A stretch of 64,000 bases of DNA from Actinomycetes bacterium (GTDB lineage: Bacteria > Actinomycetota > Acidimicrobiia > Acidimicrobiales > Ilumatobacteraceae), in NCBI GenBank assembly GCA_029782355.1, contig JAKOUY010000037.1, positions 62,001 through 126,000 on the forward strand. Reading direction: 5' to 3'. Of the stretch, positions 1-64,000 are shown in pieces (within the stretch, counting starts at the first letter, position 1; the number at the start of each line of letters is the position of its first letter). Under the pieces are notes generated by a model that saw nothing but the letters and a program-made list of their open reading frames with translations, searched no databases and had not been told where the DNA came from. The translations under genes and the position numbers were made by a program.

Positions 1-338
1 TCGTAGGTCACCCCGATCATCTGGATCTCCTCGGCCGGGAAGCCGGCGGCGGCGATCGGACGCTTGACCTGGGCGTAATGGTCCTCGTAGTGCCACCAGG
101 CGGCCAGCGGGCCCTCGGTGCCCGGCGACTCGATGTAGGTGGCGCCGTCGAGCTTCGGCACGCCCCGCGGGAGCAGCTCGATGCGCGGCCCGACCTCCAC
201 GTATCGGGACGGGAGCCGGCTGGACCAGACGTGGGACGGCTCGACCACGTGGGCGTCGACGTCGATCAGCGGGGGGATCTTGGCGATCCGGGCGTCGAGA
301 TCCGACGGATCGGCGGGCGGGGATGGGGCGTGGGTCAT
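1..338 (-). CDS. amidohydrolase-2 family protein (C-terminus outside window)
   Basis: Translating leftward from the ATG at 336-338 gives about 112 residues with no stop before the window edge. The segment PLIDVDAHVVEP near residue 23 is the N-terminal metal-site signature of the amidohydrolase-2 family (TIM-barrel hydrolases and decarboxylases), and the following residues resemble the protein at 21153-22433. It lies 23 bases downstream of the NIPSNAP-like gene on the same strand, so the two probably share a transcript. A role in hydrolysing or decarboxylating a catabolic intermediate is inferred from the family and the cluster; the substrate is unknown. Confidence 0.75.
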   Translation of the reverse strand, partial: MTHAPSPPADPSDLDARIAKIPPLIDVDAHVVEPSHVWSSRLPSRYVEVGPRIELLPRGVPKLDGATYIESPGTEGPLAAWWHYEDHYAQVKRPIAAAGFPAEEIQMIGVTY

Positions 339-361
339 GGTCGTGGCAGGTCCTCGGGTGT

Positions 362-1201
362 TCAGCAGACGTTGTCGGGGCCCGTGACGTCGGCTCCGGT
401 CAGGTCGGTGGGGGCCGGTGAGGCCCCGGTTGCTCCGGGGCCGGCGCGTCCGGCCAGCCACTGGTCCAAGGACGCGTCCTCCCAGTCGGGGGGCCCGTAG
501 ACCGTGCGCGGCAGCGGGGTCATCAGCTGGCTGAGGCCACCGCGCACGTACTGCGCGGCGGTGAGTTCCCACTGGCGCAGCCGATCGTCGGCCGAGCCGG
601 CGTCGTCCAGGCCCCAGGCGGCGTCGCGGGCCATGCGCAGCTCGGTCTGGTCGGCGATGGTGGTGGCCCAGACCAGCACCACCTCGTGGAGGTTGCCGAG
701 CACCTCGTAGATGCCGGTCACTTGGTGTCCATGGTCGGCCATCAGCGGCACCCGCCGCGTGGCCACCAGGTCGAGGAACTCCAGCCGGCGGGTCGGGTCG
801 ACCTCGAGGATCTCGTGCACGAAGATCGTCCCGCGGATCCCACGAGCGGCGATCTCGGCGGTGGTCGGGCTACCCGGCACGCCGCCCAGGAGCCGATCGA
901 ACCCGCCGCTGCGCCACTGTGCGGCCACGTCCCACCAATCGCCGTAGAACGCTTTGCGGCGCTTCAGGTTGAGCCGGTCGACGTTGGCAGCCCAGCCCTC
1001 CCAGCCGCGATCACCGCAGTCCCAGATGTTGACCACCTGTGGCCAGCGGCCGCCGCCGGGGGCGCAGACGTAGAACGAGCCCTGCAGGTTGAACATGTCC
1101 GGCATGCGCAGGACCGGGTCCTTCCAGAGGTGCTCCATGTAGTCGTACTGGCCTTGCCCGACGATGTCGACGACTTCGTGGAGGAACAGACTGCGTGCCA
1201 T
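362..1201 (-). CDS. NIPSNAP-like (dimeric alpha-beta barrel type) protein
   Basis: A 279-residue protein whose start (LHEVVDIVGQGQYDYMEHL) has the short beta strand, then G-x-x-Y-x-Y-M helix, of NIPSNAP/Dabb-like folds. A second such unit seems to start near residue 130 (FVHEILEVDP...EFLDLV), so it looks like a tandem two-barrel protein. It is a paralogue of 9014-9742: both share a GRWPQV.N.W segment, an AAQ(W/F)RSGG(F/L)DRL segment and a late A-x-x-W-x-x-A-x-x-Q-like region. Both face, across a short promoter gap, an operon of CoA-thioester or SDR enzymes. The last 40 residues are low-complexity Gly/Ala/Pro. No catalytic function can be assigned; a small-molecule binding or isomerase role is a guess. 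Confidence 0.6.
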   Translation of the reverse strand: MARSLFLHEVVDIVGQGQYDYMEHLWKDPVLRMPDMFNLQGSFYVCAPGGGRWPQVVNIWDCGDRGWEGWAANVDRLNLKRRKAFYGDWWDVAAQWRSGGFDRLLGGVPGSPTTAEIAARGIRGTIFVHEILEVDPTRRLEFLDLVATRRVPLMADHGHQVTGIYEVLGNLHEVVLVWATTIADQTELRMARDAAWGLDDAGSADDRLRQWELTAAQYVRGGLSQLMTPLPRTVYGPPDWEDASLDQWLAGRAGPGATGASPAPTDLTGADVTGPDNVC

Positions 1202-1235
1202 TCGGGGTGTCTCCCGGTCCGTTGGACGAGCCTGA

Positions 1236-1254
1236 ACTGTATATCATCTGCAAT
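1236..1254. promoter_or_regulatory. candidate operator A in divergent promoter gap
   Basis: This AT-rich 19-mer in a GC-rich, 55-base divergent gap reads as an imperfect palindrome around a central C at 1245, with 6 of 9 arm positions paired. Its reverse strand, TTGCAGATGATATACAG, aligns with the motifs at 6347-6365, 9751-9773, 12955-12974 and 19461-19478. It ends two bases before the ATG at 1257, so a bound protein would block that promoter or the start. Assignment to the GntR protein encoded at 12203-12904 is inference. Confidence 0.45.
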
Positions 1255-1256
1255 TC

Positions 1257-2879
1257 ATGGAGCCGATCTGGAGCAGCCACCCGCTGCGAACCGTCAACGG
1301 ATTGCTGGCGGCGCGACTGCGGAGCGATCCGGACGGTCCGTTCCTCGACGTCTGCGGGGTCACCTACACCGCCCGCCAGATCGACGTCCTGGCCAATCGG
1401 GTCGCCCACGGCCTGATCGATCGTGGGGTCCGTCCGGGTGACCGCGTCGCCACGCTCATCGACAACGCCCCCCAGGGTGCCGTGGCGTTCTACGCCACGC
1501 TGAAGGCCGGGGCGATCTACGTGCCGGTCAACGCCATGTTGAAGGGCCGCTCGTTGCGCCACCAGATGACCGATGCCGACGCCAAGGTGGTGATCGTCGG
1601 GGCCAACTACGCCGAGCGGATCGTGCCCGAGGTGCTCGGCGAGCACCTCGCCGTCGCCGTGGTCGTCGGCGACGGCGCGACCCTCGATCCGGCCGTGCCC
1701 TGGATCATGTGGGACGACGTGGTGAGCACCGACGAGTCGCCGACCGGTATCGAACCGGAGCCGTCCGACGGGGCGCTGATCATCTACACGGGCGGGACCA
1801 CCGGGCCGTCCAAGGGCTGCCTGCTCAGTCACAACTACGCCGTGGTCATGCCGGAGAGCAACGTCGTCACCTGGGGACGCACCGCCACCGACCGGGTGTG
1901 GACGCCGTTGCCCCTGTTCCACTTCAATGCCCTCGGCGTGTGCCTGATCGGCACGCTGATCGCCGGCGGCAGCGCGGTGATCCTCGATCGCTTCTCCGTC
2001 TCGCAGTTCTGGGACGACGTCACCGACGCCCAGGCGACCATCGCCTCACTGCTCGGCTCGCCAGTCGTGTTCATCGCCCGGGCGCCCGATCACCCGCGCC
2101 AGCCGGGCGCAGGCAGCGGTGCCAACCACACGCTGCGGCTGATCACCGGGGCGCCGATGCCGCCGGAGATCGACCAGATCATCCGCACTCGCTTCGGCCT
2201 GGAGACGTTCAGCAACGCCTACGGGACCACCGAGGTCTCGCTCGTGTCCTGGCTGCCACCCGGCGTGGAACCGCGCGCCGGATCGGCCGGGGTGTTGAAC
2301 ACCGAGTCGTTCGACGTGCGGATCTTCGATGACGACGACGCCGAGCTGCCGGTCGGATCCCAGGGCGAGATCGTCATCCGGCCACGCAAACCGCTGGTCA
2401 TGTTCAGTGGCTACTGGCGCAACCCGGGGGCAACGGTGCGCGACAGCCGCAACCAGTGGTGGCACACCGGTGACATCGGCCGGATCGATCCGGATGGCTA
2501 TCTGTACTTCGTCGACCGCAAGGCCGACTACCTCCGCCGGCGTGGCGAGAACGTGGCCACCTGGGAGGTCGAGCAGACCTTCCACGAGCATCCGGAGGTG
2601 TCCGACGTGGCGGTGTGCGGGGTGCCCAGCCCGGCCGGCGAGGACGACATCAAGGCGACGATCGTGCGCGCACCGGGTTCGACGATCACCGAGGAACAGC
2701 TCTGGCGGTGGTCGGTCGACAACCTGCCGCGCTTCGCCGTTCCTCGCTACGTCGAGTTCCGCGACGATCTGCCGCGCAGCGAGACCGGGCGGATCACCAA
2801 GGCGCCGCTGCGCGCCGAGGGTGTCACCGCCCGCACCTGGGACCACGAGGCCGCCGGCCTGGCGGTGCCGCGCCAGTAG
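1257..2879 (+). CDS. AMP-dependent acyl-CoA synthetase
   Basis: A 540-residue member of the ANL superfamily, which makes an acyl-AMP from a carboxylate and ATP and then the CoA thioester. Visible motifs are the phosphate loop YTGGTTGPSKG near residue 177, NAYGTTE near 320, WWHTGDIG near 402, the hinge YFVDRKADYLRRRGENV and the C-terminal Lys in GRITKAPL. The overall pattern, including the A8 region ending in WEVE, resembles crotonobetaine/carnitine-CoA ligase-type enzymes. It is first in an operon with the SDR at 2902. No ribosome site precedes the ATG, and candidate operator A ends two bases before it. The substrate is unknown; the cluster suggests a hydrophobic acid. Confidence 0.9.
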   Translation: MEPIWSSHPLRTVNGLLAARLRSDPDGPFLDVCGVTYTARQIDVLANRVAHGLIDRGVRPGDRVATLIDNAPQGAVAFYATLKAGAIYVPVNAMLKGRSLRHQMTDADAKVVIVGANYAERIVPEVLGEHLAVAVVVGDGATLDPAVPWIMWDDVVSTDESPTGIEPEPSDGALIIYTGGTTGPSKGCLLSHNYAVVMPESNVVTWGRTATDRVWTPLPLFHFNALGVCLIGTLIAGGSAVILDRFSVSQFWDDVTDAQATIASLLGSPVVFIARAPDHPRQPGAGSGANHTLRLITGAPMPPEIDQIIRTRFGLETFSNAYGTTEVSLVSWLPPGVEPRAGSAGVLNTESFDVRIFDDDDAELPVGSQGEIVIRPRKPLVMFSGYWRNPGATVRDSRNQWWHTGDIGRIDPDGYLYFVDRKADYLRRRGENVATWEVEQTFHEHPEVSDVAVCGVPSPAGEDDIKATIVRAPGSTITEEQLWRWSVDNLPRFAVPRYVEFRDDLPRSETGRITKAPLRAEGVTARTWDHEAAGLAVPRQ

Positions 2880-2901
2880 ACGAGATCAGGGGAGCACAGT
2901 G

Positions 2902-3681
2902 ATGAACGTGTGGCAGGGACGGCATGTCGTGGTCGTCGGGGCGTCGTCCGGCATCGGCCGGCTGGCGGCGATCGAGCTGGTCCGGGCCGGGGCCGACGTG
3001 GTGCTGACGGCGCGACGCGCCGACAAGCTGTCCGAGGCCGTCACCGAGGCGGGCGGCGGGACGGCCGTCACCTACGACGTCTCCGGCGACCCCGCCGAGC
3101 TCGTGGCGGCAGTGGGCGAGCGGCCCGTCGACGTGGTCCTGTTCAGCGCCGGAACCGCGGCGTTGCGCCCGCTGCTGGAGACGGACGAGACCGACTGGCA
3201 GCAGATCCTCGCGGTCAACACCGTCGGGATCAACCGGAGCATCGCCGCGCTCGTGCCATCGCTGGCACCGGGTGCGATCGTCACGGTGATCTCCTCGGAG
3301 GCGGCCGGTGCACCGCTGTGGGGCCTCGGCGCCTATGCCGCCAGCAAGGCCGCGCTGGAGACGACGATCAAGGCCTGGAAGCACGAGCAGCCGGGGATCC
3401 GCTTCAGCTGCCTGGCCGTCGGCGCCACGCTGCCCAGCGACTTCGGCACCCACCTGGATCCGGCGCGACTGGGTGAGGCGTTCGGCCACTGGTCCAGCGG
3501 CGGGTATTCGCCGCAGATCATGGAGACCGCCGACGTCGCCGCCGCCCTGGTGGGGGTGCTCGGATCGATCCTGCCGTTCCCGTCCGTCAACCTCGAGTAC
3601 GCGATGGTCCGCGCCCCAGCGCCGGCCGGCCACGTCGACCTGACCGCCGAGGCGGCGCGCAACAATCTCGACGCCAGCTGA
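2902..3681 (+). CDS. SDR family NAD(P)-dependent oxidoreductase
   Basis: A 259-residue short-chain dehydrogenase. The N-terminal nucleotide-binding motif GASSGIG is at about residues 14-20, and the active site is the Ser in ISSEAAGAP plus YAASK (Tyr-x3-Lys). The start ATG is supported by AGGGGAG 7 bases upstream, 22 bases after the synthetase stop, so the two are co-transcribed. A likely role is oxidation or reduction of a hydroxy or keto group on the CoA ester formed by the preceding synthetase; the exact step cannot be read from the sequence. Confidence 0.85.
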   Translation: MNVWQGRHVVVVGASSGIGRLAAIELVRAGADVVLTARRADKLSEAVTEAGGGTAVTYDVSGDPAELVAAVGERPVDVVLFSAGTAALRPLLETDETDWQQILAVNTVGINRSIAALVPSLAPGAIVTVISSEAAGAPLWGLGAYAASKAALETTIKAWKHEQPGIRFSCLAVGATLPSDFGTHLDPARLGEAFGHWSSGGYSPQIMETADVAAALVGVLGSILPFPSVNLEYAMVRAPAPAGHVDLTAEAARNNLDAS

Positions 3682-3708
3682 GCGCCGAGGCCATCGCCCT
3701 CGCGGCCG

Positions 3709-3714
3709 TACGCT
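3709..3714 (+). promoter_or_regulatory. -10-like hexamer TACGCT, leaderless-type
   Basis: TACGCT fits TANNNT and is followed by exactly 6 bases before the ATG at 3721, with no Shine-Dalgarno. This is the geometry of an actinobacterial leaderless transcript starting at the initiation codon. The pattern recurs upstream of at least nine other genes in this window. Confidence 0.5.
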
Positions 3715-3720
3715 CGGATC

Positions 3721-4008
3721 ATGGATCTGCGCTTCGAGGGAGAGATCGTGCCCTGGCGGGGCCCGGCGCCGTACTACTTCGTCGAGGCGCCCGAGGAGGC
3801 CAGCGCCGCCATCGAGGCGGTCGCCGCGCTGGTCACCTACGGCTGGGGTGCCATTCCCGTGCGCGCCCGCATCGGCCGAACCGAGTTCCGCACCTCACTG
3901 TTCCCCCGCGGCGACCTGTACCTGGTGCCGATCAAGATCGCCGTCCGCCGTGCCGAAGGCCTCGACCTCGGTGACGTGGTGACCGTCGAGTTGCACCTGG
4001 CCACCTGA
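3721..4008 (+). CDS. DUF1905 domain protein
   Basis: A 95-residue protein made of a single DUF1905-like domain. It has the family's run of an F.G.I..W.G..PYYFV.AP start, the central YGWGAIPVRARIG, TSLFPRG..YLVPIK and C-terminal VRRAEGLDLGDVVTVEL. The family forms a small beta barrel that is often fused to or encoded near bacteriocin-protection-like proteins, and its biochemical role is not established. It has its own leaderless-type promoter and converges with the hydratase gene at 4023, so it is probably unrelated to the catabolic operons around it. Confidence 0.75.
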   Translation: MDLRFEGEIVPWRGPAPYYFVEAPEEASAAIEAVAALVTYGWGAIPVRARIGRTEFRTSLFPRGDLYLVPIKIAVRRAEGLDLGDVVTVELHLAT

Positions 4009-4022
4009 GCGGCCGGTCGCGG

Positions 4023-4868
4023 TCAGAGGCGGTCGTCGGTGCGCAGTTCGGGGATGACCCAGTTCGGCGAGCGGCGCTCGATCAAAGCCCGATAGCCCTC
4101 CACCGGTTCCGGACCACGCAGGCTCTCCACCATCGCGCCGCGGTCGTACAGGCCGTACCAGGCGTCGAAGGTCCGCTTCACGGCGTTGCGCGCCAGCGGC
4201 GCGGTGCGGCAGCACTGCCGGAGCACTTCGGTGGCCTCCTCGAGCAGCCGGTCGTGGGGGACCATCCGGCTGATCAATCCCCAATCCACCGCTTCGGCGG
4301 CGGTGAGGATCCGGCCCGTCATCATCAGATCGCGGGCTCGGGCGGCGCCGACGTGGCGCACCAGGATGTGCGCGTAGTGGGTGTCGGCGATGCCGCGGAA
4401 CAGCTCGGGCACCCGGAAGGTGGCCCGCTCGCTGACCACCGCCATGTCGCTGAGCATCGAGATGACCAGCCCGCCGCCCTGGCAGATGCCGTTCACCGCG
4501 CAGACGATCGGCTTGGTGGCCTGCCTGATGTACTCGAAGGGGGAGTTGTCCATGTACAGCAGCCCTTCGAGATCCATCCACTGGTCGTCGCTGGTCTGCG
4601 AGAGGTCGCCGCCGGGGGCGAAGACGTCGTCGACGCCCGTGATCAACAGCCCGGCGAGGCGGTCGTCCTGCTCGACCCGGCGGATGGCGACGCGGACGCC
4701 GAAGTACATCGCCGCGGTCATCGCGTTGCGCTTCTGCGGGCGGTCGATGATCAGCCGGCCGAGGCCGTCGTGGCGCTCGAAGCGCAGGTACGGCGTCCCC
4801 ATCCAGTCGCCCTGGGGAGGGTCGCCGACCGCGAACGGTCGGCCGTCGGGGTGCTGGGCGGTGGTCAC
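4023..4868 (-). CDS. enoyl-CoA hydratase/isomerase family protein
   Basis: A 281-residue crotonase-fold protein. It shows the CoA-binding RLIIDRPQKRNAMT start, the first oxyanion-hole segment APGGDLSQ, the second AVNGICQGGGL and the later GAARARDLMMTG...VDWGLI region. The family hydrates or isomerises enoyl-CoA esters; which reaction is done here is not determined. The GTG start overlaps the stop of the upstream aldehyde dehydrogenase by 4 bases (GTGA), indicating translational coupling. The N-terminal extension of about 22 residues before the fold is longer than usual. Confidence 0.85.
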   Translation of the reverse strand: MTTAQHPDGRPFAVGDPPQGDWMGTPYLRFERHDGLGRLIIDRPQKRNAMTAAMYFGVRVAIRRVEQDDRLAGLLITGVDDVFAPGGDLSQTSDDQWMDLEGLLYMDNSPFEYIRQATKPIVCAVNGICQGGGLVISMLSDMAVVSERATFRVPELFRGIADTHYAHILVRHVGAARARDLMMTGRILTAAEAVDWGLISRMVPHDRLLEEATEVLRQCCRTAPLARNAVKRTFDAWYGLYDRGAMVESLRGPEPVEGYRALIERRSPNWVIPELRTDDRL

Positions 4869-6328
4869 GCCGGAACCGCGACGGTCTTGATCTGCAGATA
4901 CTCCTCGAACCCGGGCACGCCCATCTCCCGGCCGATGCCGCTCTGCTTGTAGCCGCCGAACGGGCTGTCGACGCCGTAGTACATTCCACCGTTGACCCCG
5001 ATCGTGCCGGTGCGGATCCGGTTGGCGACGGCGCGTGCCCGGTCGGGCGAGCCGAACACCCCGCCGGACAGGCCGTAGATGGAATCGTTGGCGATGCGCA
5101 CGGCGTCATCATCGTCGCGATAGGTGATCACCGACAGCACCGGCCCGAAGATCTCCTCCTGGGCGATGGTGTGATCGGCCTCGACGTCGACGAACACGGT
5201 CGGCTCGACGTAGTACCCCGTGGGCAGGTGGGCCGGACGCCCGCCGCCGAGCACGGTGGTGGCCCCCTCGGCTCGGCCGCGCTCGATGTAGCCGAGGACT
5301 CGGTCGCGCTGGACCTTGCTGACGAGCGGACCCATCAGGTTGGCCGGGTCGGTCGGGTCGCCGTAGGGGATCGAGCGGATCGTGGCCACGACCTGGTCGA
5401 CGATCTCGTCTCGGCGGTTGGCGGGCACCAGCAGGCGGCTGGTGATCGCGCACCCCTGCCCGGCGTGGGAGGTGATCTGGAACGCGGCCGTTCCGGCCGC
5501 GGCGGCGACATCGGCATCGTCCAGCACGACGAGCGCCGACTTGCCTCCGAGCTCGAGGAACATCCGCTTCACCGTGGGTGCGCCCGCCGCCATGATCGCC
5601 CGCCCGGTGGCGGTCGAGCCGGTGAATGAGACCAGATCGACTCGCCGGTCGGTGGTCAGCTGGGCGCCGATCCGATGGTCGGACGAGCTGATCACGTTCA
5701 GCACCCCGGGAGGGAGGTCGGTCTCCTCGGCGGCCAGCTTGCCGAGCAGCAGTGCGGTCCACGGGGTGTCGGGGGCGGCCTTCAGGACGACCGTGTTGCC
5801 CGCTGCCAGTGCGGGGGCAACCTTGGCCAGGTTGATCTGCATCGGATAGTTCCACGGCGTGATCGCCGCGACCACGCCAGTGGCCTCACGTCGCATCGTC
5901 CGCCGGCTGCGGATGCCGAAGACCTCGTTCTCCCCGAGGTCGTGCTCGAACTCGTAGCCGGCGAGCAGGTCGGCGACCCAGGAGATCCCGGCGATCGGCA
6001 TGTCCAGCTGGACCATGTAGGTGGTGGTGACCGGCGCGCCGACCTCGGCCACGAAGGCCGGGCGGAACTGCTCCTTGTGCCGTTCCAGGGCATCCTGCAG
6101 CTGGCGCAGGCAGCGGACGCGCAGTTCCGTGTCGGTCGACCACGACGTGGAGTCGAAGGCTCGGCGAGCTGCGCCGATGGCCCGGTCCATGTCGGCTGGG
6201 CTGGCGTCCGCAGCATGGCCGACCACCGCCTCGGTCGCCGGATCGATGTTGTCGTAGGTCCTCGCCGACTCGGCGGCGACGAGTTCCCCGTCGATGAACA
6301 GTCGATCCTCGTACCACAGCGAACCCAT
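4865..6328 (-). CDS. NAD(P)-dependent aldehyde dehydrogenase
   Basis: A 487-residue protein of full family length, counted from the ATG at 6328. That start is preceded by GGGGAGG and is preferred over an in-frame ATG 84 bases upstream. Hallmarks are the cofactor motif FTGSTATGR, the general base in LELGGKSALVV, the catalytic Cys in GQGCAITSRL and EEIFGPVLSV. It oxidises an aldehyde to an acid that could then enter CoA activation. It is followed by the coupled hydratase gene and faces the acyl-CoA synthetase at 6400 across a 71-base promoter gap containing candidate operator B. Confidence 0.92.
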   Translation of the reverse strand: MGSLWYEDRLFIDGELVAAESARTYDNIDPATEAVVGHAADASPADMDRAIGAARRAFDSTSWSTDTELRVRCLRQLQDALERHKEQFRPAFVAEVGAPVTTTYMVQLDMPIAGISWVADLLAGYEFEHDLGENEVFGIRSRRTMRREATGVVAAITPWNYPMQINLAKVAPALAAGNTVVLKAAPDTPWTALLLGKLAAEETDLPPGVLNVISSSDHRIGAQLTTDRRVDLVSFTGSTATGRAIMAAGAPTVKRMFLELGGKSALVVLDDADVAAAAGTAAFQITSHAGQGCAITSRLLVPANRRDEIVDQVVATIRSIPYGDPTDPANLMGPLVSKVQRDRVLGYIERGRAEGATTVLGGGRPAHLPTGYYVEPTVFVDVEADHTIAQEEIFGPVLSVITYRDDDDAVRIANDSIYGLSGGVFGSPDRARAVANRIRTGTIGVNGGMYYGVDSPFGGYKQSGIGREMGVPGFEEYLQIKTVAVPA

Positions 6329-6346
6329 CGGTACCTCCCCTTCGAG

Positions 6347-6365
6347 TACTGACATCTTATGCAAT
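6347..6365. promoter_or_regulatory. candidate operator B (half-site ATGCAAT)
   Basis: An AT-rich patch in a 71-base divergent gap. The right half TTATGCAAT matches the conserved arm of the motifs at 1236, 9751 and 19461 (reverse strand ATTGCATAA), while the left half ACTGACAT is degenerate. AATATATTTT just beyond it could also contain promoter elements. It is the weakest of the five sites. Confidence 0.35.
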
Positions 6366-6399
6366 ATATTTTCGGAGGTCGGAGCCGAGGGGAGGGCAG

Positions 6400-8064
6400 A
6401 TGAACGATGCAACGGGGAGTGCCCGCCACGACATCACCCACCGGACCCTCCTGACCTACCTCGACCGGTTTGCCGCCGAGCGTCCGGATACCGTGTTCGT
6501 CGTCGCCGACGAGGTGCGCTGGACCTATGGCGAGGTGCACGACCGAGTTCGGCGGATCGCTGCCGGACTGCACGCCCTCGGCGTGCAGCGTGGCGATGTC
6601 GTCAGCCTGCTGCTGGCGTCGGATCCGATCGCCGTCCCGCTGGTGCTGGCGGTCAACCGGCTGGGGGCGATCTGGACGCCCGTCAACACCGACTACCGCG
6701 GCACCTGGCTGGCCGACACCCTGGCCGACGCCGGCAGCGGGGTGCTGGTGGTCGACGGGGCGCATGTCGGGGCGGCAGCCGAAGTCCTCGACCGCAGCTC
6801 GGTGCACACCGTGGTGGTCGTCGATCCGCAATCAGAAGGTGGTCAGCCCGTCGACCTGGGGTCCCGCCGGGTGGTGTCCATCGACGAGCTCGGACACGAC
6901 GTGCCGGATGTCGTGCCGATCGAGCTGCGCTACGACGACACGGCGGCGATCCTGTGGACCTCCGGCACCACCGGGCGGTCGAAGGGGGTGATGCAGAGCC
7001 ACAACACCTGGATCCGGGCGGCGTTGAGCGGAGCCGACGGTGCGGCCACCGTCGATGGTGACGTCATGTACTGCTGCGTGCCCATGTACAACTCGGCCGG
7101 GTGGAGCGCGATGATCTTCCGGGCCCTGTGCACGGGCAACACCGTGGCCATCGATCCGCAGTTCTCGGTCAGCGACTTCTGGGCCAGGATCCGGCACTAC
7201 GGGGCCACCCAGACCTTCACCCTCGGGGCCATGCACATGTTCCTGTGGCAGCTCCCGGAGCACGCCGACGACGCCGACAACCCGCTGCGGGCGTGGACGG
7301 CCGTGCCGCTTCCCGACTCCATCCGCGCCGCGTTCAAGCGTCGTTACGGCATCGCCCGCCACCAGCAGGGCTACGGGCAGAGCGAGGTGATGACGCTCAT
7401 CACCCGGCTCGACGACGGTTCGACGTCCTGGAACCCGGGAGCCGCCGGTGTGGTCCAGGAGGGGTTGCAGGTCAGGTTGCTCGACGACGACGACGAGGAG
7501 GTGCCGGTGGGCGAGGTCGGCGAGTTCTGCGTGCGCCCCGACGGCCCGGCGATGATCTTCAACGGCTACTACAACAACCCACAGGCCACGTTGGCGGCGT
7601 TCCGCAACCTGTGGTACCACACCGGAGATCTCGGCCGGGTGGACGCCGACGGTCAGTACCACTTCGTCGATCGCAAGGCCGACTACGTGCGCTACAAGGG
7701 ACGGAGCATCTCCAGCTTCGACGTCGAGCGAACCCTCGGCGGCCATCCGGCGGTGGCCCAGGTGGCCGCCTTCGGGGTGACCAGCGCCGAACTGGAGCAC
7801 GAGGCCGAGCTGATGGTCAGCGTGGTCCTGCGTCCGGGCACCACGGCCACCCCCGAGCAGCTGGCCCGGTTCGTCAACGACAACGCCCCGTACTTCGTCG
7901 TGCCGCGCTACATCGACATCGTCGACCAGCTGCCGTACACGCCCACCGGCAAGGTGCAGAAGTTCAAGCTCCGCGAACAGGGGGCCGGACCGCAGACCTG
8001 GGATCGCCAGGCGAGCGGCTTCGTGCTCGACCGCGGCGCGCCCCCCGAGAGGAGTTCGTCATGA
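6400..8064 (+). CDS. AMP-dependent acyl-CoA synthetase
   Basis: A 554-residue ANL-family ligase with ILWTSGTTGRSKG near residue 184, QQGYGQSE, LWYHTGDLG, HFVDRKADYVRYKG and a C-terminal GKVQKFK lysine. It is similar in layout to the synthetase at 1257 (ARYID/VPRYVE near the end, a SF/TW-x-VE hinge), so the two are probably paralogues. GGGGAGG 4 bases before the ATG is a good ribosome site. Its last codon overlaps the start of the Rieske gene (ATGA), so activation and oxygenation are coupled. CoA activation of a ring- or chain-borne carboxylate is inferred. Confidence 0.9.
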   Translation: MNDATGSARHDITHRTLLTYLDRFAAERPDTVFVVADEVRWTYGEVHDRVRRIAAGLHALGVQRGDVVSLLLASDPIAVPLVLAVNRLGAIWTPVNTDYRGTWLADTLADAGSGVLVVDGAHVGAAAEVLDRSSVHTVVVVDPQSEGGQPVDLGSRRVVSIDELGHDVPDVVPIELRYDDTAAILWTSGTTGRSKGVMQSHNTWIRAALSGADGAATVDGDVMYCCVPMYNSAGWSAMIFRALCTGNTVAIDPQFSVSDFWARIRHYGATQTFTLGAMHMFLWQLPEHADDADNPLRAWTAVPLPDSIRAAFKRRYGIARHQQGYGQSEVMTLITRLDDGSTSWNPGAAGVVQEGLQVRLLDDDDEEVPVGEVGEFCVRPDGPAMIFNGYYNNPQATLAAFRNLWYHTGDLGRVDADGQYHFVDRKADYVRYKGRSISSFDVERTLGGHPAVAQVAAFGVTSAELEHEAELMVSVVLRPGTTATPEQLARFVNDNAPYFVVPRYIDIVDQLPYTPTGKVQKFKLREQGAGPQTWDRQASGFVLDRGAPPERSSS

Positions 8065-8996
8065 GCAGGTTCCCGTTCCCCATGCCGTTCGGCTGGTTCA
8101 AGGTGGCGATGGTCGACGATCTCGCACCCGGCGAGGTGCGCACGGTCCACTACTTCGCCCGCGAGTGGGTGCTGTGGCGGAGCGCCGCTGGGCGGTACGC
8201 GATGCACGAGCCGTGGTGCCCTCACCTCGGCGCTCACCTCGGCCTGGGCAGTGTCGACGGCGGCTGCCTGCGCTGCACCTTCCACGGGTGGGGGTTCGAC
8301 GCCGACGGGGAGAACACGGACATCCCCTATGCGCAGCGGCCCAACCGCAAGGCGCGGGTCGCCGGCCTGCCGCTGCTGGAGCACCACGGCATGTTGTTGG
8401 CGTGGTGGCACCCCCAAGGAGCCGCTCCGCTCTATCAACCGCTGGACTTTCCCGAGTTCGAGGACCCGGCCTACGAACCGGTCGTGATCCGGTCCTTCAC
8501 CATCGGCACCTGCATCCAGGAGATGGCCGAGAACGGCGCCGACCACGCTCACTTCCAATACGTGCACAGCCATCCGAAGGTGGGCATCACCGAGTCGGTC
8601 GAGTTGCACGGATTCGACCGCACCATCCGGACCCGCCAGGAGTTCCCGTCGTCGAAGGGGCCGGTGCCCGGCCGGATCGACATCTCCGGGCGCGGTCCGG
8701 GACTGGCGATCACCCGCTACCAGGGTCTGGTGACCATGTCGCTGGTGGGGGCGTCGACCCCGATCGACGAGGAGCACACCCAGTTGCACTTCCACTTCCT
8801 CGTCCGCAATCCGGACCACGACCCGAAGGTCAGCCGGATCGGTGCGGCGCTGGTGGAGTCGGTGTCGCGTGAGGTGCTCCAGGACGTGCCGATCTGGGAG
8901 ACCAAGCGCTACGCCGCGTCACCCGCCCTGGCGCCGTCGGAGAAGCCGATCGTCGAGTTCCGCACCTGGTTCAGCCAGTTCTACGTGACGACCTGA
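8061..8996 (+). CDS. Rieske non-heme iron oxygenase, KshA-like oxygenase subunit
   Basis: A 311-residue protein with the [2Fe-2S] ligands Cys53, His55, Cys72 and His75 (CPH...CTFH) and the mononuclear iron motif E157-x3-D161-x2-H164-x4-H169. The overall pattern, including CTFHGWGFDADG, resembles the oxygenase component of 3-ketosteroid 9-alpha-hydroxylase. It is shorter than typical KshA proteins (near 380 residues), with the C-terminal region reduced. No reductase (KshB-like) gene is visible in the window, so electrons must come from elsewhere. The start overlaps the synthetase stop, and GAGAGGAG precedes it. Steroid specificity is not proven; a related polycyclic or terpenoid substrate is possible. 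Confidence 0.85.
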   Translation: MSRFPFPMPFGWFKVAMVDDLAPGEVRTVHYFAREWVLWRSAAGRYAMHEPWCPHLGAHLGLGSVDGGCLRCTFHGWGFDADGENTDIPYAQRPNRKARVAGLPLLEHHGMLLAWWHPQGAAPLYQPLDFPEFEDPAYEPVVIRSFTIGTCIQEMAENGADHAHFQYVHSHPKVGITESVELHGFDRTIRTRQEFPSSKGPVPGRIDISGRGPGLAITRYQGLVTMSLVGASTPIDEEHTQLHFHFLVRNPDHDPKVSRIGAALVESVSREVLQDVPIWETKRYAASPALAPSEKPIVEFRTWFSQFYVTT

Positions 8997-9013
8997 CCGC
9001 TGCAGTTGCGGCG

Positions 9014-9742
9014 CTACTCGACCCAATCGGTGCGGTCGGCCCGGCTCGGTTGGCGGTGGGTGCGCAGTGGCGACAGGGGAGCATCGACCAGCAGGATTCG
9101 CTGGCGGGCGACCACCAGCTGACGATCGCCTGGCTGCCAGGTGACGTCGGTGCCGTCGGTGACGGCCTGCTCGGCGGCCGCCCAGTCCTGCCAGGTGCGC
9201 ACCGCCCACAACAGCATGACCTCGTCGTCGGCGGCCATCGCCGTGGAGAAGGCGCCGATCAGCTCGAAGCCCGGCGGCGTGCGCCGTTCGAGCTGGTCGT
9301 GGATCCGGTCGAGATACTCGCGGTCGGCGCCCGGCCGGACGCGGATCAGGTCGTGGGCGTAGCACTGAGCATTGATCTGCTGGGCGCACAGTTCGTCGAT
9401 GGTCCGGGTCCACGGCGCCGGACGCATCAGCCGGTCGAGCCCACCGGACCGGAACTGGGCAGCGGCTCCCCACCAGGTCACGAGCGCCGGGTCCTGCGCA
9501 CCGGCCCCGACTGTCTCGATCTCGAAGGATCGGGCCATCCCCGCCCAACTGTCGTGCTCCCACAGGTTGCACACCTGAGGCCACCGCCCGGTGGAGCCGA
9601 GCACGGCGAACACGCCGAAGCACTTCTGGGCCCGCTCCTCCTGCCCGATCGGGCTCCAGTTGGCGGTGATGTGGTGCAGGTAGTTGGCCCGTTGGTGCCC
9701 GATGATGTCGATGAACTCGTGGATGTACGCGCAGCCGTTCAT
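9014..9742 (-). CDS. NIPSNAP-like protein, paralogue of 362-1201
   Basis: A 242-residue protein starting YIHEFIDIIGHQRANYLHHI, the same beta-strand/helix start as the protein at 362-1201. It shares GRWPQVCNLWE, AAQFRSGGLDRLM and a second half beginning YAHDLIRVRPGADREYLDRI. The ATG at 9742 is chosen over an in-frame one 111 bases upstream because homology begins there and the longer form would cross the divergent promoter and its operator. It faces an SDR/hydratase operon, as its paralogue faces a synthetase/SDR operon. Function unknown. Confidence 0.6.
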   Translation of the reverse strand: MNGCAYIHEFIDIIGHQRANYLHHITANWSPIGQEERAQKCFGVFAVLGSTGRWPQVCNLWEHDSWAGMARSFEIETVGAGAQDPALVTWWGAAAQFRSGGLDRLMRPAPWTRTIDELCAQQINAQCYAHDLIRVRPGADREYLDRIHDQLERRTPPGFELIGAFSTAMAADDEVMLLWAVRTWQDWAAAEQAVTDGTDVTWQPGDRQLVVARQRILLVDAPLSPLRTHRQPSRADRTDWVE

Positions 9743-9750
9743 GGGTTCGG

Positions 9751-9773
9751 AGATCGTATCTGATATGCAATCT
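9751..9773. promoter_or_regulatory. candidate operator C, 23-bp imperfect palindrome
   Basis: The cleanest of the related sites: a 23-mer centred on G at 9762, with 8 of 11 arm positions paired (outer arms AGAT...ATCT, inner GTAT...ATGC). Two of the three mismatched arm positions are transitions. It sits 9 bases from the 9742 start and 34 bases before the 9807 start, so it can control both directions. Confidence 0.5.
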
Positions 9774-9806
9774 TGGTCCGGGAGACGGGAAGAGGGAGCG
9801 GAGCAG

Positions 9807-10724
9807 ATGGGGATGCTGGACGGCAAGGTGGCCATCGTGACGGGTGCCGGCAACGGGATCGGCCGGGCTCACGCCATGGAGCTGGCCAAACACGGAGCCC
9901 GCGTCGTGGTCAACGACCTGGGCGGCTCCGCCCGCGGCGACGGCTCCGGCCCGGCCGCCGACACGACGGTCGAGTTGATCCGCCGGCGCGGTGGTGACGC
10001 GGTCGCCGACTACGGCGACGTCGGCGACCACGAGCAAGCCGGCGCGCTCGTCGCCCGGGCGGTGGACACCTACGGACGCCTCGACGTGCTCGTCAACAAC
10101 GCCGGAATCGTGCGCGACGCGGCCATCTGGAACATGGCCGTCGACGACTGGGATCTCGTCATGCGCGTCCACGTTCGCGGCACCTGGAGCTGCTGTCATC
10201 ATGCCGCGGTGCACTGGCGCGGCCGGGCCAAGGCCGGCGAGACCTTCCACGCCCGGATCATCAACACCACGTCCGGGGCCGGGCTCACCGGCAACTTCGG
10301 GCAGACCAACTACGCCACGGCCAAGGCCGCCATCGTCGGGCTGACGCAGACGCTGGCCATCGAGCTGCGCTCGATCGGCGTCACGGCCAACGCCATCGGG
10401 CCGGCCGGTGCCACCCGGATCACGGCGACGATGCCAGGGCGCGACCAGATCATCGAGCCGGACCAGGTGGCCGACGACCAGTGGGAGCCGCTCAATCCGG
10501 CCAACGGCTCGCCGCTCGTCGCCTGGTTGGCGTCCGACGGCTCGTCGATGGTCAACGGCCAGGTGATCCGGGCCCTGTACGACCAGATCATCTGGATGCA
10601 CGGCTGGCGGCAGGGCGCGGTCGTGGCGTCGGGCAACCAGCCATGGGACGCCACCAAGCTGGACGCCATCCTCGGCGCCCGCCTGTTCCAGACCGGTGTC
10701 GAAGCGCTGTACTTCCGGTCATGA
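9807..10724 (+). CDS. SDR family dehydrogenase (3-hydroxyacyl-CoA dehydrogenase-like)
   Basis: A 305-residue SDR with TGAGNGIGRAHA near residues 11-22, NDLGG, VNNAGI and the active site Ser (NTTSGAGL) with YATAK. The sequence order (NDLGGSARGDG..., DTTVELIRRRGG) is typical of the SDR domain of peroxisomal multifunctional enzyme-2-like proteins, which act on 3-hydroxyacyl-CoA. The ATG at 9807 has GGGAGCGGAG upstream; longer in-frame starts would overlap the divergent promoter. Its stop overlaps the hydratase start (ATGA). The pair probably carries out hydration and dehydrogenation steps of a beta-oxidation-like cycle. Confidence 0.87.
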   Translation: MGMLDGKVAIVTGAGNGIGRAHAMELAKHGARVVVNDLGGSARGDGSGPAADTTVELIRRRGGDAVADYGDVGDHEQAGALVARAVDTYGRLDVLVNNAGIVRDAAIWNMAVDDWDLVMRVHVRGTWSCCHHAAVHWRGRAKAGETFHARIINTTSGAGLTGNFGQTNYATAKAAIVGLTQTLAIELRSIGVTANAIGPAGATRITATMPGRDQIIEPDQVADDQWEPLNPANGSPLVAWLASDGSSMVNGQVIRALYDQIIWMHGWRQGAVVASGNQPWDATKLDAILGARLFQTGVEALYFRS

Positions 10725-11530
10725 GCTACTCGACCTTTCAGTGCCTGAAGCTCGAGCGCCACGGGCCGGTCGGGTGGCTGCTGAACAATCGTCCCCAGCA
10801 GCTCAACGCCATGTCGGCGACGATGCGCGACGAGTTCGCCGTCGCCTGGCTGGAGCTGGAAGCCGACCCGGAGGTGCGCGTCATCGTCCACACCGGGGAA
10901 GGGTCGGCGTTCCAGACCGGCGCCGACGTCACCGAGCTGGCCACGGATGGCCAGGGCATGCAGCGCTACCGGGCCTCGGTGGAGTCCTTCGATCTGCACT
11001 TCACGTCGTGGCACCAGCAGGTCAGCAAGCCGGTGATCACCGCGGTCAACGGCATCTGCGCCGGCGGCGGATTCCACTGGGTGGCCGACGCCGACATCTG
11101 CATCGCCGCGTCCGACGCCCAGTTCATGGACCCGCACGTCTCCGTCGGGCAGGTGGCGGCGTTCGAGATGATCGCGCTGCTGCGCAAGATGCCCGCGGAG
11201 GCGGTGATGCGCATGGCCCTGGTCGGCCGTCACGAGCGGATGGGTGCCCAGCGGGCCTACGAGCTGGGCATGATCAGCCAGGTCGTCGATCCGCCGGAAC
11301 GGCTGCGCGACGAGGCGCAGGCACTGGCCGAGAAGATCGCCCGCAACTCACCGGCCGCCATGGCTGCCACGAAGCGGGCACTGTGGCGCGCCCTGGAGGT
11401 CGGCTTGACCGAGGCGTGCAAGCTGGGCGCCGCCGATCTGGTGTCGATGTGGGGCCACCCCGACCAGGAGGAGGGCCCCCGGGCCTTTGCCGAGAAGCGT
11501 CCGCCGCAGTGGGTCCCGCCCGGCGGGTGA
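10721..11530 (+). CDS. enoyl-CoA hydratase/isomerase family protein
   Basis: A 269-residue crotonase with GWLLNNRPQQLNAM, the oxyanion segments FQTGADVTEL and AVNGICAGGGFHW, and VGRHERMGAQRAYELGM. It is strongly similar to the protein at 22438-23127: both have FQTG, HWVADADI / HFVADADI and LVGRHERM.AQRAY, so the two are paralogues. It starts within the SDR stop codon and is therefore translationally coupled. It may act on the enoyl-CoA whose hydroxyl product the SDR then oxidises. Confidence 0.88.
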   Translation: MSYSTFQCLKLERHGPVGWLLNNRPQQLNAMSATMRDEFAVAWLELEADPEVRVIVHTGEGSAFQTGADVTELATDGQGMQRYRASVESFDLHFTSWHQQVSKPVITAVNGICAGGGFHWVADADICIAASDAQFMDPHVSVGQVAAFEMIALLRKMPAEAVMRMALVGRHERMGAQRAYELGMISQVVDPPERLRDEAQALAEKIARNSPAAMAATKRALWRALEVGLTEACKLGAADLVSMWGHPDQEEGPRAFAEKRPPQWVPPGG

Positions 11531-11557
11531 GCCAGCCGGGTCGGCGGCGGTGGCCGG

Positions 11558-12187
11558 TCACCCAGCGGTTCGCCAGGTCTCGATGATCCGCTCGGTCGTG
11601 GTCAGCCTGGCCAGCAGGGCCAGCGAATGCCGGACGACCTGCTCGGCATAGTCGCGGGGGAGGCCGGCGATGGCGTCGGTGGGCAGGGCCAGGTGGTAGC
11701 CGAGGTCGGCGGCCGACAGGCACAGGCCGAGCAGCGCCTCGTTCACCGACACCCCGACCGGGATGATGGTGCGCACGCCGAGGTTGCGGAGAATGGCGTC
11801 CAGCTCGGTGCCGGTGAACGGCGTCAGTCCGTGGATCCGGGTGCAGACGATGTCCTCCGGTTCCGGGCCCAGCTCGGGAACGACGTCGGCGGCCGGCGTA
11901 CCCTGCAGGACCTGGCCGGGGTTCTTCACCGAGATCGCCATGATCGGATTGTTGATGCTGAGTCCGGCGCGGTCGGCGCGCAGCTCGACGGTGGCGTGGA
12001 CGACGCGCACCCCGCACTGCCGGGCGGCGATGGCCAGGCGCTGCGCCGCACCGACGATGCCGCGCTCGCGGGCCTCGTCGGCCAACTCCGGCGTCGGTGC
12101 CAGATCGCCGATGACGCCGCGTTGCATCTCACAGGTGACGACCGCCGTGGTCGACGGCACGATGAGCGACTCGAGTGGTGTGGCCAT
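11558..12187 (-). CDS. isochorismatase-fold protein lacking the usual catalytic Cys
   Basis: A 209-residue alpha/beta hydrolase of the isochorismatase/cysteine-hydrolase fold: the first strand has VVTCEMQRG where the family has (V)D.Q, and the late strand-helix region reads PVGVSVNEALLGLCLSAADLGYHLALPTDAIAG. In amidase-type members a Cys follows the G-x-x-T-N turn (TNxCV); here that place holds E/A. The first acidic residue is Glu rather than Asp. The protein may follow the Cys-free isochorismatase chemistry or be a non-catalytic binder. It follows the GntR gene by 15 bases on the same strand, forming a two-gene unit. Confidence 0.75.
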   Translation of the reverse strand: MATPLESLIVPSTTAVVTCEMQRGVIGDLAPTPELADEARERGIVGAAQRLAIAARQCGVRVVHATVELRADRAGLSINNPIMAISVKNPGQVLQGTPAADVVPELGPEPEDIVCTRIHGLTPFTGTELDAILRNLGVRTIIPVGVSVNEALLGLCLSAADLGYHLALPTDAIAGLPRDYAEQVVRHSLALLARLTTTERIIETWRTAG

Positions 12188-12202
12188 GGGTGATGTCCGT
12201 TG

Positions 12203-12904
12203 CTAGGCGGGGCGGGACTCGAACAGGCCGCGAGCGGCGAACAGGATGACCACCTGCTGGCCGACCTCAGCCATCATCGAGGCGTAGTGCTGGCGGGCCA
12301 GCGCGGCGTCGCCCTGGCGAATGGCGGTGGCGATGGGCGGCATGCCGACCCGTTCGATCGTGCGCGCCTTGGGCACCAGCTCGAAGAAGTCGCCGGGCAC
12401 CAGGCTCGACAGCGAGCGCATGACCGTGGCCAGCCGGGGTGACTGGGCGGCGTCGATGACCATCCGGTGAAAGGCCACCGCAGCCTTGCCGAACGAGGCC
12501 GTGTCGTTGGTGCGCAGCTTGGTGGCCAGCCGGGCCAGATCGGCGCCGAGCTGGGCGTGGTCGGTGCGCTCGATGGCCCGGGTGGCCCCGAACCCGTACA
12601 GCACGCCGAACAGGTCGTAGTGGTCCTGGACCGAACGGCGGTCGAGCGGAGAGATGAAGGCACCACGATGCAGCTCGTTGCGCACCCACCCCTCGCGCTC
12701 CAGCGCGATCAGCGCCTCGCGCACCGGGATCCGGCTGACGCCGAGCGTCTGGGCGATCTCGTCCTGGGGCACGCGGCTGCCCGACGGCAGCTCGCCGTCG
12801 AAGATCAAGCGGCAGATGTACTGGGCGACGCGCTCGCCGGTACTCATCCGGACGATGGCCTGTCCGGTGGCCGAGCGGGCGTCGAGAGCAGATCGTGGCG
12901 GCAT
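12203..12904 (-). CDS. GntR family transcriptional regulator, FCD subfamily
   Basis: A 233-residue regulator. The winged helix-turn-helix at about residues 22-90 (ERVAQYICRLIFDGELPSG, IPVREALIALEREGWV, RGAFIS) is the GntR signature. The C-terminal helical bundle, with FHRMVID and QHYASM, is an FCD ligand domain of the kind that binds acids or acyl-CoAs around a metal. It is divergent from the importer operon at 13053 with an AT-rich site between, so it likely controls importer and catabolic genes in response to a pathway intermediate. That link is inferred. Confidence 0.9.
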   Translation of the reverse strand: MPPRSALDARSATGQAIVRMSTGERVAQYICRLIFDGELPSGSRVPQDEIAQTLGVSRIPVREALIALEREGWVRNELHRGAFISPLDRRSVQDHYDLFGVLYGFGATRAIERTDHAQLGADLARLATKLRTNDTASFGKAAVAFHRMVIDAAQSPRLATVMRSLSSLVPGDFFELVPKARTIERVGMPPIATAIRQGDAALARQHYASMMAEVGQQVVILFAARGLFESRPA

Positions 12905-12954
12905 GGTGACGGTTCCCTGGTCTGCGGGGCTCCCGTGGCGACCCCGGTGGTGGA

Positions 12955-12988
12955 ATTGTATATCGTATTGAAATCACCGGACGGTGAT
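12955..12988. promoter_or_regulatory. candidate operator D plus adjacent inverted repeat
   Basis: Two signals abut between the GntR gene and the importer operon. The AT-rich stretch 12955-12974 contains TTGTATATC, related to the sites at 1236, 9751 and 19461. Next to it, 12973-12988 is a perfect inverted repeat ATCACCG-GA-CGGTGAT (7-bp arms, 2-base spacer). Either could bind the divergent GntR regulator; FCD regulators commonly bind short AT-rich palindromes. Confidence 0.45.
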
Positions 12989-13052
12989 GCGACGGCCGCA
13001 GTTGGGGTTGGCGATGCCGTCGAGCAACACATCGACACGAAGGGGAGAGTTC

Positions 13053-14381
13053 ATGCATCGGTCTCACAGGGCACGGGCCGCGCTGGCCGCCGGTCTGCTC
13101 GCCGGAACCGGCACCGTCGGGGTGCTCGCCACCTCGGCGACGGCCACGACACCTCCGGCGGGAACCACCGCCGGCACTGCCGCGCCGGCGGGAACCACCG
13201 GCTCGGCGATCGAACCGAAGTTCACCCCGGTCTCCGGCCCGGTGCGCGGCTTCGACGGCACCACCATCAAGGTCGCCGGAATCGGCATCAAGGCCCGGCT
13301 CCCAGGCAGTGAGCTCGGTGCCCAGGCACGCATCAAGCGGTTCAACGACACCAACGAGATGCCCGGCATCAAGATCGAGTACACCGAGATGGTCGACGAC
13401 AAGGGAGATCCGGCGGTCACCCTCTCCGAGGCCCGCCGGCTGGTCGAGAGCGTCGGGATCTTCGCCATCGTCGGCGACGTGTCCCAGAGCAACCCGAGCT
13501 ACCTCGCCGAGCAGCACGTGCCCTACTTCGGCTGGGCCTTCGACAACACCTACTGCTCACCGACCCACGCCCCGAGCACCGACGTGTGGGGCTTCGGGTA
13601 CTACGGCTGCCTGGTCGACAACGCCCCGACCAAGCTGCCCGATCAGGGTCGGGCGTACCTCGAGGTGGTCTCCAAGGCGTCTGGCAAGGCCAATCCCACC
13701 GAGGCGATCATCTCCACCGACAGCGACTCGGGCAAGAACAGCGTCGCCCACTTCGCCATCGCCGACCAGGGGGCCGGGTTCAAGGTGCTCCTGCAGGAGA
13801 CGTCGGTGCCGCAGACCCCGGTGTCCGACTGGACGCCGTACGTGCAGAAGCTGATGACGGCCGACAACGGCAACCCGCCCGATTCGATTCGCTGCGGGAT
13901 GGCCATCGAGTGCGTGCCGCTGTGGCAGGCCCTGCAGGCTGCCGGCTACAAGGGGCAGTACCTGCACTTCCTGTACACCGACTTCCTCGTGAAGCCGCTG
14001 GCGGGCACGATCGCCTCGATCAACTTCGCCCCGTTCGACACCGACAACGCCGCCGTGAAGCAGCTGAAGGACGACGTCAAGGCGTTCAAGGCCGACGGCA
14101 TCCTCGATACCGGAGTGACCACCGGCTACTTCGGCACCGACATGCTGATCGCCGCGCTGAAGATCGCCAAGGATCATGGCGGCATCAGCCCGGAGAACGT
14201 CCAGCAGGCGGCGGCGACGATGACCTGGGGCATCGAGGGTCTGGTCGGACCGACGAAGTACCCCGAGTCCAGCGTCATGCCCACGCCACTGTGCACGGCC
14301 ATCGTCAGCTCCGACGGCACCAAGTGGAGCACGGCGCTCCCGCTGGCGTGCAGCGACAAGACCTTCGACGCCGCCGGATGA
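13053..14381 (+). CDS. ABC transporter substrate-binding protein (branched-chain amino acid type)
   Basis: A 442-residue exported protein. Residues 1-33 form a signal peptide (basic MHRSHRARAALAAG, hydrophobic core, ATSATA cleavage region) without a lipobox Cys, followed by a Thr/Ala/Pro/Gly linker. The body begins TIKVAGIGIKARLPGSELGAQARIKRFNDT, the start of the periplasmic-binding type I fold used by LivK-like proteins. AAGGGGAG supports the ATG at 13053 over an earlier in-frame one. It is first in an operon with the ATPase and the fused permease. In catabolic clusters such proteins often bind aromatic acids or other hydrophobic carboxylates rather than amino acids. Confidence 0.88.
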   Translation: MHRSHRARAALAAGLLAGTGTVGVLATSATATTPPAGTTAGTAAPAGTTGSAIEPKFTPVSGPVRGFDGTTIKVAGIGIKARLPGSELGAQARIKRFNDTNEMPGIKIEYTEMVDDKGDPAVTLSEARRLVESVGIFAIVGDVSQSNPSYLAEQHVPYFGWAFDNTYCSPTHAPSTDVWGFGYYGCLVDNAPTKLPDQGRAYLEVVSKASGKANPTEAIISTDSDSGKNSVAHFAIADQGAGFKVLLQETSVPQTPVSDWTPYVQKLMTADNGNPPDSIRCGMAIECVPLWQALQAAGYKGQYLHFLYTDFLVKPLAGTIASINFAPFDTDNAAVKQLKDDVKAFKADGILDTGVTTGYFGTDMLIAALKIAKDHGGISPENVQQAAATMTWGIEGLVGPTKYPESSVMPTPLCTAIVSSDGTKWSTALPLACSDKTFDAAG

Positions 14382-14412
14382 TCCGGCCCGACTGACCGGT
14401 CCATCGTCCGTC

Positions 14413-14446
14413 CGGGAGCCTGGGGCGACGTCGCCCCAGGCTCCCG
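14413..14446 (+). terminator. 34-bp perfect palindrome between binding-protein and ATPase genes
   Basis: The 34 bases are self-complementary without a mismatch, centred on GACGTC at 14429-14430, and would fold into a very stable hairpin in RNA. No T-run follows. Placed between the binding-protein stop (14381) and ATPase start (14463), it most likely acts as a partial terminator or 3' stabiliser that leaves more binding-protein than transporter mRNA. Confidence 0.6.
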
Positions 14447-14462
14447 TCACCAACCCAGCATC

Positions 14463-15290
14463 ATGAACCACACCATCACGGCCGCGCCGCCACCAGAACC
14501 TGTCGATGCGACCGCCGAGCTGTTGCGACTCGACGAGATCGTCGTCCGCTTCGGTGGGATCCGTGCCCTCAACGGCGTGTCGTGCTCCGTCGGCCGCGGG
14601 GAGATCGTCGGTGTGATCGGCCCCAACGGGGCCGGCAAGACGACGCTCTTCGACGTCATCGCCGGGGTGCGCCGGCCGAACAGTGGGACGGTCCACCTGG
14701 CCGGCCGCGACGTCACCGAGGCCTCGGCCGTGGCCAGATCGCGTGCCGGGCTACGCCGAACGTTCCAGCGGGTGCAGACGTTCGGCTGGCTCAGCGTCGA
14801 GGACAACGTCCTCGCCGCGCTGGAGTGGCGAGGTGGCGGCGGGGGATTCGTCGCCGACACGCTCGGTTGGGTCGGCCGGCGCCGCCGTCAGCGCGCCCGT
14901 CGCCAGGCGGTCGACGAGGTGCTGGAGCGTTGCGGGCTGACGTCGGTTCGCACCGAGCTGGCGGGATCGTTGCCGATCGGCATCGCCCGGATGGTCGAGC
15001 TGGCGCGGGCGGTGGTCGACCGGCCCCGGCTGGTCTTGCTCGACGAACCGGCCTCGGGGCTCGACGCCGCCGAACACCATCGGCTCGGCGAGCTGATCCA
15101 GGCCACCCGGGAGGCCACCGGTTGCGGGGTCCTGCTGGTCGAGCACGACGCCGGCTTCGTCGTCGAGCAGTGTGACCGGATCGTGGTGCTCGACCAGGGC
15201 GCCGTGCTCGAGCACGGCACGCCCGCGCAGATCCTGGCCAGTCAGGCGGTGCGCGCCGCGTACCTCGGTGAGACCACGTCGGGGGCCTGA
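14463..15290 (+). CDS. ABC transporter ATP-binding protein (LivG type)
   Basis: A 275-residue ATPase with Walker A GPNGAGKTT at about residues 54-62, Walker B LVLLDEPASGLD, the D-loop and the switch His in LVEHD. The signature loop is LPIGIARMVELARA rather than LSGGQ, as in divergent LivG-like proteins. The insertion after the Q-loop (RRTFQRVQTFGWLSVEDNV, then a Gly-rich stretch) fits the LivG subclass. The stop is 3 bases before the GTG of the fused permease. It would energise import together with the LivF-like domain of the next gene. Confidence 0.88.
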   Translation: MNHTITAAPPPEPVDATAELLRLDEIVVRFGGIRALNGVSCSVGRGEIVGVIGPNGAGKTTLFDVIAGVRRPNSGTVHLAGRDVTEASAVARSRAGLRRTFQRVQTFGWLSVEDNVLAALEWRGGGGGFVADTLGWVGRRRRQRARRQAVDEVLERCGLTSVRTELAGSLPIGIARMVELARAVVDRPRLVLLDEPASGLDAAEHHRLGELIQATREATGCGVLLVEHDAGFVVEQCDRIVVLDQGAVLEHGTPAQILASQAVRAAYLGETTSGA

Positions 15291-15293
15291 ACC

Positions 15294-18203
15294 GTGACCC
15301 AGTTCCTCAACCTCGTGCTCTCCGGCCTGGTCACCGGGGCGATCTACTCGATCATGGCGTCCGGCCTGGTGCTCACCTACACCACGTCGGGCATCTTCAA
15401 CTTCGCCCACGGGGCCATCGCCTTCTCGACGGCGTATCTCTACTACCAGCTGAACACCGGGCGGCACTGGGCCACCGTGCCGGCGCTGGTGGTGGCCGTC
15501 GCCGTGTTCGCCCCGCTCCTCGGCCTGGCCCTCGATCGGATCCTGCTGCGCCGGTTGGCCAAGGCGCCGGTCTACGCCCGCGTCGTCGGCACCATCGGTC
15601 TGTCGGTCATGCTGCCCAACCTGCTGCTCTGGCTGGTCAACGCGGTCGGCGTGCAGTCCCTGAAGATGGATCTGGCCGGCGATGACATCACCTCGCTCGG
15701 GATGCCGATCCACGGCATCGGCCCGTCCCCGCCGCGGGTGTTCCATCCGTTGCACGGCGTGTCGCTGAACTCCGATCAGCTCGCCGTCTTCGTCGTCGCC
15801 CTGCTCGCCGCGGCACTGCTGTGGTGGGTGATCCGCCACACCCGCCTCGGTCTGGAGATGCGCGCCGTGGTGGACCGCGAGCATCTGGCCGGGCTGCGCG
15901 GCATCAGCTCGGCGCGCACCTCGGCCGCGGCGTGGGTGATGACCATGGTGCTGGCCGGTCTCGGTGGGGTGCTCATCGCCCCGCTGTTCTCGCTGGCCGA
16001 CTACATCTACACCCTCGTCGTCCTCGGCTCGCTGGCGGTGGTGGTGCTGGCCGGGTTGCGCTCGATGCCCATCGCCTTCCTCGGCGGGCTCGGGTTGGGT
16101 GTCGTCCAGAACCTGATCGCCGGGTACAGCGACCAGATCCTGCCGGGCTGGCTGAACGGCCTGAGTGGCTTGAAGAGCTCGGTGCCGTTCGTGCTGACCG
16201 TCCTGCTCCTCCTGGTCGTCGGCCGCGATCGCAGCCGGCGTGCCGGATCGGTGGCCGACGACGTTCCCCGGCCCGACCACCGGATGCTGCTGTCGCCGAT
16301 GCGCCGGCGACTGCCGTGGGCGATCTGGACCGTGGTCCTGGTGGCCTACGCCCTGCAATGGCTGCCCACCCACTGGTTCCGTGCCGACAACTACGCCCAG
16401 ACCGTCATCGCCCAGGGTGTGGCCACGGCGGTCATCTTCCTGTCGTTCGTCGTGGTGACCGGGCTCGGCGGGATGGTCAGTCTCGGTCAGACCGTCTTCG
16501 TCATCACCGGAGCCTTCGCCACCGGCTGGGCATCGACGCGTGATTGGGGCGTCGACCTGCCGCTGGTGGCCAGCCACGGCCGGCTCAACTTCCTGTGGGC
16601 CGCCCTGGTGGGTACCACGCTGGCCGGCATCGTCGGCCTCCTGATTGGGCTGCCGATCACCCGCCTCGGCGGGGTCAGCCTGGCGCTCGGGACCTTGGCA
16701 TTCGCCTTCATCGCCTCGCAGGTCGTGTTCCCGACCCAGGCCATCGGCCACAACCAGTCCGGGTGGGTCCTGCGCCAGCCGAAGCTGAACATCCCCGGCC
16801 TGAACCAGCTGGTGGACCTCCTGGTGGTCGGCAAGCACCCGGTCATCGACCTGTCGCTGCTGCCGGTGCAGATCGTCGTCTTCCTCGTGGTGTTCGCCCT
16901 GGTGACGCTGTCGATCCACGCCCTGACGCGCTCGGCGTCGGGTCGGGCGATGCTGGCGGCGCGCAGCTCGGACGTCGCCGCTCGCTCGGTGGGCATCCGT
17001 GTCGAGCGGATCCGGGTGATGATCTTCGCCTTCGCCGCAGCGATCGCCGGCCTCGGCGGGGTGTGCCTGGGGCTGTTCTCCCACCAGGTCACGCCGGGGA
17101 CCGCACCCCCACTGGTGGGTCTGTTCTGGCTGGCCATCGCCGTCACGTTCGGGATCCGCCGCCCGGGCGGGGCGCTGCTCGCCGGGTTGGCCTTCGCCGG
17201 GTTCACCGCCGTCGTCACCGCCATCACCCACCGGGTCGACAGCGTGACGGTTGCCAACCTGTTCGGCTCGCCGTACTTCATGCCCATCCTGTCCGGCCTC
17301 GGCGCCATCCAGCTGGCGCAGGAACCCGACGGGATCCTCAGCCTGGTGGGCCAGAAGAAGCTGGAGAAGCGCCGGCACCGTGAGCGCGCCGCGCATCTGG
17401 CCGCGGCGGCTCACGACGTCCACGAGGGCGGTGAGGCCCTGGCAGCCCACGAGGCCGAGGTGGCCGCAGCGCTGGCGTCCGCCTCGCCCGCAGCGCCAGT
17501 CCCGGCCACGGCTGCGGCGCAACCCGTCGTGGTCCTCGAACGGGTCGTCGCCGGGTATGGCGACGTCGAGGTGCTCCACGGCGTGAGCGTCGCCGTGGCC
17601 CCCGGCGAGATCGTTGCCCTGGTGGGAGCCAACGGTGCCGGCAAGTCGACCCTCTGCGCGGTGCTCGCCGGTGTGGTCCCGATCACGTCCGGGTCGATGA
17701 CCTGGAAGGGTGCTCCGGCCGAGGACCTGCCGACGTTCGAGCGGGCTCGGGGTGGACTGCTGCTCGTGCCCGAGGCGCGGGGCATCTTCCCCGGCTTGAC
17801 CGTGGCCGAGAACCTGGCGATCCTGCTGCGCGACGACGCCCAGCGGGAGGCGGCCTACCAGCGGTTCCCGATCCTCGGCAAACGGCGCAATCAACCCGCT
17901 GGTCTGCTGTCGGGCGGCGAGCAGCAGATGTTGGGCCTGGCGCCGGCGCTGGCCGATCCGCCGTCCCTGCTGATCGCCGACGAACCGACGCTGGGCCTGG
18001 CGCCGCTGGCCGCCGAGATGGTGCTCGACGCCATCGCCGAGCTGCGGTCGAGGAAGACCGCCGTGCTGTTGGTGGAGGAGCACGCCACGCACGCCATGCG
18101 CTACGCCGACCGAGTGGCCTTCATGCAGCTCGGTCGGATCGTCTGGTGCGGCCCGCCGGCCGACGCCGACCTGGAGCTGCTGGCCTCCAGCTACCTGGCG
18201 TGA
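15294..18203 (+). CDS. fused ABC importer: LivH permease + LivM permease + LivF ATPase
   Basis: One uninterrupted 969-residue reading frame carries three normally separate subunits. Residues 1 to about 305 are a LivH-like permease (LSGLVTGAIYSIMASGLVLTYTTSGIFNFAHGA). About 336-690 are a LivM-like permease with the GLGGMVSLGQ and RRPGGALLAGL signatures. A charged Ala-rich linker follows (about 690-743), then a LivF-like ATPase from about 745 with Walker A GANGAGKST near 777, LLSGGEQQM near 870 and LLIADEPTLGLAP. Fusion fixes a 1:1:1 stoichiometry; with LivG as separate ATPase the machine is complete. The GTG start follows the livG stop by 3 bases. Confidence 0.92.
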   Translation: MTQFLNLVLSGLVTGAIYSIMASGLVLTYTTSGIFNFAHGAIAFSTAYLYYQLNTGRHWATVPALVVAVAVFAPLLGLALDRILLRRLAKAPVYARVVGTIGLSVMLPNLLLWLVNAVGVQSLKMDLAGDDITSLGMPIHGIGPSPPRVFHPLHGVSLNSDQLAVFVVALLAAALLWWVIRHTRLGLEMRAVVDREHLAGLRGISSARTSAAAWVMTMVLAGLGGVLIAPLFSLADYIYTLVVLGSLAVVVLAGLRSMPIAFLGGLGLGVVQNLIAGYSDQILPGWLNGLSGLKSSVPFVLTVLLLLVVGRDRSRRAGSVADDVPRPDHRMLLSPMRRRLPWAIWTVVLVAYALQWLPTHWFRADNYAQTVIAQGVATAVIFLSFVVVTGLGGMVSLGQTVFVITGAFATGWASTRDWGVDLPLVASHGRLNFLWAALVGTTLAGIVGLLIGLPITRLGGVSLALGTLAFAFIASQVVFPTQAIGHNQSGWVLRQPKLNIPGLNQLVDLLVVGKHPVIDLSLLPVQIVVFLVVFALVTLSIHALTRSASGRAMLAARSSDVAARSVGIRVERIRVMIFAFAAAIAGLGGVCLGLFSHQVTPGTAPPLVGLFWLAIAVTFGIRRPGGALLAGLAFAGFTAVVTAITHRVDSVTVANLFGSPYFMPILSGLGAIQLAQEPDGILSLVGQKKLEKRRHRERAAHLAAAAHDVHEGGEALAAHEAEVAAALASASPAAPVPATAAAQPVVVLERVVAGYGDVEVLHGVSVAVAPGEIVALVGANGAGKSTLCAVLAGVVPITSGSMTWKGAPAEDLPTFERARGGLLLVPEARGIFPGLTVAENLAILLRDDAQREAAYQRFPILGKRRNQPAGLLSGGEQQMLGLAPALADPPSLLIADEPTLGLAPLAAEMVLDAIAELRSRKTAVLLVEEHATHAMRYADRVAFMQLGRIVWCGPPADADLELLASSYLA

Positions 18204-18233
18204 GCCGGACGATCCGGCGTGCCGGACGGCTCA
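18201..18233. terminator. symmetrical hairpin spanning both convergent stop codons
   Basis: TGAGCCG at 18201-18207 pairs with CGGCTCA at 18227-18233, and inside it TCCGGC-GT-GCCGGA (18213-18226) forms a second perfect stem. The outer arms contain the stop codon of the permease fusion and, on the other strand, that of the P450. It is a plausible bidirectional terminator for the convergent pair. Confidence 0.55.
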
Positions 18234-19406
18234 GCCGGTGACGATCGGGAGTGCCGAGAGCCCACGGACGTTGCTGCCGTAGGTCCGCTGGACGCCGCTC
18301 GGGGCCACCTCGTACTCCGGGAAGCGGCGGAGCAGCTCGTCGAAGGCGACGCGCGTCTCCAGCCGCGCCAGTGCTGCGCCGAGACAGAGGTGGATGCCGA
18401 AGCCGAGGCTGACGTGGCGCTCGATCGGGCGATGGATGTCGAACAGCTCGGGGTCGGCGAACTGACGCTCGTCGTGGGTCGCCGACCCGGTGACCAGCAC
18501 CACTCGCCGGTCCGCCGGGATCGTCGTCCCGTGGATCTCCACGTCTCGGGTCGTCCAGCGGCCCTGGTACTGCGACGGAGGATCCCAGCGGAGCATCTCC
18601 TCCACGGCGTTGGGCAGCAGGGTCCGGTCGGCCACCAGCTCGGCCCGCTGGTCCGGATACCAGAACAGGGCGACGACGCCGTTGGCCACCAGCTTGGCCA
18701 CGGTCTCGTGTCCGGCGAAGGCCAGCTCGATGAACCGGAACGCCAGCTCGTCGTCGCCCATGTGGCGCATCGTGCCGTCCTCGTCGGCCTGCACCTCCGA
18801 CCGCATCATCAGGCTGATCACGTCGTCTCCCGGGTTGGTTCGTCGCTCGCGGACCAGCCCAGCCAGCAGGCCGTGCAGCTCGCCCACCGCGGCGTAGGCG
18901 TCCTCCGGCGTGGACGCTGACTCGTCACGTGCACCGATCCGGTCGCTCAGCACGTGGACGTCGTGACGAACCGACTCCGGGATGCCGAGCAGCTCGCTGA
19001 TGACCTCCAGCGGGAGGCGGATCGAGAACTGCTCGACGACGTCGAAGCCGCCGGCACCGACGAACGGGTCCAGCAGCTCGGCCGCCTTCTGCCGGACGAA
19101 CGGTTCCAGGTCGGCGACCCGCCCCGGGGTGAACACCCGCCCGACCACCTTGCGGTGCCAGAAGTGCTCGGGGAGATCCTTGACGATCAGGAACGGGTTG
19201 GCTCGCTCGAATCCCTCGATGGTCACCCCGTGCGCCGACGAGTAGGTCTGTGGGTCGAGGTGCCCGGCCAGCACGTCCTCGAACCGTGACAACGCATAGA
19301 AGTCGAGCTCTTCGTTGTAGTACACCGGTGCCGTGTCGCGCAGCTGCCGGTAGATCGGGTACGGGTTGTCGGCGATCTCGCGGTGGAACGGGTTGTAGAC
19401 GACCAT
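18231..19406 (-). CDS. cytochrome P450
   Basis: A 391-residue soluble P450. The heme-thiolate loop LGFGIHLCLG has Cys341 as ligand, the K-helix ExxR is in AVEEMLR, and the I-helix is AFAGHETVAK. The start chosen is the ATG at 19406, preceded by AGGGGGA; the in-frame ATG at 19460 lies next to the candidate operator and is less likely. P450s of this class hydroxylate steroids, terpenes or other hydrophobic substrates using ferredoxin. It is divergent from the thiolase-like/DUF35/amidohydrolase operon, so it is probably co-regulated with it. Specificity is unknown. Confidence 0.92.
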   Translation of the reverse strand: MVVYNPFHREIADNPYPIYRQLRDTAPVYYNEELDFYALSRFEDVLAGHLDPQTYSSAHGVTIEGFERANPFLIVKDLPEHFWHRKVVGRVFTPGRVADLEPFVRQKAAELLDPFVGAGGFDVVEQFSIRLPLEVISELLGIPESVRHDVHVLSDRIGARDESASTPEDAYAAVGELHGLLAGLVRERRTNPGDDVISLMMRSEVQADEDGTMRHMGDDELAFRFIELAFAGHETVAKLVANGVVALFWYPDQRAELVADRTLLPNAVEEMLRWDPPSQYQGRWTTRDVEIHGTTIPADRRVVLVTGSATHDERQFADPELFDIHRPIERHVSLGFGIHLCLGAALARLETRVAFDELLRRFPEYEVAPSGVQRTYGSNVRGLSALPIVTG

Positions 19407-19460
19407 TGCATCCCCCTGTGTCGGCGGCGTCCGGTCCGTGACGATGACGCCCAAGTTCAT

Positions 19461-19478
19461 ATCATATATGATCTACAA
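19461..19478. promoter_or_regulatory. candidate operator E
   Basis: ATCATATATGAT at 19461-19472 is a perfect 12-bp palindrome. Read on the minus strand, the 18-mer TTGTAGATCATATATGAT matches site C at 14 of 18 positions and site A at 13 of 18. It lies in the divergent gap between the P450 (start 19406) and the thiolase-like gene (start 19515). A direct GATC pair (19470, 19479) flanks the ACAA. Confidence 0.5.
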
Positions 19479-19514
19479 GATCAGGGAGGGGGTCGTCAGG
19501 TCCGTGGTTCGCCG

Positions 19515-20684
19515 ATGAGCCATCCGTTTCGTGACGTCGCCATCGTCGGCGTGTGCAACACGACCCAGGCGCGCCAGCTCCCCGGGCACACGTCACTGTC
19601 GATCAGTATCGAGGCCGCCCATGGAGCGCTGGCCGATGCCGGGTTGACCATGGCCGACGTCGACGGGGTGGTCGGCGAGTTCGCCGCCGAGACCATCCTC
19701 GGACACCGTCTCGGACCCGTGTCGCGACGGATCAGCCGCTTCGGCATCCCGATGCTGCTGGACGCTGCCGCGCTGATCACCCACGGCGAGTGCGACGTGG
19801 TCGTGGTGGCCGCCGGGGGCGCCGGGTTGTACACCGAGCGGGCTGCCACCGCGCCGTGGACCCGCCCGGACCACGAGTTCGTCGCCCCGTTCGGACTGTT
19901 CACGGCAGCCGAGTTCGCCGTGATGGCCAGGCGGCACATGATCCGGTACGGGACCACGCCCGAGCAGATGGCCGCGGCCGCGGCCGGGATCCGCACCCAC
20001 GGGTCGATGAATCCCGACGCGGTCTACACCGGTCGAGGCACCGTGACGGTGGCGGACGTGCTCGCCAGCCGCCTGATCGCCGAGCCGTTCCACCTGCTGG
20101 ACTGCTCGATGACCTCCGAGGGCGGCTGCGCTGTGGTGCTGGCGCGAGCCGACCGAGCCGGTGCTCTGGCCCAGCGTCCGGTGTGGATCCTCGGCGCAGC
20201 AGGGGACACGTTCGGGCCGGCCTACGTGGTCGCCCCGGTGTTCGATGCCGTGCGCCCCGGCGGCGACCCCGACCTGGCTGCCGGGTGGGTCGGTCGGCGG
20301 GCGGCGCGGCGCAGCCTCGCCATGGCCGGGCTGACGACCGCCGACGTCGACGTGTGCGAGCTGTACGACCCGTTCTCCTTCGAGATCCTCCGGCAGCTCG
20401 AGGCGTTCGGCTTCTGCACCCCGGGTGAGGCCGGCGCGTTCGTCGCCGAGGGTCACACCGCACCGGGTGGCAGCCTGCCCGTGACCACCGACGGCGGGAC
20501 GATGTCGTTCAGCCACCCAGGGATCAACGCCCAGCAGGTCCAACGGGTGATCCGTGGCGTCGAACAGCTGCGTGGGGCGTGCCGATCGGGGCAGGTCGAC
20601 GGGGCCGAGGTCGCCCTGTGCAGCAACGGTGGATCCGGCGCGCTGTTCTGCGATGTCGCCGTCCTCGGAGTCGAGCGGCCATGA
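19515..20684 (+). CDS. thiolase-fold lipid-transfer-like protein (Ltp2-type)
   Basis: A 389-residue thiolase-superfamily protein beginning FRDVAIVGVCNTTQARQ. It keeps the late motifs CELYDPFSFEI and SHPGINAQQ, but the segment that should hold the nucleophilic Cys (SRRISRFGIPMLLDAAAL) has none. Cys-free homologues such as Ltp2 act with a DUF35 partner as retro-aldol lyases that remove a steroid side-chain fragment. The next gene encodes exactly such a DUF35 protein, overlapping by 4 bases (ATGA), which supports that reading. The ATG at 19515 is chosen from homology; earlier in-frame starts cross the divergent promoter. Confidence 0.8.
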   Translation: MSHPFRDVAIVGVCNTTQARQLPGHTSLSISIEAAHGALADAGLTMADVDGVVGEFAAETILGHRLGPVSRRISRFGIPMLLDAAALITHGECDVVVVAAGGAGLYTERAATAPWTRPDHEFVAPFGLFTAAEFAVMARRHMIRYGTTPEQMAAAAAGIRTHGSMNPDAVYTGRGTVTVADVLASRLIAEPFHLLDCSMTSEGGCAVVLARADRAGALAQRPVWILGAAGDTFGPAYVVAPVFDAVRPGGDPDLAAGWVGRRAARRSLAMAGLTTADVDVCELYDPFSFEILRQLEAFGFCTPGEAGAFVAEGHTAPGGSLPVTTDGGTMSFSHPGINAQQVQRVIRGVEQLRGACRSGQVDGAEVALCSNGGSGALFCDVAVLGVERP

Positions 20685-21166
20685 GCGCGCCCGAACTGGC
20701 GTGCAACGTCGAGGCGGTGCCAGGACCCCGACCCGGTCCGGCCAGCCGGCCGTTCTGGGACGGCTGCGCAGCCGGTGAGCTGCGCGTCCAGCGATGCACC
20801 GCCTGCGCCGAGATCAGCGTCCTGCCGGCTATGCGATGCGCGGGGTGCGGGGCGACCGCGCTGGTCTGGGAGGCCACGGCGGGGCGGGGAGCCCTGTACA
20901 GCTGGACGGTGGTCCACCGCCCGCAGTCGCCGGCGTTCGCCGTGCCCTACGCGCCCGCCATCGTCCGCCTCGACGAGGGCGCGATGGTGATGTCCGCAGT
21001 CATCGGCTGCACGGCAGATGACCTCCACGACGGCATGCGCCTGCGGGTCGTCTTCCGTGCGCTGACCGATGGCAGTGTGTGCACCGGCACGGTGCTGCCG
21101 TTCTTCGAACCCGATCCGAACCCACCCACGCCAACCCACCCGGAGGACCTCCATGGACGCCACTGA
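20681..21166 (+). CDS. DUF35 zinc-ribbon/OB-fold protein (ChsH2-like partner)
   Basis: A 161-residue protein. The N-terminal rubredoxin-like zinc ribbon has CTAC...CAGC, preceded by FWDGCAAGELRVQRC, and is followed by an OB fold (GALYSWTVVHRPQSPAF, YAPAIVRLDEGAMVM). DUF35 proteins partner thiolase-like or MaoC-like enzymes and bind CoA esters. Its start overlaps the thiolase-like stop, and its own stop lies 14 bases inside the next gene, so all three are translationally coupled. A heteromeric aldolase or acyltransferase with the preceding protein is likely. Confidence 0.85.
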   Translation: MSAPELACNVEAVPGPRPGPASRPFWDGCAAGELRVQRCTACAEISVLPAMRCAGCGATALVWEATAGRGALYSWTVVHRPQSPAFAVPYAPAIVRLDEGAMVMSAVIGCTADDLHDGMRLRVVFRALTDGSVCTGTVLPFFEPDPNPPTPTHPEDLHGRH

Positions 21167-22433
21167 TCTGATCCTCGTCAGCGTCGACGACCACCTCGTC
21201 GAACCGCCGACGGTCTTCGACCGGCACATCCCGGCTCGATTTCGCGACCAGGCGCCGCGCGTCGTCACCAAGGACGACGGCAGCGACGTCTGGGTGTTCA
21301 ACGGCAACGAGATCCCCAACATCGGGCTCAACGCCGTGGCCGGCCGGCCGAAGGAGGAGTACGGCGTCGAGCCGACCGCGTTCGACGAGATGCGTCCCGG
21401 ATGCTGGAACGTCGACGAGCGGATCCAGGACATGAACGCCGGTGGCGTCCTGGCGTCGATCAACTTCCCGTCCTTCCCCGGCTTCAGTGGCCGGGTGTTC
21501 GCCGCGGCGAAGGACAAGGACCTGGCACTCGCCGTGCTGCGGGCGTACAACGACTGGCACGTCCAGGAGTGGTGCGCGGCCTACCCGGGCCGGTTCATCC
21601 CCCAAGGCCTGGTCCCGCTGTGGGACCCGCAGGTGGCGGCCGCCGAGATCACCCGCCTGGCGGGCATGGGCGTGCACAGCGTGACGTTCACCGAGAACCC
21701 GGCGACGCTGGGGTACGACAGCTTCCACAACGCATCGTGGGACCCGTTGTGGGCCGCGCTCAGCGACCACCAGGTGGTGCTGTCGATCCATCTCGGTTCG
21801 TCGGGCAAGCTGGCCATCACCGCGCCCGACGCTCCGGTCGACGTGATGATCACGTTGCAGCCGATGAACATCTGCCAGGCGGCCGCCGACCTGCTGTGGT
21901 CACGGATCCCCAAGCACTTCCCCGATCTGCGCATCGCCCTGTCGGAGGGCGGCATCGGCTGGATCCCGTACTTCCTCGACCGCCTCGACCGGACCTACGA
22001 GATGCACCGGCTGTGGACCGGGCAGAACTTCGGCGACCTGCTGCCCAGCGACGTGTTCCGCCGCCACTTCCTGACCTGCTTCATCGCCGACCCGGTGGGC
22101 ATCCAGCTGCGCGACATGATCGGCATCGACAACATCGCCTGGGAGTGCGACTACCCGCACAGCGACTCGTCCTGGCCGACTGCGCCCGAGGAGCTGATCG
22201 GAGCGGCCCAGGGGGTCAGCGACGCCGACCTGCACCGGATCGGCTTCGAGAACGCCTGCCGGTGGTACTCGTTCGATCCCTTCCAGCACCGCAGCCGGGA
22301 CCGGTGCACCGTCGGCGCGTTGCGTGCCGAGTCCGCCGGACACGACGTGGCGATCCGCCCGTTCGACAAGGGCCGGTTCACCAAGAAGCTCGGCATCGAC
22401 GTCGGCGACCTGCAGCAGCGGGCGACGGCCTAG
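21153..22433 (+). CDS. amidohydrolase-2 family protein
   Basis: A 426-residue TIM-barrel metal hydrolase. It starts ILVSVDDHLVEPPTVFDRHIP (the D-x-H metal motif), continues with NFPSFPGFSGRVF and has ECDYPHSDSSWP near the C-terminus with further metal or base residues. Related proteins hydrolyse ring C-N or C-C bonds or decarboxylate aromatic acids. The start has GGAGG 8 bases upstream and lies inside the DUF35 gene. It resembles the truncated protein at 1-338. In this operon it may cleave or decarboxylate a product of the thiolase-like/DUF35 step; that is inference. Confidence 0.82.
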   Translation: MDATDLILVSVDDHLVEPPTVFDRHIPARFRDQAPRVVTKDDGSDVWVFNGNEIPNIGLNAVAGRPKEEYGVEPTAFDEMRPGCWNVDERIQDMNAGGVLASINFPSFPGFSGRVFAAAKDKDLALAVLRAYNDWHVQEWCAAYPGRFIPQGLVPLWDPQVAAAEITRLAGMGVHSVTFTENPATLGYDSFHNASWDPLWAALSDHQVVLSIHLGSSGKLAITAPDAPVDVMITLQPMNICQAAADLLWSRIPKHFPDLRIALSEGGIGWIPYFLDRLDRTYEMHRLWTGQNFGDLLPSDVFRRHFLTCFIADPVGIQLRDMIGIDNIAWECDYPHSDSSWPTAPEELIGAAQGVSDADLHRIGFENACRWYSFDPFQHRSRDRCTVGALRAESAGHDVAIRPFDKGRFTKKLGIDVGDLQQRATA

Positions 22434-22437
22434 CCGG

Positions 22438-23127
22438 CTACACCTCGAGCGCAGCCCACAGGGCTCGTTTGGCCGCGGTGACCACCGCCGGATCGTTGGC
22501 GGCGATGACCTCGGCGAGTCGTTGGGCGGTCTCGGCCAGGTCGGCGGCCGGGACGACCTGCGAGCAGATCCCCAGCTGGTAGGCCCGCTGGGCGTCCATC
22601 CGCTCGTGGCGGCCCACCAGGGCCATGCGCATGATCGACTCGACCGGCGACGTACGGGCCAGGGCAACCGTCTCGAACACGGATGCCTGGCCGACGCTGA
22701 CGTGCGGGTCGAGGAACGTGGCCGTGTCGGCGGCGATGACGATGTCGGCGTCGGCCACGAAGTGCAGCCCGCCGCCGGCGCAGACCCCGTTGACCGCGGC
22801 GATCACCGGCTTGGCCACGCGATGATGCCAGGCGGTCAGGCGCAGCTCAGCCCGTTTGGTCTGGCGAGCCGAGGTCCGCAACGCATCGGGATCACGGCTC
22901 AGTTGCACCATGTCCAGCCCGGTCTGGAAGGCGGCGCCCGATCCGGTGTTGACGATGACCCGCACCGCTGGATCGGCGTCGAGCTCGACCCAGGCCCGAT
23001 CGAGCTCGGCGAACATCGTCGCGTCGATGGCGTTCGCTGCACCTGGCCGGTGGAAGGTCAACCACCCCACCGGGCCGTGCCGCTCGACGAGCAGCGTGGT
23101 GTACGTCGGTGCCGCGCTGGCAGTCAC
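22438..23127 (-). CDS. enoyl-CoA hydratase/isomerase family protein
   Basis: A 229-residue crotonase starting at a GTG at 23127. Motifs are GWLTFHRPGAANAID, FQTGLDMVQL, AVNGVCAGGGLHF and LVGRHERMDAQRAY. It is closely related to the protein at 10721-11530 but ends about 40 residues earlier, lacking the C-terminal helices (the EE.PRAF.EKR tail) that normally complete the active site or trimer. A TANNNT hexamer lies 6 bases before the GTG, so it appears leaderless. It is convergent with the amidohydrolase with only 4 bases between stops. Confidence 0.8.
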   Translation of the reverse strand: MTASAAPTYTTLLVERHGPVGWLTFHRPGAANAIDATMFAELDRAWVELDADPAVRVIVNTGSGAAFQTGLDMVQLSRDPDALRTSARQTKRAELRLTAWHHRVAKPVIAAVNGVCAGGGLHFVADADIVIAADTATFLDPHVSVGQASVFETVALARTSPVESIMRMALVGRHERMDAQRAYQLGICSQVVPAADLAETAQRLAEVIAANDPAVVTAAKRALWAALEV

Positions 23128-23133
23128 GAGCCG

Positions 23134-23160
23134 ACCGTAGTGGCCGCCGGCCGGTACGGT
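23134..23160. promoter_or_regulatory. pair of divergent -10-like TACGGT hexamers, leaderless-type
   Basis: On the minus strand TACGGT (23134-23139) is 6 bases before the GTG at 23127. On the plus strand TACGGT (23155-23160) is 7 bases before the GTG at 23168. Both genes lack Shine-Dalgarno sequences, and the whole divergent promoter region is only 40 bases. Confidence 0.5.
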
Positions 23161-23167
23161 CGGCCCG

Positions 23168-24757
23168 GTGATCATCGAGGACGCACCGTTGCCCCCGACC
23201 ATCGGTCACGCCCTGCGCCACGCTGCGGCGCGCTTCGCCGATCAGCCCGCCGTCGTCGATCACGGGGCGGTGACCACCTTCGCCCAACTCGACGCGGACG
23301 TCGACCGGCTGGCAGCGGGGCTCGTCGCCGCCGGGTTGCAGCCGGGGGAGCGCGTCGCCCTGTGGGCCCCGAACAGCCCGGCGTGGATCGCCGCCTCCTT
23401 CGCGGTGTATCGCGCCGGCGGGGTGCTGGTGCCGATCTCGACTCGCTACGTCGGCCACGAGGCCGCCGACATCCTCCGTCGCAGCCGGGCCGCGGCGGTC
23501 CTGGTGGCCACGGACTTCGCCGCGTCGGACCCCGTCGGCATGCTGGCCGGCGAAGCCGGCCTCGACGATGTGCGCATGCGCCTGGTGATCAGCGGTCCGG
23601 TGCCGGACGGATGGCGGGCCTTGGACGGGTTGCCCAGCGACGCGGGTGCGGCGCGGGAGGTGCAACGGCGCCAGACCGCGGCCCGACCAGCGGACCTCTC
23701 CGACCTGATCTTCACCTCGGGCACCACCGGGCGGCCGAAGGGAGCGATGCTGCAGCACGGACCCAGCGTGCGCACCTACCACGAGTGGTCCGCCCGGGTC
23801 GGGTTGCGTGCCGGCGATCGCTACCTGGTCGTGTACCCCTTCTTCCACACGGCGGGGCTGAAGTCCGGGATCCTCGCCTGCGTCTTGCGCGGGGCGAGCA
23901 TCCATCCCCAGGCGGTGTTCGACGTGCCGGCGATGATGCGCCGGGTGGCCGCCGAGCGGATCACCATGCTGCCCGGCCCGCCGACCGTGTTCCAGACCCT
24001 GCTCGACCATCCCGACCGGGGCAGCTTCGACCTGTCCAGCGTGCGCAGCTCGATCACCGGCGCGGCGGTGGTGCCCGTGGAGGTCATCCGCCGGATGCGC
24101 GACGAGCTGGGCATCCCCGAGGTGGCCACCGGCTACGGGCTCACCGAGACCACCGGCACCGTCAGCGTGTGCCGCTGCGACGATCCGGCCGACGTGGTCG
24201 CCACCACGGTCGGTCGGCCGCTGCCCTGGCTGGAGGTGCGCGTCGTCGATGACGACGGTCGCCAGGTCCGTGCCGGCCAGGCCGGCGAGCTCCTGGTCCG
24301 CGGCGAGAACGTGATGGTGGGCTACTTCGACGACCCGGACGAGACCGCCGCGGCGTTCACCGCCGATGGGTTCTTGCGCACCGGCGACATCGGCCTGCTC
24401 GATGCCGACGGGCGGGTGCACATCACCGATCGCAAGAAGGACATGTTCATCGTCGGGGGGTTCAACGCCTACCCGGCCGAGATCGAGAGCCGGCTGCTCG
24501 AGCACCCGGACGTCGTCCAGGCCGCGGTGTTCGGCGTTCCCGACGCCCGACTCGGCGAGGTCGGCCACGCCGTGGTGCAGGTCCGCCCCGGTGGTGGGCT
24601 GACCGCCGACAACGTGAGCGAGGTCCTCGGCGCGTGGTGCCGGGAGCGGATGGCCAACTTCAAGGTGCCTCGCTCGTTCGGCGTGGTCGAGTCGATGCCG
24701 CTCAACGCCACCGGCAAGGTTGCCAAGGCCGAGCTCCGCACCCGCCAGGCCGGCTGA
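23168..24757 (+). CDS. AMP-dependent acyl-CoA synthetase (FadD3-like layout)
   Basis: A 529-residue ligase with LIFTSGTTGRPKGAML near residue 178, GYGLTETTG, FLRTGDIG, ITDRKKDMFIVGGFNAYPAEIE and NATGKVAK with the catalytic Lys. Motif quality is better than in the synthetases at 1257 and 6400, and the IVGGFNAYPAEIE hinge is of the fatty-acid/FadD3-like kind. It starts with GTG behind a leaderless-type hexamer. It is convergent with a P450 gene whose stop abuts its own with no gap. Confidence 0.9.
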   Translation: MIIEDAPLPPTIGHALRHAAARFADQPAVVDHGAVTTFAQLDADVDRLAAGLVAAGLQPGERVALWAPNSPAWIAASFAVYRAGGVLVPISTRYVGHEAADILRRSRAAAVLVATDFAASDPVGMLAGEAGLDDVRMRLVISGPVPDGWRALDGLPSDAGAAREVQRRQTAARPADLSDLIFTSGTTGRPKGAMLQHGPSVRTYHEWSARVGLRAGDRYLVVYPFFHTAGLKSGILACVLRGASIHPQAVFDVPAMMRRVAAERITMLPGPPTVFQTLLDHPDRGSFDLSSVRSSITGAAVVPVEVIRRMRDELGIPEVATGYGLTETTGTVSVCRCDDPADVVATTVGRPLPWLEVRVVDDDGRQVRAGQAGELLVRGENVMVGYFDDPDETAAAFTADGFLRTGDIGLLDADGRVHITDRKKDMFIVGGFNAYPAEIESRLLEHPDVVQAAVFGVPDARLGEVGHAVVQVRPGGGLTADNVSEVLGAWCRERMANFKVPRSFGVVESMPLNATGKVAKAELRTRQAG

Positions 24758-25939
24758 TCACGTCCAGGTGAGGTCGAGGCGCGGCGGCTTGCGGAAGATC
24801 AGCCCGCGCGGCGCGGTGCTGTCCGGGCCGAGGGCGACGCCCGGGAGGGCCTCGAGCACCGCGCCGACGGCCAGCTCGGTCTCCAGCCAGGCGAGGTAGA
24901 TGCCGATGCAGACGTGCGGGCCGGCGGCGAAGGCCAGCGCCCGTTGCAGGTTGGCGCGCCCGAGGTCGTAGCGGTCGGGGTCGGCGAATACGTCCGGGTC
25001 GCGGTTGGCGCCGGCGAGCGAGATCGAGACGGGGTCGCCGGCCAGGATCCGGGCCGAGCCGCCGGGCCAGTGCAGGTCGGTGTCCTCGGTGGCGTACCGG
25101 TCGACGGTGGCCGCGGCGGGCTCGAGGCGCAGCGACTCGCCGACGGCCGCAGTGACGTCGACCGGACCGGCCGTCCGCGCCTCGGAGCCCAGCAGGTACC
25201 ACAGGGCGTTGAGGATCATCGCCTCGGTGGTCTCGATGGCTCCGAACATGATCACCGCGGCGTTGGAGATCACCTCGGCCTCGCTCAGTCCCTGACCGGC
25301 GGCATCGCCGAGCAGCGATCCGGACCCCGCGGCCAACGATGGCGCCAGGGCCGCGGCCAGCTCGGTCATCGCTGCGGCGCCGGCTGGTGTGACCGCCCGA
25401 CCCTCGCCGACACCGGCCACCGAGTCGACGATCGCCCGGTACCACCCGAGCAGCTCGGCGACGATGCGCTCGTCGGCGCCGTCGAGGCCGAGGGCGGTGG
25501 CGATGGTCGAGGCCGCGAGGGGCCCGGCCAGCGCCGCACCCGCATCGGGGCAGCGCCGGGCACCGGCGTCGGTGATCGAGTCCAGCAGCCCGCGCAGGCG
25601 CGCGGCGATCGGCTGGGCGAAGCGGTGGCGCACTGCCCGGGGATAGAAGCTGGCGGTGAACGGCTGGCGGTGGCGGCGGTGCTCCTCGCCGTCCAGCGAC
25701 AGCATGCTGGGTCCGACGACCTGAGCGGTCGAGAACCGCGGGTCGTCCACCGTGAAGCGCTGAGGGTCGTGCAGCACCTGCAGCGCCAGACGATGACCGG
25801 TCACCAGCCACGCGCCGAGCGCCGGCACCCAGGCCACGGGGCGGGTGGCGCGCAGTGCGGCGAGATGTGGGTGCGGATCGTCGATCAGCTCGGCGATCGT
25901 CGGATGGCCGACCACCGATCCTGGCTGCTCGGCGGTCAC
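24758..25939 (-). CDS. cytochrome P450
   Basis: A 393-residue P450 with FAAGPHVCIG (Cys344 heme ligand), the K-helix ExxR in AVGESLRLEP and the I-helix FGAIETTEAM, in which Ala replaces the usual Gly. The GTG start overlaps the stop of the upstream synthetase (GTGA, 25936-25939), so oxygenation and CoA activation are again coupled, as in the 6400-8996 operon. It is distinct from the P450 at 18231 (low similarity outside the motifs). The substrate is not known. Confidence 0.88.
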   Translation of the reverse strand: MTAEQPGSVVGHPTIAELIDDPHPHLAALRATRPVAWVPALGAWLVTGHRLALQVLHDPQRFTVDDPRFSTAQVVGPSMLSLDGEEHRRHRQPFTASFYPRAVRHRFAQPIAARLRGLLDSITDAGARRCPDAGAALAGPLAASTIATALGLDGADERIVAELLGWYRAIVDSVAGVGEGRAVTPAGAAAMTELAAALAPSLAAGSGSLLGDAAGQGLSEAEVISNAAVIMFGAIETTEAMILNALWYLLGSEARTAGPVDVTAAVGESLRLEPAAATVDRYATEDTDLHWPGGSARILAGDPVSISLAGANRDPDVFADPDRYDLGRANLQRALAFAAGPHVCIGIYLAWLETELAVGAVLEALPGVALGPDSTAPRGLIFRKPPRLDLTWT

Positions 25940-27501
25940 GACGGCCTCGCGCCGGGCGCTGCTGGTCCGGCCAGCAGCCGGGCGCGCAGGTCGGCCTTGG
26001 CCACCTTGCCCAGACCGCTGCGCGGGAGCCGGTCGGTGACCACCACCTGCTCGGGCCACTTGTAGCGGGCCAAGCCCGCCGCCCGGCAATGGGCCGTCAG
26101 CCCGTCGAGGGTGACCTCGGCACCGGCGCCCGGGACGACCACGGCGCACAGCCGCTCACCGGTCCGCTGGTCGGGCAGCCCGACGCAGGACACCTCGGCG
26201 ACGCCCGGGCACGAGGCCAGGACGCCCTCCACCTCGCTGGCCGAGATGTTCTCGGCGTTGCGCACGATCACGTCCTTGAGCCGGCCGGTGATCTGCACGG
26301 CTCCGTTGGCCCACTGGACCCCCAGGTCGCCGGTGCGGAAGAACCCGTCCTCGGTGAACGCCCCGGCCTGCTCGGCGGGGTCGGCGTAGCCGAGGAAGCA
26401 CTGCGGGCCGCGCAGCACCAGTTCGCCCGGTTGGCCGGCGTCGACGGGTGCGCCGGCGGGGTCGCGCACCCCGAGCTCGACACCGTCGACCGGGCGGCCC
26501 TCGGTGAGCGCCAGCGTGTCGCGGTCGTCGCCGATGGCCGTGAAGGTGGCCAGGGGGAACTCGGTCAGCCCCCAGCTGGAGATCACCCCGGCGCCGCCCA
26601 GCGTGGCCCGGACCTCGTCGTGCAGCCCGGCGGCCTTCGCCGCCCCACCGCTGACGCACACCCGCAATCGGGGGAACAGTGGGCGGCGCGGCTCGGCCCG
26701 CTGGGCGGCCAGGTAGGCGTGCAGGAACGGGGCCGCCGAACCCAGGACGGTCGCCCCGTGGGCGCTCGCCAGCCGTGGGCCGGTCTGCGGATCGAAGCCG
26801 TCCAGGAGCACCAGCGTGTAGCCGGCCGTCAACGCCGCGGCCAGCATGAGCAGCCCGCCGATGTGCGCCAGCGGGAAGGCGATCGGGTAGACGTCACCGG
26901 GTCCGGCGGCACTGGCTCGCAGCCAGCCGGGGCAGGCCGCCAGGGCACTGTCGTCGCTGTGCCACACGCCCTTCGGGTTGGCCGAGGTTCCCGACGTGGC
27001 GTACAGCCAGCGCCGGGCCGAGCCCTCGCCGTTCGGCGGGGTCAGCCCGGCCGGGTCGGCGGTCGGCAGGGCGACACCGTCCGGCGCGGCCGACCGGTGG
27101 TCGCAGACGATCACCTGGGCGCCGAGCTCCGCAGCGAGGCGCGACCCCGGGCTCAGCAGATCGACGCCTCGCCACGACGGGTCGATCACCACGGTCGTCG
27201 CCGATCCGAGGGCGGTGAGGTAGCTCACCTCGCGTTCGCCCAGTGACGGCATCAGCGGTTGCTGGACGGCGTCGAGCCGGCCCAGGGCGGCCATCAACAC
27301 GGCGGTCTCGATGCTGGTGGGCAGCTGCCAGGCGACCACCTGCCCAGCGCCGACGCCACCAGCCGCCAGGCCGGCCGCCACCCGTTCGGCGACCTCGGCG
27401 AATCGGGCGGCGGTCAGCGCCCGACCGCGCTCGTCGGCCACCACCACCGTGTCGGGGTGTCGCGCCGCGGCCTCGGCGACCACCCGCCACCACGTCCTCA
27501 T
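25936..27501 (-). CDS. AMP-dependent acyl-CoA synthetase
   Basis: A 521-residue ANL ligase with [15 protein letters not shown] near residue 146, [43 protein letters not shown] and [11 protein letters not shown]. The P-loop S-G-T-S-A-N-P-K-G is slightly divergent. The start at 27501 is preferred because homology begins at [10 protein letters not shown], but an ATG 24 bases upstream is also possible; neither has a strong ribosome site. It forms a two-gene operon with the P450. Confidence 0.87.
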
Positions 27502-27553
27502 CGGGCCATGTTCGCACCCGGACATCCACCCGGCCGATCCCGGTGGAACCGGA

Positions 27554-27559
27554 TACCCT
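27554..27559 (+). promoter_or_regulatory. -10-like hexamer TACCCT, leaderless-type
   Basis: TACCCT ends 7 bases before the GTG at 27567. The intervening bases GCGGAGG resemble a ribosome site but are too close to the start to work as one if transcription begins there. Confidence 0.45.
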
Positions 27560-27566
27560 GCGGAGG

Positions 27567-27893
27567 GTGACTGCCGCCGACGAGAAGCTGCCGATCAAGA
27601 TGCTTGCCGGCCGTCTGTTGGTCCGCATCCCCGACAAGGACGCCGAGCGGCGGTCGTCGGGCGGCATCCTCATCCCGGCCACGGCCCAGATCTCCAAGCG
27701 ACTGGTGTGGGCCGAGGTGGTCGCGCTCGGCCAGAACGTGCGCAGCGCCGAGGTCGGCGACCGGGTGCTGTTCAGCCCGGAGGATCGCTACGAGGTCGAG
27801 GTCGGCGGCAGCGACTACATCATGTTGCGCGAGCGCGACCTGCACGCCGTGGCCGCCTCGCGCATCGAGGCCAGCACCGGGCTGTACCTGTGA
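27567..27893 (+). CDS. GroES-like co-chaperonin family protein
   Basis: A 108-residue protein with the Cpn10 pattern: [28 protein letters not shown] (beta barrel and mobile loop), [29 protein letters not shown] and [12 protein letters not shown]. It resembles GroES but has an 11-residue C-terminal tail ([12 protein letters not shown]), lacks the usual DRV near the start, and has no groEL beside it. It overlaps hisI (GTGA), so it is translated with histidine and tryptophan genes. It may be a secondary Cpn10 paralogue; whether it binds GroEL is unknown. Confidence 0.75.
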
Positions 27894-28249
27894 GCGCACG
27901 GCTGACCGCCGCTGACCCGGCGCTGCTCGAGGCGCTGACGTTCGGGGCCGATGGGCTGATTCCGGCGATCGCCCAGGACGCCACCACCGGCGAGGTGCTG
28001 ATGATGGCGTGGATGAACCGGGAGACGCTGGCGATGACCCTCGCCGAGGGGCGGATGGTCTACTGGAGCCGCAGCCGCCAGGAGGTGTGGCGCAAGGGCG
28101 ACACCAGCGGCGACCGCCAGTTGGTGCGCGAGGCGTGGGTCGACTGCGACGCCGACGTGCTGCTGTTCCGGGTCGACCAGGAGGGTGCAGGGGCGTGCCA
28201 CACCGGAGCCCGGTCGTGCTTCTTCCGCCGCCTCGACGCACCGGCGTGA
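27890..28249 (+). CDS. hisI: phosphoribosyl-AMP cyclohydrolase
   Basis: A 119-residue protein catalysing the third step of histidine biosynthesis, opening the adenine ring of PR-AMP. Diagnostic residues are present: [31 protein letters not shown], the Mg/Zn site [11 protein letters not shown] and the Cys/His site [12 protein letters not shown]. Length is normal for the monofunctional enzyme (no HisE domain). The GTG start overlaps the GroES-like stop. trpE follows after 34 bases, so histidine and tryptophan genes are in one transcription unit. Confidence 0.95.
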
Positions 28250-28283
28250 CATCCGGCCGCCCACCGCGCCCCGGGACCCGGCG

Positions 28284-29816
28284 ATGACCGAGCTGGCGAT
28301 CTCCTTCGAGCGCTTCGCCGAGCTGGCCGGCCACTACACGGTCGTGCCGGTGTGGACCGAGCTGCTCGCCGACCTGGAGACGCCCGTGGCGGCCTTCGCC
28401 AAGCTGGTGGGCGACGGCGAGGGCTTCCTGCTCGAGTCCGTCGAGCACGGCGAGCGGTGGGCCCGGTACAGCTTCGTCGGCCGCTCGCCCTCGGCGCAGC
28501 TCGAGCTGCGCGGCGCCGAGCTGCGCGCCACCGGCTCGCTGCCCGCCGACGTGCCCACCGATCGCGGCATACTCGCCGCCCTCGACCATCTGGTGCACGT
28601 CTACCGAGCGCCGGTCCTGGCCGACCTGCCGCCGTTGCAGGGCGGGCTGATCGGCTTCCTCGGGTATGACGTGGTCCGCGAGATCGAGCACCTCCCGGAC
28701 GTGCCGCCGGATCATCGGGAGCTGCCCGACGCGGTGATGAGCGTCATCGGCTCGCTGGCGGCGTTCGACCACTGGCGCCAGCGGGTCTACCTGATCGAGA
28801 GCGTCCAGACCCTCGGCCTGAGCGGCGACCGGCTTCGCCAGGCCTACGACGCCGCGGCGACGCGGGTGGCTGCGGCCGTCGCCGACCTCGCCCGGCCGCT
28901 GGCCTACGTGCCGGTCGGTCCGCCGGTGGCGGGGGAGCGCCTGCCCGAGGTGGCCAGCTCGATGGGCGGCGGCTCCTACCAGCGGGCGGTCCGAGCGGCC
29001 AAGGAGCACATCGTCGCCGGCGACATCTTCCAGGTCGTCCTGGCCCAGCGCTACGACCTGAGCACCGAGGAACTGGGCGCCGACCCGTTCGACGTCTACC
29101 GGGTGCTGCGCCAGGTCAACCCGAGCCCGTACATGTACTTCGTCCGCCACCCGGACGTCACCATCGTCGGCAGCTCGCCGGAGCCGATGGTCCAGGTGGT
29201 GGGGCCGCGGGTGATCAGCCGGCCGATCGCCGGGACCCGCCGTCGGGGACGCGACGACGACCACGACCGCCGCCTGGCCGGTGAGCTGCGCGAGAACCCG
29301 AAAGAGGTGGCCGAGCACGTCATGCTGGTCGACCTGGCCCGCAACGACGTCGGCCGAGTGGCCCGCTTCGGCACGGTGCACGTCGACGAGCTGATGTCCC
29401 TGGAGCGCTACAGCCACGTCATGCACCTGACCTCGCAGGTCAGCGGCGAGCTGCGTGACGGCCTGACGCCGATCGACGTGCTGCGCGCCACGCTGCCCGC
29501 GGGCACGGTGAGTGGGGCCCCGAAGGTTCGGGCGATGGAGATCATCGACCGGCTCGAGCCGGTCAAGCGTGGCCCGTATGCCGGCGTGGTCGGCTACATC
29601 GACTTCAGCGGCAACCTGGACACCGCCATCGCCATCCGGACGATGTTCGTCGGTAGCCACGGGGCCTCGTTCCAAGCCGGTGCCGGCATCGTGGCCGACT
29701 CCGATCCCGACGACGAGGACCTGGAGTGCGCCAACAAGGCCGCGGCCCTGCTGGCGGCCATCCCGGCCGCCCGGCGGATGACCGCCGCCCGCCGCCAGTC
29801 CGACACCCCCGCCTGA
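28284..29816 (+). CDS. trpE: anthranilate synthase component I
   Basis: A 510-residue chorismate-utilising enzyme making anthranilate from chorismate with ammonia from TrpG. The N-terminal half has the tryptophan-feedback type LLESVEHGERWARYSFVG. The C-terminal catalytic domain has ILAGDIFQVVLAQR (here HIVAGDIFQ), RQVNPSPYMYF, GSSPEPMVQV, PIAGTRRRG, ENPKEVAEHVMLVDLARND and YAGVVGYIDFSGNLDTAIAIRT. This is a full-length TrpE; PabB is less likely given the N-terminal region. No trpG or other trp gene follows within the window. Confidence 0.93.
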   Translation: MTELAISFERFAELAGHYTVVPVWTELLADLETPVAAFAKLVGDGEGFLLESVEHGERWARYSFVGRSPSAQLELRGAELRATGSLPADVPTDRGILAALDHLVHVYRAPVLADLPPLQGGLIGFLGYDVVREIEHLPDVPPDHRELPDAVMSVIGSLAAFDHWRQRVYLIESVQTLGLSGDRLRQAYDAAATRVAAAVADLARPLAYVPVGPPVAGERLPEVASSMGGGSYQRAVRAAKEHIVAGDIFQVVLAQRYDLSTEELGADPFDVYRVLRQVNPSPYMYFVRHPDVTIVGSSPEPMVQVVGPRVISRPIAGTRRRGRDDDHDRRLAGELRENPKEVAEHVMLVDLARNDVGRVARFGTVHVDELMSLERYSHVMHLTSQVSGELRDGLTPIDVLRATLPAGTVSGAPKVRAMEIIDRLEPVKRGPYAGVVGYIDFSGNLDTAIAIRTMFVGSHGASFQAGAGIVADSDPDDEDLECANKAAALLAAIPAARRMTAARRQSDTPA

Positions 29817-29843
29817 CCCGCCCCGGCAGCGGGCGCCGGCTCG

Positions 29844-30392
29844 TCAGCGGAGCAGGCCGACCAGCAGCAGGATCGTGCCGACGACGCCGGCGGCAAGCGT
29901 GCCGAGCACGGCGACGGCCACCAGTCCAGGGACGGCGGTGAGGGCGCGCACGCCGGCGAACAGGGCCGGGAGCTCGGCCCGGCGTTGCGTCAGCAGGCTC
30001 CGCAGCTCACCGAGCGACTTGGCGTGCTGGGCCAGCGGGGCGCCGGAGTCATGGTCGATCAGCGGGCCGGCGGCCTGGCGGCTGGTGCGCAGCAGGGTGG
30101 CCACGTCGCCGGCGAGACGGGGCACGGCGTGGGCAGCGCGCAGGATCAGCCACCGGCCGCCGGCGGCGGCCAGGACGGGGATCAGGCACAGCACCCCGCC
30201 GAGCACGATCCAGGCGCCGTGGCTGCGGCGGAACACCCACCATCCGGTCAGGAAGGTGGCCACGGCGACGACCGCGGTGCCGACGACGATCCCGAGGGTC
30301 AGCGAGCGCAGCCGGGCGAGGGTGGCGCCGACCCGGCTCGTGGCCTGGGCGGCCATCCGCTCGACGCGATCAGGGGTCGCCGGTGAAGCCAT
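29844..30392 (-). CDS. small integral membrane protein, function unknown
   Basis: A 182-residue protein with three predicted membrane spans: about residues 31-50 (TLGIVVGTAVVAVATFLTGW), 61-78 (WIVLGGVLCLIPVLAAAG) and 152-181 (TAVPGLVAVAVLGTLAAGVVG onward). Between the second and third is a soluble stretch with helical character. The ATG at 30392 is chosen because the region upstream belongs to the divergent YgfZ-like gene 25 bases away. It is convergent with trpE. I do not recognise the family. Confidence 0.65.
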   Translation of the reverse strand: MASPATPDRVERMAAQATSRVGATLARLRSLTLGIVVGTAVVAVATFLTGWWVFRRSHGAWIVLGGVLCLIPVLAAAGGRWLILRAAHAVPRLAGDVATLLRTSRQAAGPLIDHDSGAPLAQHAKSLGELRSLLTQRRAELPALFAGVRALTAVPGLVAVAVLGTLAAGVVGTILLLVGLLR

Positions 30393-30417
30393 CGCAGCAG
30401 TGTGCCAGACTCGGCCG

Positions 30418-31104
30418 ATGGCGCCACCGCCTCCAGCCGCCGAGCGACCGTGGCTGCGCCAGCCGCGCGACGCGGTCGTCGTGGACGGTCCGGGCGCGGC
30501 GAGGTACCTGCAGTCCCAGTCGTCCCAGGATCTCGCCGAGCTCGCCGTCGGCCAGGCGACATGGACGTTCCTGCTCGACCCCACGGGCAAGGTGGTGGCG
30601 CTGGCCCGGGTGGCGCGCCACGCCGACCAGCGCTTCGTCCTCGACACCGATGCCGGGTTCGGCGAGGTGCTCGAAGCCCGCCTCCGCCGGTTCATGATCC
30701 GGGTCGACGCCACGCTCACCCGCCAGGCGATCGACGGGAAGCCGGGGGCCGGCGAGGCCGAGCGCCTCGAGTCGCGCTGGCCGCGGATGGGCGCCGAGAT
30801 CGTGCCCGGCGAGACGATCCCGGCGGAGACCGGGGTGGTCGCCGAGGCGGTGAGCTTCACCAAGGGCTGCTATCCCGGTCAGGAGCTGGTCGAGCGGATG
30901 GACGCCCGTGGCGCGGTCGCTCGCCGCCACCTGGACGTCATCGACGTTTCCGAGGGCGCCGCGCCCGGCGACGTGGTCCAGACGGCGCCCGGTCCGGTGA
31001 CGTTGACCAGCGTGGTCGGCCGCCGCGGCCTCGGCTGGCGCGCCAGGCGAACGTCCGAGCCCGGACCGCCCGGGTCGCTCAGCGGGACAGCAGCGGGTCG
31101 TTGA
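30418..31104 (+). CDS. ygfZ: YgfZ/GcvT-like folate-binding Fe-S maturation protein
   Basis: A 228-residue protein of the YgfZ family, which binds tetrahydrofolate and helps build or repair certain Fe-S enzymes. The diagnostic C-terminal motif is FTKGCYPGQELVERMDARG (K-G-C-Y-x-G-Q-E with the conserved Cys). The N-terminal half has the aminomethyltransferase-like pattern GPGAARYLQSQSSQDL...TWTFLLDPTGKVVALARV. It is shorter than many homologues: the middle domain is compressed. A weak -10-like CAGACT lies 6 bases before the ATG. The last 26 bases overlap the convergent protease gene. Confidence 0.83.
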   Translation: MAPPPPAAERPWLRQPRDAVVVDGPGAARYLQSQSSQDLAELAVGQATWTFLLDPTGKVVALARVARHADQRFVLDTDAGFGEVLEARLRRFMIRVDATLTRQAIDGKPGAGEAERLESRWPRMGAEIVPGETIPAETGVVAEAVSFTKGCYPGQELVERMDARGAVARRHLDVIDVSEGAAPGDVVQTAPGPVTLTSVVGRRGLGWRARRTSEPGPPGSLSGTAAGR

Positions 31105-32284
31105 GGTAGCCGGCGAGCTCGGGGGTCGAGGCCGCGGCAGCGCGGATCGCCGCGCCCTCCTGGCTGTCGAGCGCCGTGCGCAGCCATGCCGTCGCCGTCG
31201 AGCGGTCACCCAGTGCGGCTGCGGCGCGGGCCACCAGGAGCGCCAGGGCCGGCTGGCGGTGCGACTCGTAGCACGACGCCGCGTAGCGTGCCGCGTCCTC
31301 GTACCGGCCGAGCTGGTGGAGGATCGACGCCAGCACCAGCTCGGACCGTTCATTGCCCGACGGGTACGGGCGCTCGAGCAGGTCGACCAGCGCACCCACC
31401 TCGGCGGAGGCCTGGGGAGGGGGCGGCCACCACACCGCGTTGGACGGGCGGCGCAGGTCGGCCTCGATCACCTGGCGAGCCAGGTCGAGGTGCCCGCTGC
31501 GCCGGTGCAGCGACGCCAGGTACCACGGCGACGGTTGGGCGCCGGGCCCGAACCCGTCCAGTGCGCCGCTGCGCCACGCCTCGGCCTCGGCCGACGAGAC
31601 GGTGAGCATCGACTGCTGGTGGCGATCACGCTCGCCGCGGGCTCGCTCGCTGCCCAGCATCTGCAGCTGGAACAGCAGCGGGAGCACGACGAAGATCGGG
31701 CTGATCCGTACGTCGGTGGCCAGGGTGAGCACGGCGTAGCCGACCACCGTCAGGGCGATGCTGCTGTACAGCGTGAGGCGCGGCCCACGAGTGGGGCCGG
31801 CCACGCGGGTCAGGACCGCCTCGACGACGTGGCCGCCGTCGAGGGGCAGGACCGGCAGCAGGTTGAGCAGGGCGATCACCGGACCGGCGAACCACAGGGT
31901 CTGCTGGGGGATCGACCACCCGGCGTGGTCGAGGTCGGCCGGGTTGACCCCCCACGCAACGAGGGCGCCGACGCCGACGGCGAACTGGGCGAGCGGGCCG
32001 GCCAGGGAGATGCCGGCGTTCTGCCACCACGCCAGCGGGTGGGTCGGGGCGAACGAGGCGTAGCCGGCCAGGAAGTCGAGGGTGATCTCGGCCCGCGCCC
32101 CGGTGGCCCGGGCAGCCAGGGCGTGGCCGAGCTCGTGGACCAGCAGCAGCACGGTGAGGAACAGGGCGAACCACGCTCCGGTCTCCACGCCGTTGATCGC
32201 CATGACGGTGGCCAGGAACACCAGGAACCCGGTGCGCACGTGGACCGGAAACCCGAACAGCCGGAACGCCGGTCCTGAGGCCAT
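31079..32284 (-). CDS. M50 family zinc metalloprotease with C-terminal helical-repeat region
   Basis: A 401-residue membrane protease of the site-2 type. The zinc motif HELGH (His50, Glu51, His54) sits in a membrane span, and the third ligand lies in LLPVLPLDGGH near residue 145. There are about five or six hydrophobic segments to residue 215, then a cytosolic alpha-helical half (HQQSMLTVSSAEAEAW onward, with SPWYLASLHRRSGHLDLARQVIEADL) resembling TPR-like repeats. The start at 32284 has a TANNNT hexamer 6 bases upstream and is preferred over an ATG 69 bases earlier. A role in intramembrane cleavage of a regulatory protein is possible; the target is unknown. Confidence 0.85.
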   Translation of the reverse strand: MASGPAFRLFGFPVHVRTGFLVFLATVMAINGVETGAWFALFLTVLLLVHELGHALAARATGARAEITLDFLAGYASFAPTHPLAWWQNAGISLAGPLAQFAVGVGALVAWGVNPADLDHAGWSIPQQTLWFAGPVIALLNLLPVLPLDGGHVVEAVLTRVAGPTRGPRLTLYSSIALTVVGYAVLTLATDVRISPIFVVLPLLFQLQMLGSERARGERDRHQQSMLTVSSAEAEAWRSGALDGFGPGAQPSPWYLASLHRRSGHLDLARQVIEADLRRPSNAVWWPPPPQASAEVGALVDLLERPYPSGNERSELVLASILHQLGRYEDAARYAASCYESHRQPALALLVARAAAALGDRSTATAWLRTALDSQEGAAIRAAAASTPELAGYLNDPLLSR

Positions 32285-32290
32285 CCCGTC

Positions 32291-32296
32291 ACGATA
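32291..32296 (-). promoter_or_regulatory. -10-like hexamer TATCGT for the M50 protease
   Basis: On the minus strand TATCGT is followed by 6 bases and the ATG at 32284, with no Shine-Dalgarno. Confidence 0.5.
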
Positions 32297-32367
32297 GGGG
32301 CGGTCCGGGAGCCCTCGCTCGCGGCCCGGGGCGGGCAGCGCACCATGGTTCACCAGGGCCGACTCCG

Positions 32368-32373
32368 TAGACT
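32368..32373 (+). promoter_or_regulatory. -10-like hexamer TAGACT for ppdK
   Basis: TAGACT is followed by 6 bases and the GTG at 32380. It is divergent from the M50 promoter within the same 95-base gap. Confidence 0.5.
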
Positions 32374-32379
32374 CGCCTC

Positions 32380-35034
32380 GTGCCGTACGTCTACGCCTTC
32401 GATCACAAGCACCGCCGCCCGCCCATGGAGTACAAGGACCTCCTCGGGGGCAAGGGCGCCAACCTGGCCGAGATGACCAGCGTGCTGAAGCTCCCGGTCC
32501 CCCCCGGATTCACCATCTCCACCGATGCCTGCCGGTCCTACATGCACGGCGGGTGGCCAGCCGGCCTCGACGAGGAGATCGCCAAGCACGTCTTCCGCCT
32601 GGAGAAGACCATGGGTCGCAAGCTCGGCGACCCCTACGACCCGCTGCTGGTCAGCGTGCGCTCCGGCGCCAAGTTCTCCATGCCGGGGATGATGGACACC
32701 GTCCTCAACCTCGGGCTGAACGACGAGAGCGTCAAGGGCCTGGCCCACGTCACCAGTGACGAGCGCTTCGCCTACGACAGCTACCGCCGGTTCATCTCGA
32801 TGTACGGCCGGATCGTGCTGGGGGTCGACGGGGAGCTGTTCGAGCACCCGCTGGAGGAGGCCAAGACCCACGCCAAGGCCAAGTCCGACGCCGATCTGTC
32901 GGCCGAGACCCTCAAGGCGCTGTGCGCCAAGTACCTCGAGGTCATCGAGCGGGAGACCGGTCATCCCTTCCCGCAGAAGCCGCGCGAGCAGCTGCGCGGC
33001 GCCATCGAGGCCGTGTTCAAGAGCTGGAACGGTGCCCGGGCGATCGCCTACCGCGTCCGCGAGAAGATCAGCCACGAGCTGGGCACCGCGGTCAACGTGC
33101 AGACCATGGTGTTCGGCAACCGCGACGACAACAGCGGCACTGGCGTGGGCTTCACCCGCAACGCGGCCACCGGCGAGAACGCGCCGTACGGCGACTTCCT
33201 GATCAACGCCCAGGGCGAGGACGTGGTGGCGGGCATCCGCAACACCGAAGACCTCGACCACATGGGCAAGCACTTCCCGACGATCAAGAGGGAACTGCTC
33301 GACATCTTTCGTCGCCTCGAGGCCCACTACCGGGACATGTGCGACACGGAGTTCACCATCGAGCAGGGCAAGCTGTGGATGCTGCAGACCCGCGTCGGCA
33401 AGCGCACCGGCGCCGCCGCGCTGAAGATGGCCGTGGACATGACCAAGGGCACTCGCGGCCCGGCGGGGACCTGGAAGATCAGCCACGAGGCGGCGATCAT
33501 GCGCATCGCCGCCGACCACCTCGACCAGGTGCTCCACCCGCAGTTCGCCACCAAGGGCAAGGCGGTGTGCAAGGGCCTGGCGGCCTCACCGGGTGCCGCC
33601 GTGGGCCACGTCTACTTCACCGCCGACGACGCCGTGGCCGCCAAGGAGCGTGGCGAGGACGTCATCCTGGTGCGCAACGAGACCAGTCCGGAGGACGTCC
33701 ACGGGATGATGGCCAGCAAGGGCATCCTCACCGCTCGCGGCGGTCTGGTCAGCCACGCCGCGGTGGTTGCCCGCGGCTGGGGCACGCCGGCCGTCGTCGG
33801 GGCCGAGGCCGTCAAGCTGGCCAAGGACTCCTTCCACGTCGGCGACCAGACGGTCAAGCGTGGCGAGATCATCTCCATCGACGGCAGCACCGGTGAGGTG
33901 TTCATCGGCGGGCTGTCGCTGGCTGCGGCGGAGCCACCGGCCGAGTTCCACCTGATCCTCAAGTGGGCCGACCAGGTGCGCAAGGGCAAGCTCGGCGTGC
34001 GGGCCAACGCCGACAACGGCCTCGACGCCCGGCACGCCCGCGACCTCGGCGCCGAGGGCATCGGGCTGTGCCGCACCGAGCACATGTTCCTCGGCCCCGA
34101 CCGCCTGCCGGTGGTGCGCGAGATGATCCTGGCGCACACCGCCGACGACGAGGCCGCGGCCTTGGAGAACCTCCGCCGGGTGCAGCAGGACGACTTCGAG
34201 GAGGTGCTCGAGGCCATGGACGGGCTGCCGGTGACGGTGCGCCTGCTCGATCCGCCGCTGCACGAGTTCCTGCCGTCGGTCGAGGAGCTGCGCATCGTCC
34301 AGGCCCGCCGCAAGCTGACCAAGGTGGAGCAGGCGGAGCTGGACGCGGCCATCAGCTGGGCCGAGCACAACCCGATGATCGGCACCCGCGGCGTGCGCCT
34401 CGGTGTGGTCAAGCCGGGCCTCTACGCCATGCAGGTCAAGGCGCTGATGCAGGCCGCAGCCGCCTTGCGGAGCCGCGGGAAGAACCCGATCGTCGAGGTG
34501 ATGATCCCGCTGACCGTCACCCGCGAGGAGCTGGCCCTGGCCCGGGGCTGGGTTCAGGCCGAGATCGACGAGGCCGTCAAGGGGATGAAGCGCAAGCCGC
34601 ACGTCACCATCGGCACCATGATCGAGACGCCACGGGCGGCCATCCGCGCCGACGAGATCGCCGAGGAGGCGGACTTCTTCAGCTTCGGCACCAACGACCT
34701 GACCCAGATGACCTTCGGGTTCAGCCGCGACGACGTCGAGAGCCGGATGATGCCGGCGTATCTCGAGCAGGGTCTGCTGAAGCGCAACCCGTTCGAGACC
34801 ATCGATCAGTCCGGCGTGGGCGAGCTGGTGCGGATGGGCGCCGAGCGCGGCCGGCAGACCAAGCCGGACCTCAAGCTCGGCGTGTGCGGTGAGCACGGTG
34901 GCGACCCGGAGAGCATCGGCCTGTTCTACGACGCCGGACTCAACTACGTGAGCTGCAGCCCGTACCGGGTGCCGATCGCCCGCCTCGCCGCGGCCCAGGC
35001 CGTGATCGGCGGGGCCAAGTCCGACACCAAGTGA
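32380..35034 (+). CDS. ppdK: pyruvate, phosphate dikinase
   Basis: An 884-residue enzyme interconverting pyruvate + ATP + Pi and PEP + AMP + PPi. The N-terminal ATP-grasp part has LGGKGANLAEMTSVL and SVRSGAKFSMPGMMDTVLNLGLN. The phosphohistidine domain has the swivelling His459 in GGLVSHAAVVARGWGTP, and the C-terminal PEP/pyruvate barrel has GLCRTEHMF, MIETPRAA, FGTNDLTQM and the catalytic Cys836 in GVCGEHGGDP. Where most PPDKs have T-S-H, here it is V-S-H, so the Thr used for reversible regulation in plants and some bacteria is absent. It starts with GTG behind a leaderless-type hexamer. Confidence 0.96.
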   Translation: MPYVYAFDHKHRRPPMEYKDLLGGKGANLAEMTSVLKLPVPPGFTISTDACRSYMHGGWPAGLDEEIAKHVFRLEKTMGRKLGDPYDPLLVSVRSGAKFSMPGMMDTVLNLGLNDESVKGLAHVTSDERFAYDSYRRFISMYGRIVLGVDGELFEHPLEEAKTHAKAKSDADLSAETLKALCAKYLEVIERETGHPFPQKPREQLRGAIEAVFKSWNGARAIAYRVREKISHELGTAVNVQTMVFGNRDDNSGTGVGFTRNAATGENAPYGDFLINAQGEDVVAGIRNTEDLDHMGKHFPTIKRELLDIFRRLEAHYRDMCDTEFTIEQGKLWMLQTRVGKRTGAAALKMAVDMTKGTRGPAGTWKISHEAAIMRIAADHLDQVLHPQFATKGKAVCKGLAASPGAAVGHVYFTADDAVAAKERGEDVILVRNETSPEDVHGMMASKGILTARGGLVSHAAVVARGWGTPAVVGAEAVKLAKDSFHVGDQTVKRGEIISIDGSTGEVFIGGLSLAAAEPPAEFHLILKWADQVRKGKLGVRANADNGLDARHARDLGAEGIGLCRTEHMFLGPDRLPVVREMILAHTADDEAAALENLRRVQQDDFEEVLEAMDGLPVTVRLLDPPLHEFLPSVEELRIVQARRKLTKVEQAELDAAISWAEHNPMIGTRGVRLGVVKPGLYAMQVKALMQAAAALRSRGKNPIVEVMIPLTVTREELALARGWVQAEIDEAVKGMKRKPHVTIGTMIETPRAAIRADEIAEEADFFSFGTNDLTQMTFGFSRDDVESRMMPAYLEQGLLKRNPFETIDQSGVGELVRMGAERGRQTKPDLKLGVCGEHGGDPESIGLFYDAGLNYVSCSPYRVPIARLAAAQAVIGGAKSDTK

Positions 35035-36098
35035 CCGTGCCGGCGGCGACCTGGGTGTCGTCGCCGGCCGTCGTCGGCCCGATGACCATCCATCCGGTGC
35101 TGGCCCGGGACGGCACGTTCGTCCAGCTCGACGTGCGCGCCTGGCACTGGCTGGTGTTGCTCGGCCTGATCGTCGGTCTGCTGCTCATCGACCTGGTGGT
35201 CTTCCACCGGGTCGCCAAGGTGGCCACCACCCGCCGGGCGCTGGTGGAGTCGGCGGTGTGGATCTCCTTCGGGCTCGGCTTTGCCGGCGTCGTGTGGTGG
35301 TGGTTCGGTCGCGGGGCCACCGGCGAGTACCTGTCCGGCTACCTGCTGGAGAAGAGTCTCAGCGTCGACAACGTGTTCGTCTGGGCGCTGATCTTCACCT
35401 ACTTCCGCGTCCCCCGGCGCTATCAGCACCGCGTCCTGTTCTGGGGGATCTTCGGCGCCCTGGTGCTGCGGGCCGTGTTCATCTTCGCCGGTGTCGCCCT
35501 GCTGGAGCGCTTCGACTGGATCCTCTACGTGTTCGGGGCGTTCCTGCTGTACACCGCGGCGAAGCTGATGGTCGGTGGGGACGAGGAGATGGATCCGGGG
35601 GAGAGCCGCTTCCTGCGCGTCGTCCGCCGGGTCCTCCCGTCGTCGCCCGAGCTCGACGGCCAACGGTTGTTCACCAAGGTCGGCGGCCGGCGGCTGGCCA
35701 CGCCGCTGTTCGCCGTGCTGCTGCTGCTCGAGTTCACCGACGTGCTGTTCGCCGTCGACTCGGTGCCGGCGGTGCTGGCGGTGAGCCACGAGCAGTTCAT
35801 CGTCTTCTCCTCCAACGCCTTCGCCATCCTCGGCCTGCGCGCCCTGTACTTCTTGCTGGCGGACCTCCACGCCCGGTTCAGCTACCTCCAGCAGGGGCTG
35901 GCGGTGATCCTCGCCTTCGTCGGGGCGAAGATGTTGCTCAGCCGGTGGGTGCACATCTCCACCGGCGTGTCCCTGCTGGTCATCGCCATCGTCCTGGTGT
36001 CCTCGGTGGCGTTCTCGTTGCGCCGAGCGCGGCTCGACACCTTGGCCGTCGACGACGACGGACCGGGCGAGCCGAGCCCGCCCCCCTCGGAGCGTTGA
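35031..36098 (+). CDS. TerC family integral membrane protein
   Basis: A 355-residue protein with about eight or nine membrane spans. The TerC signature is clear: EKSLSVDNVFVWALIF, then EFTDVLFAVDSVPAVLAVS, with acidic residues inside the membrane spans thought to bind metal. Members are linked to tellurite resistance and, more recently, manganese export or metalation of secreted enzymes. The GTG start overlaps the ppdK stop (GTGA); a later ATG at 35082 is possible. The C-terminal tail is acidic and proline-rich. Confidence 0.88.
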   Translation: MTVPAATWVSSPAVVGPMTIHPVLARDGTFVQLDVRAWHWLVLLGLIVGLLLIDLVVFHRVAKVATTRRALVESAVWISFGLGFAGVVWWWFGRGATGEYLSGYLLEKSLSVDNVFVWALIFTYFRVPRRYQHRVLFWGIFGALVLRAVFIFAGVALLERFDWILYVFGAFLLYTAAKLMVGGDEEMDPGESRFLRVVRRVLPSSPELDGQRLFTKVGGRRLATPLFAVLLLLEFTDVLFAVDSVPAVLAVSHEQFIVFSSNAFAILGLRALYFLLADLHARFSYLQQGLAVILAFVGAKMLLSRWVHISTGVSLLVIAIVLVSSVAFSLRRARLDTLAVDDDGPGEPSPPPSER

Positions 36099-36139
36099 GA
36101 CCGTCGATCGTCGCCGAGCCGTCCGTGGAGGGGCTTGGA

Positions 36140-36145
36140 TAGGGT
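36140..36145 (+). promoter_or_regulatory. -10-like hexamer TAGGGT for dnaG-rpoD
   Basis: TAGGGT is followed by 6 bases and the ATG at 36152, with no Shine-Dalgarno. It would drive a leaderless dnaG-rpoD transcript. Confidence 0.5.
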
Positions 36146-36151
36146 GCCGGG

Positions 36152-37921
36152 ATGGCCATCGTCGAGGACGACGTGGAGCGGGTTCGCTCCACCGTGTCGA
36201 TCGTCGACGTCATCGGCCAGCACGTCGCCCTGCGCCGGGTGGGCCGCAACTGGGTCGGGTTGTGCCCGTTCCACGCCGAGAAGTCGGGCTCGTTCAACGT
36301 CCGCGAGGAGACCGGTCGGTACAAGTGCTTCGGCTGCGGGGCCGGCGGCGACGTGTTCACCTTCGTCCAGCAGTTCGAGCACGTCGACTTCGCCCAGTCG
36401 GTCGAGCAGCTGGCCGGTCGGGTGGGCATCCAGCTGCGCTACACCACCGGCGGCGAGGGGCGTGAGCGCCAGCGGCGCAAGCAGCTGATCGCCACCATGC
36501 AGGGTGCGGTCGACTGGTATCACCAGCGCCTGCTCACCGGGCCCGACGCCCGGGCGGCGCGCGACTACCTGCGCAGCCGAGGGCTGGCCGGCGAGATCGC
36601 CCGCCAGTTCCGGCTCGGCTGGGCACCCGAGGCGTGGGACGAGCTGAGCCGGGAGCTCGCCCGCCAGCCCGGGGTCACGGCCGATTCGCTGGCAGCCACG
36701 GGGCTGGCGTTCCGCAACAAGTCCGGGCGCCTGCAGGACCAGTTCCGCGGGCGGGTGCTGTTCCCGATCTTCACCGACAGCGGCGAGCCGGTGGCGTTCG
36801 GCGGACGGATCCTGCCGGGGGCCACCGATCCGGCGAAGTACAAGAACAGCCAGGAAACGGCGATTTACCACAAGTCCAAGACCCTCTACGGGCTGAACTG
36901 GGCCAAGGCCGAGATCGTGGCCACCGACGAGGTGGTCATCTGCGAGGGCTACACCGACGTCATCGGGTTCCATCGCTCCGGTGTTCGCCGGGCCGTGGCC
37001 ACCTGCGGGACGGCGCTGACCGAGGAGCACGTCCGCCTGCTGAAGCGCTTCGCCAGCAAGGTCGTGCTGGCCTTCGACGCCGACGCCGCCGGGCAGGGCG
37101 CTGCCGAGAAGTTCTACGAGTGGGAGCAGCGCTACGAGGTCGAGGTGCGCGTCGCCCGCTTCCCCGAGGGTCGTGACCCGGGTGAGCTGAGCGTCTCCGA
37201 CCCGGACTCGCTCGGCCGGGCGGTCGCCGATGCCCTGCCGTTCCTCGGCTTCCGCCTCCAGCGGGTGCTGGCCAGCCGGCCGGCGCGCTCGCCCGAGGAC
37301 CGGGCCCGGGCGGCCGAGGCGGCGATGTCGGTGATCAACGAGCACCCGTCGCGGCTGGTGCGCGACCAGTACGCCAGCCAGGTGGCTGTGCAGCTCGACT
37401 TGCCGCCCGCCCAGCTGGTGCAGCTGGCCGAGCGTCGGGCGCTGCGTCCCGTGGTCCATGTGGCCCCCACCCGCCGGGTCGGCACCGCGGAGAACGCCGA
37501 GTTCGTGGCCATCGCCCTCCTGGTGCAGCGCTGGGAGCTGATGGCCGACTGGCTGATCGAGGAGATGTTCGCCGATGACGTCTGCCGGCGAGCGTTCCTG
37601 GCGGTGGGCGAGGGTCAGGGGCAGATCGAGGCCGCCCTGCACGCCGCTGATCCGGAGGCCGCCGAGTTGCTCGAGCGGGCCGCGGTGGCCGATGTGGACG
37701 CCGATCCGCGACTGGAAGCGCTGAACCTGCTGACCGCGGCAACCCGCCGGGTGCTGGCCCGTCGGGTCGCCGTCGACGATCCCGACGAGATCCGCGAGGA
37801 CGCCGAGGCCCGGCGCTCGATGGAGCAGCTCGACGACCCGGCCGCGGCGGAAGCGGCCATCGACGGCTTGCTAACTTGGCTCGTGTCGCGAGGGGCGCGG
37901 CAAACGGAGGAGCCGGCGTGA
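36152..37921 (+). CDS. dnaG: DNA primase
   Basis: A 589-residue primase that lays RNA primers at the replication fork. The N-terminal CHC2 zinc finger has [13 protein letters not shown]...[13 protein letters not shown] from about residue 37. The TOPRIM catalytic core has [14 protein letters not shown], then [12 protein letters not shown] (Asp pair). The C-terminal helicase-binding part is divergent, as usual. It is followed by the sigma factor with a GTGA overlap, the remnant of the classical macromolecular-synthesis operon (rpsU is absent). Confidence 0.96.
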
Positions 37922-39288
37922 GTGACGGCGTGTTCGACCGCACAATCGAGTCTCCCCATGCCGACGTCGACCAGGGCGAGTGGTCGGCGTTGCTGCTCCG
38001 CGGCCGGATCGTGGGCACCGTCCACGCCGAGGACGTCAGCCACGTCCTGCGCCACGCCGACCTCGACGAGGATCTGCTGCGTGACGTGGTCGATCGGCTG
38101 ACCCACGCCGGCATCGTCCTCGACGAAGGGGTGGTGACCGGGCACGGCGAGGCCGACTCGGCCGAGATCCCCCGCCCGGACGCGGACGCAGCAGCCAGCG
38201 ATGCGCCGCGGTCGCCCGGTGAGGAGGCCGATTCGGGTGGCGAGGGCGAGGGCGACGCCGCAAGCTCCGAGGGCGGCGCGGCCGATCGGCGGGCGGCGCG
38301 CCTGGCCGGGCCCACGGTGCGCCGGCTCTCCGCCCGGCGCCCGCGGGTCCACGACCGCGGTGACGGCGGGGCCAACAACACCGTGCAGATGTACCTGAAG
38401 GAGATCGGCCGGGTCGACCTGCTGACCGCCGACGACGAGCGGCGCCTGGCTCAGTCGATCGAGGACGGCCGGCTTGCCGCCGAGCGGCTGACCTCCCTGG
38501 CCGACGGTCCCGATCAGGTGCTGGAGCGTCGCCGCCTGTCGCGCACGGTGCGTGCCGGGCAGGAGGCCAAGAGCCAGTTGATCCAGGCCAACCTGCGCCT
38601 GGTGGTCAGCATTGCCAAGCGCTACAGCGGGCGGGGGATGCAGCTGCTCGACCTGATCCAGGAGGGCAACCTCGGGTTGATGCGCGCCGTGGAGAAGTTC
38701 GACCACACCAAGGGGTTCAAGTTCTCGACCTATGCCACGTGGTGGATTCGCCAGGCGATCACCCGCTCGATCGCCGACCAGGCCCGAACGATCCGCATCC
38801 CGGTGCACATGGTCGAGCACATGAACCGGGTGCTGCGCACCCAGCGGCAGATGCACCAGGAGCTGGAGCGCGAGCCCAGCGTCGAGGAGGTCGCGGCGCG
38901 CTGCGCGATGCCGGTCGACCGGGTGCGCGACATCCTGCGGATCTCCCTCGACCCGCTGTCGCTCGACTCGCCCGTGGGCGAGGAGGACAACTCCAGCCTG
39001 GGTGACTTCATCGAGGACCTCACCGTCGACGCCCCGGCGGACATCGCCACCAAGCGCCTCCTGGTCGAGGCCGTCGAGCGGGCCCTCGACGATCTCACCG
39101 ACCGGGAGCGAGAGATCGTGCGGATGCGCTTCGGTCTCGACGACGGCAAGCCGGCCACGCTGGAGGACGTCGGCAAGGCCTTCGGCGTCACCCGCGAGCG
39201 GGTCCGCCAGATCGAGGCCAAGACGCTGGCCAAGCTGCGCCACCCGCTGCGCGCCCAGCGCCTCCGCGAATTCCTCGAAGCCGAATAG
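37918..39288 (+). CDS. rpoD: primary RNA polymerase sigma factor (sigma-70/SigA type)
   Basis: A 456-residue sigma-70. Region 1.2 is [22 protein letters not shown]. Region 2 has [41 protein letters not shown] and [20 protein letters not shown]. Region 3 has HMVEHMNRV. Region 4 ends in the helix-turn-helix [21 protein letters not shown]. The N-terminal 150 residues are acidic and low-complexity, including a winged-helix-like start, in place of a standard region 1.1. The GTG at 37918 has GGAGGAG upstream and overlaps the dnaG stop. Conserved regions 2 and 4 and the dnaG linkage support a primary rather than alternative sigma. Confidence 0.95.
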
Positions 39289-39299
39289 CCCGCCCCACT

Positions 39300-39384
39300 C
39301 CCGCCGTTCCCGGACACGCCACCCCCCGCCGTCCCGGGAGACGCCACCCCGCGCCGTTCCCGGGTCCTGCCCACCCCCGCCGTT
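39300..39384. repeat. degenerate tandem repeat of about 24-26 bp, 3.5 copies
   Basis: Downstream of rpoD the unit CCCGCCGTTCCCGG followed by ACGCCACC recurs at about 39300, 39325 and 39349, with small changes, and begins a fourth time at 39376 before running into the palindrome at 39384. The stretch is almost purely G and C and contains no gene. Confidence 0.6.
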
Positions 39385-39429
39385 CTGTGGAGGAACAGAA
39401 CGCGACGTCGCGTTCTGTTCCTCCACAGA
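39384..39429. repeat. 46-bp perfect palindrome downstream of rpoD
   Basis: All 23 base pairs of each arm are complementary with no loop; the centre is GACGTC at 39404-39409 and the ends are TCTGTGG...CCACAGA. In RNA it forms a long hairpin and could terminate rpoD transcription, although only T-poor sequence follows. In DNA it could be a mobile intergenic repeat or a protein-binding site. Perfect conservation argues for recent arrival or selection. Confidence 0.75.
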
Positions 39430-39497
39430 TGTTCGGGCCGGCTGGGAGGGCTGGTCGTTTCGGGCATACGGTGGGGGAAGCGACCAAGGAGGACGTC

Positions 39498-40337
39498 ATG
39501 TCCGAGCAACGTCAGCCCAGCGTGTTCATCACCGGAGCGGCGGGTGGCCTGGGAGCCTCAAGCACCCGGCTGCTGGTGGACAAGGGCTGGAAGGTCTTCG
39601 CTGCCGACTTCGACGAGGCGGCGCTGAAACGCCTGCGTGGCGAGGTCGAGGTGGTGCCGGTGACCCTCGACGTCACCGACCCGGCCAGCGTTCGCCGGGC
39701 GGTGGCCAAGGTAAGCCGGCAGACCGACGGCCTTGACGGCGTGGTCAACTTTGCCGGGATCATGGCCATCGGGGCGATGATCGAGCTTCCCGAAGCGACC
39801 GTGCGCCGGCTGTTCGAGGTCAACGTGTTCGGCACCTACCGGGTCAACCAGGCCTGCTTCCCGCTGCTCCGGGCGCGCAAGGGTCGGGTCGTCAACATCA
39901 GCTCGGAGACCGGCTGGCAGAGCGGTGCGCCGTTCAACGGGGCCTACGCCATGACCAAGCACGCCATCGAGGCCTACTCCGATTCGCTGCGCCGTGAGCT
40001 CGCCCTGCTGGACATGCCGGTCATCAAGATCCAGCCCGGTCCGTTCAAGACCGAGATGACCGCCTCGATCGGGCCGAACTTCGACAAGGCCGCCGCGGCG
40101 TCGAAGCTGTTCGGGCCGTACCTGCGCGGCATGCGCGGCGCAGCGGTCTCCGAGGGCGACCACGGCGCCGACCCGAAGATCCTCGCCCAGGCGGTGCTCA
40201 AGGCGCTGACCCTGAAGCGCCCCGGACCGGCGTACTCGGTGCGCGCCGCCCAGGGCCGAGCCCTGCTGGAGAAGCTGCCGACCCCGGTGGTCGACGTGAT
40301 GCTCAAGGAGTTCATCAAGCTCGGCGCCAAGCGTTGA
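39498..40337 (+). CDS. SDR family NAD(P)-dependent oxidoreductase
   Basis: A 279-residue short-chain dehydrogenase with FITGAAGGLGASSTRLL, VNFAGIMAIG, NISSETGWQSGAP with the catalytic Ser, and YAMTK. Ribosome site AAGGAGG lies 6 bases before the ATG. C-terminal residues PVVDVMLKEFIKLGAKR suggest a membrane-associated or retinol-dehydrogenase-like SDR. It precedes the flavin monooxygenase by 55 bases. Oxidation of an alcohol to a ketone for the following Baeyer-Villiger enzyme is an attractive but unproven link. Confidence 0.87.
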   Translation: MSEQRQPSVFITGAAGGLGASSTRLLVDKGWKVFAADFDEAALKRLRGEVEVVPVTLDVTDPASVRRAVAKVSRQTDGLDGVVNFAGIMAIGAMIELPEATVRRLFEVNVFGTYRVNQACFPLLRARKGRVVNISSETGWQSGAPFNGAYAMTKHAIEAYSDSLRRELALLDMPVIKIQPGPFKTEMTASIGPNFDKAAAASKLFGPYLRGMRGAAVSEGDHGADPKILAQAVLKALTLKRPGPAYSVRAAQGRALLEKLPTPVVDVMLKEFIKLGAKR

Positions 40338-40370
40338 TCGAGCCGTGAGCCCCGGCTGAACTCGGTGCAG

Positions 40371-40386
40371 TGACTGCATCTACAAT
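40371..40386 (+). promoter_or_regulatory. leaderless-type -10 TACAAT with TTGTAGAT motif
   Basis: TACAAT at 40381-40386 is a near-consensus -10 hexamer 6 bases before the ATG at 40393. Overlapping it, the minus strand reads TTGTAGATGCAGTCA, whose first eight bases are identical to candidate operator E at 19461-19478. Confidence 0.45.
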
Positions 40387-40392
40387 CGGCCG

Positions 40393-42192
40393 ATGAGCCT
40401 CGATCACGACGCCCTGCGGGCGCGCTACCGGCAGGAGCGCGACAAGCGGATCCGCCCTGACGCCAACGACCAGTACCGCCAGCCGACCGGCCGCTTCGCC
40501 GGACTGCTCGGTGACCCGTACACCGCCGCTGTGGAACGACCACCCATGACGGCCGACGTGGAGGTCGCCGTGATCGGCGCCGGGTTCTCCGGACTGACCA
40601 CGGGGGCCCGCCTCCGCCAGGCGGGGATCACCGATGTCCGTCTGATCGACGGGGCCGGAGATGTGGGTGGAGCGTGGTACTGGAACCGATACCCAGGCGC
40701 GATGTGCGACACGGCGGCGATGGTCTACCTCCCGCTGCTGGAGGAGACCGGGTACATGCCGACGATGAAGTACGTGCCGGCCCCCGAGATCCACGCCCAT
40801 GCGCAGCGCATCGCCCGCCAGTTCGGCCTGTACGACGGGGCCATCCTCGGCACGCAGGTCACCGAGCTGCGCTGGGACGACGAGGCCCATCGCTGGGAGG
40901 TGCGCACCGACCGTGGCGACGTGCTGCGCGCTCGGTTCGTGTCGATGGGCACCGGGCCGTTGCATCGTCCGAAACTGCCGGGTGTGGCGGGCATCGACGA
41001 GTTCGCCGGGCACTGCTTCCACACCAGCCGGTGGGACTACGAGTACACCGGCGGCGACCCGGCTGGCGCGCCGATGCGTGGGCTGGCCGGCAAGCGGGTC
41101 GGCATCATCGGGACCGGGGCGACGGCGGTGCAGTGCATCCCGCCCCTGGCGCGTGACGCCGGTGAGCTGTACGTGTTCCAGCGCACCCCGTCCAGCATCG
41201 ACGTGCGCAACAACCACCCGATCGACCCGCAGTGGTTCGCCTCGCTGCAGCCCGGGTGGCAGCAGCGCTGGCTGACCAACTTCGCCACCCTGCAGACCGG
41301 CGGGTTCGCCGACGAGGACTTCGTCGACGACGGCTGGACCGACATCGCCGTGCGCATCCGTGACCGCACGGTGGCGCTGCTCGGGGCCGATCCGTCGGCC
41401 GGGCTGACGCCGGAGCTGATGCTGCGCGCCTACGAGGACAGCGACGACGAGAAGATGGAGGAGCTCCGCCAGCGGGTGGTCGACGTGGTCGAGGACCCGC
41501 GGACGGCTGCGGCGCTGCAGGCGTGGTATCGCCAGCTGTGCAAGCGGCCGTGCTTCCACGACGAGTACCTGCAGACGTTCAACCGGGCGAACACCCACCT
41601 GGTCGACACGGACGGCAAGGGGGTCGAACGCATCGACGAGACGGGAGTGTGGGCCGGCGGCCAGCACTACGAGCTCGATTGCCTGATCTTCGCCTCCGGG
41701 TTCGAGGTCGGCACCGACCTAGCCCGGCGCTGTGGCTTCGAGACCATCGGCCGGGATGGGGAGACGCTGACCGACCATTGGGCCGACGGCATGCGTTCAC
41801 TGCACGGGATGCACTGTCACGGGTTCCCAAATCTGTTCATCGTCGGCCCGGCGCAGGGCGCCAACCTGATCTCCAACATCACCCAGAACCTGACCGAGGC
41901 CGGCACGACGATCGCCCGGATCATCGACCACGCCCACGCTGCCGGGGCCACGTCGGTGGAGGTCGACCGCCAGGCCGAAGACGAGTGGGTCGAGCTGCTG
42001 CGAACCAGCACCCGCGGGTTCGTCGGCAACCAGGAGTGCACTCCGGGCTACTACAACAACGAGGGCGGTGAGTGGACCGACCGCCAACGCCTGGCCAGTC
42101 TCGGCTACCCGGACGGTCCCGTGGCCTTCTGGGCCTATCTCGACGGCTGGCGCAGCGACGGACGATTCCAGGGTCTGACGTTCAGCCACTGA
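40393..42192 (+). CDS. flavin-containing monooxygenase, Baeyer-Villiger type
   Basis: A 599-residue class B flavoprotein. The FAD motif is VIGAGFSGL near residue 60, followed by GGAWYWNRYPGAMCD. The Baeyer-Villiger fingerprint FAGHCFHTSRWD (FxGxxxHxxxW) is near 200, and the NADPH motif GIIGTGATAVQ near 237. The N-terminal extension DRRYRQERDKRIRPDAND-like region is typical of this group. Such enzymes insert oxygen next to a ketone on cyclic, steroid or linear substrates. It may form a unit with the SDR upstream, although it has its own promoter. tRNA-Met follows on the other strand. Confidence 0.9.
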   Translation: MSLDHDALRARYRQERDKRIRPDANDQYRQPTGRFAGLLGDPYTAAVERPPMTADVEVAVIGAGFSGLTTGARLRQAGITDVRLIDGAGDVGGAWYWNRYPGAMCDTAAMVYLPLLEETGYMPTMKYVPAPEIHAHAQRIARQFGLYDGAILGTQVTELRWDDEAHRWEVRTDRGDVLRARFVSMGTGPLHRPKLPGVAGIDEFAGHCFHTSRWDYEYTGGDPAGAPMRGLAGKRVGIIGTGATAVQCIPPLARDAGELYVFQRTPSSIDVRNNHPIDPQWFASLQPGWQQRWLTNFATLQTGGFADEDFVDDGWTDIAVRIRDRTVALLGADPSAGLTPELMLRAYEDSDDEKMEELRQRVVDVVEDPRTAAALQAWYRQLCKRPCFHDEYLQTFNRANTHLVDTDGKGVERIDETGVWAGGQHYELDCLIFASGFEVGTDLARRCGFETIGRDGETLTDHWADGMRSLHGMHCHGFPNLFIVGPAQGANLISNITQNLTEAGTTIARIIDHAHAAGATSVEVDRQAEDEWVELLRTSTRGFVGNQECTPGYYNNEGGEWTDRQRLASLGYPDGPVAFWAYLDGWRSDGRFQGLTFSH

Positions 42193-42216
42193 GGCGACCG
42201 CGCCGGCCGGCCGTCG

Positions 42217-42289
42217 TGGGGCGGGTGGGGATCGAACCCACGACCCAGGGATTATGAGTCCCCTGCTCTGACCACTGAGCTACCGCCCC
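42217..42289 (-). tRNA. trnM: tRNA-Met (CAT)
   Basis: On the minus strand the sequence folds into a standard cloverleaf. GGGGCGG/CCGCCCC is the acceptor stem, GCTCAGTGGTCAGAGC the D arm, and GGGGA-CTCATAA-TCCCT the anticodon arm with CAT. The T arm has GTTCGATCC. The discriminator is A and CCA is not encoded. It looks like elongator Met by its D arm; tRNA-Ile2 (lysidine-modified CAT) cannot be excluded from sequence alone. Confidence 0.9.
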
Positions 42290-42351
42290 GGGTGGGCCAC
42301 GCTATCCCTACACGTGCGGTGTCCCGGCGGGGTCGCCGATCGTCGGGATGC

Positions 42352-42903
42352 TCAGAAGCCGTGGATGTCCGCCGGGTCGAGCTTGCGGTCGGCGATCCCG
42401 GCGAAGCCGTCGCCGGCCACGAAGCTGTCCTCCCCGACGAACAGCCCATCGTCAGCGATCGGCCAGACGATCGCCAGGTTGGCTTCGTACAGGTAGTAGG
42501 CATCCGGGTCGTCCACCGGGTGACCCATCGCCATCAACGCGCGGCCGGGGTAGGCCATGCGCAGCACGCCCTCGGTGTAGATCCCGCCCTTGTCGACGTA
42601 GAGGCGAGTCAGTTGGTGCTGCAGCCGGTGGGCACCTGACGCAGCGAACTCGGTGTAGAAGCGGCGCACGGCCTCCTTGCCCTCGAGCACTTGCGACGGT
42701 CCGCGGTCGGTGTTGAACACGTATCGGGCCTGCGGCGAGACCGTCGCCATCAGCTCGTCGAGATCCAGTGCGGCCTCGGCGCGCATGTGCCGAGCCAGGA
42801 GTTCGAGGTTGGCCCGCAGCACGGGGTCCGTCTCGGTGCGCAACCGCTCGTCGACGGCGCTGGTGGTGTTGGCAGGGTCGATCAACGGTCCGGAACTGCT
42901 CAT
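42352..42903 (-). CDS. NTF2-like (SnoaL-type) fold protein
   Basis: A 183-residue protein with the pattern of the NTF2 cone fold: an N-terminal helical region, LLARHMRAEAALDLDELMATVSPQARYVF, then EGKEAVRRFYTEFAASGAHRLQHQLTRLYVDKGGIYTEG. Members include polyketide cyclases, ketosteroid isomerases and dehydratases. The central acidic residues fit, but no specific active-site set is clear. The start ATG is at 42903; no strong ribosome site is seen. It lies next to the monooxygenase but is transcribed toward it, with the tRNA gene between. Confidence 0.72.
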   Translation of the reverse strand: MSSSGPLIDPANTTSAVDERLRTETDPVLRANLELLARHMRAEAALDLDELMATVSPQARYVFNTDRGPSQVLEGKEAVRRFYTEFAASGAHRLQHQLTRLYVDKGGIYTEGVLRMAYPGRALMAMGHPVDDPDAYYLYEANLAIVWPIADDGLFVGEDSFVAGDGFAGIADRKLDPADIHGF

Positions 42904-42977
42904 CACTGCATTCAACTCGACCGCACGCGGCGCATTCGGGTCGAGGCAGCCAGGTCCTCGTCCCGACCCGGCAGGGC

Positions 42978-44579
42978 TCAGGCCGATCGCCGTCGGTAGA
43001 GGCACACCGTGTCCGGGCCGGGCTGCGTTCTGGCGCCGCTGCGGACACGCCAACAGCGCAGCAGCTCCGTGCCCGCGGGCGCCGGCAGGTCGCCGTCGAC
43101 GAACGAGTAGCGCCCGGTCACGGCCTCCGCACTGGCCCGCCGGGCGCCGACGAGGGCGGGCATGTCCGGCCAGCGAACGTCGGCACCGTCCCGGTCGAGC
43201 AGGTTGAACACGCCTGCGGTCACGTCGTTGGCGATGAACCCACGTCCGTCGGCGCGCAGCGCGACGACCGACCCGGCGGCGTCGGTGCGGACGATGTCGG
43301 CGGCGTCGACGACCATCGCCGCCACCCCGGGTGGAACGGGCCGGGCGGTGAGCATGCCGCGGCCGACGACGGCGGCGAGGACCACCTGGAGGCACCCTGC
43401 GGCGATGGCGGCCGTTGGTGCGAGCCAGCGGACCGTCGAGCGCGCCATCAGCCACCGGCTGACTGCGGTCACTGCGGCGAACCAGCTGAACCACACCACG
43501 GCGTGGAACCAGTAGGTCAGGTAGGTGTAGTGCAGCCCGATGATGCCGGACGCCCCGATGACGCAGCCGATCCAGGAACCGAGCGCCAGATCCAGTGGCC
43601 GTCGGGCCGTGCGGTCCGAGCGGGCGATGGTCAACCGGGCCGCGACGAGCACGAGGAGCAGCGCCCCGGGCAGGACGCCGACGCCGACGTCGAACGTGGC
43701 CAGCACGGTCGACTGGTTGGCCCGCCACGGCCACGACAGTGAGGAGGCCCGCAGCGCGGCTCGAACGCCGACGGCGATGCCGGCGCGCGACTCGCCGGGT
43801 GCGCCGCGCCACAGGAACCGGGCGACCCGATACAGGTTGCCCGGCGGATGGACCAGCGAGTCCAGTACCGGCATCGACCAGGCGGCTGCCAGGGCAACCC
43901 CGCCCCAGCGGAGCGTGCGAGCGGCCGGCCGGCGATGAACGGGACGACTGCGACGGCGATCGGCGCCGACGACCAGCCAGACCGGTGCGACGATCGCCAG
44001 GTACCCGAGGTGGGCCTGGACGCAGAACGACCCGGCGAGCAGCATCACCCACCCGGCGCCAGGCGGGTCGCGCTCCATCGCGCGCCAGCCGGCGACCAGC
44101 GTGACCAGCAGCGCCACCACCCCGACCGACGGGTTCCAGACGTCACCGGCCAAGAAGCCGCCACGCGTCGCCAGCACGCCCATCGCCGCGATGCCCACGG
44201 CGGCGCGAGCAACCGGGTCGGCGCGCCGCACCAGCCACGCCAGCACCATCATCCATACGACGGACAGGGCGACGGTGGCCGCACGCAACGCCGTGCTCGA
44301 CATGCCGCCGAGCCGGTACGGCACCGCCATCAGCTGTTCGGAGAGCGGTCCCGGATGGGCCCAGTCCCAACGGGAGAAGGCGCCCACCAACGGCGGATGC
44401 CGGCTGAACACGTCGCGGGTGTGCAGTTCGATCATCGCCAGATCGCCATAGTTGACCGAACGGGTCCGCCAGGCCGCCCATCCGCCGACGATCGTCAGGA
44501 ACGCCGCCACCCAACCGGCCGTCGGCAGGGCGATGCGGCCTCGGCTCGCTCGCTCCACCCGCCGTTCCTGTCGTGACAT
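42978..44579 (-). CDS. polytopic membrane protein, glycosyltransferase-C-like
   Basis: A 533-residue protein with about ten or more hydrophobic spans starting with GWVAAFLTIVGGWAAWRT. The first extracytoplasmic loop contains NYGDLAMIELHTRD (acidic D-L-A, E-L-x-T), a pattern seen in GT-C/PMT-like membrane glycosyltransferases, and the C-terminal 120 residues form a soluble domain. Identification as a lipid-linked sugar transferase is tentative. The ATG at 44579 is taken because it sits within a palindromic promoter region; there is no tRNA or gene between it and tRNA-Asn. Confidence 0.62.
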   Translation of the reverse strand: MSRQERRVERASRGRIALPTAGWVAAFLTIVGGWAAWRTRSVNYGDLAMIELHTRDVFSRHPPLVGAFSRWDWAHPGPLSEQLMAVPYRLGGMSSTALRAATVALSVVWMMVLAWLVRRADPVARAAVGIAAMGVLATRGGFLAGDVWNPSVGVVALLVTLVAGWRAMERDPPGAGWVMLLAGSFCVQAHLGYLAIVAPVWLVVGADRRRSRPVHRRPAARTLRWGGVALAAAWSMPVLDSLVHPPGNLYRVARFLWRGAPGESRAGIAVGVRAALRASSLSWPWRANQSTVLATFDVGVGVLPGALLLVLVAARLTIARSDRTARRPLDLALGSWIGCVIGASGIIGLHYTYLTYWFHAVVWFSWFAAVTAVSRWLMARSTVRWLAPTAAIAAGCLQVVLAAVVGRGMLTARPVPPGVAAMVVDAADIVRTDAAGSVVALRADGRGFIANDVTAGVFNLLDRDGADVRWPDMPALVGARRASAEAVTGRYSFVDGDLPAPAGTELLRCWRVRSGARTQPGPDTVCLYRRRSA

Positions 44580-44613
44580 GATGCCTACAGAACGCTTCTT
44601 GTCACGACAAGAA
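44565..44613. promoter_or_regulatory. two palindromic sites TTCYTGTC-RY-GACAWGAW
   Basis: TTCTTGTC-AC-GACAAGAA at 44596-44613 is a perfect inverted repeat with 8-bp arms. A second, slightly degenerate copy TTCCTGTC-GT-GACATGAT lies at 44565-44582 and covers the start codon of the membrane protein. Their centres are 31 bases apart, about three helical turns, typical of a repressor that binds cooperatively. No obvious cognate regulator gene is next to them. Confidence 0.5.
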
Positions 44614-44652
44614 CGAGCGGGGGTCACCGGTCGGGGCATGGTCCGGACGCGG

Positions 44653-44679
44653 GACAGCCCGCCACGCGGGCGGGCTGTC
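44653..44679 (-). terminator. hairpin terminator after tRNA-Asn
   Basis: GACAGCCCGCC at 44653-44663 and GGCGGGCTGTC at 44669-44679 are perfect 11-bp arms around a 5-base loop. It begins 5 bases downstream of the tRNA-Asn 3' end (read on the minus strand) and lacks a clear T-run. Confidence 0.6.
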
Positions 44680-44684
44680 GAGTG

Positions 44685-44760
44685 TGGCTCCGAGAGCAGG
44701 GCTCGAACCTGCGACCCGCTGATTAACAGTCAGCTGCTCTGCCAACTGAGCTATCTCGGA
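44685..44760 (-). tRNA. trnN: tRNA-Asn (GTT)
   Basis: Minus-strand cloverleaf: acceptor TCCGAGA/TCTCGGA, D arm GCTCAGTTGGCAGAGC, anticodon arm GCTGA-CTGTTAA-TCAGC with anticodon GTT, T arm with GGTTCGAGCC, discriminator G, and an encoded CCA (44685-44687). Confidence 0.95.
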
Positions 44761-44839
44761 AGGCGGGGTCAGGATAGCAAAGGCCCCTGGGATTGCCTCC
44801 GGGATCGGTGGTCGTCGTGCCGTCCCGGAGGCTCCCACG

Positions 44840-46498
44840 TCAGATGGCCCGGCCGTGCTCGACGGCATCCAACTCGTGCTCGATGGCGGCCAGCTCCTCC
44901 GGCGTTCCCTGCACCTTGGGTCCGGTGAACCACTTCTTGCCGCTGAGCGACCAGTACCCGAGGATGAAGATCGCCGCCAGCAGGATCAGCGGTCCGGTGA
45001 AGTTGAAGTTGTTCTGCTTGAAGCCGACGACCTCGCCCGTCTTGCCGAGGATCGCGTTGTCCTTGCCCCACGGCCTCCAGAACGGCCAGAACAGCGGGGC
45101 GAAGAACAGCACGGTGATGAAGCCGATCCACGCCAGCGAGAGCCAGCCGACCAGCTGGTGGCGGCCCTTCAGGTTCCACGGCCCGCGGACGAAGTCGGGA
45201 TTCGTCAGGCGCAGGTAGATCGGGATGGCGTAGCTGATGTACAGGCCGATCACACAGATCCCGGTCAGGGCGAAGAAGGCGGTCGAGACGCCGCCCTTCT
45301 GGTAGATCGAGATCAACCCGACCAGCGCCGACAACCCCACGCCGAGCCACACCGAGTTCGTCGGCGTGCGGGTCCGCCGGTTGATCTTGTGCCACCACTT
45401 CGATCCGGGGAGTGCGCCGTCGCGACTGAAGGCGTAGATCATCCGGCTGTTGGCCGTGACCGAGGCGAGGCCGCAGAAGAACTGACCGACCAGGGAGATG
45501 AACACCAGGAGCTTCGCCGTCCCCGACCCGACCGCCGAGGAGATCAGCCTCGGCGCAGCATTGACCAGGAACGTGTCGCCGCCCCCGCCGAAGGTGATCG
45601 CCGAGTAGGCATCGACGTCCTTCTTCTTCGGCAGGGCGGCGATCATCGACAGGTTCAGCACCAAGGCGGCGATGGCAGAGATGTAGATCGAGCGGACGAT
45701 CGCCTTCGGAGCCTCGGTGCGGGCACCCTGGGTCTCCTCGCTGACGTGGGCGGAGGCGTCGAACCCGGTGATCGTGTACTGGGCGAGCAGGAGGCCGAGG
45801 CCGAACAGGTAGACGGTGATGAACACGCCACCGGTCCAGCCGGTCAGCCCTGGCGGGGCCTTGTCGAAGGCGCCGCCGATGCCTCGCTTGTTGGTCGGGG
45901 CGATGAACAGCACCAGGGCGATGATGGCGACGCCGATGACGTGCCACCACACGCTGATGTCGCCGAGCAGCTTGACCAGCGTGACCCCGAACGTGTTGAG
46001 CAGACCGTGGAGCAGGAGCATCACCAGGTAGATGACGAACACGGTCCACGCCGTCAGCCGGAAGCTGTCGTCGAACATGCGGATGAAGTAGCCGGTGAAG
46101 ATGGCCAGGGCGTAGTCGACGCTGGCGATGACCCCGATCTGGCCGAGCAGGTTGAAGTATCCGGTGAACCAGGCCCAGCGGGCCGGATTCCGCCGGGCGA
46201 GCTTCGCCGACCAGTAGTACAGGCCGCCGGCCGTCGGATAGGCCGAGCAGATCTCACCCATGGCCATGCCCACGAGCAGGGCGAAGAAGCCGACGATGAT
46301 CCACCCGAGGGTGATGACGCGCGGGCCGTCGGTTGCCATGCCCAGCCAGAAGCTGGTCATCCCACCGGCCAGGATCGAGATGATCGAGAAGCTGATGGCG
46401 AAGTTGCTGAACGTGCCGAGGCCACGTTTGAGCTCCTGGGCGTAGCCCAACGTGTGTAGATGCGCACGATCCTCGTCGTGCGAGTGGATGCCAGCCAT
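44840..46498 (-). CDS. APC superfamily amino acid permease
   Basis: A 552-residue transporter with about 12 membrane spans. The start LGYAQELKRGLGTFSNFAISFSIISILAGG is the family's first-helix signature. It is followed by MGEICSAYPTAGGLYYWSAKLAR and DASAHVSEETQGARTEAPKAIVRSI, as in amino acid/GABA-type permeases. The ATG at 46498 is chosen; a GTG 18 bases upstream is also possible. The N-terminus HSHDEDRAHLHTLGYAQEL is hydrophilic. Substrate not determined; gamma-aminobutyrate, choline-like or other amines are all seen in the group. Confidence 0.88.
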   Translation of the reverse strand: MAGIHSHDEDRAHLHTLGYAQELKRGLGTFSNFAISFSIISILAGGMTSFWLGMATDGPRVITLGWIIVGFFALLVGMAMGEICSAYPTAGGLYYWSAKLARRNPARWAWFTGYFNLLGQIGVIASVDYALAIFTGYFIRMFDDSFRLTAWTVFVIYLVMLLLHGLLNTFGVTLVKLLGDISVWWHVIGVAIIALVLFIAPTNKRGIGGAFDKAPPGLTGWTGGVFITVYLFGLGLLLAQYTITGFDASAHVSEETQGARTEAPKAIVRSIYISAIAALVLNLSMIAALPKKKDVDAYSAITFGGGGDTFLVNAAPRLISSAVGSGTAKLLVFISLVGQFFCGLASVTANSRMIYAFSRDGALPGSKWWHKINRRTRTPTNSVWLGVGLSALVGLISIYQKGGVSTAFFALTGICVIGLYISYAIPIYLRLTNPDFVRGPWNLKGRHQLVGWLSLAWIGFITVLFFAPLFWPFWRPWGKDNAILGKTGEVVGFKQNNFNFTGPLILLAAIFILGYWSLSGKKWFTGPKVQGTPEELAAIEHELDAVEHGRAI

Positions 46499-46599
46499 GG
46501 CTTGTGGACCCCCCACGGTCGTCGGTGCCGCGGGCGCAGCGCCGTTGCCGAAGACTAATCACCCGTTCGGATGTCGCTGGCGGATACTGCCCGGGGGTA

Positions 46600-47334
46600 T
46601 CAGTGCTCGAGGGCGCGCGCCATCGCGGCGAGCGGGGCGACCAGGTCGTGGCGCTGCGGCTCGCCGAGGGCGGCGAAGGCCGGGCGAACGATTCGGTCGG
46701 TGATCCGCTCGGCCTTGGCCATCGCCGCGTGGACGTGGTCGTCGACCACTGGCGCATCGTCGTGACGCCATCCGAACAGGCGACCGTCGCCCGGGCGTTT
46801 GGCGAAGTGGGCCGTCTTGGGCTCCAGCCCGACGGCGCGCACCGCCGCCAGATGGGCGCTGCCGCGCAACTCGCGGAGCACGACGATCAACTGCATGGCC
46901 AGACCGGCGGGGTCGTCGACGCACGGTTCGGCGGCGATCGCGGCGAAGAGGGGCAGGCCATCGGGCACGGCCGACTCGACCACGTGGCGGGCGGCGACGG
47001 CGAACGGGACGAGCCCGTCGACGTCGGAGAACCGGGACCGGCCGAACTCGGCGGCACATCGGAAGTGGCGGCGTCCGGCGTCGCGCGGGGGCACCTTGGC
47101 CCGTGCTGCGTTCCAGGCCGAGGCGATCATCGTCGGGTTGAAGTACCCGAATGCGGCCTGGACCACGGGTGGCTCGACGTCGCCGAGCGGGCCGCCGCGT
47201 CCGATGACGTACCACTGCAGCAGGTCGAGGCCCAGCTCCGCTCCGGCGGCGAGGGTCTCCGGGGTGAAGTAGAAGCCGGCGCCGATCTTGCCGATGAGCG
47301 GTGCGGTGCTGGCGATGAGTTCGTCGACGTCCAC
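46600..47334 (-). CDS. SCO6745 family protein
   Basis: A 244-residue protein resembling the SCO6745-like actinobacterial family, with FYFTPETLAAGAELGLDLLQWYVIGRGGPLGDVEPPVVQAAFGYFNPTMI. The family consists mostly of alpha helices and is thought to have an HTH-like N-terminal fold; function is unknown. It begins with GTG, 6 bases after a TANNNT hexamer, and lies 13 bases downstream of the acyltransferase gene on the same strand, so it may be transcribed both alone and with the operon. Confidence 0.7.
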   Translation of the reverse strand: MDVDELIASTAPLIGKIGAGFYFTPETLAAGAELGLDLLQWYVIGRGGPLGDVEPPVVQAAFGYFNPTMIASAWNAARAKVPPRDAGRRHFRCAAEFGRSRFSDVDGLVPFAVAARHVVESAVPDGLPLFAAIAAEPCVDDPAGLAMQLIVVLRELRGSAHLAAVRAVGLEPKTAHFAKRPGDGRLFGWRHDDAPVVDDHVHAAMAKAERITDRIVRPAFAALGEPQRHDLVAPLAAMARALEH

Positions 47335-47340
47335 GGCCGA

Positions 47341-47346
47341 ACGGTA
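47341..47346 (-). promoter_or_regulatory. -10-like hexamer TACCGT, leaderless-type
   Basis: On the minus strand TACCGT is followed by 6 bases and the GTG at 47334. It lies between the acyltransferase stop and the SCO6745-like start, giving the last gene of the run its own promoter. Confidence 0.45.
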
Positions 47347-47347
47347 C

Positions 47348-48745
47348 TCAGCGGACCGTGCCGAGGACCTCGTCGAAGCCCTGGCGCAGGCACTCCATCA
47401 TCAGCTCAGGGTCGGTGACCGCGGCCGTGTCGAGATGGACGCCGATGCAGCACACGTCGTCGTAGGACATCAGCGTGATGTTCATCGACGATCCCGAGGT
47501 CGGGCCGAACGGGAAGATCCGTTTGACCCTGGTACCCGCCAGGTACGCCGGAACCGGGCTGCCCGGGACGTTGCTGGCGACGAAGTCGATCTTCTTCAGC
47601 ATCGAGCCCAGCACGCCGCGCGGCATCAGGTTGAGCACTCCGGCGATCGACTCGGTGTGGGCGAGCGATCGCTCGTGGCGCATCTGCTGGCCGACCTCGT
47701 GGAGCGCCCGGAGCCGGGCCGCCGGATCGTCGATCCCGGCGGGGACGGCGAAGCGCAGCACGGTGATGTGGTTCCCGCCGGCCTCGTCGCCGTCGGCGCG
47801 CAGGCTGATGGGCATGGCGACGCGCAGCTCGTCCACCGTGGTGCCGTGGGCCTGGTGGTAGCGGCGCAGCCCGCCGGTGATGCCGCCGAGGAAGGCGTCG
47901 TTGAGCGTCGAACCGCTGGCCGCCGCTGCGTCGTGCAGCGCGGCGGTGTCCACCTCGAGGACGTCGTAGAAGGTCTCCATGCTCCGCTCGGTCATCACCG
48001 GGGACATGGTCGAGGACACGGGCATCACCACCCGGGCGACCGAGCGGGCTGTTTCCACGGCGTCGCCGAGCGCGCCTGCGGGATCACGCAATGCCTTGCC
48101 GAGCGTGGGCAGCAACGTCGGAGCGGTGCGCGTGATGACCTTGCGGGCCATGGTCACGTCGTGCTCGACGACGTCGCCGATGGCGCTGCGCAGCACGTTC
48201 CACGGGCTGGCCGAACGGGCCTCGTCGGCTGGCTCCGGGCTGGCGGCGCGGGCAGCCGCCGGCGCGGCGGCGCGCGGCTGGAAGTCGAACAGGTGCATGG
48301 CCAGCTGGACGGCACCGATGCCGTCGGTGACCACGTGGTGGGTCTTCATCAGCAGGGCGCCCTGGCGGCCGGCCAGGCCGTCGACCAGGGTGAACTCCCA
48401 CAGCGGGCGAGCCTTGTCGAAGGGCACGGCGGCCAGCGAGCGGGCCAGATCCAGCACGTCACGGAGCTCACCGGCGCCGGGCGCACCGACCCGCTTGAGG
48501 TGGTAGTCGAGGTCAACGTGGTCGGTGTCCTCCCAGCGCAGGGCACCGGGCCGCATGGGGACGGGCACGACCCGTTGACGGAGGGCCGGGACCTTGCTGA
48601 CCAGGTATTCGATCCGTCGCCGGGTGGCCTTCCACGGCGGAGACGTGGTTAGCAGGGCGACGCCCATGATGGTCGAGCGCAGCAGCGGATCGGCCTCGAT
48701 CGTCCACATGATGGTGTCCGACTGGCTGAGGAATCGGCGGGCCAT
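47348..48745 (-). CDS. wax ester synthase/diacylglycerol acyltransferase (WS/DGAT)
   Basis: A 465-residue acyltransferase. The catalytic motif HHVVTDGIG (HHxxxDG) lies near residue 132, and the N-terminus MARRFLSQSDTIMW is the family start (LS..D...W). The C-terminal half has the PLW/NVPGSPVPAYLAGTRV and NI.LMSY pattern. These enzymes esterify diacylglycerol or long-chain alcohols from acyl-CoA to make storage lipids. It starts 3 bases downstream of the cytochrome c stop, so the two are coupled. Confidence 0.93.
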   Translation of the reverse strand: MARRFLSQSDTIMWTIEADPLLRSTIMGVALLTTSPPWKATRRRIEYLVSKVPALRQRVVPVPMRPGALRWEDTDHVDLDYHLKRVGAPGAGELRDVLDLARSLAAVPFDKARPLWEFTLVDGLAGRQGALLMKTHHVVTDGIGAVQLAMHLFDFQPRAAAPAAARAASPEPADEARSASPWNVLRSAIGDVVEHDVTMARKVITRTAPTLLPTLGKALRDPAGALGDAVETARSVARVVMPVSSTMSPVMTERSMETFYDVLEVDTAALHDAAAASGSTLNDAFLGGITGGLRRYHQAHGTTVDELRVAMPISLRADGDEAGGNHITVLRFAVPAGIDDPAARLRALHEVGQQMRHERSLAHTESIAGVLNLMPRGVLGSMLKKIDFVASNVPGSPVPAYLAGTRVKRIFPFGPTSGSSMNITLMSYDDVCCIGVHLDTAAVTDPELMMECLRQGFDEVLGTVR

Positions 48746-48748
48746 TGG

Positions 48749-49171
48749 CTACCCCTTCAAGGCGGTGATGAAGGCGACGAGCTGGGCGATCTGGGCGTCG
48801 GAGAGCTGGTTCTCCGGCATCTTCATCGTGTACCCGGCAGTCTGGCGGTCCTGGGGACGTTTGATCGCCTCGGTGAGATAGGTGGCATCGACGACGGCCG
48901 ACGTCCCGTCGGTGAACGTCACCGTCTTGCCGACCAGGCCGGTCAGCGCCGGTCCGGTCACGCCCTGGAAGCGAACGCCGTGGCAGGCCGCGCACCCGGA
49001 GGTGCTGTAGATCCGCTGCCCGGCCGCAGCGTCGCCGGTCAGTCCGAGGTCGGTGGCGTCCTGGTCGGATCCGCAGGCGACCACGACGGCGTTGAGCGCC
49101 ACGACGCAGGGGATCATGGCCAGCCAGCGGGCCAGGCGTGTGGCGCGCGGACGTCGATCGGAGGCCGTCAT
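48749..49171 (-). CDS. c-type cytochrome, exported
   Basis: A 140-residue monoheme cytochrome. An N-terminal signal (ATRLARWLAMIPCVVALNAVVVAC) ends in a lipobox-like VVAC, so it is probably a membrane-anchored lipoprotein. The heme site CAACH follows in GQRIYSTSGCAACHGVRFQG. GYTMKMPENQLSDAQIAQLVAFI supplies the Met ligand and last helix. No cytochrome oxidase genes are nearby. The start at 49171 gives the shortest form that keeps the signal. Confidence 0.85.
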   Translation of the reverse strand: MTASDRRPRATRLARWLAMIPCVVALNAVVVACGSDQDATDLGLTGDAAAGQRIYSTSGCAACHGVRFQGVTGPALTGLVGKTVTFTDGTSAVVDATYLTEAIKRPQDRQTAGYTMKMPENQLSDAQIAQLVAFITALKG

Positions 49172-49178
49172 CGGCCGC

Positions 49179-49475
49179 TCAGTGGGTGTGGTCCGAGCCG
49201 TCGTGCTGGTGGTCGTGCTCGTCCTCACCTTGCTCGATGGCGTCCAGGAAAGCGTCGACGTCGTCGTCCTCGCCTCCCACCAGCCAGATGACCAACCCGT
49301 CGCCGGCTTCGGTGTCGCTCTCGTCGTCCTGCCAGGGCAACAAGCCCTCGACGCTGTAGCGGTCGACGGTGATGTCGTCGTCGTCGGCCTCGTTGACCGG
49401 GGCGACGATGGCCATCTCCACCTCGGCGTCCTGAGGCTGGTCCTTGAGCATGTCGATCAGTTCGCTGACTCGCAT
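49179..49475 (-). CDS. small acidic protein with His/Asp-rich tail
   Basis: A 98-residue protein: MRVSELIDMLKDQPQDAEVEMAIV, then a long acidic region (EADDDDITVDRY, WQDDESDTEAGD, GGEDDDVDAFLDAIEQGED) ending in EHDHQHDGSDHTH. The tail could chelate metal, which would fit the adjacent cytochrome gene, but this is inference. GAAAGGGC before the ATG is a plausible ribosome site. The family is not recognised. Confidence 0.6.
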   Translation of the reverse strand: MRVSELIDMLKDQPQDAEVEMAIVAPVNEADDDDITVDRYSVEGLLPWQDDESDTEAGDGLVIWLVGGEDDDVDAFLDAIEQGEDEHDHQHDGSDHTH

Positions 49476-49515
49476 CGTGCTGCCCTTTCTGGTCCTGGTC
49501 GTACCGTAGCGAAGA

Positions 49516-50085
49516 TCAGTTCTCGTCCAGCCAATGTTCGGCGTGTTCGAGCAGGAACAGGCTGACGTCACGGCACCGGTCGAGTGTGTCGCAGAAGCGC
49601 TTCTCGTTGGGGATGTAGACGTCGGCGAGGTCGACGCTGAGCCGGCTGACGAGCGACAGGCTGCGCTCGGGGGCGTCGGTGACGCTGTGGAAGCTGTCGA
49701 TGGCCGAGACCTCGACCGGCAGGGCCATGCCGCCGACGCCGGCCAGATCGGTGGCCAGGACCAGTAGGTCGGGCGGGTGGGGGAGCGGCGGGAGGGTCCA
49801 GGTGAACAGCAGGGGGAACGAGTAGTCGGTGGGCGGGTCGGCGTCCGGATCGTCCTGCTTGATCACCTCGTCCTCGAAGGAGAGCATGGTGCGCGGGTCC
49901 ACCTCCAGCGAGAGGTGCAGGTCGATCGGGCCGCTGCAGGCCTCCTCCGGGTGCAGGTCGACCTCCCACAGCTGGCGAAGCGAGTAGGTCTCGACGAAGT
50001 GACGCTCGTCGTGGACGTGGAAGCCGTGGTCCTCGGCGTGGCCCTTGAGGTCGGCGACGAACCCTGCGACATCGATGACGGCCAC
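49516..50085 (-). CDS. hypothetical protein, 189 residues
   Basis: A soluble protein starting VAVIDVAGFVADLKGHAEDHGFHVHDERHFVETYSLRQLWEVDLH with a mixed alpha/beta profile (LHLSLEVDPRTMLSFEDEVIKQ, DYSFPLLFTWTLPPLPHPPDLLVLATDLAG). No cofactor site or membrane span is visible. It begins with GTG, 7 bases after a TANNNT hexamer, and probably heads the unit running to 46600. It is not recognised beyond being a conserved-looking actinobacterial protein. Confidence 0.6.
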   Translation of the reverse strand: MAVIDVAGFVADLKGHAEDHGFHVHDERHFVETYSLRQLWEVDLHPEEACSGPIDLHLSLEVDPRTMLSFEDEVIKQDDPDADPPTDYSFPLLFTWTLPPLPHPPDLLVLATDLAGVGGMALPVEVSAIDSFHSVTDAPERSLSLVSRLSVDLADVYIPNEKRFCDTLDRCRDVSLFLLEHAEHWLDEN

Positions 50086-50092
50086 GGGTTCG

Positions 50093-50102
50093 ACACTACC
50101 GT
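50093..50102. promoter_or_regulatory. overlapping divergent -10-like hexamers
   Basis: On the minus strand TAGTGT (50093-50098) is 7 bases before the GTG at 50085. On the plus strand TACCGT (50097-50102) is 8 bases before the GTG at 50111. The two hexamers overlap by two bases, so both transcripts could not initiate at the same time. Confidence 0.45.
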
Positions 50103-50110
50103 TCCACCTC

Positions 50111-50782
50111 GTGAGCGCACTGCGAGCGGTGGCCTTCGACGTGGGGGAGACGCTGATCGACGAGACCCGTCTGTGGAGCCGCTGGGCCGATCGCCTGGGC
50201 GTTCCCCGGCTGGCGTTCCTGGGTGTGCTGGGAGGCGTCGCCGCCCTCGGCCGCCCGCACCGCGACGCATTCCAGATCGTCCGCCCCGGCCTGGACGTCG
50301 AGGCGGAGATGCGGGCCTGGGCCGCCGATGAGCCTTCGAGTCTGCGCAACCACTTCGACGGCGACGACCTGTACCCGGACGTCCGCCGGGCGTTCTGCGA
50401 GCTGCGCGAGATGGGCCTCCAGGTGATCGTTGCCGGCAACCAGCCCACCGAGGCCGGTCCGGCGCTGTCGGCCATGGATCTCGGCGCCGACGCCATCGTG
50501 ATCTCCGACGACATCGGTCTGCAGAAGCCCGATCCCCGGTTCTTCGCCCACGTCTGCTCCGTGGCCGGCGCCGCCCCGGCCGAGGTGATGTACGTGGGCG
50601 ACCGGGTCGACAACGACGTGCGCCCGGCCCGGACTGCGGGGATGGTGACCGTGCTGCTGCGCCGTGGCCCGTGGGGCTACCTGCAATCCGAGTGGCCGGA
50701 TGCCGCGCTGGCCGACCACGTGTGCGGCAACCTCGACGGTGTGGTCGAAGTGGCCCGCAGCCGCATCGGCCCCGATCGCTAG
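50111..50782 (+). CDS. HAD family hydrolase
   Basis: A 223-residue haloacid-dehalogenase-fold hydrolase: motif I AFDVGETLID (nucleophile Asp), motif II VIVAGNQPTE, motif III Lys in GLQKPDPRFF and motif IV YVGDRVDNDV. A cap domain lies between motifs I and II. The likely reaction is phosphatase activity on a small phosphoester. It starts with GTG behind a leaderless-type hexamer and ends 20 bases before tRNA-Val. Confidence 0.88.
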   Translation: MSALRAVAFDVGETLIDETRLWSRWADRLGVPRLAFLGVLGGVAALGRPHRDAFQIVRPGLDVEAEMRAWAADEPSSLRNHFDGDDLYPDVRRAFCELREMGLQVIVAGNQPTEAGPALSAMDLGADAIVISDDIGLQKPDPRFFAHVCSVAGAAPAEVMYVGDRVDNDVRPARTAGMVTVLLRRGPWGYLQSEWPDAALADHVCGNLDGVVEVARSRIGPDR

Positions 50783-50802
50783 GCTGGCCGCCCCGCTGCT
50801 GC

Positions 50803-50878
50803 GGGCGTATAGCTCAGTTGGTAGAGCGCTGCCCTTACAAGGCAGTGGTCGGGGGTTCGAGTCCCTCTGCGCCCACCA
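50803..50878 (+). tRNA. trnV: tRNA-Val (TAC); left attachment site of the element
   Basis: Cloverleaf: acceptor GGGCGTA/TGCGCCC, D arm GCTCAGTTGGTAGAGC, anticodon arm CTGCC-CTTACAA-GGCAG with anticodon TAC, T arm GGGGGTTCGAGTCCCTC, discriminator A, encoded CCA 50876-50878. A serine recombinase gene on the other strand ends inside it at 50835, so the 3' part of the tRNA is part of the integration junction. The gene remains intact. Confidence 0.95.
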
Positions 50879-52559
50879 ACCAGTCATTTTCCGAACCCCG
50901 GCCTGCAAAGGCCGGGGTTCGTCGTTCAACGCTCCCGACCGCTGTTGCCAGCATCTTCTCCAAGTCGGTGATCATGCCCTCCGCCTGTTCACGCGCGAAG
51001 TTTCTGGCGGCTTCCAAGACATCAGCGTGAATCAGGAGTTCATACTCTTCGGCCAGCTTCGGCAGGAGCCTGGCTTGTGCACCGACACCGACTCGTTCGT
51101 AGACGGCCTGGTTCATCTCGCGACGTTCCTTCGGTCCTGCAATCTCGTAGCGCTCGGCCAGATCTTCCAGCTTCGACAGCGCTCGATGGATACTGCGCTC
51201 GATCTGTTCTTGGCTGACCTCAGCCTTGGCGAGCTGGGCCCGAGCAGCGGAGAGTCCGGCCGTGATTCGTGTCTGCTCGTCACGTAGTTGGTCGAGGCTG
51301 ATGGCGTCGGCGTAGTGCGCTTGGAGCAGCTTCTGCCGTTCGGCCAGGAGCTGGTCGATCCGGCGCTGTTGTCGCTCGTGTTCCTCAGCGTTGCCCTTCA
51401 TCGAGACAGACAGCTCGGCGTGGATGAAGGCTTCAACTTCGGCGATCCGCTCCCGCGTGAGTGAGACCTCATGGTGCGCTCGGATCATCTCGTCTTCGAC
51501 GGCTGGGATCAGGATTGCCTTCATCTGGCAGTCAGTGCGTTTCCTGCCCCGTCCGATGCAGACGAAGTACGGGTATGTCACGCCGTGGCGGTTCTTGGTC
51601 ATGCTGACCGATAGTCGGCTGCCGCACTCGGCACAGAACACGGTGCCTTTCAGGTAGTGGTGGTACTTGCGGACCTTCTCGCCGCTGGCGGCGTGAGCCG
51701 CAAGCACCGCTTGCACCTGCAGGAACAAAGCTTCAGAGATGAGCGGCTTGTGACTGCCGGGGTACTTGACGCCTCGGTAGGTGACGACGCCGATGTAGTA
51801 GTCGCTGCGCAGCAGCCGGTTGAAGTTGCCGAGCGAAAGCGGCTTGCTCGGTGTCCGTGGTCCACCGGTCGACAGCAGCCCCTTGTCGGTGGCGGCCTGT
51901 AGCAATCGTCGGACTGACCATTCACCGGTGGCGTACTGCTCGAACACCCAGCGCATGAGAGGACCACGTTCCGGATCAATCTCGACCGATCGAACCTCAT
52001 GATGGTCAACGAGCTTGCGGACGTTGATGTAGCCGGTCGGTGCTTTGCCGATGGTGCCGCCGGCCATTGCCTTCTGGGTCGAGCCCTTTAGGACCTCGTT
52101 GGCCAGGTTGCGGGAGTAGAACTCGGCGATCGAGCTCATGATGCCGTGCATCAGAGCACCGGACGGTGTCTCGTCGATGTTCTCGGTGCAGGACACCAGA
52201 CTCGCGCCGGCACTCTGGATCGCCATGTTGATCGTCACGTCGTCAGCTCGGTTGCGGGCCAGTCGATCGACCTTGTGGACGATGACGTAGTTGACGTGTT
52301 CATGGGCGATGAACTCCAGCATCCGCTGCAGTTCGGGCCGGTCGGCGGTCTTAGCGCTCTCACCACGGTCGACGAACTCATCAACGATGTCGGCTCCTAG
52401 CGACTCGGCCTTGCGCTCGCAGGCTTGCCGTTGGGCCGGGATCGAGAAGCCTTCACTGGCACCGCCTCGTTCGGCCTGCTCCTTGGTACTCACTCGGAGA
52501 TAGAAAACGGCCCGCGCGGGGCCGTTTGTCGTTAGGTCGTTTCGCTTGCGCGTGCTCAT
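50835..52559 (-). CDS. large serine recombinase (integrase)
   Basis: A 574-residue serine integrase. The resolvase domain starts VFYLRVSTKEQ with nucleophile Ser24; recombinase and zinc-ribbon domains follow (FCAECGSRLSVSMTKNR...YFVCIGRGRKRTDC), then a coiled coil (about 400-480). It integrates the element by attP/attB recombination. It starts with an ATG overlapping the ImmA stop (TGATG); an in-frame ATG 84 bases upstream is less likely. The last 15 or so residues (VGAEGLEPPTTAL) are encoded antisense within tRNA-Val, so its native C-terminus may be slightly altered by integration. Confidence 0.93.
   Translation of the reverse strand: MSTRKRNDLTTNGPARAVFYLRVSTKEQAERGGASEGFSIPAQRQACERKAESLGADIVDEFVDRGESAKTADRPELQRMLEFIAHEHVNYVIVHKVDRLARNRADDVTINMAIQSAGASLVSCTENIDETPSGALMHGIMSSIAEFYSRNLANEVLKGSTQKAMAGGTIGKAPTGYINVRKLVDHHEVRSVEIDPERGPLMRWVFEQYATGEWSVRRLLQAATDKGLLSTGGPRTPSKPLSLGNFNRLLRSDYYIGVVTYRGVKYPGSHKPLISEALFLQVQAVLAAHAASGEKVRKYHHYLKGTVFCAECGSRLSVSMTKNRHGVTYPYFVCIGRGRKRTDCQMKAILIPAVEDEMIRAHHEVSLTRERIAEVEAFIHAELSVSMKGNAEEHERQQRRIDQLLAERQKLLQAHYADAISLDQLRDEQTRITAGLSAARAQLAKAEVSQEQIERSIHRALSKLEDLAERYEIAGPKERREMNQAVYERVGVGAQARLLPKLAEEYELLIHADVLEAARNFAREQAEGMITDLEKMLATAVGSVERRTPAFAGRGSENDWLVGAEGLEPPTTAL
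50892..50921. terminator. hairpin just inside the tRNA-Val junction
   Basis: CGAACCCCGGCC (50892-50903) and GGCCGGGGTTCG (50910-50921) are perfect 12-bp arms with a 6-base loop, 13 bases after the tRNA CCA. It reads as the tRNA terminator, though it also lies in the coding tail of the recombinase gene. No T-run follows. Confidence 0.65.
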
Positions 52560-53182
52560 CAGGATGCCTCCAGCAGAACCGGTGCAGTTGATGGCAGACG
52601 ATTGAAGATGCGGCGGCGCGGGATCGGTCGGGCGTAGCTCCACGACTTCTGCAGCGGGATGGTGGCTGAGCGTGCTTGGCGGTCAACCAGGCCGAGTGTT
52701 TCCAGTCGACGGCGCATGGCGACGGTGCTGACGTCGAAGACGCCAGCCAGCAGGGCGAGATCGTGCTCGCCTTCGCCCCACAGGCGTTTGACCCAGCGCT
52801 TCGGCATCAGCAGGCAGGCGGCGAAGTAGTCGCAGATCTGCTCGATCTGCTGAACGGCGTCGATGCGGGACTGCAGGTCACGGTAGGTCGTGGTCAGCAG
52901 CGGTGCATCGAGAAGATGCTTGAACTCATGGGCCAGTGTGAAGCGCTGACGAACCAGCGGTTCGGATGCGTTGATGCGGATGCGCCAAGCGCCGTATAGC
53001 CACTGCGTAGAGCCCGAGGCGGTAACGGACTTGTCGATCTTGATGTCGACGCGGGGGAGTGCGCCGAGGAGGTAAAGGTCGAAGCCTGGGCGATCGGCGA
53101 CATCGAGCAGTGTGCGCAGGCGGTTGGCCTGTAGCTCGGCAAGGCGCAGCGCTTCGTGTGGTCGGAGTGACCGGGATGGCAT
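52559..53182 (-). CDS. ImmA/IrrE-type metalloprotease, 5' end cut by IS
   Basis: As present, 207 residues from an internal Met at 53182. The zinc motif HEFKH (His85, Glu86, His89) and surroundings (QRFTLAHEFKHLLDAPL, CDYFAACLLMPKRWV) are typical of ImmA/IrrE/DUF955 antirepressor proteases that cleave a cognate XRE repressor. The original gene started at 54496 with a further 14 residues and a strong ribosome site (AAAGGAGGT); the IS at 53204-54472 separates that start from the rest. The remaining Met may allow some translation, but its promoter and coupling to xre are lost. It overlaps the recombinase start by one base. Confidence 0.88.
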   Translation of the reverse strand: MPSRSLRPHEALRLAELQANRLRTLLDVADRPGFDLYLLGALPRVDIKIDKSVTASGSTQWLYGAWRIRINASEPLVRQRFTLAHEFKHLLDAPLLTTTYRDLQSRIDAVQQIEQICDYFAACLLMPKRWVKRLWGEGEHDLALLAGVFDVSTVAMRRRLETLGLVDRQARSATIPLQKSWSYARPIPRRRIFNRLPSTAPVLLEAS

Positions 53183-53203
53183 CAGCTGTCGCAGCTGGAA
53201 GAT

Positions 53204-53228
53204 GGGACTGCCGCGCGCGGAGGTGACA
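53204..53228. repeat. left terminal inverted repeat of the IS
   Basis: 25 bp beginning GGGACTGCCGCG and ending GGAGGTGACA; identical to the reverse complement of the right end. The termini are not the TG...CA usual for many IS3 members. Confidence 0.88.
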
Positions 53229-53271
53229 TCTGATGTGTGGTGCTGGGAGGCACCGCTGAGAGGATGTTCAC

Positions 53272-53565
53272 ATGCCCAAGCCGTATCCGAAGGAGTTCCG
53301 GGAGGATGTCGTTCGTGTGGCCCGGAGTCGTGAGCCTGGTGTGCGGATCAAGGACATCGCGCACGATTTCGGGATCACCGAGTCGTGCCTGACGAACTGG
53401 ATGGCCCGCGCCGATCGTGAGGACGGGGTTCGGCCCGGCCCGACCACGAGCGAGCTGGCCGAGTTGCGTGACGCGAAACGCCGGATCCGGATGCTCGAGC
53501 AGGAGAACGAGGTCCTGCGCCGCGCCGCTGCGTATCTATCTCAGGCGAACATCAGCCCAAAATGA
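53272..53565 (+). CDS. IS3-type OrfA (transposase N-terminal HTH protein)
   Basis: A 97-residue protein with an HTH of the transposase-8 type (YPKEFREDVVRVARSREPGV, IKDIAHDFGITESCLTNWMAR), followed by a leucine-zipper-like coiled coil (ELRDAKRRIRMLEQENEVLRRAAAYL). It recognises IS ends. Its stop overlaps the orfB start. Confidence 0.92.
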   Translation: MPKPYPKEFREDVVRVARSREPGVRIKDIAHDFGITESCLTNWMARADREDGVRPGPTTSELAELRDAKRRIRMLEQENEVLRRAAAYLSQANISPK

Positions 53566-54440
53566 TGTTCCCGCTCGTCCGCGAGTTGGCCGTCGACGGT
53601 GTCCCCGTGACGGTGACGTGCCGGGTCCTCAAGCTCTGTCGCCAGCAGTACTACCGGTGGCTCGACCAGCCGTTCAGTGATGCCGAGCTCGACGAAGCCT
53701 GGTTGGCGAACGCGATCTTCGACGCTCACCGTGACGACCCCGAGTTCGGCTACCGGTTCCTCGCCGACGAGGTCCGCCACGCCGGGTTCGAGGTGTCGGA
53801 CCGGGTGGTGTGGCGGATCTGCCGAGACAACCGGTGGTGGTCGGTGTTCGGCAAACCCAAGCGTTACAAGGGCGCCAAGCCGGGTGTGCCGGCCCATGAC
53901 GACCTCGTCCGCCGCAACTTCACCGCGACCGCTGCGAACCAGGTGTGGGTCACCGACCTGACCGAGCACTGGACCCTGGAAGGCAAGGTCTACCTGTGTG
54001 CGATCAAGGACCTGTACTCGAACCGGATCGTCGGCTGGGCGCTCGACTCGCGTATGAAGGCACGGCTCGTGGTCGCCGCGATCGAGATGGCCGTCGCCCG
54101 ACGAGGCGGTGACGTGACCGGCTGCATCCTTCACTCGGACAGGGGCAGCCAGTTCCGCGCGAGGAAGGTGCAACGCGCCCTCACCCGCCACCGGATGGTC
54201 GGATCGATGGGCCAAGTCGGCGCCGCCGGCGACAACGCCGCGATGGAATCGTTCTTCGCGCTGCTGCAGAAGAACGTCCTCGACCGGCAACGCTGGAACA
54301 CCCGCAACGACCTCCGCATCGCGATCGTCACCTGGATCGAACGCACCTACCACCAACGCCGACGACAAGCAGTCCTGGGCCGCTTGACCCCAATCGAGTA
54401 CGAAGCCATCATGACCCCACAGACGGCAACCGCCGCCTGA
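53562..54440 (+). CDS. IS3-type OrfB (DDE transposase)
   Basis: A 292-residue rve-domain transposase. The DDE triad is visible: Asp in VWVTDLTEH, Asp in ILHSDRGSQF and Glu in DNAAMESFFALLQKN. HTH_21 residues (YRFLADEVRHAGFEVSDRVVWRICR) precede it. It begins at tandem ATGs within the orfA stop, so either coupled reinitiation or a -1 frameshift could make the product. The frame is intact, so the IS is probably still active. Confidence 0.93.
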   Translation: MMFPLVRELAVDGVPVTVTCRVLKLCRQQYYRWLDQPFSDAELDEAWLANAIFDAHRDDPEFGYRFLADEVRHAGFEVSDRVVWRICRDNRWWSVFGKPKRYKGAKPGVPAHDDLVRRNFTATAANQVWVTDLTEHWTLEGKVYLCAIKDLYSNRIVGWALDSRMKARLVVAAIEMAVARRGGDVTGCILHSDRGSQFRARKVQRALTRHRMVGSMGQVGAAGDNAAMESFFALLQKNVLDRQRWNTRNDLRIAIVTWIERTYHQRRRQAVLGRLTPIEYEAIMTPQTATAA

Positions 54441-54447
54441 CCCAATC

Positions 54448-54472
54448 TGTCACCTCCGCGCGCGGCAGTCCC
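54448..54472. repeat. right terminal inverted repeat of the IS
   Basis: 25 bp perfectly complementary to 53204-53228, followed by the GAT target duplication at 54473-54475. Confidence 0.88.
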
Positions 54473-54496
54473 GATCGTGGTCTGTGTGGTGTTCAT
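54473..54496 (-). pseudogene. severed 5' end of the immA gene
   Basis: From the ATG at 54496 the minus strand reads MNTTQTTI, then runs into the IS. Joined across the IS it continues IFQLRQLMPSRSLRPHE into the ImmA frame at 53182 without shift. The ATG overlaps the xre stop (ATGA), and AAAGGAGG lies before it. Confidence 0.8.
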
Positions 54497-54984
54497 GGTT
54501 GACCTCCTTTCACGGGGTGTTGGTTTATGCGGGTGGCCGGCTTGGGCGTTGCCGAGGCCTTCGACGGTTGGCGCTTCTTGGCGCTTGCCGTGCGTTCCTG
54601 GGCAAGCCGCTGTCTCGTTGGTGACGAGATCGCGGTGGTCGGCTCGGTGCCCGGCTGCTTGGCGGTCACGCGCCGGATGGTGCGTTCGACTGCTGCGATC
54701 TGCTCATCGTCGAGCTGGTACTTGGCACGGAAGTAGGTGGGAAGTGGCGGAAGCCCAGGGCCAGTGCCAGCGGTCTTCCAGGCCAGCTCGTACAGCTCCT
54801 CGGGATCGATGTCCAGAACCCGAGCGATGGTATTCAGCGTCTCCTCGGTTGGAGCGCTGACCTCACCGGCTTCGAGAACGTAGAGGTACGAACGAGCAAG
54901 ACCTGTCCGCTTATGCATCTGGTACAGGTTGATCCCGGCCTGCTCACGCAGGGCCTTCAGGGCCTTGCCGAACGGTTCGGTCAT
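54493..54984 (-). CDS. XRE family transcriptional regulator
   Basis: A 163-residue regulator. The Cro/C1-type HTH is at about residues 8-62 (LKALREQAGINLYQMHKRTGLARSYLYVLEAGEVSAPTEETLNTIARVLDIDPEEL). The C-terminal half is basic and rich in Ser/Thr/Ala/Pro, likely the part cut by a partner protease. Next to it lies an ImmA-like protease gene, as in the ImmR-ImmA switch of known integrative elements. An inverted repeat 30 bases upstream (55014) probably mediates autoregulation. Confidence 0.88.
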   Translation of the reverse strand: MTEPFGKALKALREQAGINLYQMHKRTGLARSYLYVLEAGEVSAPTEETLNTIARVLDIDPEELYELAWKTAGTGPGLPPLPTYFRAKYQLDDEQIAAVERTIRRVTAKQPGTEPTTAISSPTRQRLAQERTASAKKRQPSKASATPKPATRINQHPVKGGQP

Positions 54985-55013
54985 TGCAGAATCCTCATTG
55001 CCATGACTCTATT

Positions 55014-55030
55014 GTCCTACAACGTCGGAC
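55014..55030. promoter_or_regulatory. candidate XRE operator O3 (GTCCTA-N5-TCGGAC)
   Basis: A 17-bp inverted repeat with one arm mismatch, same arm length and spacer as the two sites at 61820 and 61858. On the minus strand a -10-like TAGAGT follows it closely (55005-55010), so a bound repressor would cover the xre promoter. Confidence 0.6.
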
Positions 55031-55068
55031 AGTTGGCAAGGTCATGGATGGTGTGGAATGGACAACAC

Positions 55069-56574
55069 CTACGCGTCACCTGTCACGACCCCCTCGATCT
55101 CTCTAAGCACTTCGAGAACCATGCTAAGGCTGGTCCGAGCCCAGTTTTTGGCCTCGTCCTCGTCGGTCGCTATCCAGTCGAGAAGCGCGTCAAGCATCTT
55201 TGTCTTCGCGGCCTGTCGCGCCGAACCTTTTGGAATCTCGTCAAGCTTCTTGCCTGCCGAGGCCCGAACGTGACCGGGGTAGATATCCTCGAGGGCGGCG
55301 ATGCCATGCGTACTAAAGCGGTCGGGGGGCCAGTCCTTGAACTTCGTCTTGAGCTTTTCGACCACTCGTCGGCCCGCCTCATCGTCGTCCAAGATAACCC
55401 AAGCGCGCCCGTGAAAGTGTTCGTCGAGATGAGCGAAGGTCACAAGGCGTCGGTAAGTGACGAATCTGGGCTCAACATCGTCTGCACCGTCAGACGCGAT
55501 CGATCGCAACCGCCCTTGAAGCCTCGGCGCGAACCAGGGCACTAGATGCTCTCGGACCAGCGTTTCCAAGGACGACTCCTCAAGTATCAGCCACGCGTCG
55601 TAGATCATCAGGTCCGATGCATCGTTTCCCAGAGCCCGTAGAAGGCGAATTCGTTCTCGGGTCGTCTCAGTAGGCGAAATCGACGTCGTATCGATGCCGT
55701 TGTCGTCGCGCGTGCTGGTGACTTCGAAGACGCAAGTATCTATGGCGCTTGCGAGGTGGCTGACTACGATATGGGAGTGAGTGGTCACGAAGATCTGATT
55801 TCTGATCGAGACTTCCACCAATACATCCAGCAGTGCCTTCAGAGCAGATGGGTGGAGGTCGGTCTCGGGCTCCTCAAACAGAATGAGCTTGTGCTCCGCG
55901 CTGAATAGGGTGGCAAGAGCGCCGAGCGCCGAGTGCACCCCTTCACCCATTGCTTCAATATCTAAGCTCAAGTGCTGATCGACATATCGGCCTAAGACCT
56001 GTCCGTCTCCGACGGTAATAACGTCCGGTACGAAACCGATCACATTCTCGCAAGCAAGCTGGAATCGTTCGCGTTCTGGATAGTTGGTCGATAGAAGCCG
56101 CTGAATCTTGGCCGTCAGGTTGTGCATTGACGACGATATTTCAGACATCAACGGCTGATTAATTGCCCTTACATACGGTTTCCACCTGCGGCGGCCGAGA
56201 ATTGGATAGATCGGGGCAGCTGGCTCGTGTCCGGACCATCGGCCATGGGATGTACTTACGCCGCTGCTAATCGTAATCTGATTCTGCTCGCGGACGCCTG
56301 AGACCACGATTTCTGGGTCTTGACCCCCAAGGTCACGTACGGCCTGTGTGGGATCGTCAACCGTCATGCGTATTTCGAACTCTGCCGAGCGTAGTCGAGT
56401 GAGCTCATCAACCGTGTCCTCCGAAGTGCCAGCCTGAATGGATGCGAGGGCCATCAGCAGCGCCGACTTGCCCGAGTTGTTGCGACCTACGAACACGTTG
56501 ACGTGGCCCATGCTGAGCCAGCCGCTGTCCGCGATCGACTTGAAGTTCTTGACTCTTAACGTCTTGATTCTCAT
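55069..56574 (-). CDS. OLD-like ATPase with TOPRIM nuclease domain
   Basis: A 501-residue protein. The AAA/ABC-type ATPase has Walker A VFVGRNNSGKSALL near residue 25, signature-like EAMGEGVHSALGAL, Walker B LILFEEPETDLHPSAL and the H-loop THSHIVVS. The C-terminal TOPRIM part has ILEESSLETLV (Glu) and VILDDDEAGRRVVEKL (Asp pair). This order is that of OLD-family nucleases, including phage-defence proteins such as GajA. No UvrD-like partner is adjacent. Base composition is clearly lower in GC than neighbours, suggesting recent cargo. GAGAGGAG precedes the ATG at 56574. An anti-phage role is a hypothesis. Confidence 0.83.
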   Translation of the reverse strand: MRIKTLRVKNFKSIADSGWLSMGHVNVFVGRNNSGKSALLMALASIQAGTSEDTVDELTRLRSAEFEIRMTVDDPTQAVRDLGGQDPEIVVSGVREQNQITISSGVSTSHGRWSGHEPAAPIYPILGRRRWKPYVRAINQPLMSEISSSMHNLTAKIQRLLSTNYPERERFQLACENVIGFVPDVITVGDGQVLGRYVDQHLSLDIEAMGEGVHSALGALATLFSAEHKLILFEEPETDLHPSALKALLDVLVEVSIRNQIFVTTHSHIVVSHLASAIDTCVFEVTSTRDDNGIDTTSISPTETTRERIRLLRALGNDASDLMIYDAWLILEESSLETLVREHLVPWFAPRLQGRLRSIASDGADDVEPRFVTYRRLVTFAHLDEHFHGRAWVILDDDEAGRRVVEKLKTKFKDWPPDRFSTHGIAALEDIYPGHVRASAGKKLDEIPKGSARQAAKTKMLDALLDWIATDEDEAKNWARTSLSMVLEVLREIEGVVTGDA

Positions 56575-56629
56575 CGCCCGCTCCTCTCCGCCGAGCATCA
56601 TCGCGCAGGGGTGCACGGCAGCTGGCGCC

Positions 56630-57247
56630 TCACCCTCTCGCGTCGAACAGGTACACCCCGCCGTCCTCGGCGTCGGCTGACCAGATGTCGCCGGACAGCT
56701 CGAGGTCGTGGGCGAAGCCCTCGATGTCGAGCTTGACGTACGGCCGGAGGTACTGCGGTACCACCCGCTCTATCTCGTCGATGTAGCCAAGGTCATCGAG
56801 CACGTGCTCGGCGTAGTCTTCGGTGGACTGCCACTGCCCGTGGTAGTGCTCCTCGAACTGCTCGATCTCGTTGCCTGCTGTGGTGCCGACGTAGCTGATC
56901 CAGTGAGCGAACGGCATGCCGTGCTCAGCGATGCCAGCTGCGATGCGGGCAACTCGACCAAGCGATTCGTACTCGTCGATTCGAAGCGGGCCGAAGCCTT
57001 CGTAGTCGTGGATCGCCCACTCCTCGGCGGGCAGGCCTTCGGCGGCTGCTGTCGGCGATGCGGCCCGCATCGCGGTGGTTGCGTCGCTCAGCTGCTCGGT
57101 GGACTGGGCAGCATCGAGCCATTGGCCGTGCAGGATGCCGTTGTTGTAGTCGCTGAGGGATGCCACGTAGATCCGTGGTCCTTCAGGCAGGTTCGTTTCC
57201 GGGTTGGGAGGTAGTTCACCTCCTTTCTCCCTGTCGTTGTTGTTCAT
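56630..57247 (-). CDS. ardA: antirestriction protein ArdA
   Basis: A 205-residue acidic protein with the ArdA start PRIYVASLSDYNNGILHGQWLDA, AIHDYEGFGPLRIDEYESL and the C-terminal acidic EIEQFEEHYHGQW. ArdA mimics B-DNA and inhibits type I restriction enzymes, protecting an element on entry into a new host. AAAGGAGA precedes the ATG at 57247. It lies between the OLD-like gene and the transfer genes, as expected for early-transfer protection. Confidence 0.92.
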   Translation of the reverse strand: MNNNDREKGGELPPNPETNLPEGPRIYVASLSDYNNGILHGQWLDAAQSTEQLSDATTAMRAASPTAAAEGLPAEEWAIHDYEGFGPLRIDEYESLGRVARIAAGIAEHGMPFAHWISYVGTTAGNEIEQFEEHYHGQWQSTEDYAEHVLDDLGYIDEIERVVPQYLRPYVKLDIEGFAHDLELSGDIWSADAEDGGVYLFDARG

Positions 57248-57350
57248 GGTTGTTCTCCTTTGGTTGGTTGATGGATTCCTGGTGGCCAGAGCGGTGCGCC
57301 GACGATCGGCACTGCGCCCCTCGCGCTGGCGAACGCTTGGCCGGTCGCGT

Positions 57351-58415
57351 TCAAGCGGCCCGAGGCGCCTGGACGCTTCCCGCGTCGTCAGCCTTGCGAC
57401 GTTCGGCGACGAGCCGCTGCTCGGCCAGCGCCACGTACGTCGGATTGAGCTCGACACCGAGCCAGGCGCGGCCATGAGACTCGGCCACGATGCCGACGGT
57501 CCCAGCTCCGAAGAACGGATCGAGGACCACGCCAGTACGGGCAGGTTGGCTGCAGCTGCACTGCGGTCGTAGCTCACCGACGACGGCCAGATGCCCGAGC
57601 GTGCGGGCCGGCTGGCGCTTCCAGGCCACTGCACAGTCTTGGCAGACCCTCTCCGGACAGGTGGCGAGCAGCGGCCGCTCGACCAGCTGCCGTGGAAAGG
57701 TGGCGAAGTGCGCACCGCGGAAGTTGGCGGTCGGCAGGAGCCAAACGTCGCCGGGGTTCTTGCCGCGAGGGTGACCGACGTGCCCGGCGCGCTTCATGGC
57801 GACAAGGCCGGAGTTGCTTCCAGCCAACGGTCCGGCCCAGTGCGGAATCTCGACCGGACCAGCCGATCCGCGTGCTGCGCCAGTTGACATGGCCGCCTCG
57901 CCACCAGGTTGCGCCGTTGCTGCTCTCTGGCTGCGGTGTGGCACGCGGATGGCGTCGAGGTCGAAGAAGTAGTTCGGTGAGCGGGTCAGGAAGTAGATGT
58001 ACTCATGGGTGCAGGCCAGTCGATCGGCGACGCTGTTGGGTATCGGGTTGGTCTTGGCCCAGATGACCTTGTTGCGGATGATCCAGCCGTCTTGGGACAG
58101 TGCCAGTAGCAGTCGTTCCGGTGCGAGCAGCAGGCTCTTGGCGGCAGCGCCGCTACGAGCGTTACGGCTGTAGCTGTCGCCCAGATTCAGCCAGACGGAG
58201 CCGTACGGCGTCAGCACCCTGGCAAGTTCGCTGAAGACTGCTCGCAGCTCGTCGACCCAGCCGTCGACGTGCGGTTCCAGGCCAATCTGGCGCTGCTCGC
58301 CGTAGTTCCGCAGCCGAAAGTACGGCGGGCTGGTGATGACGCAGTCGACGGAAGCGGTTGGCAGGTTGGCCAGTTGCTCGCGGACGTCGCCCTCGATGAT
58401 TCGGTTGGTATTCAT
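57351..58415 (-). CDS. DNA methyltransferase (N4/N6 type, beta-class order)
   Basis: A 354-residue site-specific DNA methyltransferase. The catalytic motif TSPPY near residue 28 comes before the SAM-binding motif DPFFGAGTVG near residue 300, giving the beta-class order. A Cys cluster (CPERVCQDC...CSCSQ, about 257-290) may bind zinc. TSPPY is compatible with N4-cytosine or N6-adenine methylation. There is no restriction gene next to it, so it may protect the element from host restriction. AAAGGAGG before the ATG lies inside the preceding gene, and the start overlaps that gene's stop (ATGA). Confidence 0.9.
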   Translation of the reverse strand: MNTNRIIEGDVREQLANLPTASVDCVITSPPYFRLRNYGEQRQIGLEPHVDGWVDELRAVFSELARVLTPYGSVWLNLGDSYSRNARSGAAAKSLLLAPERLLLALSQDGWIIRNKVIWAKTNPIPNSVADRLACTHEYIYFLTRSPNYFFDLDAIRVPHRSQRAATAQPGGEAAMSTGAARGSAGPVEIPHWAGPLAGSNSGLVAMKRAGHVGHPRGKNPGDVWLLPTANFRGAHFATFPRQLVERPLLATCPERVCQDCAVAWKRQPARTLGHLAVVGELRPQCSCSQPARTGVVLDPFFGAGTVGIVAESHGRAWLGVELNPTYVALAEQRLVAERRKADDAGSVQAPRAA

Positions 58416-59338
58416 GATTCACCTCCTTTCAGGTGGTTTAGGGATTGCTCGGTCGTGAAGACCGTGAACAGCTGGCTGTGCGGCGGCGGCAGCCGGCCGA
58501 TCTCCCGCTCGATGGCCTTCTGCCGTGGTTCGTCCGGGACGACAAACAGAACGTTCGGGAAGGCCGCGCCGCCCGCCTGCTCCACGCCAGCGGCGAAGGC
58601 CTGGGCGTAGGTCTGCAGCTTGCGTCGGATGGCCGGCAGGTGCTCGGTTGCTCGGTCGATCTCCAGGAACGTGACCTGCTCGTAGTCGCCAGCTTCCACC
58701 CGAACGAAGGCGTCAGGCTTGAGCACGTTACGTCCGCCGCCGAGGCCAGCGAACCGGCGCCAGCAGTCGGGTTCGGCCTCAAAGCCCAGTAGCTCCAACT
58801 CGCCTCGCTGGTCGGCTTCGTGCAGTTGGACGTATGTTTCGGCGATGGCCAGGACGTGATCTTGGAAGCGCAGTGACGGTTCCCATGGTCGCCTTCGGCG
58901 TTCACCACCAGCTGGACCGCCCGATGCAAGGAGGCGTTGTCCGCTGGTGTCGAGGGTGTAGATGAATCCAGCCGATCCAGCGTAGAGCCCACCAACGCGT
59001 CGCTCCAGTCGTGCTAGGAGCCGAAGTGAATGAAGACGGGACAAAGAGCGGCGACAACGACGTGCAGCTGTCAGAGCTGAACAACCATTGAAGTGGAGTC
59101 GCTCGATCTGCTGTGTGGTCAGTAACCGGAGCGCTCGGATGTCGCGGAGGATTGCCATGTCTCGTTGGCTCAGCTCGGCCGACTCCGCCGCCCGCCGCCT
59201 CGCCGCTGCCCGTGGGGGAGCGGGCTTCTTCGGAAGCGCGATAGTCCTTGGCGTTTTCGCGCTGGATCTGGCCTTCTGCCAGGTCGGACGACGGGACTTC
59301 GACGAGGCGAGCGGTACGTCGACCGGTACAGCGCTCAT
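58412..59338 (-). CDS. replication-relaxation family protein
   Basis: A 308-residue protein of the replication-relaxation type found on actinobacterial plasmids and integrative elements. A winged-helix part (LSQRDMAILRDIRALRLLTTQQIERLHF) is followed by an alpha/beta core with EQVTFLEIDRATEHLPAIRRKLQTYAQAF, whose E-x-D-x-x-T and Lys resemble a nuclease-like fold. A basic Lys/Arg/Pro-rich N-terminus leads. It overlaps the methyltransferase gene and the upstream ATPase gene by 4 bases each. It may act in element DNA processing or transfer. Confidence 0.82.
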   Translation of the reverse strand: MSAVPVDVPLASSKSRRPTWQKARSSAKTPRTIALPKKPAPPRAAARRRAAESAELSQRDMAILRDIRALRLLTTQQIERLHFNGCSALTAARRCRRSLSRLHSLRLLARLERRVGGLYAGSAGFIYTLDTSGQRLLASGGPAGGERRRRPWEPSLRFQDHVLAIAETYVQLHEADQRGELELLGFEAEPDCWRRFAGLGGGRNVLKPDAFVRVEAGDYEQVTFLEIDRATEHLPAIRRKLQTYAQAFAAGVEQAGGAAFPNVLFVVPDEPRQKAIEREIGRLPPPHSQLFTVFTTEQSLNHLKGGES

Positions 59339-61530
59339 GAGGCTCTCCGGGGTCGGCGACCGCCGCCTTGACGATCATCGGTGCCAAGCTGGCGGGCGCG
59401 GATCTGCTCGTCGATGGTTGAGCCCGGCGTTCCGAAGTTCAGACGACTGCGCTTCACAACGTCAGCGAGCGATCCAAGTCCGGGGTCGAATGGCAGGGTG
59501 GTCAGTGATCCGGGTGAGGTCGACGTGCCGTCGACCATCATCCGAGCGAATGCCTCGTAACGGGCCAGGCCGCCGATGTCCTCCGGCGTGATGCCACCAC
59601 CGAGCAGTCGGGCCAGATGAGCCGCGTCTTCGCTGCCACTCTGGAAGACGACACGGGAGCGGGCGTTCTGCAGGACGGCGCTGCGGACCTCTGGGCGGTT
59701 GAGCTGACCGAGATGTTGGTGCGCCAGCGTCAGCCCAAGGCCGAGACCACGGGCTTGGGCGAGAACATCGCCAAGGTCGGTTGGTAGGTGGAGATAGTTC
59801 TGGAACTCGTCGAGGTAGACCATCACCGGATGGCGGCGTTCGGCTGGAATCGCTGTGCGTTCCTGAGCGGCCTGCCAGAGCTGGGCCACGACCAGACCAC
59901 CGAGCAGTGCTGCGGTCTCCGGCCCAATGCGACCTGCCTGTAGCGGCACGAGTACGACTCGACGATGCGTGAAGACATCACGCAGTGAGAAGCGTGGTTC
60001 GGCCTGGCCGATCATCTGCCGTACGCCGGGCCGCAGCGTGAAGGCGCGGACCTTGTTGAGTACCGGTGCAACGACTTGTGATCGCTCGGCTTCAGACAGG
60101 CTCTCGAACCAGTGCCAGAACGGCCCGATAGCCAAATCGTCCCGCGTGGTACCGATGACCGTCGCACGGAAGCGAGCGTCGGTCAGCAGCCGCGGCAGCT
60201 CGACCATGGTCATGCCGGGTGAGCGAGCCAACGTCAGGAGTGAGGCATGGAGGACGTCCTGGGTCCGCGGTCCCCACGAGCTGGCGAACATCGAGCGCAT
60301 CAGGTGCACTAGTGCGTCGACGGCTACATCGGCATCGCGCCCACCGAGTACCTGCAAGCCGACCGGCGCGACGTCGTCGCTTGGATCGAGCAGCACCACG
60401 TCGTCACGACGATGGTCAGGTATGCGGTCGAGGATGTCGCGCACGACGTCACCTCTCGGCTCGATCACCACGACACCTCGTCCGGCCTGGATGTCTGCGG
60501 CGGCTAGGCGGGTCAGGAGCGTGCTCTTGCCGACACCGGTTGGCCCGATGAGATGGGTGTGCTGCAATGCATCACGCACGGGTTGGATAACCAGCCCCTC
60601 ACGACCTGGATAGGTCGCCTCCCCGATTACCCGTAGCGGTCGGCCGGCCTCTCGTGCCTTGGTAGCTGCGGTGGACGACACAACCGACGATGACGCGAAC
60701 GGCAGCTCACGGTGGCCGGAGTAGGTCACGCCGGCGGCCACCGGGCCACCAACCGGCCAGGCCAGCAGCGTGGCGAACTCGACGGCATTCAGGTTGCACG
60801 GCCAGGCGATACGAGGCACCAGCAACTTGTCGTAGCCATCCAGGACCCACCAGCTCGGCCGTAGGCGTGGTTCGAGATGAGCACTCGGTTCGCTCGTCAA
60901 GCGCAGCTGACCGAGCACGGACGTGGTGAGCGACTTGCGGCGTGCCTTGGTCGCGGCGTGGATGACGATGCGGCCAAGGGCACCGAAGACCGGCTCACGT
61001 TGTTTGTCGTTGGCCTTCTTGGCCTCCTCATTGTCCAGCCGTGCTGGCTCGGTCACGCGCTGAATGAAGGGTCGTGCCGAAGTTGAGATGTCGGCCTTGG
61101 CGACCCGTCGGGGGAGTGGCGGTCCGAGCAGCCATTGGACCGTGACCTGTTCGTTACCACGCAGGCTCTGGCAGACGCCGAGTAGACCGCGGGCGACTTC
61201 CTCGGCCACGTCGGTGCGCAGCGGACGCCGCTGATGACTGAGCTTCAGCTCGATGCCGCTTCTCGGCAGCGGTGAACGGGCGGAGGAGTTGACCTCGGTC
61301 GTCCGCACGCTCGGCAGGTGCGCCCGGAGCTGATCGATCACCAGCCGGGCGTGGCGGTCCGCCACGCGCATCGTCCACGAGACTGGGCCAGCTGTCGCCG
61401 TCAGCTCGAAGCACAGCGGGAAGCTCGGCCCGAGGAGCCGGTCGTTCGGCCGGATGGTCAGCGAGCGTACGAAGGCGGAGACGTCGTCCACGTCGAGATT
61501 GCTCGGGAAGTGCAGGTTCCAGCCAGTCAT
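59335..61530 (-). CDS. conjugative coupling-type ATPase (TraG/VirD4-like)
   Basis: A 731-residue protein. The N-terminal 300 residues are of unknown fold. The motor domain has Walker A LIGPTGVGKSTLLTRL near 340, VVVIEPRGDVVRDIL, Walker B VMVYLDEFQNYLHL, LGLGLTLAHQHLGQL and FQSGSEDA. It resembles type IV coupling proteins that feed DNA to a conjugation pore, although no N-terminal membrane span is obvious, suggesting a soluble or membrane-recruited variant. It overlaps the relaxation gene by 4 bases and the small upstream gene by one. Confidence 0.85.
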   Translation of the reverse strand: MTGWNLHFPSNLDVDDVSAFVRSLTIRPNDRLLGPSFPLCFELTATAGPVSWTMRVADRHARLVIDQLRAHLPSVRTTEVNSSARSPLPRSGIELKLSHQRRPLRTDVAEEVARGLLGVCQSLRGNEQVTVQWLLGPPLPRRVAKADISTSARPFIQRVTEPARLDNEEAKKANDKQREPVFGALGRIVIHAATKARRKSLTTSVLGQLRLTSEPSAHLEPRLRPSWWVLDGYDKLLVPRIAWPCNLNAVEFATLLAWPVGGPVAAGVTYSGHRELPFASSSVVSSTAATKAREAGRPLRVIGEATYPGREGLVIQPVRDALQHTHLIGPTGVGKSTLLTRLAAADIQAGRGVVVIEPRGDVVRDILDRIPDHRRDDVVLLDPSDDVAPVGLQVLGGRDADVAVDALVHLMRSMFASSWGPRTQDVLHASLLTLARSPGMTMVELPRLLTDARFRATVIGTTRDDLAIGPFWHWFESLSEAERSQVVAPVLNKVRAFTLRPGVRQMIGQAEPRFSLRDVFTHRRVVLVPLQAGRIGPETAALLGGLVVAQLWQAAQERTAIPAERRHPVMVYLDEFQNYLHLPTDLGDVLAQARGLGLGLTLAHQHLGQLNRPEVRSAVLQNARSRVVFQSGSEDAAHLARLLGGGITPEDIGGLARYEAFARMMVDGTSTSPGSLTTLPFDPGLGSLADVVKRSRLNFGTPGSTIDEQIRARQLGTDDRQGGGRRPRRAS

Positions 61531-61733
61531 TACGCGGCCTCCTGATCCGGTGCCGCGGGCGGCGTGGTTGGCTGGTCCTGCACGGATGCCACGCGCTCGG
61601 CTTCCAGCTCCTGCATGGCGATTGCGATGAGCGCCCGCGCCAACCGGCGGAGGTCCGGCTCCGTGCGCAGGCGCACGCGAACGACCAGTTGATCGTCCAC
61701 CTCCACTTTGCTGATTCGTTTGCGTCTGGACAT
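61530..61733 (-). CDS. small protein, first gene of the transfer operon
   Basis: A 67-residue protein, MSRRKRISKVEVDDQLVVRVRL..., with a basic start, one beta-rich stretch and an acidic/Pro-rich tail. AAAGGAGG lies 9 bases before the ATG, and its stop overlaps the coupling-ATPase start (TAATG). It may be a small accessory DNA-binding protein; the family is not recognised. Confidence 0.65.
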   Translation of the reverse strand: MSRRKRISKVEVDDQLVVRVRLRTEPDLRRLARALIAIAMQELEAERVASVQDQPTTPPAAPDQEAA

Positions 61734-61819
61734 GAAGCTTCCCTCCTTTCTGTTACTGGTGGCGTCGGATCAGGTCGACGGGCTGCCACGCAAGAGTGCC
61801 CGGACTCCTGACTTGATAT

Positions 61820-61836
61820 GTCCTGTATCGCAGGAC
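61820..61836. promoter_or_regulatory. candidate XRE operator O1 (GTCCTG-N5-CAGGAC)
   Basis: A perfect inverted repeat with 6-bp arms and 5-base spacer, 87 bases upstream of the start of the transfer operon. The arms differ from O2 and O3 only in the innermost base (G/C in place of A/T). Confidence 0.65.
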
Positions 61837-61857
61837 AGTTGACGTGTTCCTTAGTAT

Positions 61858-61874
61858 GTCCTAGTCGTTAGGAC
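61858..61874. promoter_or_regulatory. candidate XRE operator O2 (GTCCTA-N5-TAGGAC)
   Basis: A perfect inverted repeat of the same design as O1, whose centre is 38 bases away (between three and four helical turns). Both are preceded by the tetramer TATG on the plus strand. A tandem pair suits cooperative repression of the transfer operon. Confidence 0.65.
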
Positions 61875-62043
61875 GGTGCAATGGTGCTTGTCCATTCCAC
61901 AACAGCGATCGGTAGGCCGCCGTCGGTGGTGTGTTGCCAACGAGCCGATGCTCAGTGCGGCGCGTCGGCCGGGGCCATGCATGCCGAGCGCTAAGCGGTG
62001 GTCGCTGCGGCAGGAACCAACGACGTGAGAGTGACCGTCGCCC

Positions 62044-62238
62044 TTACCACTCGCCTCGCCGCCGAACCCCACCCACCGCCACCCGCAGCACCAACAGCAA
62101 GACGGCCGCAACCATGAGAGCCGGCAGGACTTGTGCCAGCAGCTTCCAGGCGATGTAGACCCCGGCTGCTGTGGCGAGCAGTGTCAGCACTGCCCGCCAC
62201 AGCTTGGAGCTGAGTCCTTCAGGACTGGGATAGGACAT
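62044..62238 (-). CDS. small membrane protein, 64 residues
   Basis: MSYPSPEGLSSKLWRAVLTL... has two hydrophobic segments, about residues 15-30 (VLTLLATAAGVYIAWK) and 36-54 (VLPALMVAAVLLLVLRVAVG), and an Arg-rich end. No strong ribosome site is seen. It is transcribed with the gene at 62270, and may be part of a transfer membrane complex; that is speculative. Confidence 0.55.
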   Translation of the reverse strand: MSYPSPEGLSSKLWRAVLTLLATAAGVYIAWKLLAQVLPALMVAAVLLLVLRVAVGGVRRRGEW

Positions 62239-62269
62239 GACCGTGTGTTCCTGCCAAGCACTCGTTGGT

Positions 62270-62575
62270 TCAGGCGCTTGGGTCCAGGTCGTCGTGTGGC
62301 CAGCGTCGGGTGACGATGACGTTCCGGGAACGGTGGGAACTGGCTCGGGTGCTGGTCGAACCGGTGGTGCTCCGTCCGGCTGCCTCAGTCATGGCGACAA
62401 AGGCATCACGGGTCAGGTCATGCAGACGACGTTGGGCCTCCAGGGATTGGAGACGCAGCGCTGTCAGCCGAGAGGTGTGCTCCAGCTCATCGTCGTGGTG
62501 TCCGATGCCGAAGCCGAACAGGAAGGCTCCGGTCAGGGACATGACGGTGAGCAGCAGGAAGAGGATCAGCAGCAT
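62270..62575 (-). CDS. small membrane-anchored protein, 101 residues
   Basis: One N-terminal membrane span (LLILFLLLTVMSLTGAFLFG), then a helical segment (DDELEHTSRLTALRLQSLEAQRRLHDLTRDAF, likely coiled coil) and a basic Ser/Arg tail. GAAGGAGC lies just before the ATG. It lies 16 bases downstream of the gene at 62592. Confidence 0.6.
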   Translation of the reverse strand: MLLILFLLLTVMSLTGAFLFGFGIGHHDDELEHTSRLTALRLQSLEAQRRLHDLTRDAFVAMTEAAGRSTTGSTSTRASSHRSRNVIVTRRWPHDDLDPSA

Positions 62576-62591
62576 GGCTCGCTCCTTCCTC

Positions 62592-62990
62592 TCAGCGCCG
62601 TGATTCGCGGCAGTAGTCGGTGACGAGATCAGCGATGATCTCGCCCTTGCCCAGGCGAGCCATGTCGCTGAAGAACTTCAGCTCGTCAGCCAGGAAGGGA
62701 TCGTTCTGTGCCAAGACTGCGCTGTACTTGGACAGCATCGCCTGACCTGTCATTGCTTCCCGGACAACTCGATCCACTTCCTGGCTCTTGACCGTGGCGA
62801 CGACCGACTCGGCAACGACTTCCGCTGTACGGACAATCTCACGGGCTTGGGTGCGAGCAACACTGAGCTGAACCGCTCGCTGCAGGACGGCCAGCTCCTT
62901 AGCTGCCCGGCGGTCCGCCGGACGAACGCTCGGCACTGGCAACGAGGATGCGGCTGGGGCCAGCCGCTGGAGGTTGGTGGATGGGGACAT
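62592..62990 (-). CDS. helical protein of unknown function, 132 residues
   Basis: A soluble, mostly alpha-helical protein: KELAVLQRAVQLSVARTQAREIVRTAEVVAESVVATVK, then EMTGQAMLSKYSAVLAQ-like and DELKFFSDMARLGKGEIIADLVTDYC. AGAGGAACC is a plausible ribosome site for the ATG at 62990. It starts a three-gene minus-strand run (62990 to 62044) and is divergent from 63092. Function unknown. Confidence 0.62.
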   Translation of the reverse strand: MSPSTNLQRLAPAASSLPVPSVRPADRRAAKELAVLQRAVQLSVARTQAREIVRTAEVVAESVVATVKSQEVDRVVREAMTGQAMLSKYSAVLAQNDPFLADELKFFSDMARLGKGEIIADLVTDYCRESRR

Positions 62991-63091
62991 TGGTTCCTCT
63001 CTGACCATCGACGGGTGTGTCGGTGGGCAGACATCACCTTCCGATATGTCCGGGTGGTGGGGATAGGCGAACCAATCCCCAAGATGTGGAC

Positions 63092-63844
63092 ATGGCAGTG
63101 GACATTGATCGGACACTGGAACAGCTGAAGAAGTTGCGGGAAGGCCGAGGCCTTCGCGCTGATCGCCTGGCTGGAAGTCCAGCCGTGCTGTCGTCGCTCG
63201 CGACCAGCGACCCGGAAGAAGGGCTGCAGGCCCTGCAGCTGATCGTGCAGCGCATGGGTGACGGTGAGCGCACCCGCGCTCTACGCGTCGACTTCGGATG
63301 GGACCTCGACGAGCTGCTCGGCCGGGCACCGTCGAGTCGAGAGCTGGACTACCTAGGCGAACGCCGGCAGACCTACGCCAGCCTGGTGGGCCGTGACGTG
63401 AAGACACTGAGCCGTTGGTCAGATCAGACGTTGGCAGAGCTGAGAGCCAAGCTGCTGGCTGACCAGTTCGATGGGAACGTCATCATCACGGCAGGAGTGA
63501 AGAGCCGACGGACAGTCGGTGTTGACGTGATTCGATACGAAGCCAGTGACGACGAGTGGCGGCATGGCACTAGCACGGCGTACAAGAACCCGGACGACAG
63601 CTCGCTCCCATTGGTGCTGTACGGCTTCCCACGGGACTGGAGACCAAAGAGCATCCGCTTCGTCATCGCCTTCACCGACAAGGAGGACCAACCGAAGGAA
63701 GTGTGGGCGCTGGTGGCCGACACGGTGCTCGATGTCGGCTTCGGGCATGAGCGGCATCCCGTCGAGATGGTCGACGGCATGGCTAGGTGCAGGATCGAGA
63801 ACCCGAGGCGGGACCAGCTTTATGGGGTGTGGTGGGGGTGGTAG
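63092..63844 (+). CDS. putative regulator-like protein, function unknown
   Basis: A 250-residue protein. The first half (LEQLKKLREGRGLRADRLAGSPAVL, QALQLIVQRMGDGERTRALRVDFG, LDELLGRAPSSRELDYLGERRQTYASLVGRDVKTLSRWSDQTLAEL) resembles N-terminal regions of actinobacterial regulators with helix-turn-helix-like folds. The second half is beta-rich (VLYGFPRDWRPKSIRFVIAF) with no clear catalytic residues. It is one of few plus-strand genes in the element and has no ribosome site at the chosen ATG. Its family is not recognised. Confidence 0.6.
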   Translation: MAVDIDRTLEQLKKLREGRGLRADRLAGSPAVLSSLATSDPEEGLQALQLIVQRMGDGERTRALRVDFGWDLDELLGRAPSSRELDYLGERRQTYASLVGRDVKTLSRWSDQTLAELRAKLLADQFDGNVIITAGVKSRRTVGVDVIRYEASDDEWRHGTSTAYKNPDDSSLPLVLYGFPRDWRPKSIRFVIAFTDKEDQPKEVWALVADTVLDVGFGHERHPVEMVDGMARCRIENPRRDQLYGVWWGW

Positions 63845-63907
63845 CAGACTGAAGTCTCGTACCGCCGCTCGACAGCCGACCGACAATGTATTATATTAGA
63901 GATCGAG

Positions 63908-64000
63908 ATGAGAGCGAAGAAAATTACTCCGATAGTAGATCTCTCCGGCGATACGTCCGAAGCTTTCTGCACGGGTCAGAACGATCCGGCTTTGGTCAGT
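63908..64000 (+). CDS. N-terminus of an AT-rich gene, cut by window end
   Basis: From the ATG at 63908 the frame is open to the edge (31 codons: MRAKKITPIVDLSGDTSEAF...). GAGATCGAG precedes it, and a -10-like TATTATATT lies 20-30 bases upstream. Base composition is much lower in GC than the rest, as in the OLD-like gene, so it may be further recent cargo. The product cannot be identified. Confidence 0.4.
   Translation, partial: MRAKKITPIVDLSGDTSEAFCTGQNDPALVS

Follow-up and report, generated by a model that had tools for sequence, protein, structure and literature searches.

Introduction

In ICEBs1 of Bacillus subtilis, a small XRE repressor, ImmR, is encoded beside an M78-type peptidase, ImmA, and it is described as binding six sites across both its own promoter and that of the transfer genes, and as being inactivated by ImmA (PMC8960796). 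In IME_Class_8 of streptococci, a MobC relaxase, a VirD4 coupling protein and a serine integrase are presented in a compact order, and the Replic_Relax family (PF13814) is equated with MobC (PMC5357655). Moreover, two operators near one transfer promoter, together with tetramers and DNA looping, are described for Rco of pLS20 and PrgX of pCF10 (PMC6540685).

The element studied here lies in a window of 64,000 nucleotides (the whole stretch of DNA analysed) from a genome of 3,785,116 bases in 40 contigs (98% complete). Like ICEBs1, it encodes a small XRE repressor beside an M78-type peptidase and has several repressor sites, predicted here, at the repressor's own and the transfer promoters. Unlike ICEBs1, in which immR and the transfer genes are described as counter-transcribed, xre and tra are both read from the minus strand, with about 6.5 kb between them; in this copy an insertion sequence splits immA, and several elements of the family have a second, common dyad besides their own operator. 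Counter-transcription is a feature of ICEBs1 and not clearly a general one of such modules. As in IME_Class_8, a PF13814 relaxase, a VirD4-like coupling protein and a serine integrase are all present, but in a different phylum and with ArdA, a DNA methyltransferase and the XRE–ImmA pair inside the module. As for Rco and PrgX, two candidate operators are found in the sequence near one transfer promoter.

Results

Gene content and order

The transfer operon and the genes downstream of it were annotated as follows:

61530..61733, minus strand, small first gene of the tra operon (67 aa), with phmmer counterparts in L029, L048 and L107
59335..61530, minus strand, traD, VirD4/TrwB-like coupling protein (731 aa; TrwB_AAD_bind 8e-10, T4SS-DNA_transf 5.4e-7)
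58412..59338, minus strand, Replic_Relax, MobC-type relaxase family (308 aa; PF13814 5.8e-43)
57351..58415, minus strand, N4/N6 DNA methyltransferase (PF01555 7.6e-40)
56630..57247, minus strand, ardA antirestriction gene (PF07275 3.6e-35)
55069..56574, minus strand, AAA_15/OLD-like ATPase gene (PF13175 2.5e-24)
54493..54984, minus strand, xre, Cro/C1-type HTH repressor (163 aa; HTH_19 2.8e-11, HTH_3 1.4e-10)
54473..54496, minus strand, first 8 codons of immA, the ATG overlapping the xre stop codon (same ORF overlap in L029)
53204..54472, plus strand, insertion sequence in immA, with 25-bp perfect terminal repeats and a 3-bp GAT duplication
52559..53182, minus strand, main part of immA, M78/IrrE-type peptidase (PF06114 1.5e-17)
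50835..52643, minus strand, large serine integrase (PF00239, PF07508, PF13408), its 3′ end overlapping a tRNA-Val gene
50803-50878, tRNA-Val, overlapping the 3′ end of the integrase gene

Related elements share the gene order traD-relaxase-(MTase)-(ardA)-xre-immA-integrase. The ATPase gene is likely inserted cargo, since it is missing between ardA and xre in the nearest element (genome G314), judging by the gene order of L029. The 67-aa protein had no matches in Pfam or NCBIfam, and mating-pore (VirB4) genes were not seen among the scanned proteins, a subset of the ORFs of an element whose right end was not located. In the 60 kb examined, no copy of more than 10 bp of the tRNA-Val lay to the right of its gene.

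The repressor has the N-terminal Cro/C1 HTH (HTH_19/HTH_3) of a small immunity-module repressor, for which five helices were predicted, helix 3 comprising residues 31-38. Its profile matches included an immunity repressor, SinR, DdrO and an ICEBs1 Xre regulator, while its solved relatives by sequence or fold included an immunity repressor, SinR, DdrO, P22 c2 and CapH. CapH, whose peptidase partner is CapP, acts on a defence system and not on a transfer operon. DdrO, which along with CapH is close in sequence or fold (6rnz and 6jq1, and 7t5u, respectively), is cleaved by IrrE according to a reference title, and is described as acting on DNA-damage response genes rather than on a transfer operon.

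Adjoining the repressor gene is the gene of the M78 peptidase, the presumed antirepressor, whose HExxH residues H85, E86 and H89 were invariant in all 15 aligned sequences (the ImmA of L053 being left out). It is split after codon 8 by the insertion sequence, which the first-pass annotation had missed; its two ORFs (HTH_Tnp_1 2.1e-9 and rve 1.2e-21) have what we take to be an IS3-family layout.

Operator repeat in the window and the genome

Three occurrences of GTCCTR-N5-YAGGAC had been reported in the first-pass annotation, two perfect ones before the transfer operon and one with a mismatch before xre, and all three were located as given:

61820..61836, no strand, candidate operator at the tra promoter, gene-proximal copy (GTCCTGTATCGCAGGAC, 0 mismatches)
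61858..61874, no strand, candidate operator at the tra promoter, distal copy (GTCCTAGTCGTTAGGAC, 0 mismatches), 38 bp from the other copy
61853..61881, minus strand, possible tra promoter TTGCAC-17-CATACT around the distal operator, set by eye and under the scan cut-off
55014..55030, no strand, candidate operator at the xre promoter, GTCC-N9-GGAC (GTCCTACAACGTCGGAC, 1 mismatch to the tra pattern), with a G314 counterpart at the same place
55011..55039, minus strand, xre promoter TTGCCA-17-GACAAT predicted by promoter scan, GACAAT being at the same place in G314

According to the promoter scan, the candidate operator at 55014 fills the spacer of the xre promoter and overlaps its -10. A -10-like TAGAGT had earlier been noted as abutting this site; it does adjoin it, but the -10 of the scan is GACAAT, which is the likely -10 of xre and a better one than TAGAGT. 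No promoter above the cut-off was returned by the scan at tra, where the hexamers are weak.

When up to two mismatches were allowed, 11 matches were found in the 64-kb window, compared with 7.95 (sd 2.85) in shuffled sequences, of which 19 out of 100 reached 11; since this count is near the shuffle level, only the sites with 0-1 mismatch stand out in the window. Genome-wide, the exact pattern was present at the two tra sites only, while a control, the pattern read backwards, gave one forward and one reverse match. The base composition of the window predicts 0.92 exact sites per genome, so a single one would be unsurprising, unlike two at the same promoter with 38 bp between them. Moreover, the pattern with a leading T and at most one mismatch was found at the three sites of the element and at one further place (C35:103264). 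The frequent occurrence elsewhere in the chromosome that was to speak against a regulon was thus not observed, with 0-1 mismatch adding C35:103264 alone.

Comparison with related elements

With the XRE as a probe, the only two matches in 395 class genomes were the source genome and G314, the only one in 396 genomes of the phylum was the source genome itself, and there were none among plasmids or viral contigs; relatives of the family were reached with the transfer ATPase as the probe instead. In the nearest element, that of G314, whose XRE HTH is 50% identical, the palindrome GTCCCAT-N3-ATGGGAC (at most one mismatch, 4.9 Mb) was found before xre and before tra only, with 0 matches for the control. 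Furthermore, in the held-out G1208 (4.7 Mb, 79% complete), the palindrome GTTGCA-N4-TGCAAC was found at the xre and tra promoters only, with 1 control match. In the sequences of this genome, G314 and G1208, a repeat is thus common to the repressor's own promoter and the transfer promoter. The alignment of promoters from related elements, suggested at the outset as a check, showed an element-specific repeat at the same two places in G314 and G1208, which argues for one element-encoded regulator acting on both promoters.

Palindromes shared between tra and xre regions were found in 7 of the 14 elements compared, while the other seven had no shared palindrome by this scoring (scores of 23-24, inside the cross range), and neither did the held-out L107, whose best score of 24 came from the second dyad described below. 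With regions narrowed after the sequences had been read (one by one for L048, L051 and L052), the best score for the tra and xre regions of one and the same element was at least 26 in 4 out of 14 own pairs versus 2 out of 180 cross pairs, both of the latter between related XREs (rank-sum p = 3.3e-4 for own versus cross scores); a score of 25 (L026, L048 and L050) was also reached by 9 of the 180 cross pairs. The loci set aside for this count were L086, where the tra leader had not been identified, L096 and L099, for which an upstream region of tra was missing, and L087 and the other loci lacking a listed xre; the two cross pairs of L052 and L053, whose XREs are 81% identical, were also removed. 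With wide uniform regions in 11 elements, scores of 26 for the element of the window, 28 for L029 and 25 for five others were obtained; a score of 26 was reached in 4 of the 110 cross pairs.

Similarity between repeats goes along with similarity between the XRE HTHs: among seven elements (21 pairs), the two pairs sharing half-sites were the two highest in HTH identity (50% and 41%; L055 and L088 left out of the XRE alignment). The GTCCTR repeat gave chance-level matches only in L026 and L027, which is what the use of different operators with different XREs would predict. Paired tra operators were detected in this element, L050 and L051 (38, 32 and 34 bp apart, respectively), and perhaps in L026, but not in every element.

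The 17-bp repeat is very probably the operator of the element's own XRE, an ImmR-like immunity repressor, at both xre and tra. Functionless palindromes, arisen by chance or left by tandem duplication, would be in line with the roughly one exact site expected, the 2-mismatch counts not above chance across the window and the seven of 14 relatives in which a shared palindrome is absent; nevertheless, in this genome, G314 and G1208 alike, it is the xre and tra promoters that carry the palindromes, and in the last two the searched patterns are found nowhere else, which makes this reading exceedingly improbable. Reading of the repeat by another element-encoded or host protein, with the XRE merely nearby, is unlikely, since the repeat differs between elements, as it would not for a common host factor, and its similarity tracks that of the XRE HTH; nor was any further annotated HTH regulator seen among the module proteins scanned (part of the ORFs), even if a second dyad at the same promoters indicates a possible role for additional factors. 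Comparison thus gives good support to the XRE regulon proposed in the first-pass annotation, with the same repeat before xre and the transfer operon, one other place at 0-1 mismatch, and related elements behaving alike; the interpretation as a whole, with autoregulation of xre and possible cooperative repression of the transfer genes, is partly supported.

A second dyad upstream of both promoters

New here is a second 17-bp dyad, GTTGTGGAWTCCACAAC (motif 2), upstream of both the xre and tra promoters, which had previously been missed:

55050..55066, no strand, motif 2 upstream of the xre promoter (14/17 to GTTGTGGAWTCCACAAC)
61887..61903, no strand, motif 2 upstream of the tra promoter (14/17 to GTTGTGGAWTCCACAAC)

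Among 18 elements, motif 2 was present at one promoter at least in 14, including one that lacks xre. Upstream of tra it was missing in L054, L056 and L091 (best matches of 10, 12 and 11 out of 17, respectively), while in L092 a 14/17 match was located at -929. In the source genome, GTTGTGGAATNNNCAA with at most one mismatch was found at the two motif 2 places only, so a DnaA box, an UP element or a host global motif was not favoured.

Motif 2 also bears on the reading of the XRE as an activator or dual regulator of tra instead of a repressor. A conjugation regulator may both activate and repress its own promoter, as described for Rco (PMC6540685), but the predicted operator at xre lies between -35 and -10, where it would occlude polymerase, and the upstream place usual for activators is taken by motif 2 and not by the operator; such a role is accordingly rated as highly improbable.

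The dyad points to an unrecognised regulator, for which the relaxase may be hypothesized as the reader. Its absence in L054, L056 and L091 fits a different relaxase helix in these elements, as seen by eye, a correspondence confounded by shared ancestry. The Replic_Relax model was poor in the N-terminal part (pLDDT <50 at residues 44-154), and a search for solved relatives gave none that was convincing, the one match (E 0.016) being to an unrelated protein. Tentatively, the promoters could be composed of two parts, namely a fixed dyad GTTGTGGA-W-TCCACAAC with a family-common reader, perhaps the N-terminal part of Replic_Relax, and a quickly changing repressor/operator pair defining the immunity group. 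If so, different groups could share a cell and a DNA-processing factor while being blind to each other's repressor.

Discussion

The repeats look like element-specific operators of an ImmR-like repressor. An XRE dimer in the -35/-10 spacer of the xre promoter would limit its own synthesis, while dimers on the two tra operators would keep the small gene, traD, the relaxase and the downstream genes off. In intact relatives, ImmA, encoded beside xre, would relieve this repression by cutting the XRE. In the present element, the release step may be lost or altered because immA is interrupted; indeed, the insertion sequence suggests that the element may have lost its release switch. Each element would then combine a repressor/operator pair of its own with a promoter in which the upstream part, motif 2, is often conserved.

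Overall, these results provide a directly testable regulon for a mobile-element family in the little-studied Acidimicrobiia. Moreover, they offer a set of naturally occurring repressor/operator pairs, mounted on promoters that are in part alike, in which changes in XRE specificity and the division of integrative elements into immunity groups may be followed.

Predicted operator sites in the window and its genome

The inverted repeat GTCCTR-N5-YAGGAC, claimed by the first-pass annotation at 61820 and 61858 before the transfer (tra) operon and, with one mismatch, at 55014 before the repressor gene xre, was found at all three positions. With up to two mismatches, a total of 11 matches appeared in the 64-kb window compared with 7.95 in shuffled sequences, which is no enrichment; the signal is that of the sites with 0–1 mismatch. 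Moreover, the repeat was not frequent elsewhere in the 3.785-Mb genome, where the exact pattern, expected 0.92 times from the base composition of the window, was found at the two tra sites only (backwards control: one match per strand). With a leading T and one mismatch allowed, a single further place was recovered in addition to the three element sites. The sites lie within an integrated element. The 3' end of its serine integrase gene falls within a tRNA-Val gene, and the element had the following features, all module genes being on the minus strand:

61530-61733, gene of a 67-aa protein heading the tra operon
traD, VirD4/TrwB-like coupling protein
relax, Replic_Relax relaxase
DNA methyltransferase
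ardA, ArdA
55069-56574, AAA_15/OLD-like ATPase, between ardA and xre
xre, Cro/C1-type HTH repressor
immA, M78-type peptidase
53204-54472, insertion sequence (1,269 bp), 8 codons into immA; its 25-bp terminal repeats are perfect and a 3-bp duplication (GAT) accompanies it
int, serine integrase
55050-55066 and 61887-61903, second dyad (motif 2), upstream of the xre and tra promoters

The promoter scan at xre gave TTGCCA-17-GACAAT, with the operator inside the spacer. The related element L029, in genome G314 of the same order as the host, presented, by eye, TTGTCT-17-GACAAT and its own operator at the corresponding position. The -10-like TAGAGT proposed earlier at xre thus gave way to the GACAAT picked by the scan, and reads TAGACA in G314. 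For the tra region of the window the scan reported no promoter, while TTGCAC-17-CATACT was read by eye, and TTGACT-16-CATACT in G314.

The element family

The class sample contained relatives of the coupling protein in 14 of 395 genomes, the order sample in 35 of 397 and the family sample in 3 of 221; these samples overlap, and each count includes the window's own genome. Longer stretches were examined around many, though not all, of these loci, and the gene order traD, relax, (methyltransferase), (ardA), xre, immA, int recurred, with losses at some loci. None of the ten proteins scanned against NCBIfam matched above the cut-offs. Replic_Relax (PF13814) is identified with the MobC relaxase superfamily in PMC5357655, which also describes IME_Class_8, two streptococcal elements that, like the window element, combine a PF13814 relaxase, a VirD4-type coupling protein and a serine integrase. 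In the open-licence literature, no description of the element family or its operators was found.

The 67-aa protein, of no known family, had phmmer counterparts in three related elements (L029, L048 and L107). The ATPase gene, missing at that place in G314, is possibly defence cargo. To the right of the window end (64000), at about 63908-69923 in window numbering (L003:13909-19924), appeared genes for a 2OG-Fe(II) oxygenase, an ATP-grasp protein, a methyltransferase and a 739-aa protein that matched no Pfam family, which are possible element cargo; a search to the right of the tRNA-Val gene did not find where the element ends on that side.

Probable element-specific operators

The comparison of the same promoters in related elements showed that L029 and the held-out L106 each have their own repeat before xre and before tra. 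The XRE of G314 was 49% identical to that of the window over the matched stretch. In the 20-kb stretch from G314, GTCC-N9-GGAC was found twice and no more, as GTCCCATCCAATGGGAC upstream of xre and as GTCCCATTAAATGGGAC upstream of the tra operon. In the 4.9 Mb of G314, GTCCCAT-N3-ATGGGAC with at most one mismatch appeared only at these two places (control 0). Relative to the window operators, the inner bases had changed together on both arms, at both promoters.

The best palindrome common to an element's own tra and xre regions was then scored against mismatched elements. The 14 elements with both regions scored 28, 28, 27, 26, 25, 25, 25, 24 (three) and 23 (four), while among 180 cross pairs nine scored 25 and two scored 26 (rank-sum P = 3.3e−4), the regions having been narrowed after the sequences had been read, and individually so for L048, L051 and L052. 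Both cross pairs at 26 involved elements with related XREs (L029 with the window, L051 with L048). In an earlier run with wide uniform regions and 11 elements, L029 (28) and the window (26) came out on top, with 4 of 110 cross pairs at 26. Common operators scoring at least 25 were found in the window, L029, L026, L048, L050, L051 and L089, with two operators each at tra in L050 and L051; by this scoring none was found in L052, L053, L055, L057, L058, L085 and L088.

Two held-out elements were taken only after the pattern had been described. L106 (genome G1208) had GTTGCATCCGTGCAAC upstream of tra and GTTGCACGCTTGCAAC upstream of xre, with a score of 26, and GTTGCAY-N3-TGCAAC appeared in the 4.7 Mb available for G1208 (79% complete) only at these promoters (control: one match). 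In L107 (G1114), scoring tra against xre gave no common operator; its xre-immA pair (about 9653-10173) is inverted, and xre looks frameshifted.

From these sequence comparisons, operator specificity is predicted to follow the XRE protein. Among the 21 pairs of the seven operator-bearing elements (L106 left out), the highest HTH identities were those of the window with L029 (50%) and L048 with L051 (41%), followed by L029 with L051 (39%), and the first two are the pairs with half-sites in common (GTCC and ATGCG, respectively). The recognition-helix stretches were LARSYLYVLEAG and IARSHIYRLEDG, and VRSSTVVRFEQG and VPNSTIVRLERG. The XRE structure model, with an input alignment of only two sequences, showed the HTH with confidence and placed its helix 3 at residues 31-38. 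The fold search placed first 9a7f, an integrative model with a poor fit (rmsd 16), after which the nearest solved chains included SinR, C.BclI, C.AhdI, DdrO, CapH and P22 c2. The main text of PMC12565409, which surveys palindromes of XRE regulators, does not contain GTCC. Overall, an ImmR-like repressor regulon, in which XRE is predicted to bind the window repeat, is well supported by the comparison of elements.

The interrupted immA

In the window, the stop codon of xre and a start codon of immA share the bases ATGA, and in L029 the two reading frames overlap by four bases. The two reading frames of the insertion sequence in immA matched HTH_Tnp_1 and rve, an IS3-family layout. Pieces of this insertion sequence stood at the very start of contigs C14 and C29 of the same genome, on C13 and C23, and at 80% on C35. 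Downstream, the catalytic part of immA is an intact reading frame. If ImmA acts as an antirepressor, as in ICEBs1 (PMC8960796, PMC6540685), this insertion may make the window copy hard to induce.

A second dyad shared by many of the elements

Upstream of the operator lies a second dyad of 17 bp with consensus GTTGTGGA-W-TCCACAAC. It scored at least 13/17 in 21 of 34 tra or xre/int regions from 18 elements against 0.3 expected from first-order shuffles, an excess that is partly circular because the consensus was built from those same sequences; the remaining regions scored 12 (four) or 10–11 (nine). At least one region reached 13 in 14 of the 18 elements, which have different XREs (exceptions L055, L057, L086 and L096), and both did in 7 of the 16 elements having both. 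The two promoters stood out as the two top-scoring places of the scanned stretch for the window (14 kb), L029, L048, L053 and L087; in L051 and L052 they took first place and a shared second place. In the held-out elements, the best places were again the upstream regions of xre and tra, with scores of 15 and 12 in L106, and of 15 and 13 + 13 in L107. Furthermore, GTTGTGGAATNNNCAA with at most one mismatch appeared in the window genome only at the xre and tra promoters, and the dyad ended 11–12 bp from the tra operator in the window, L029, L048, L050 and L051.

L087 (G925) has no recognisable xre or immA and carries the dyad before tra and before int, so that there it is independent of XRE. The Replic_Relax relaxase is a candidate reader on two grounds only: all 14 elements reaching 13 carry a relaxase gene, and conserved positions occur in the N-terminal region of the protein. 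The second dyad deserves more attention than the operator itself.
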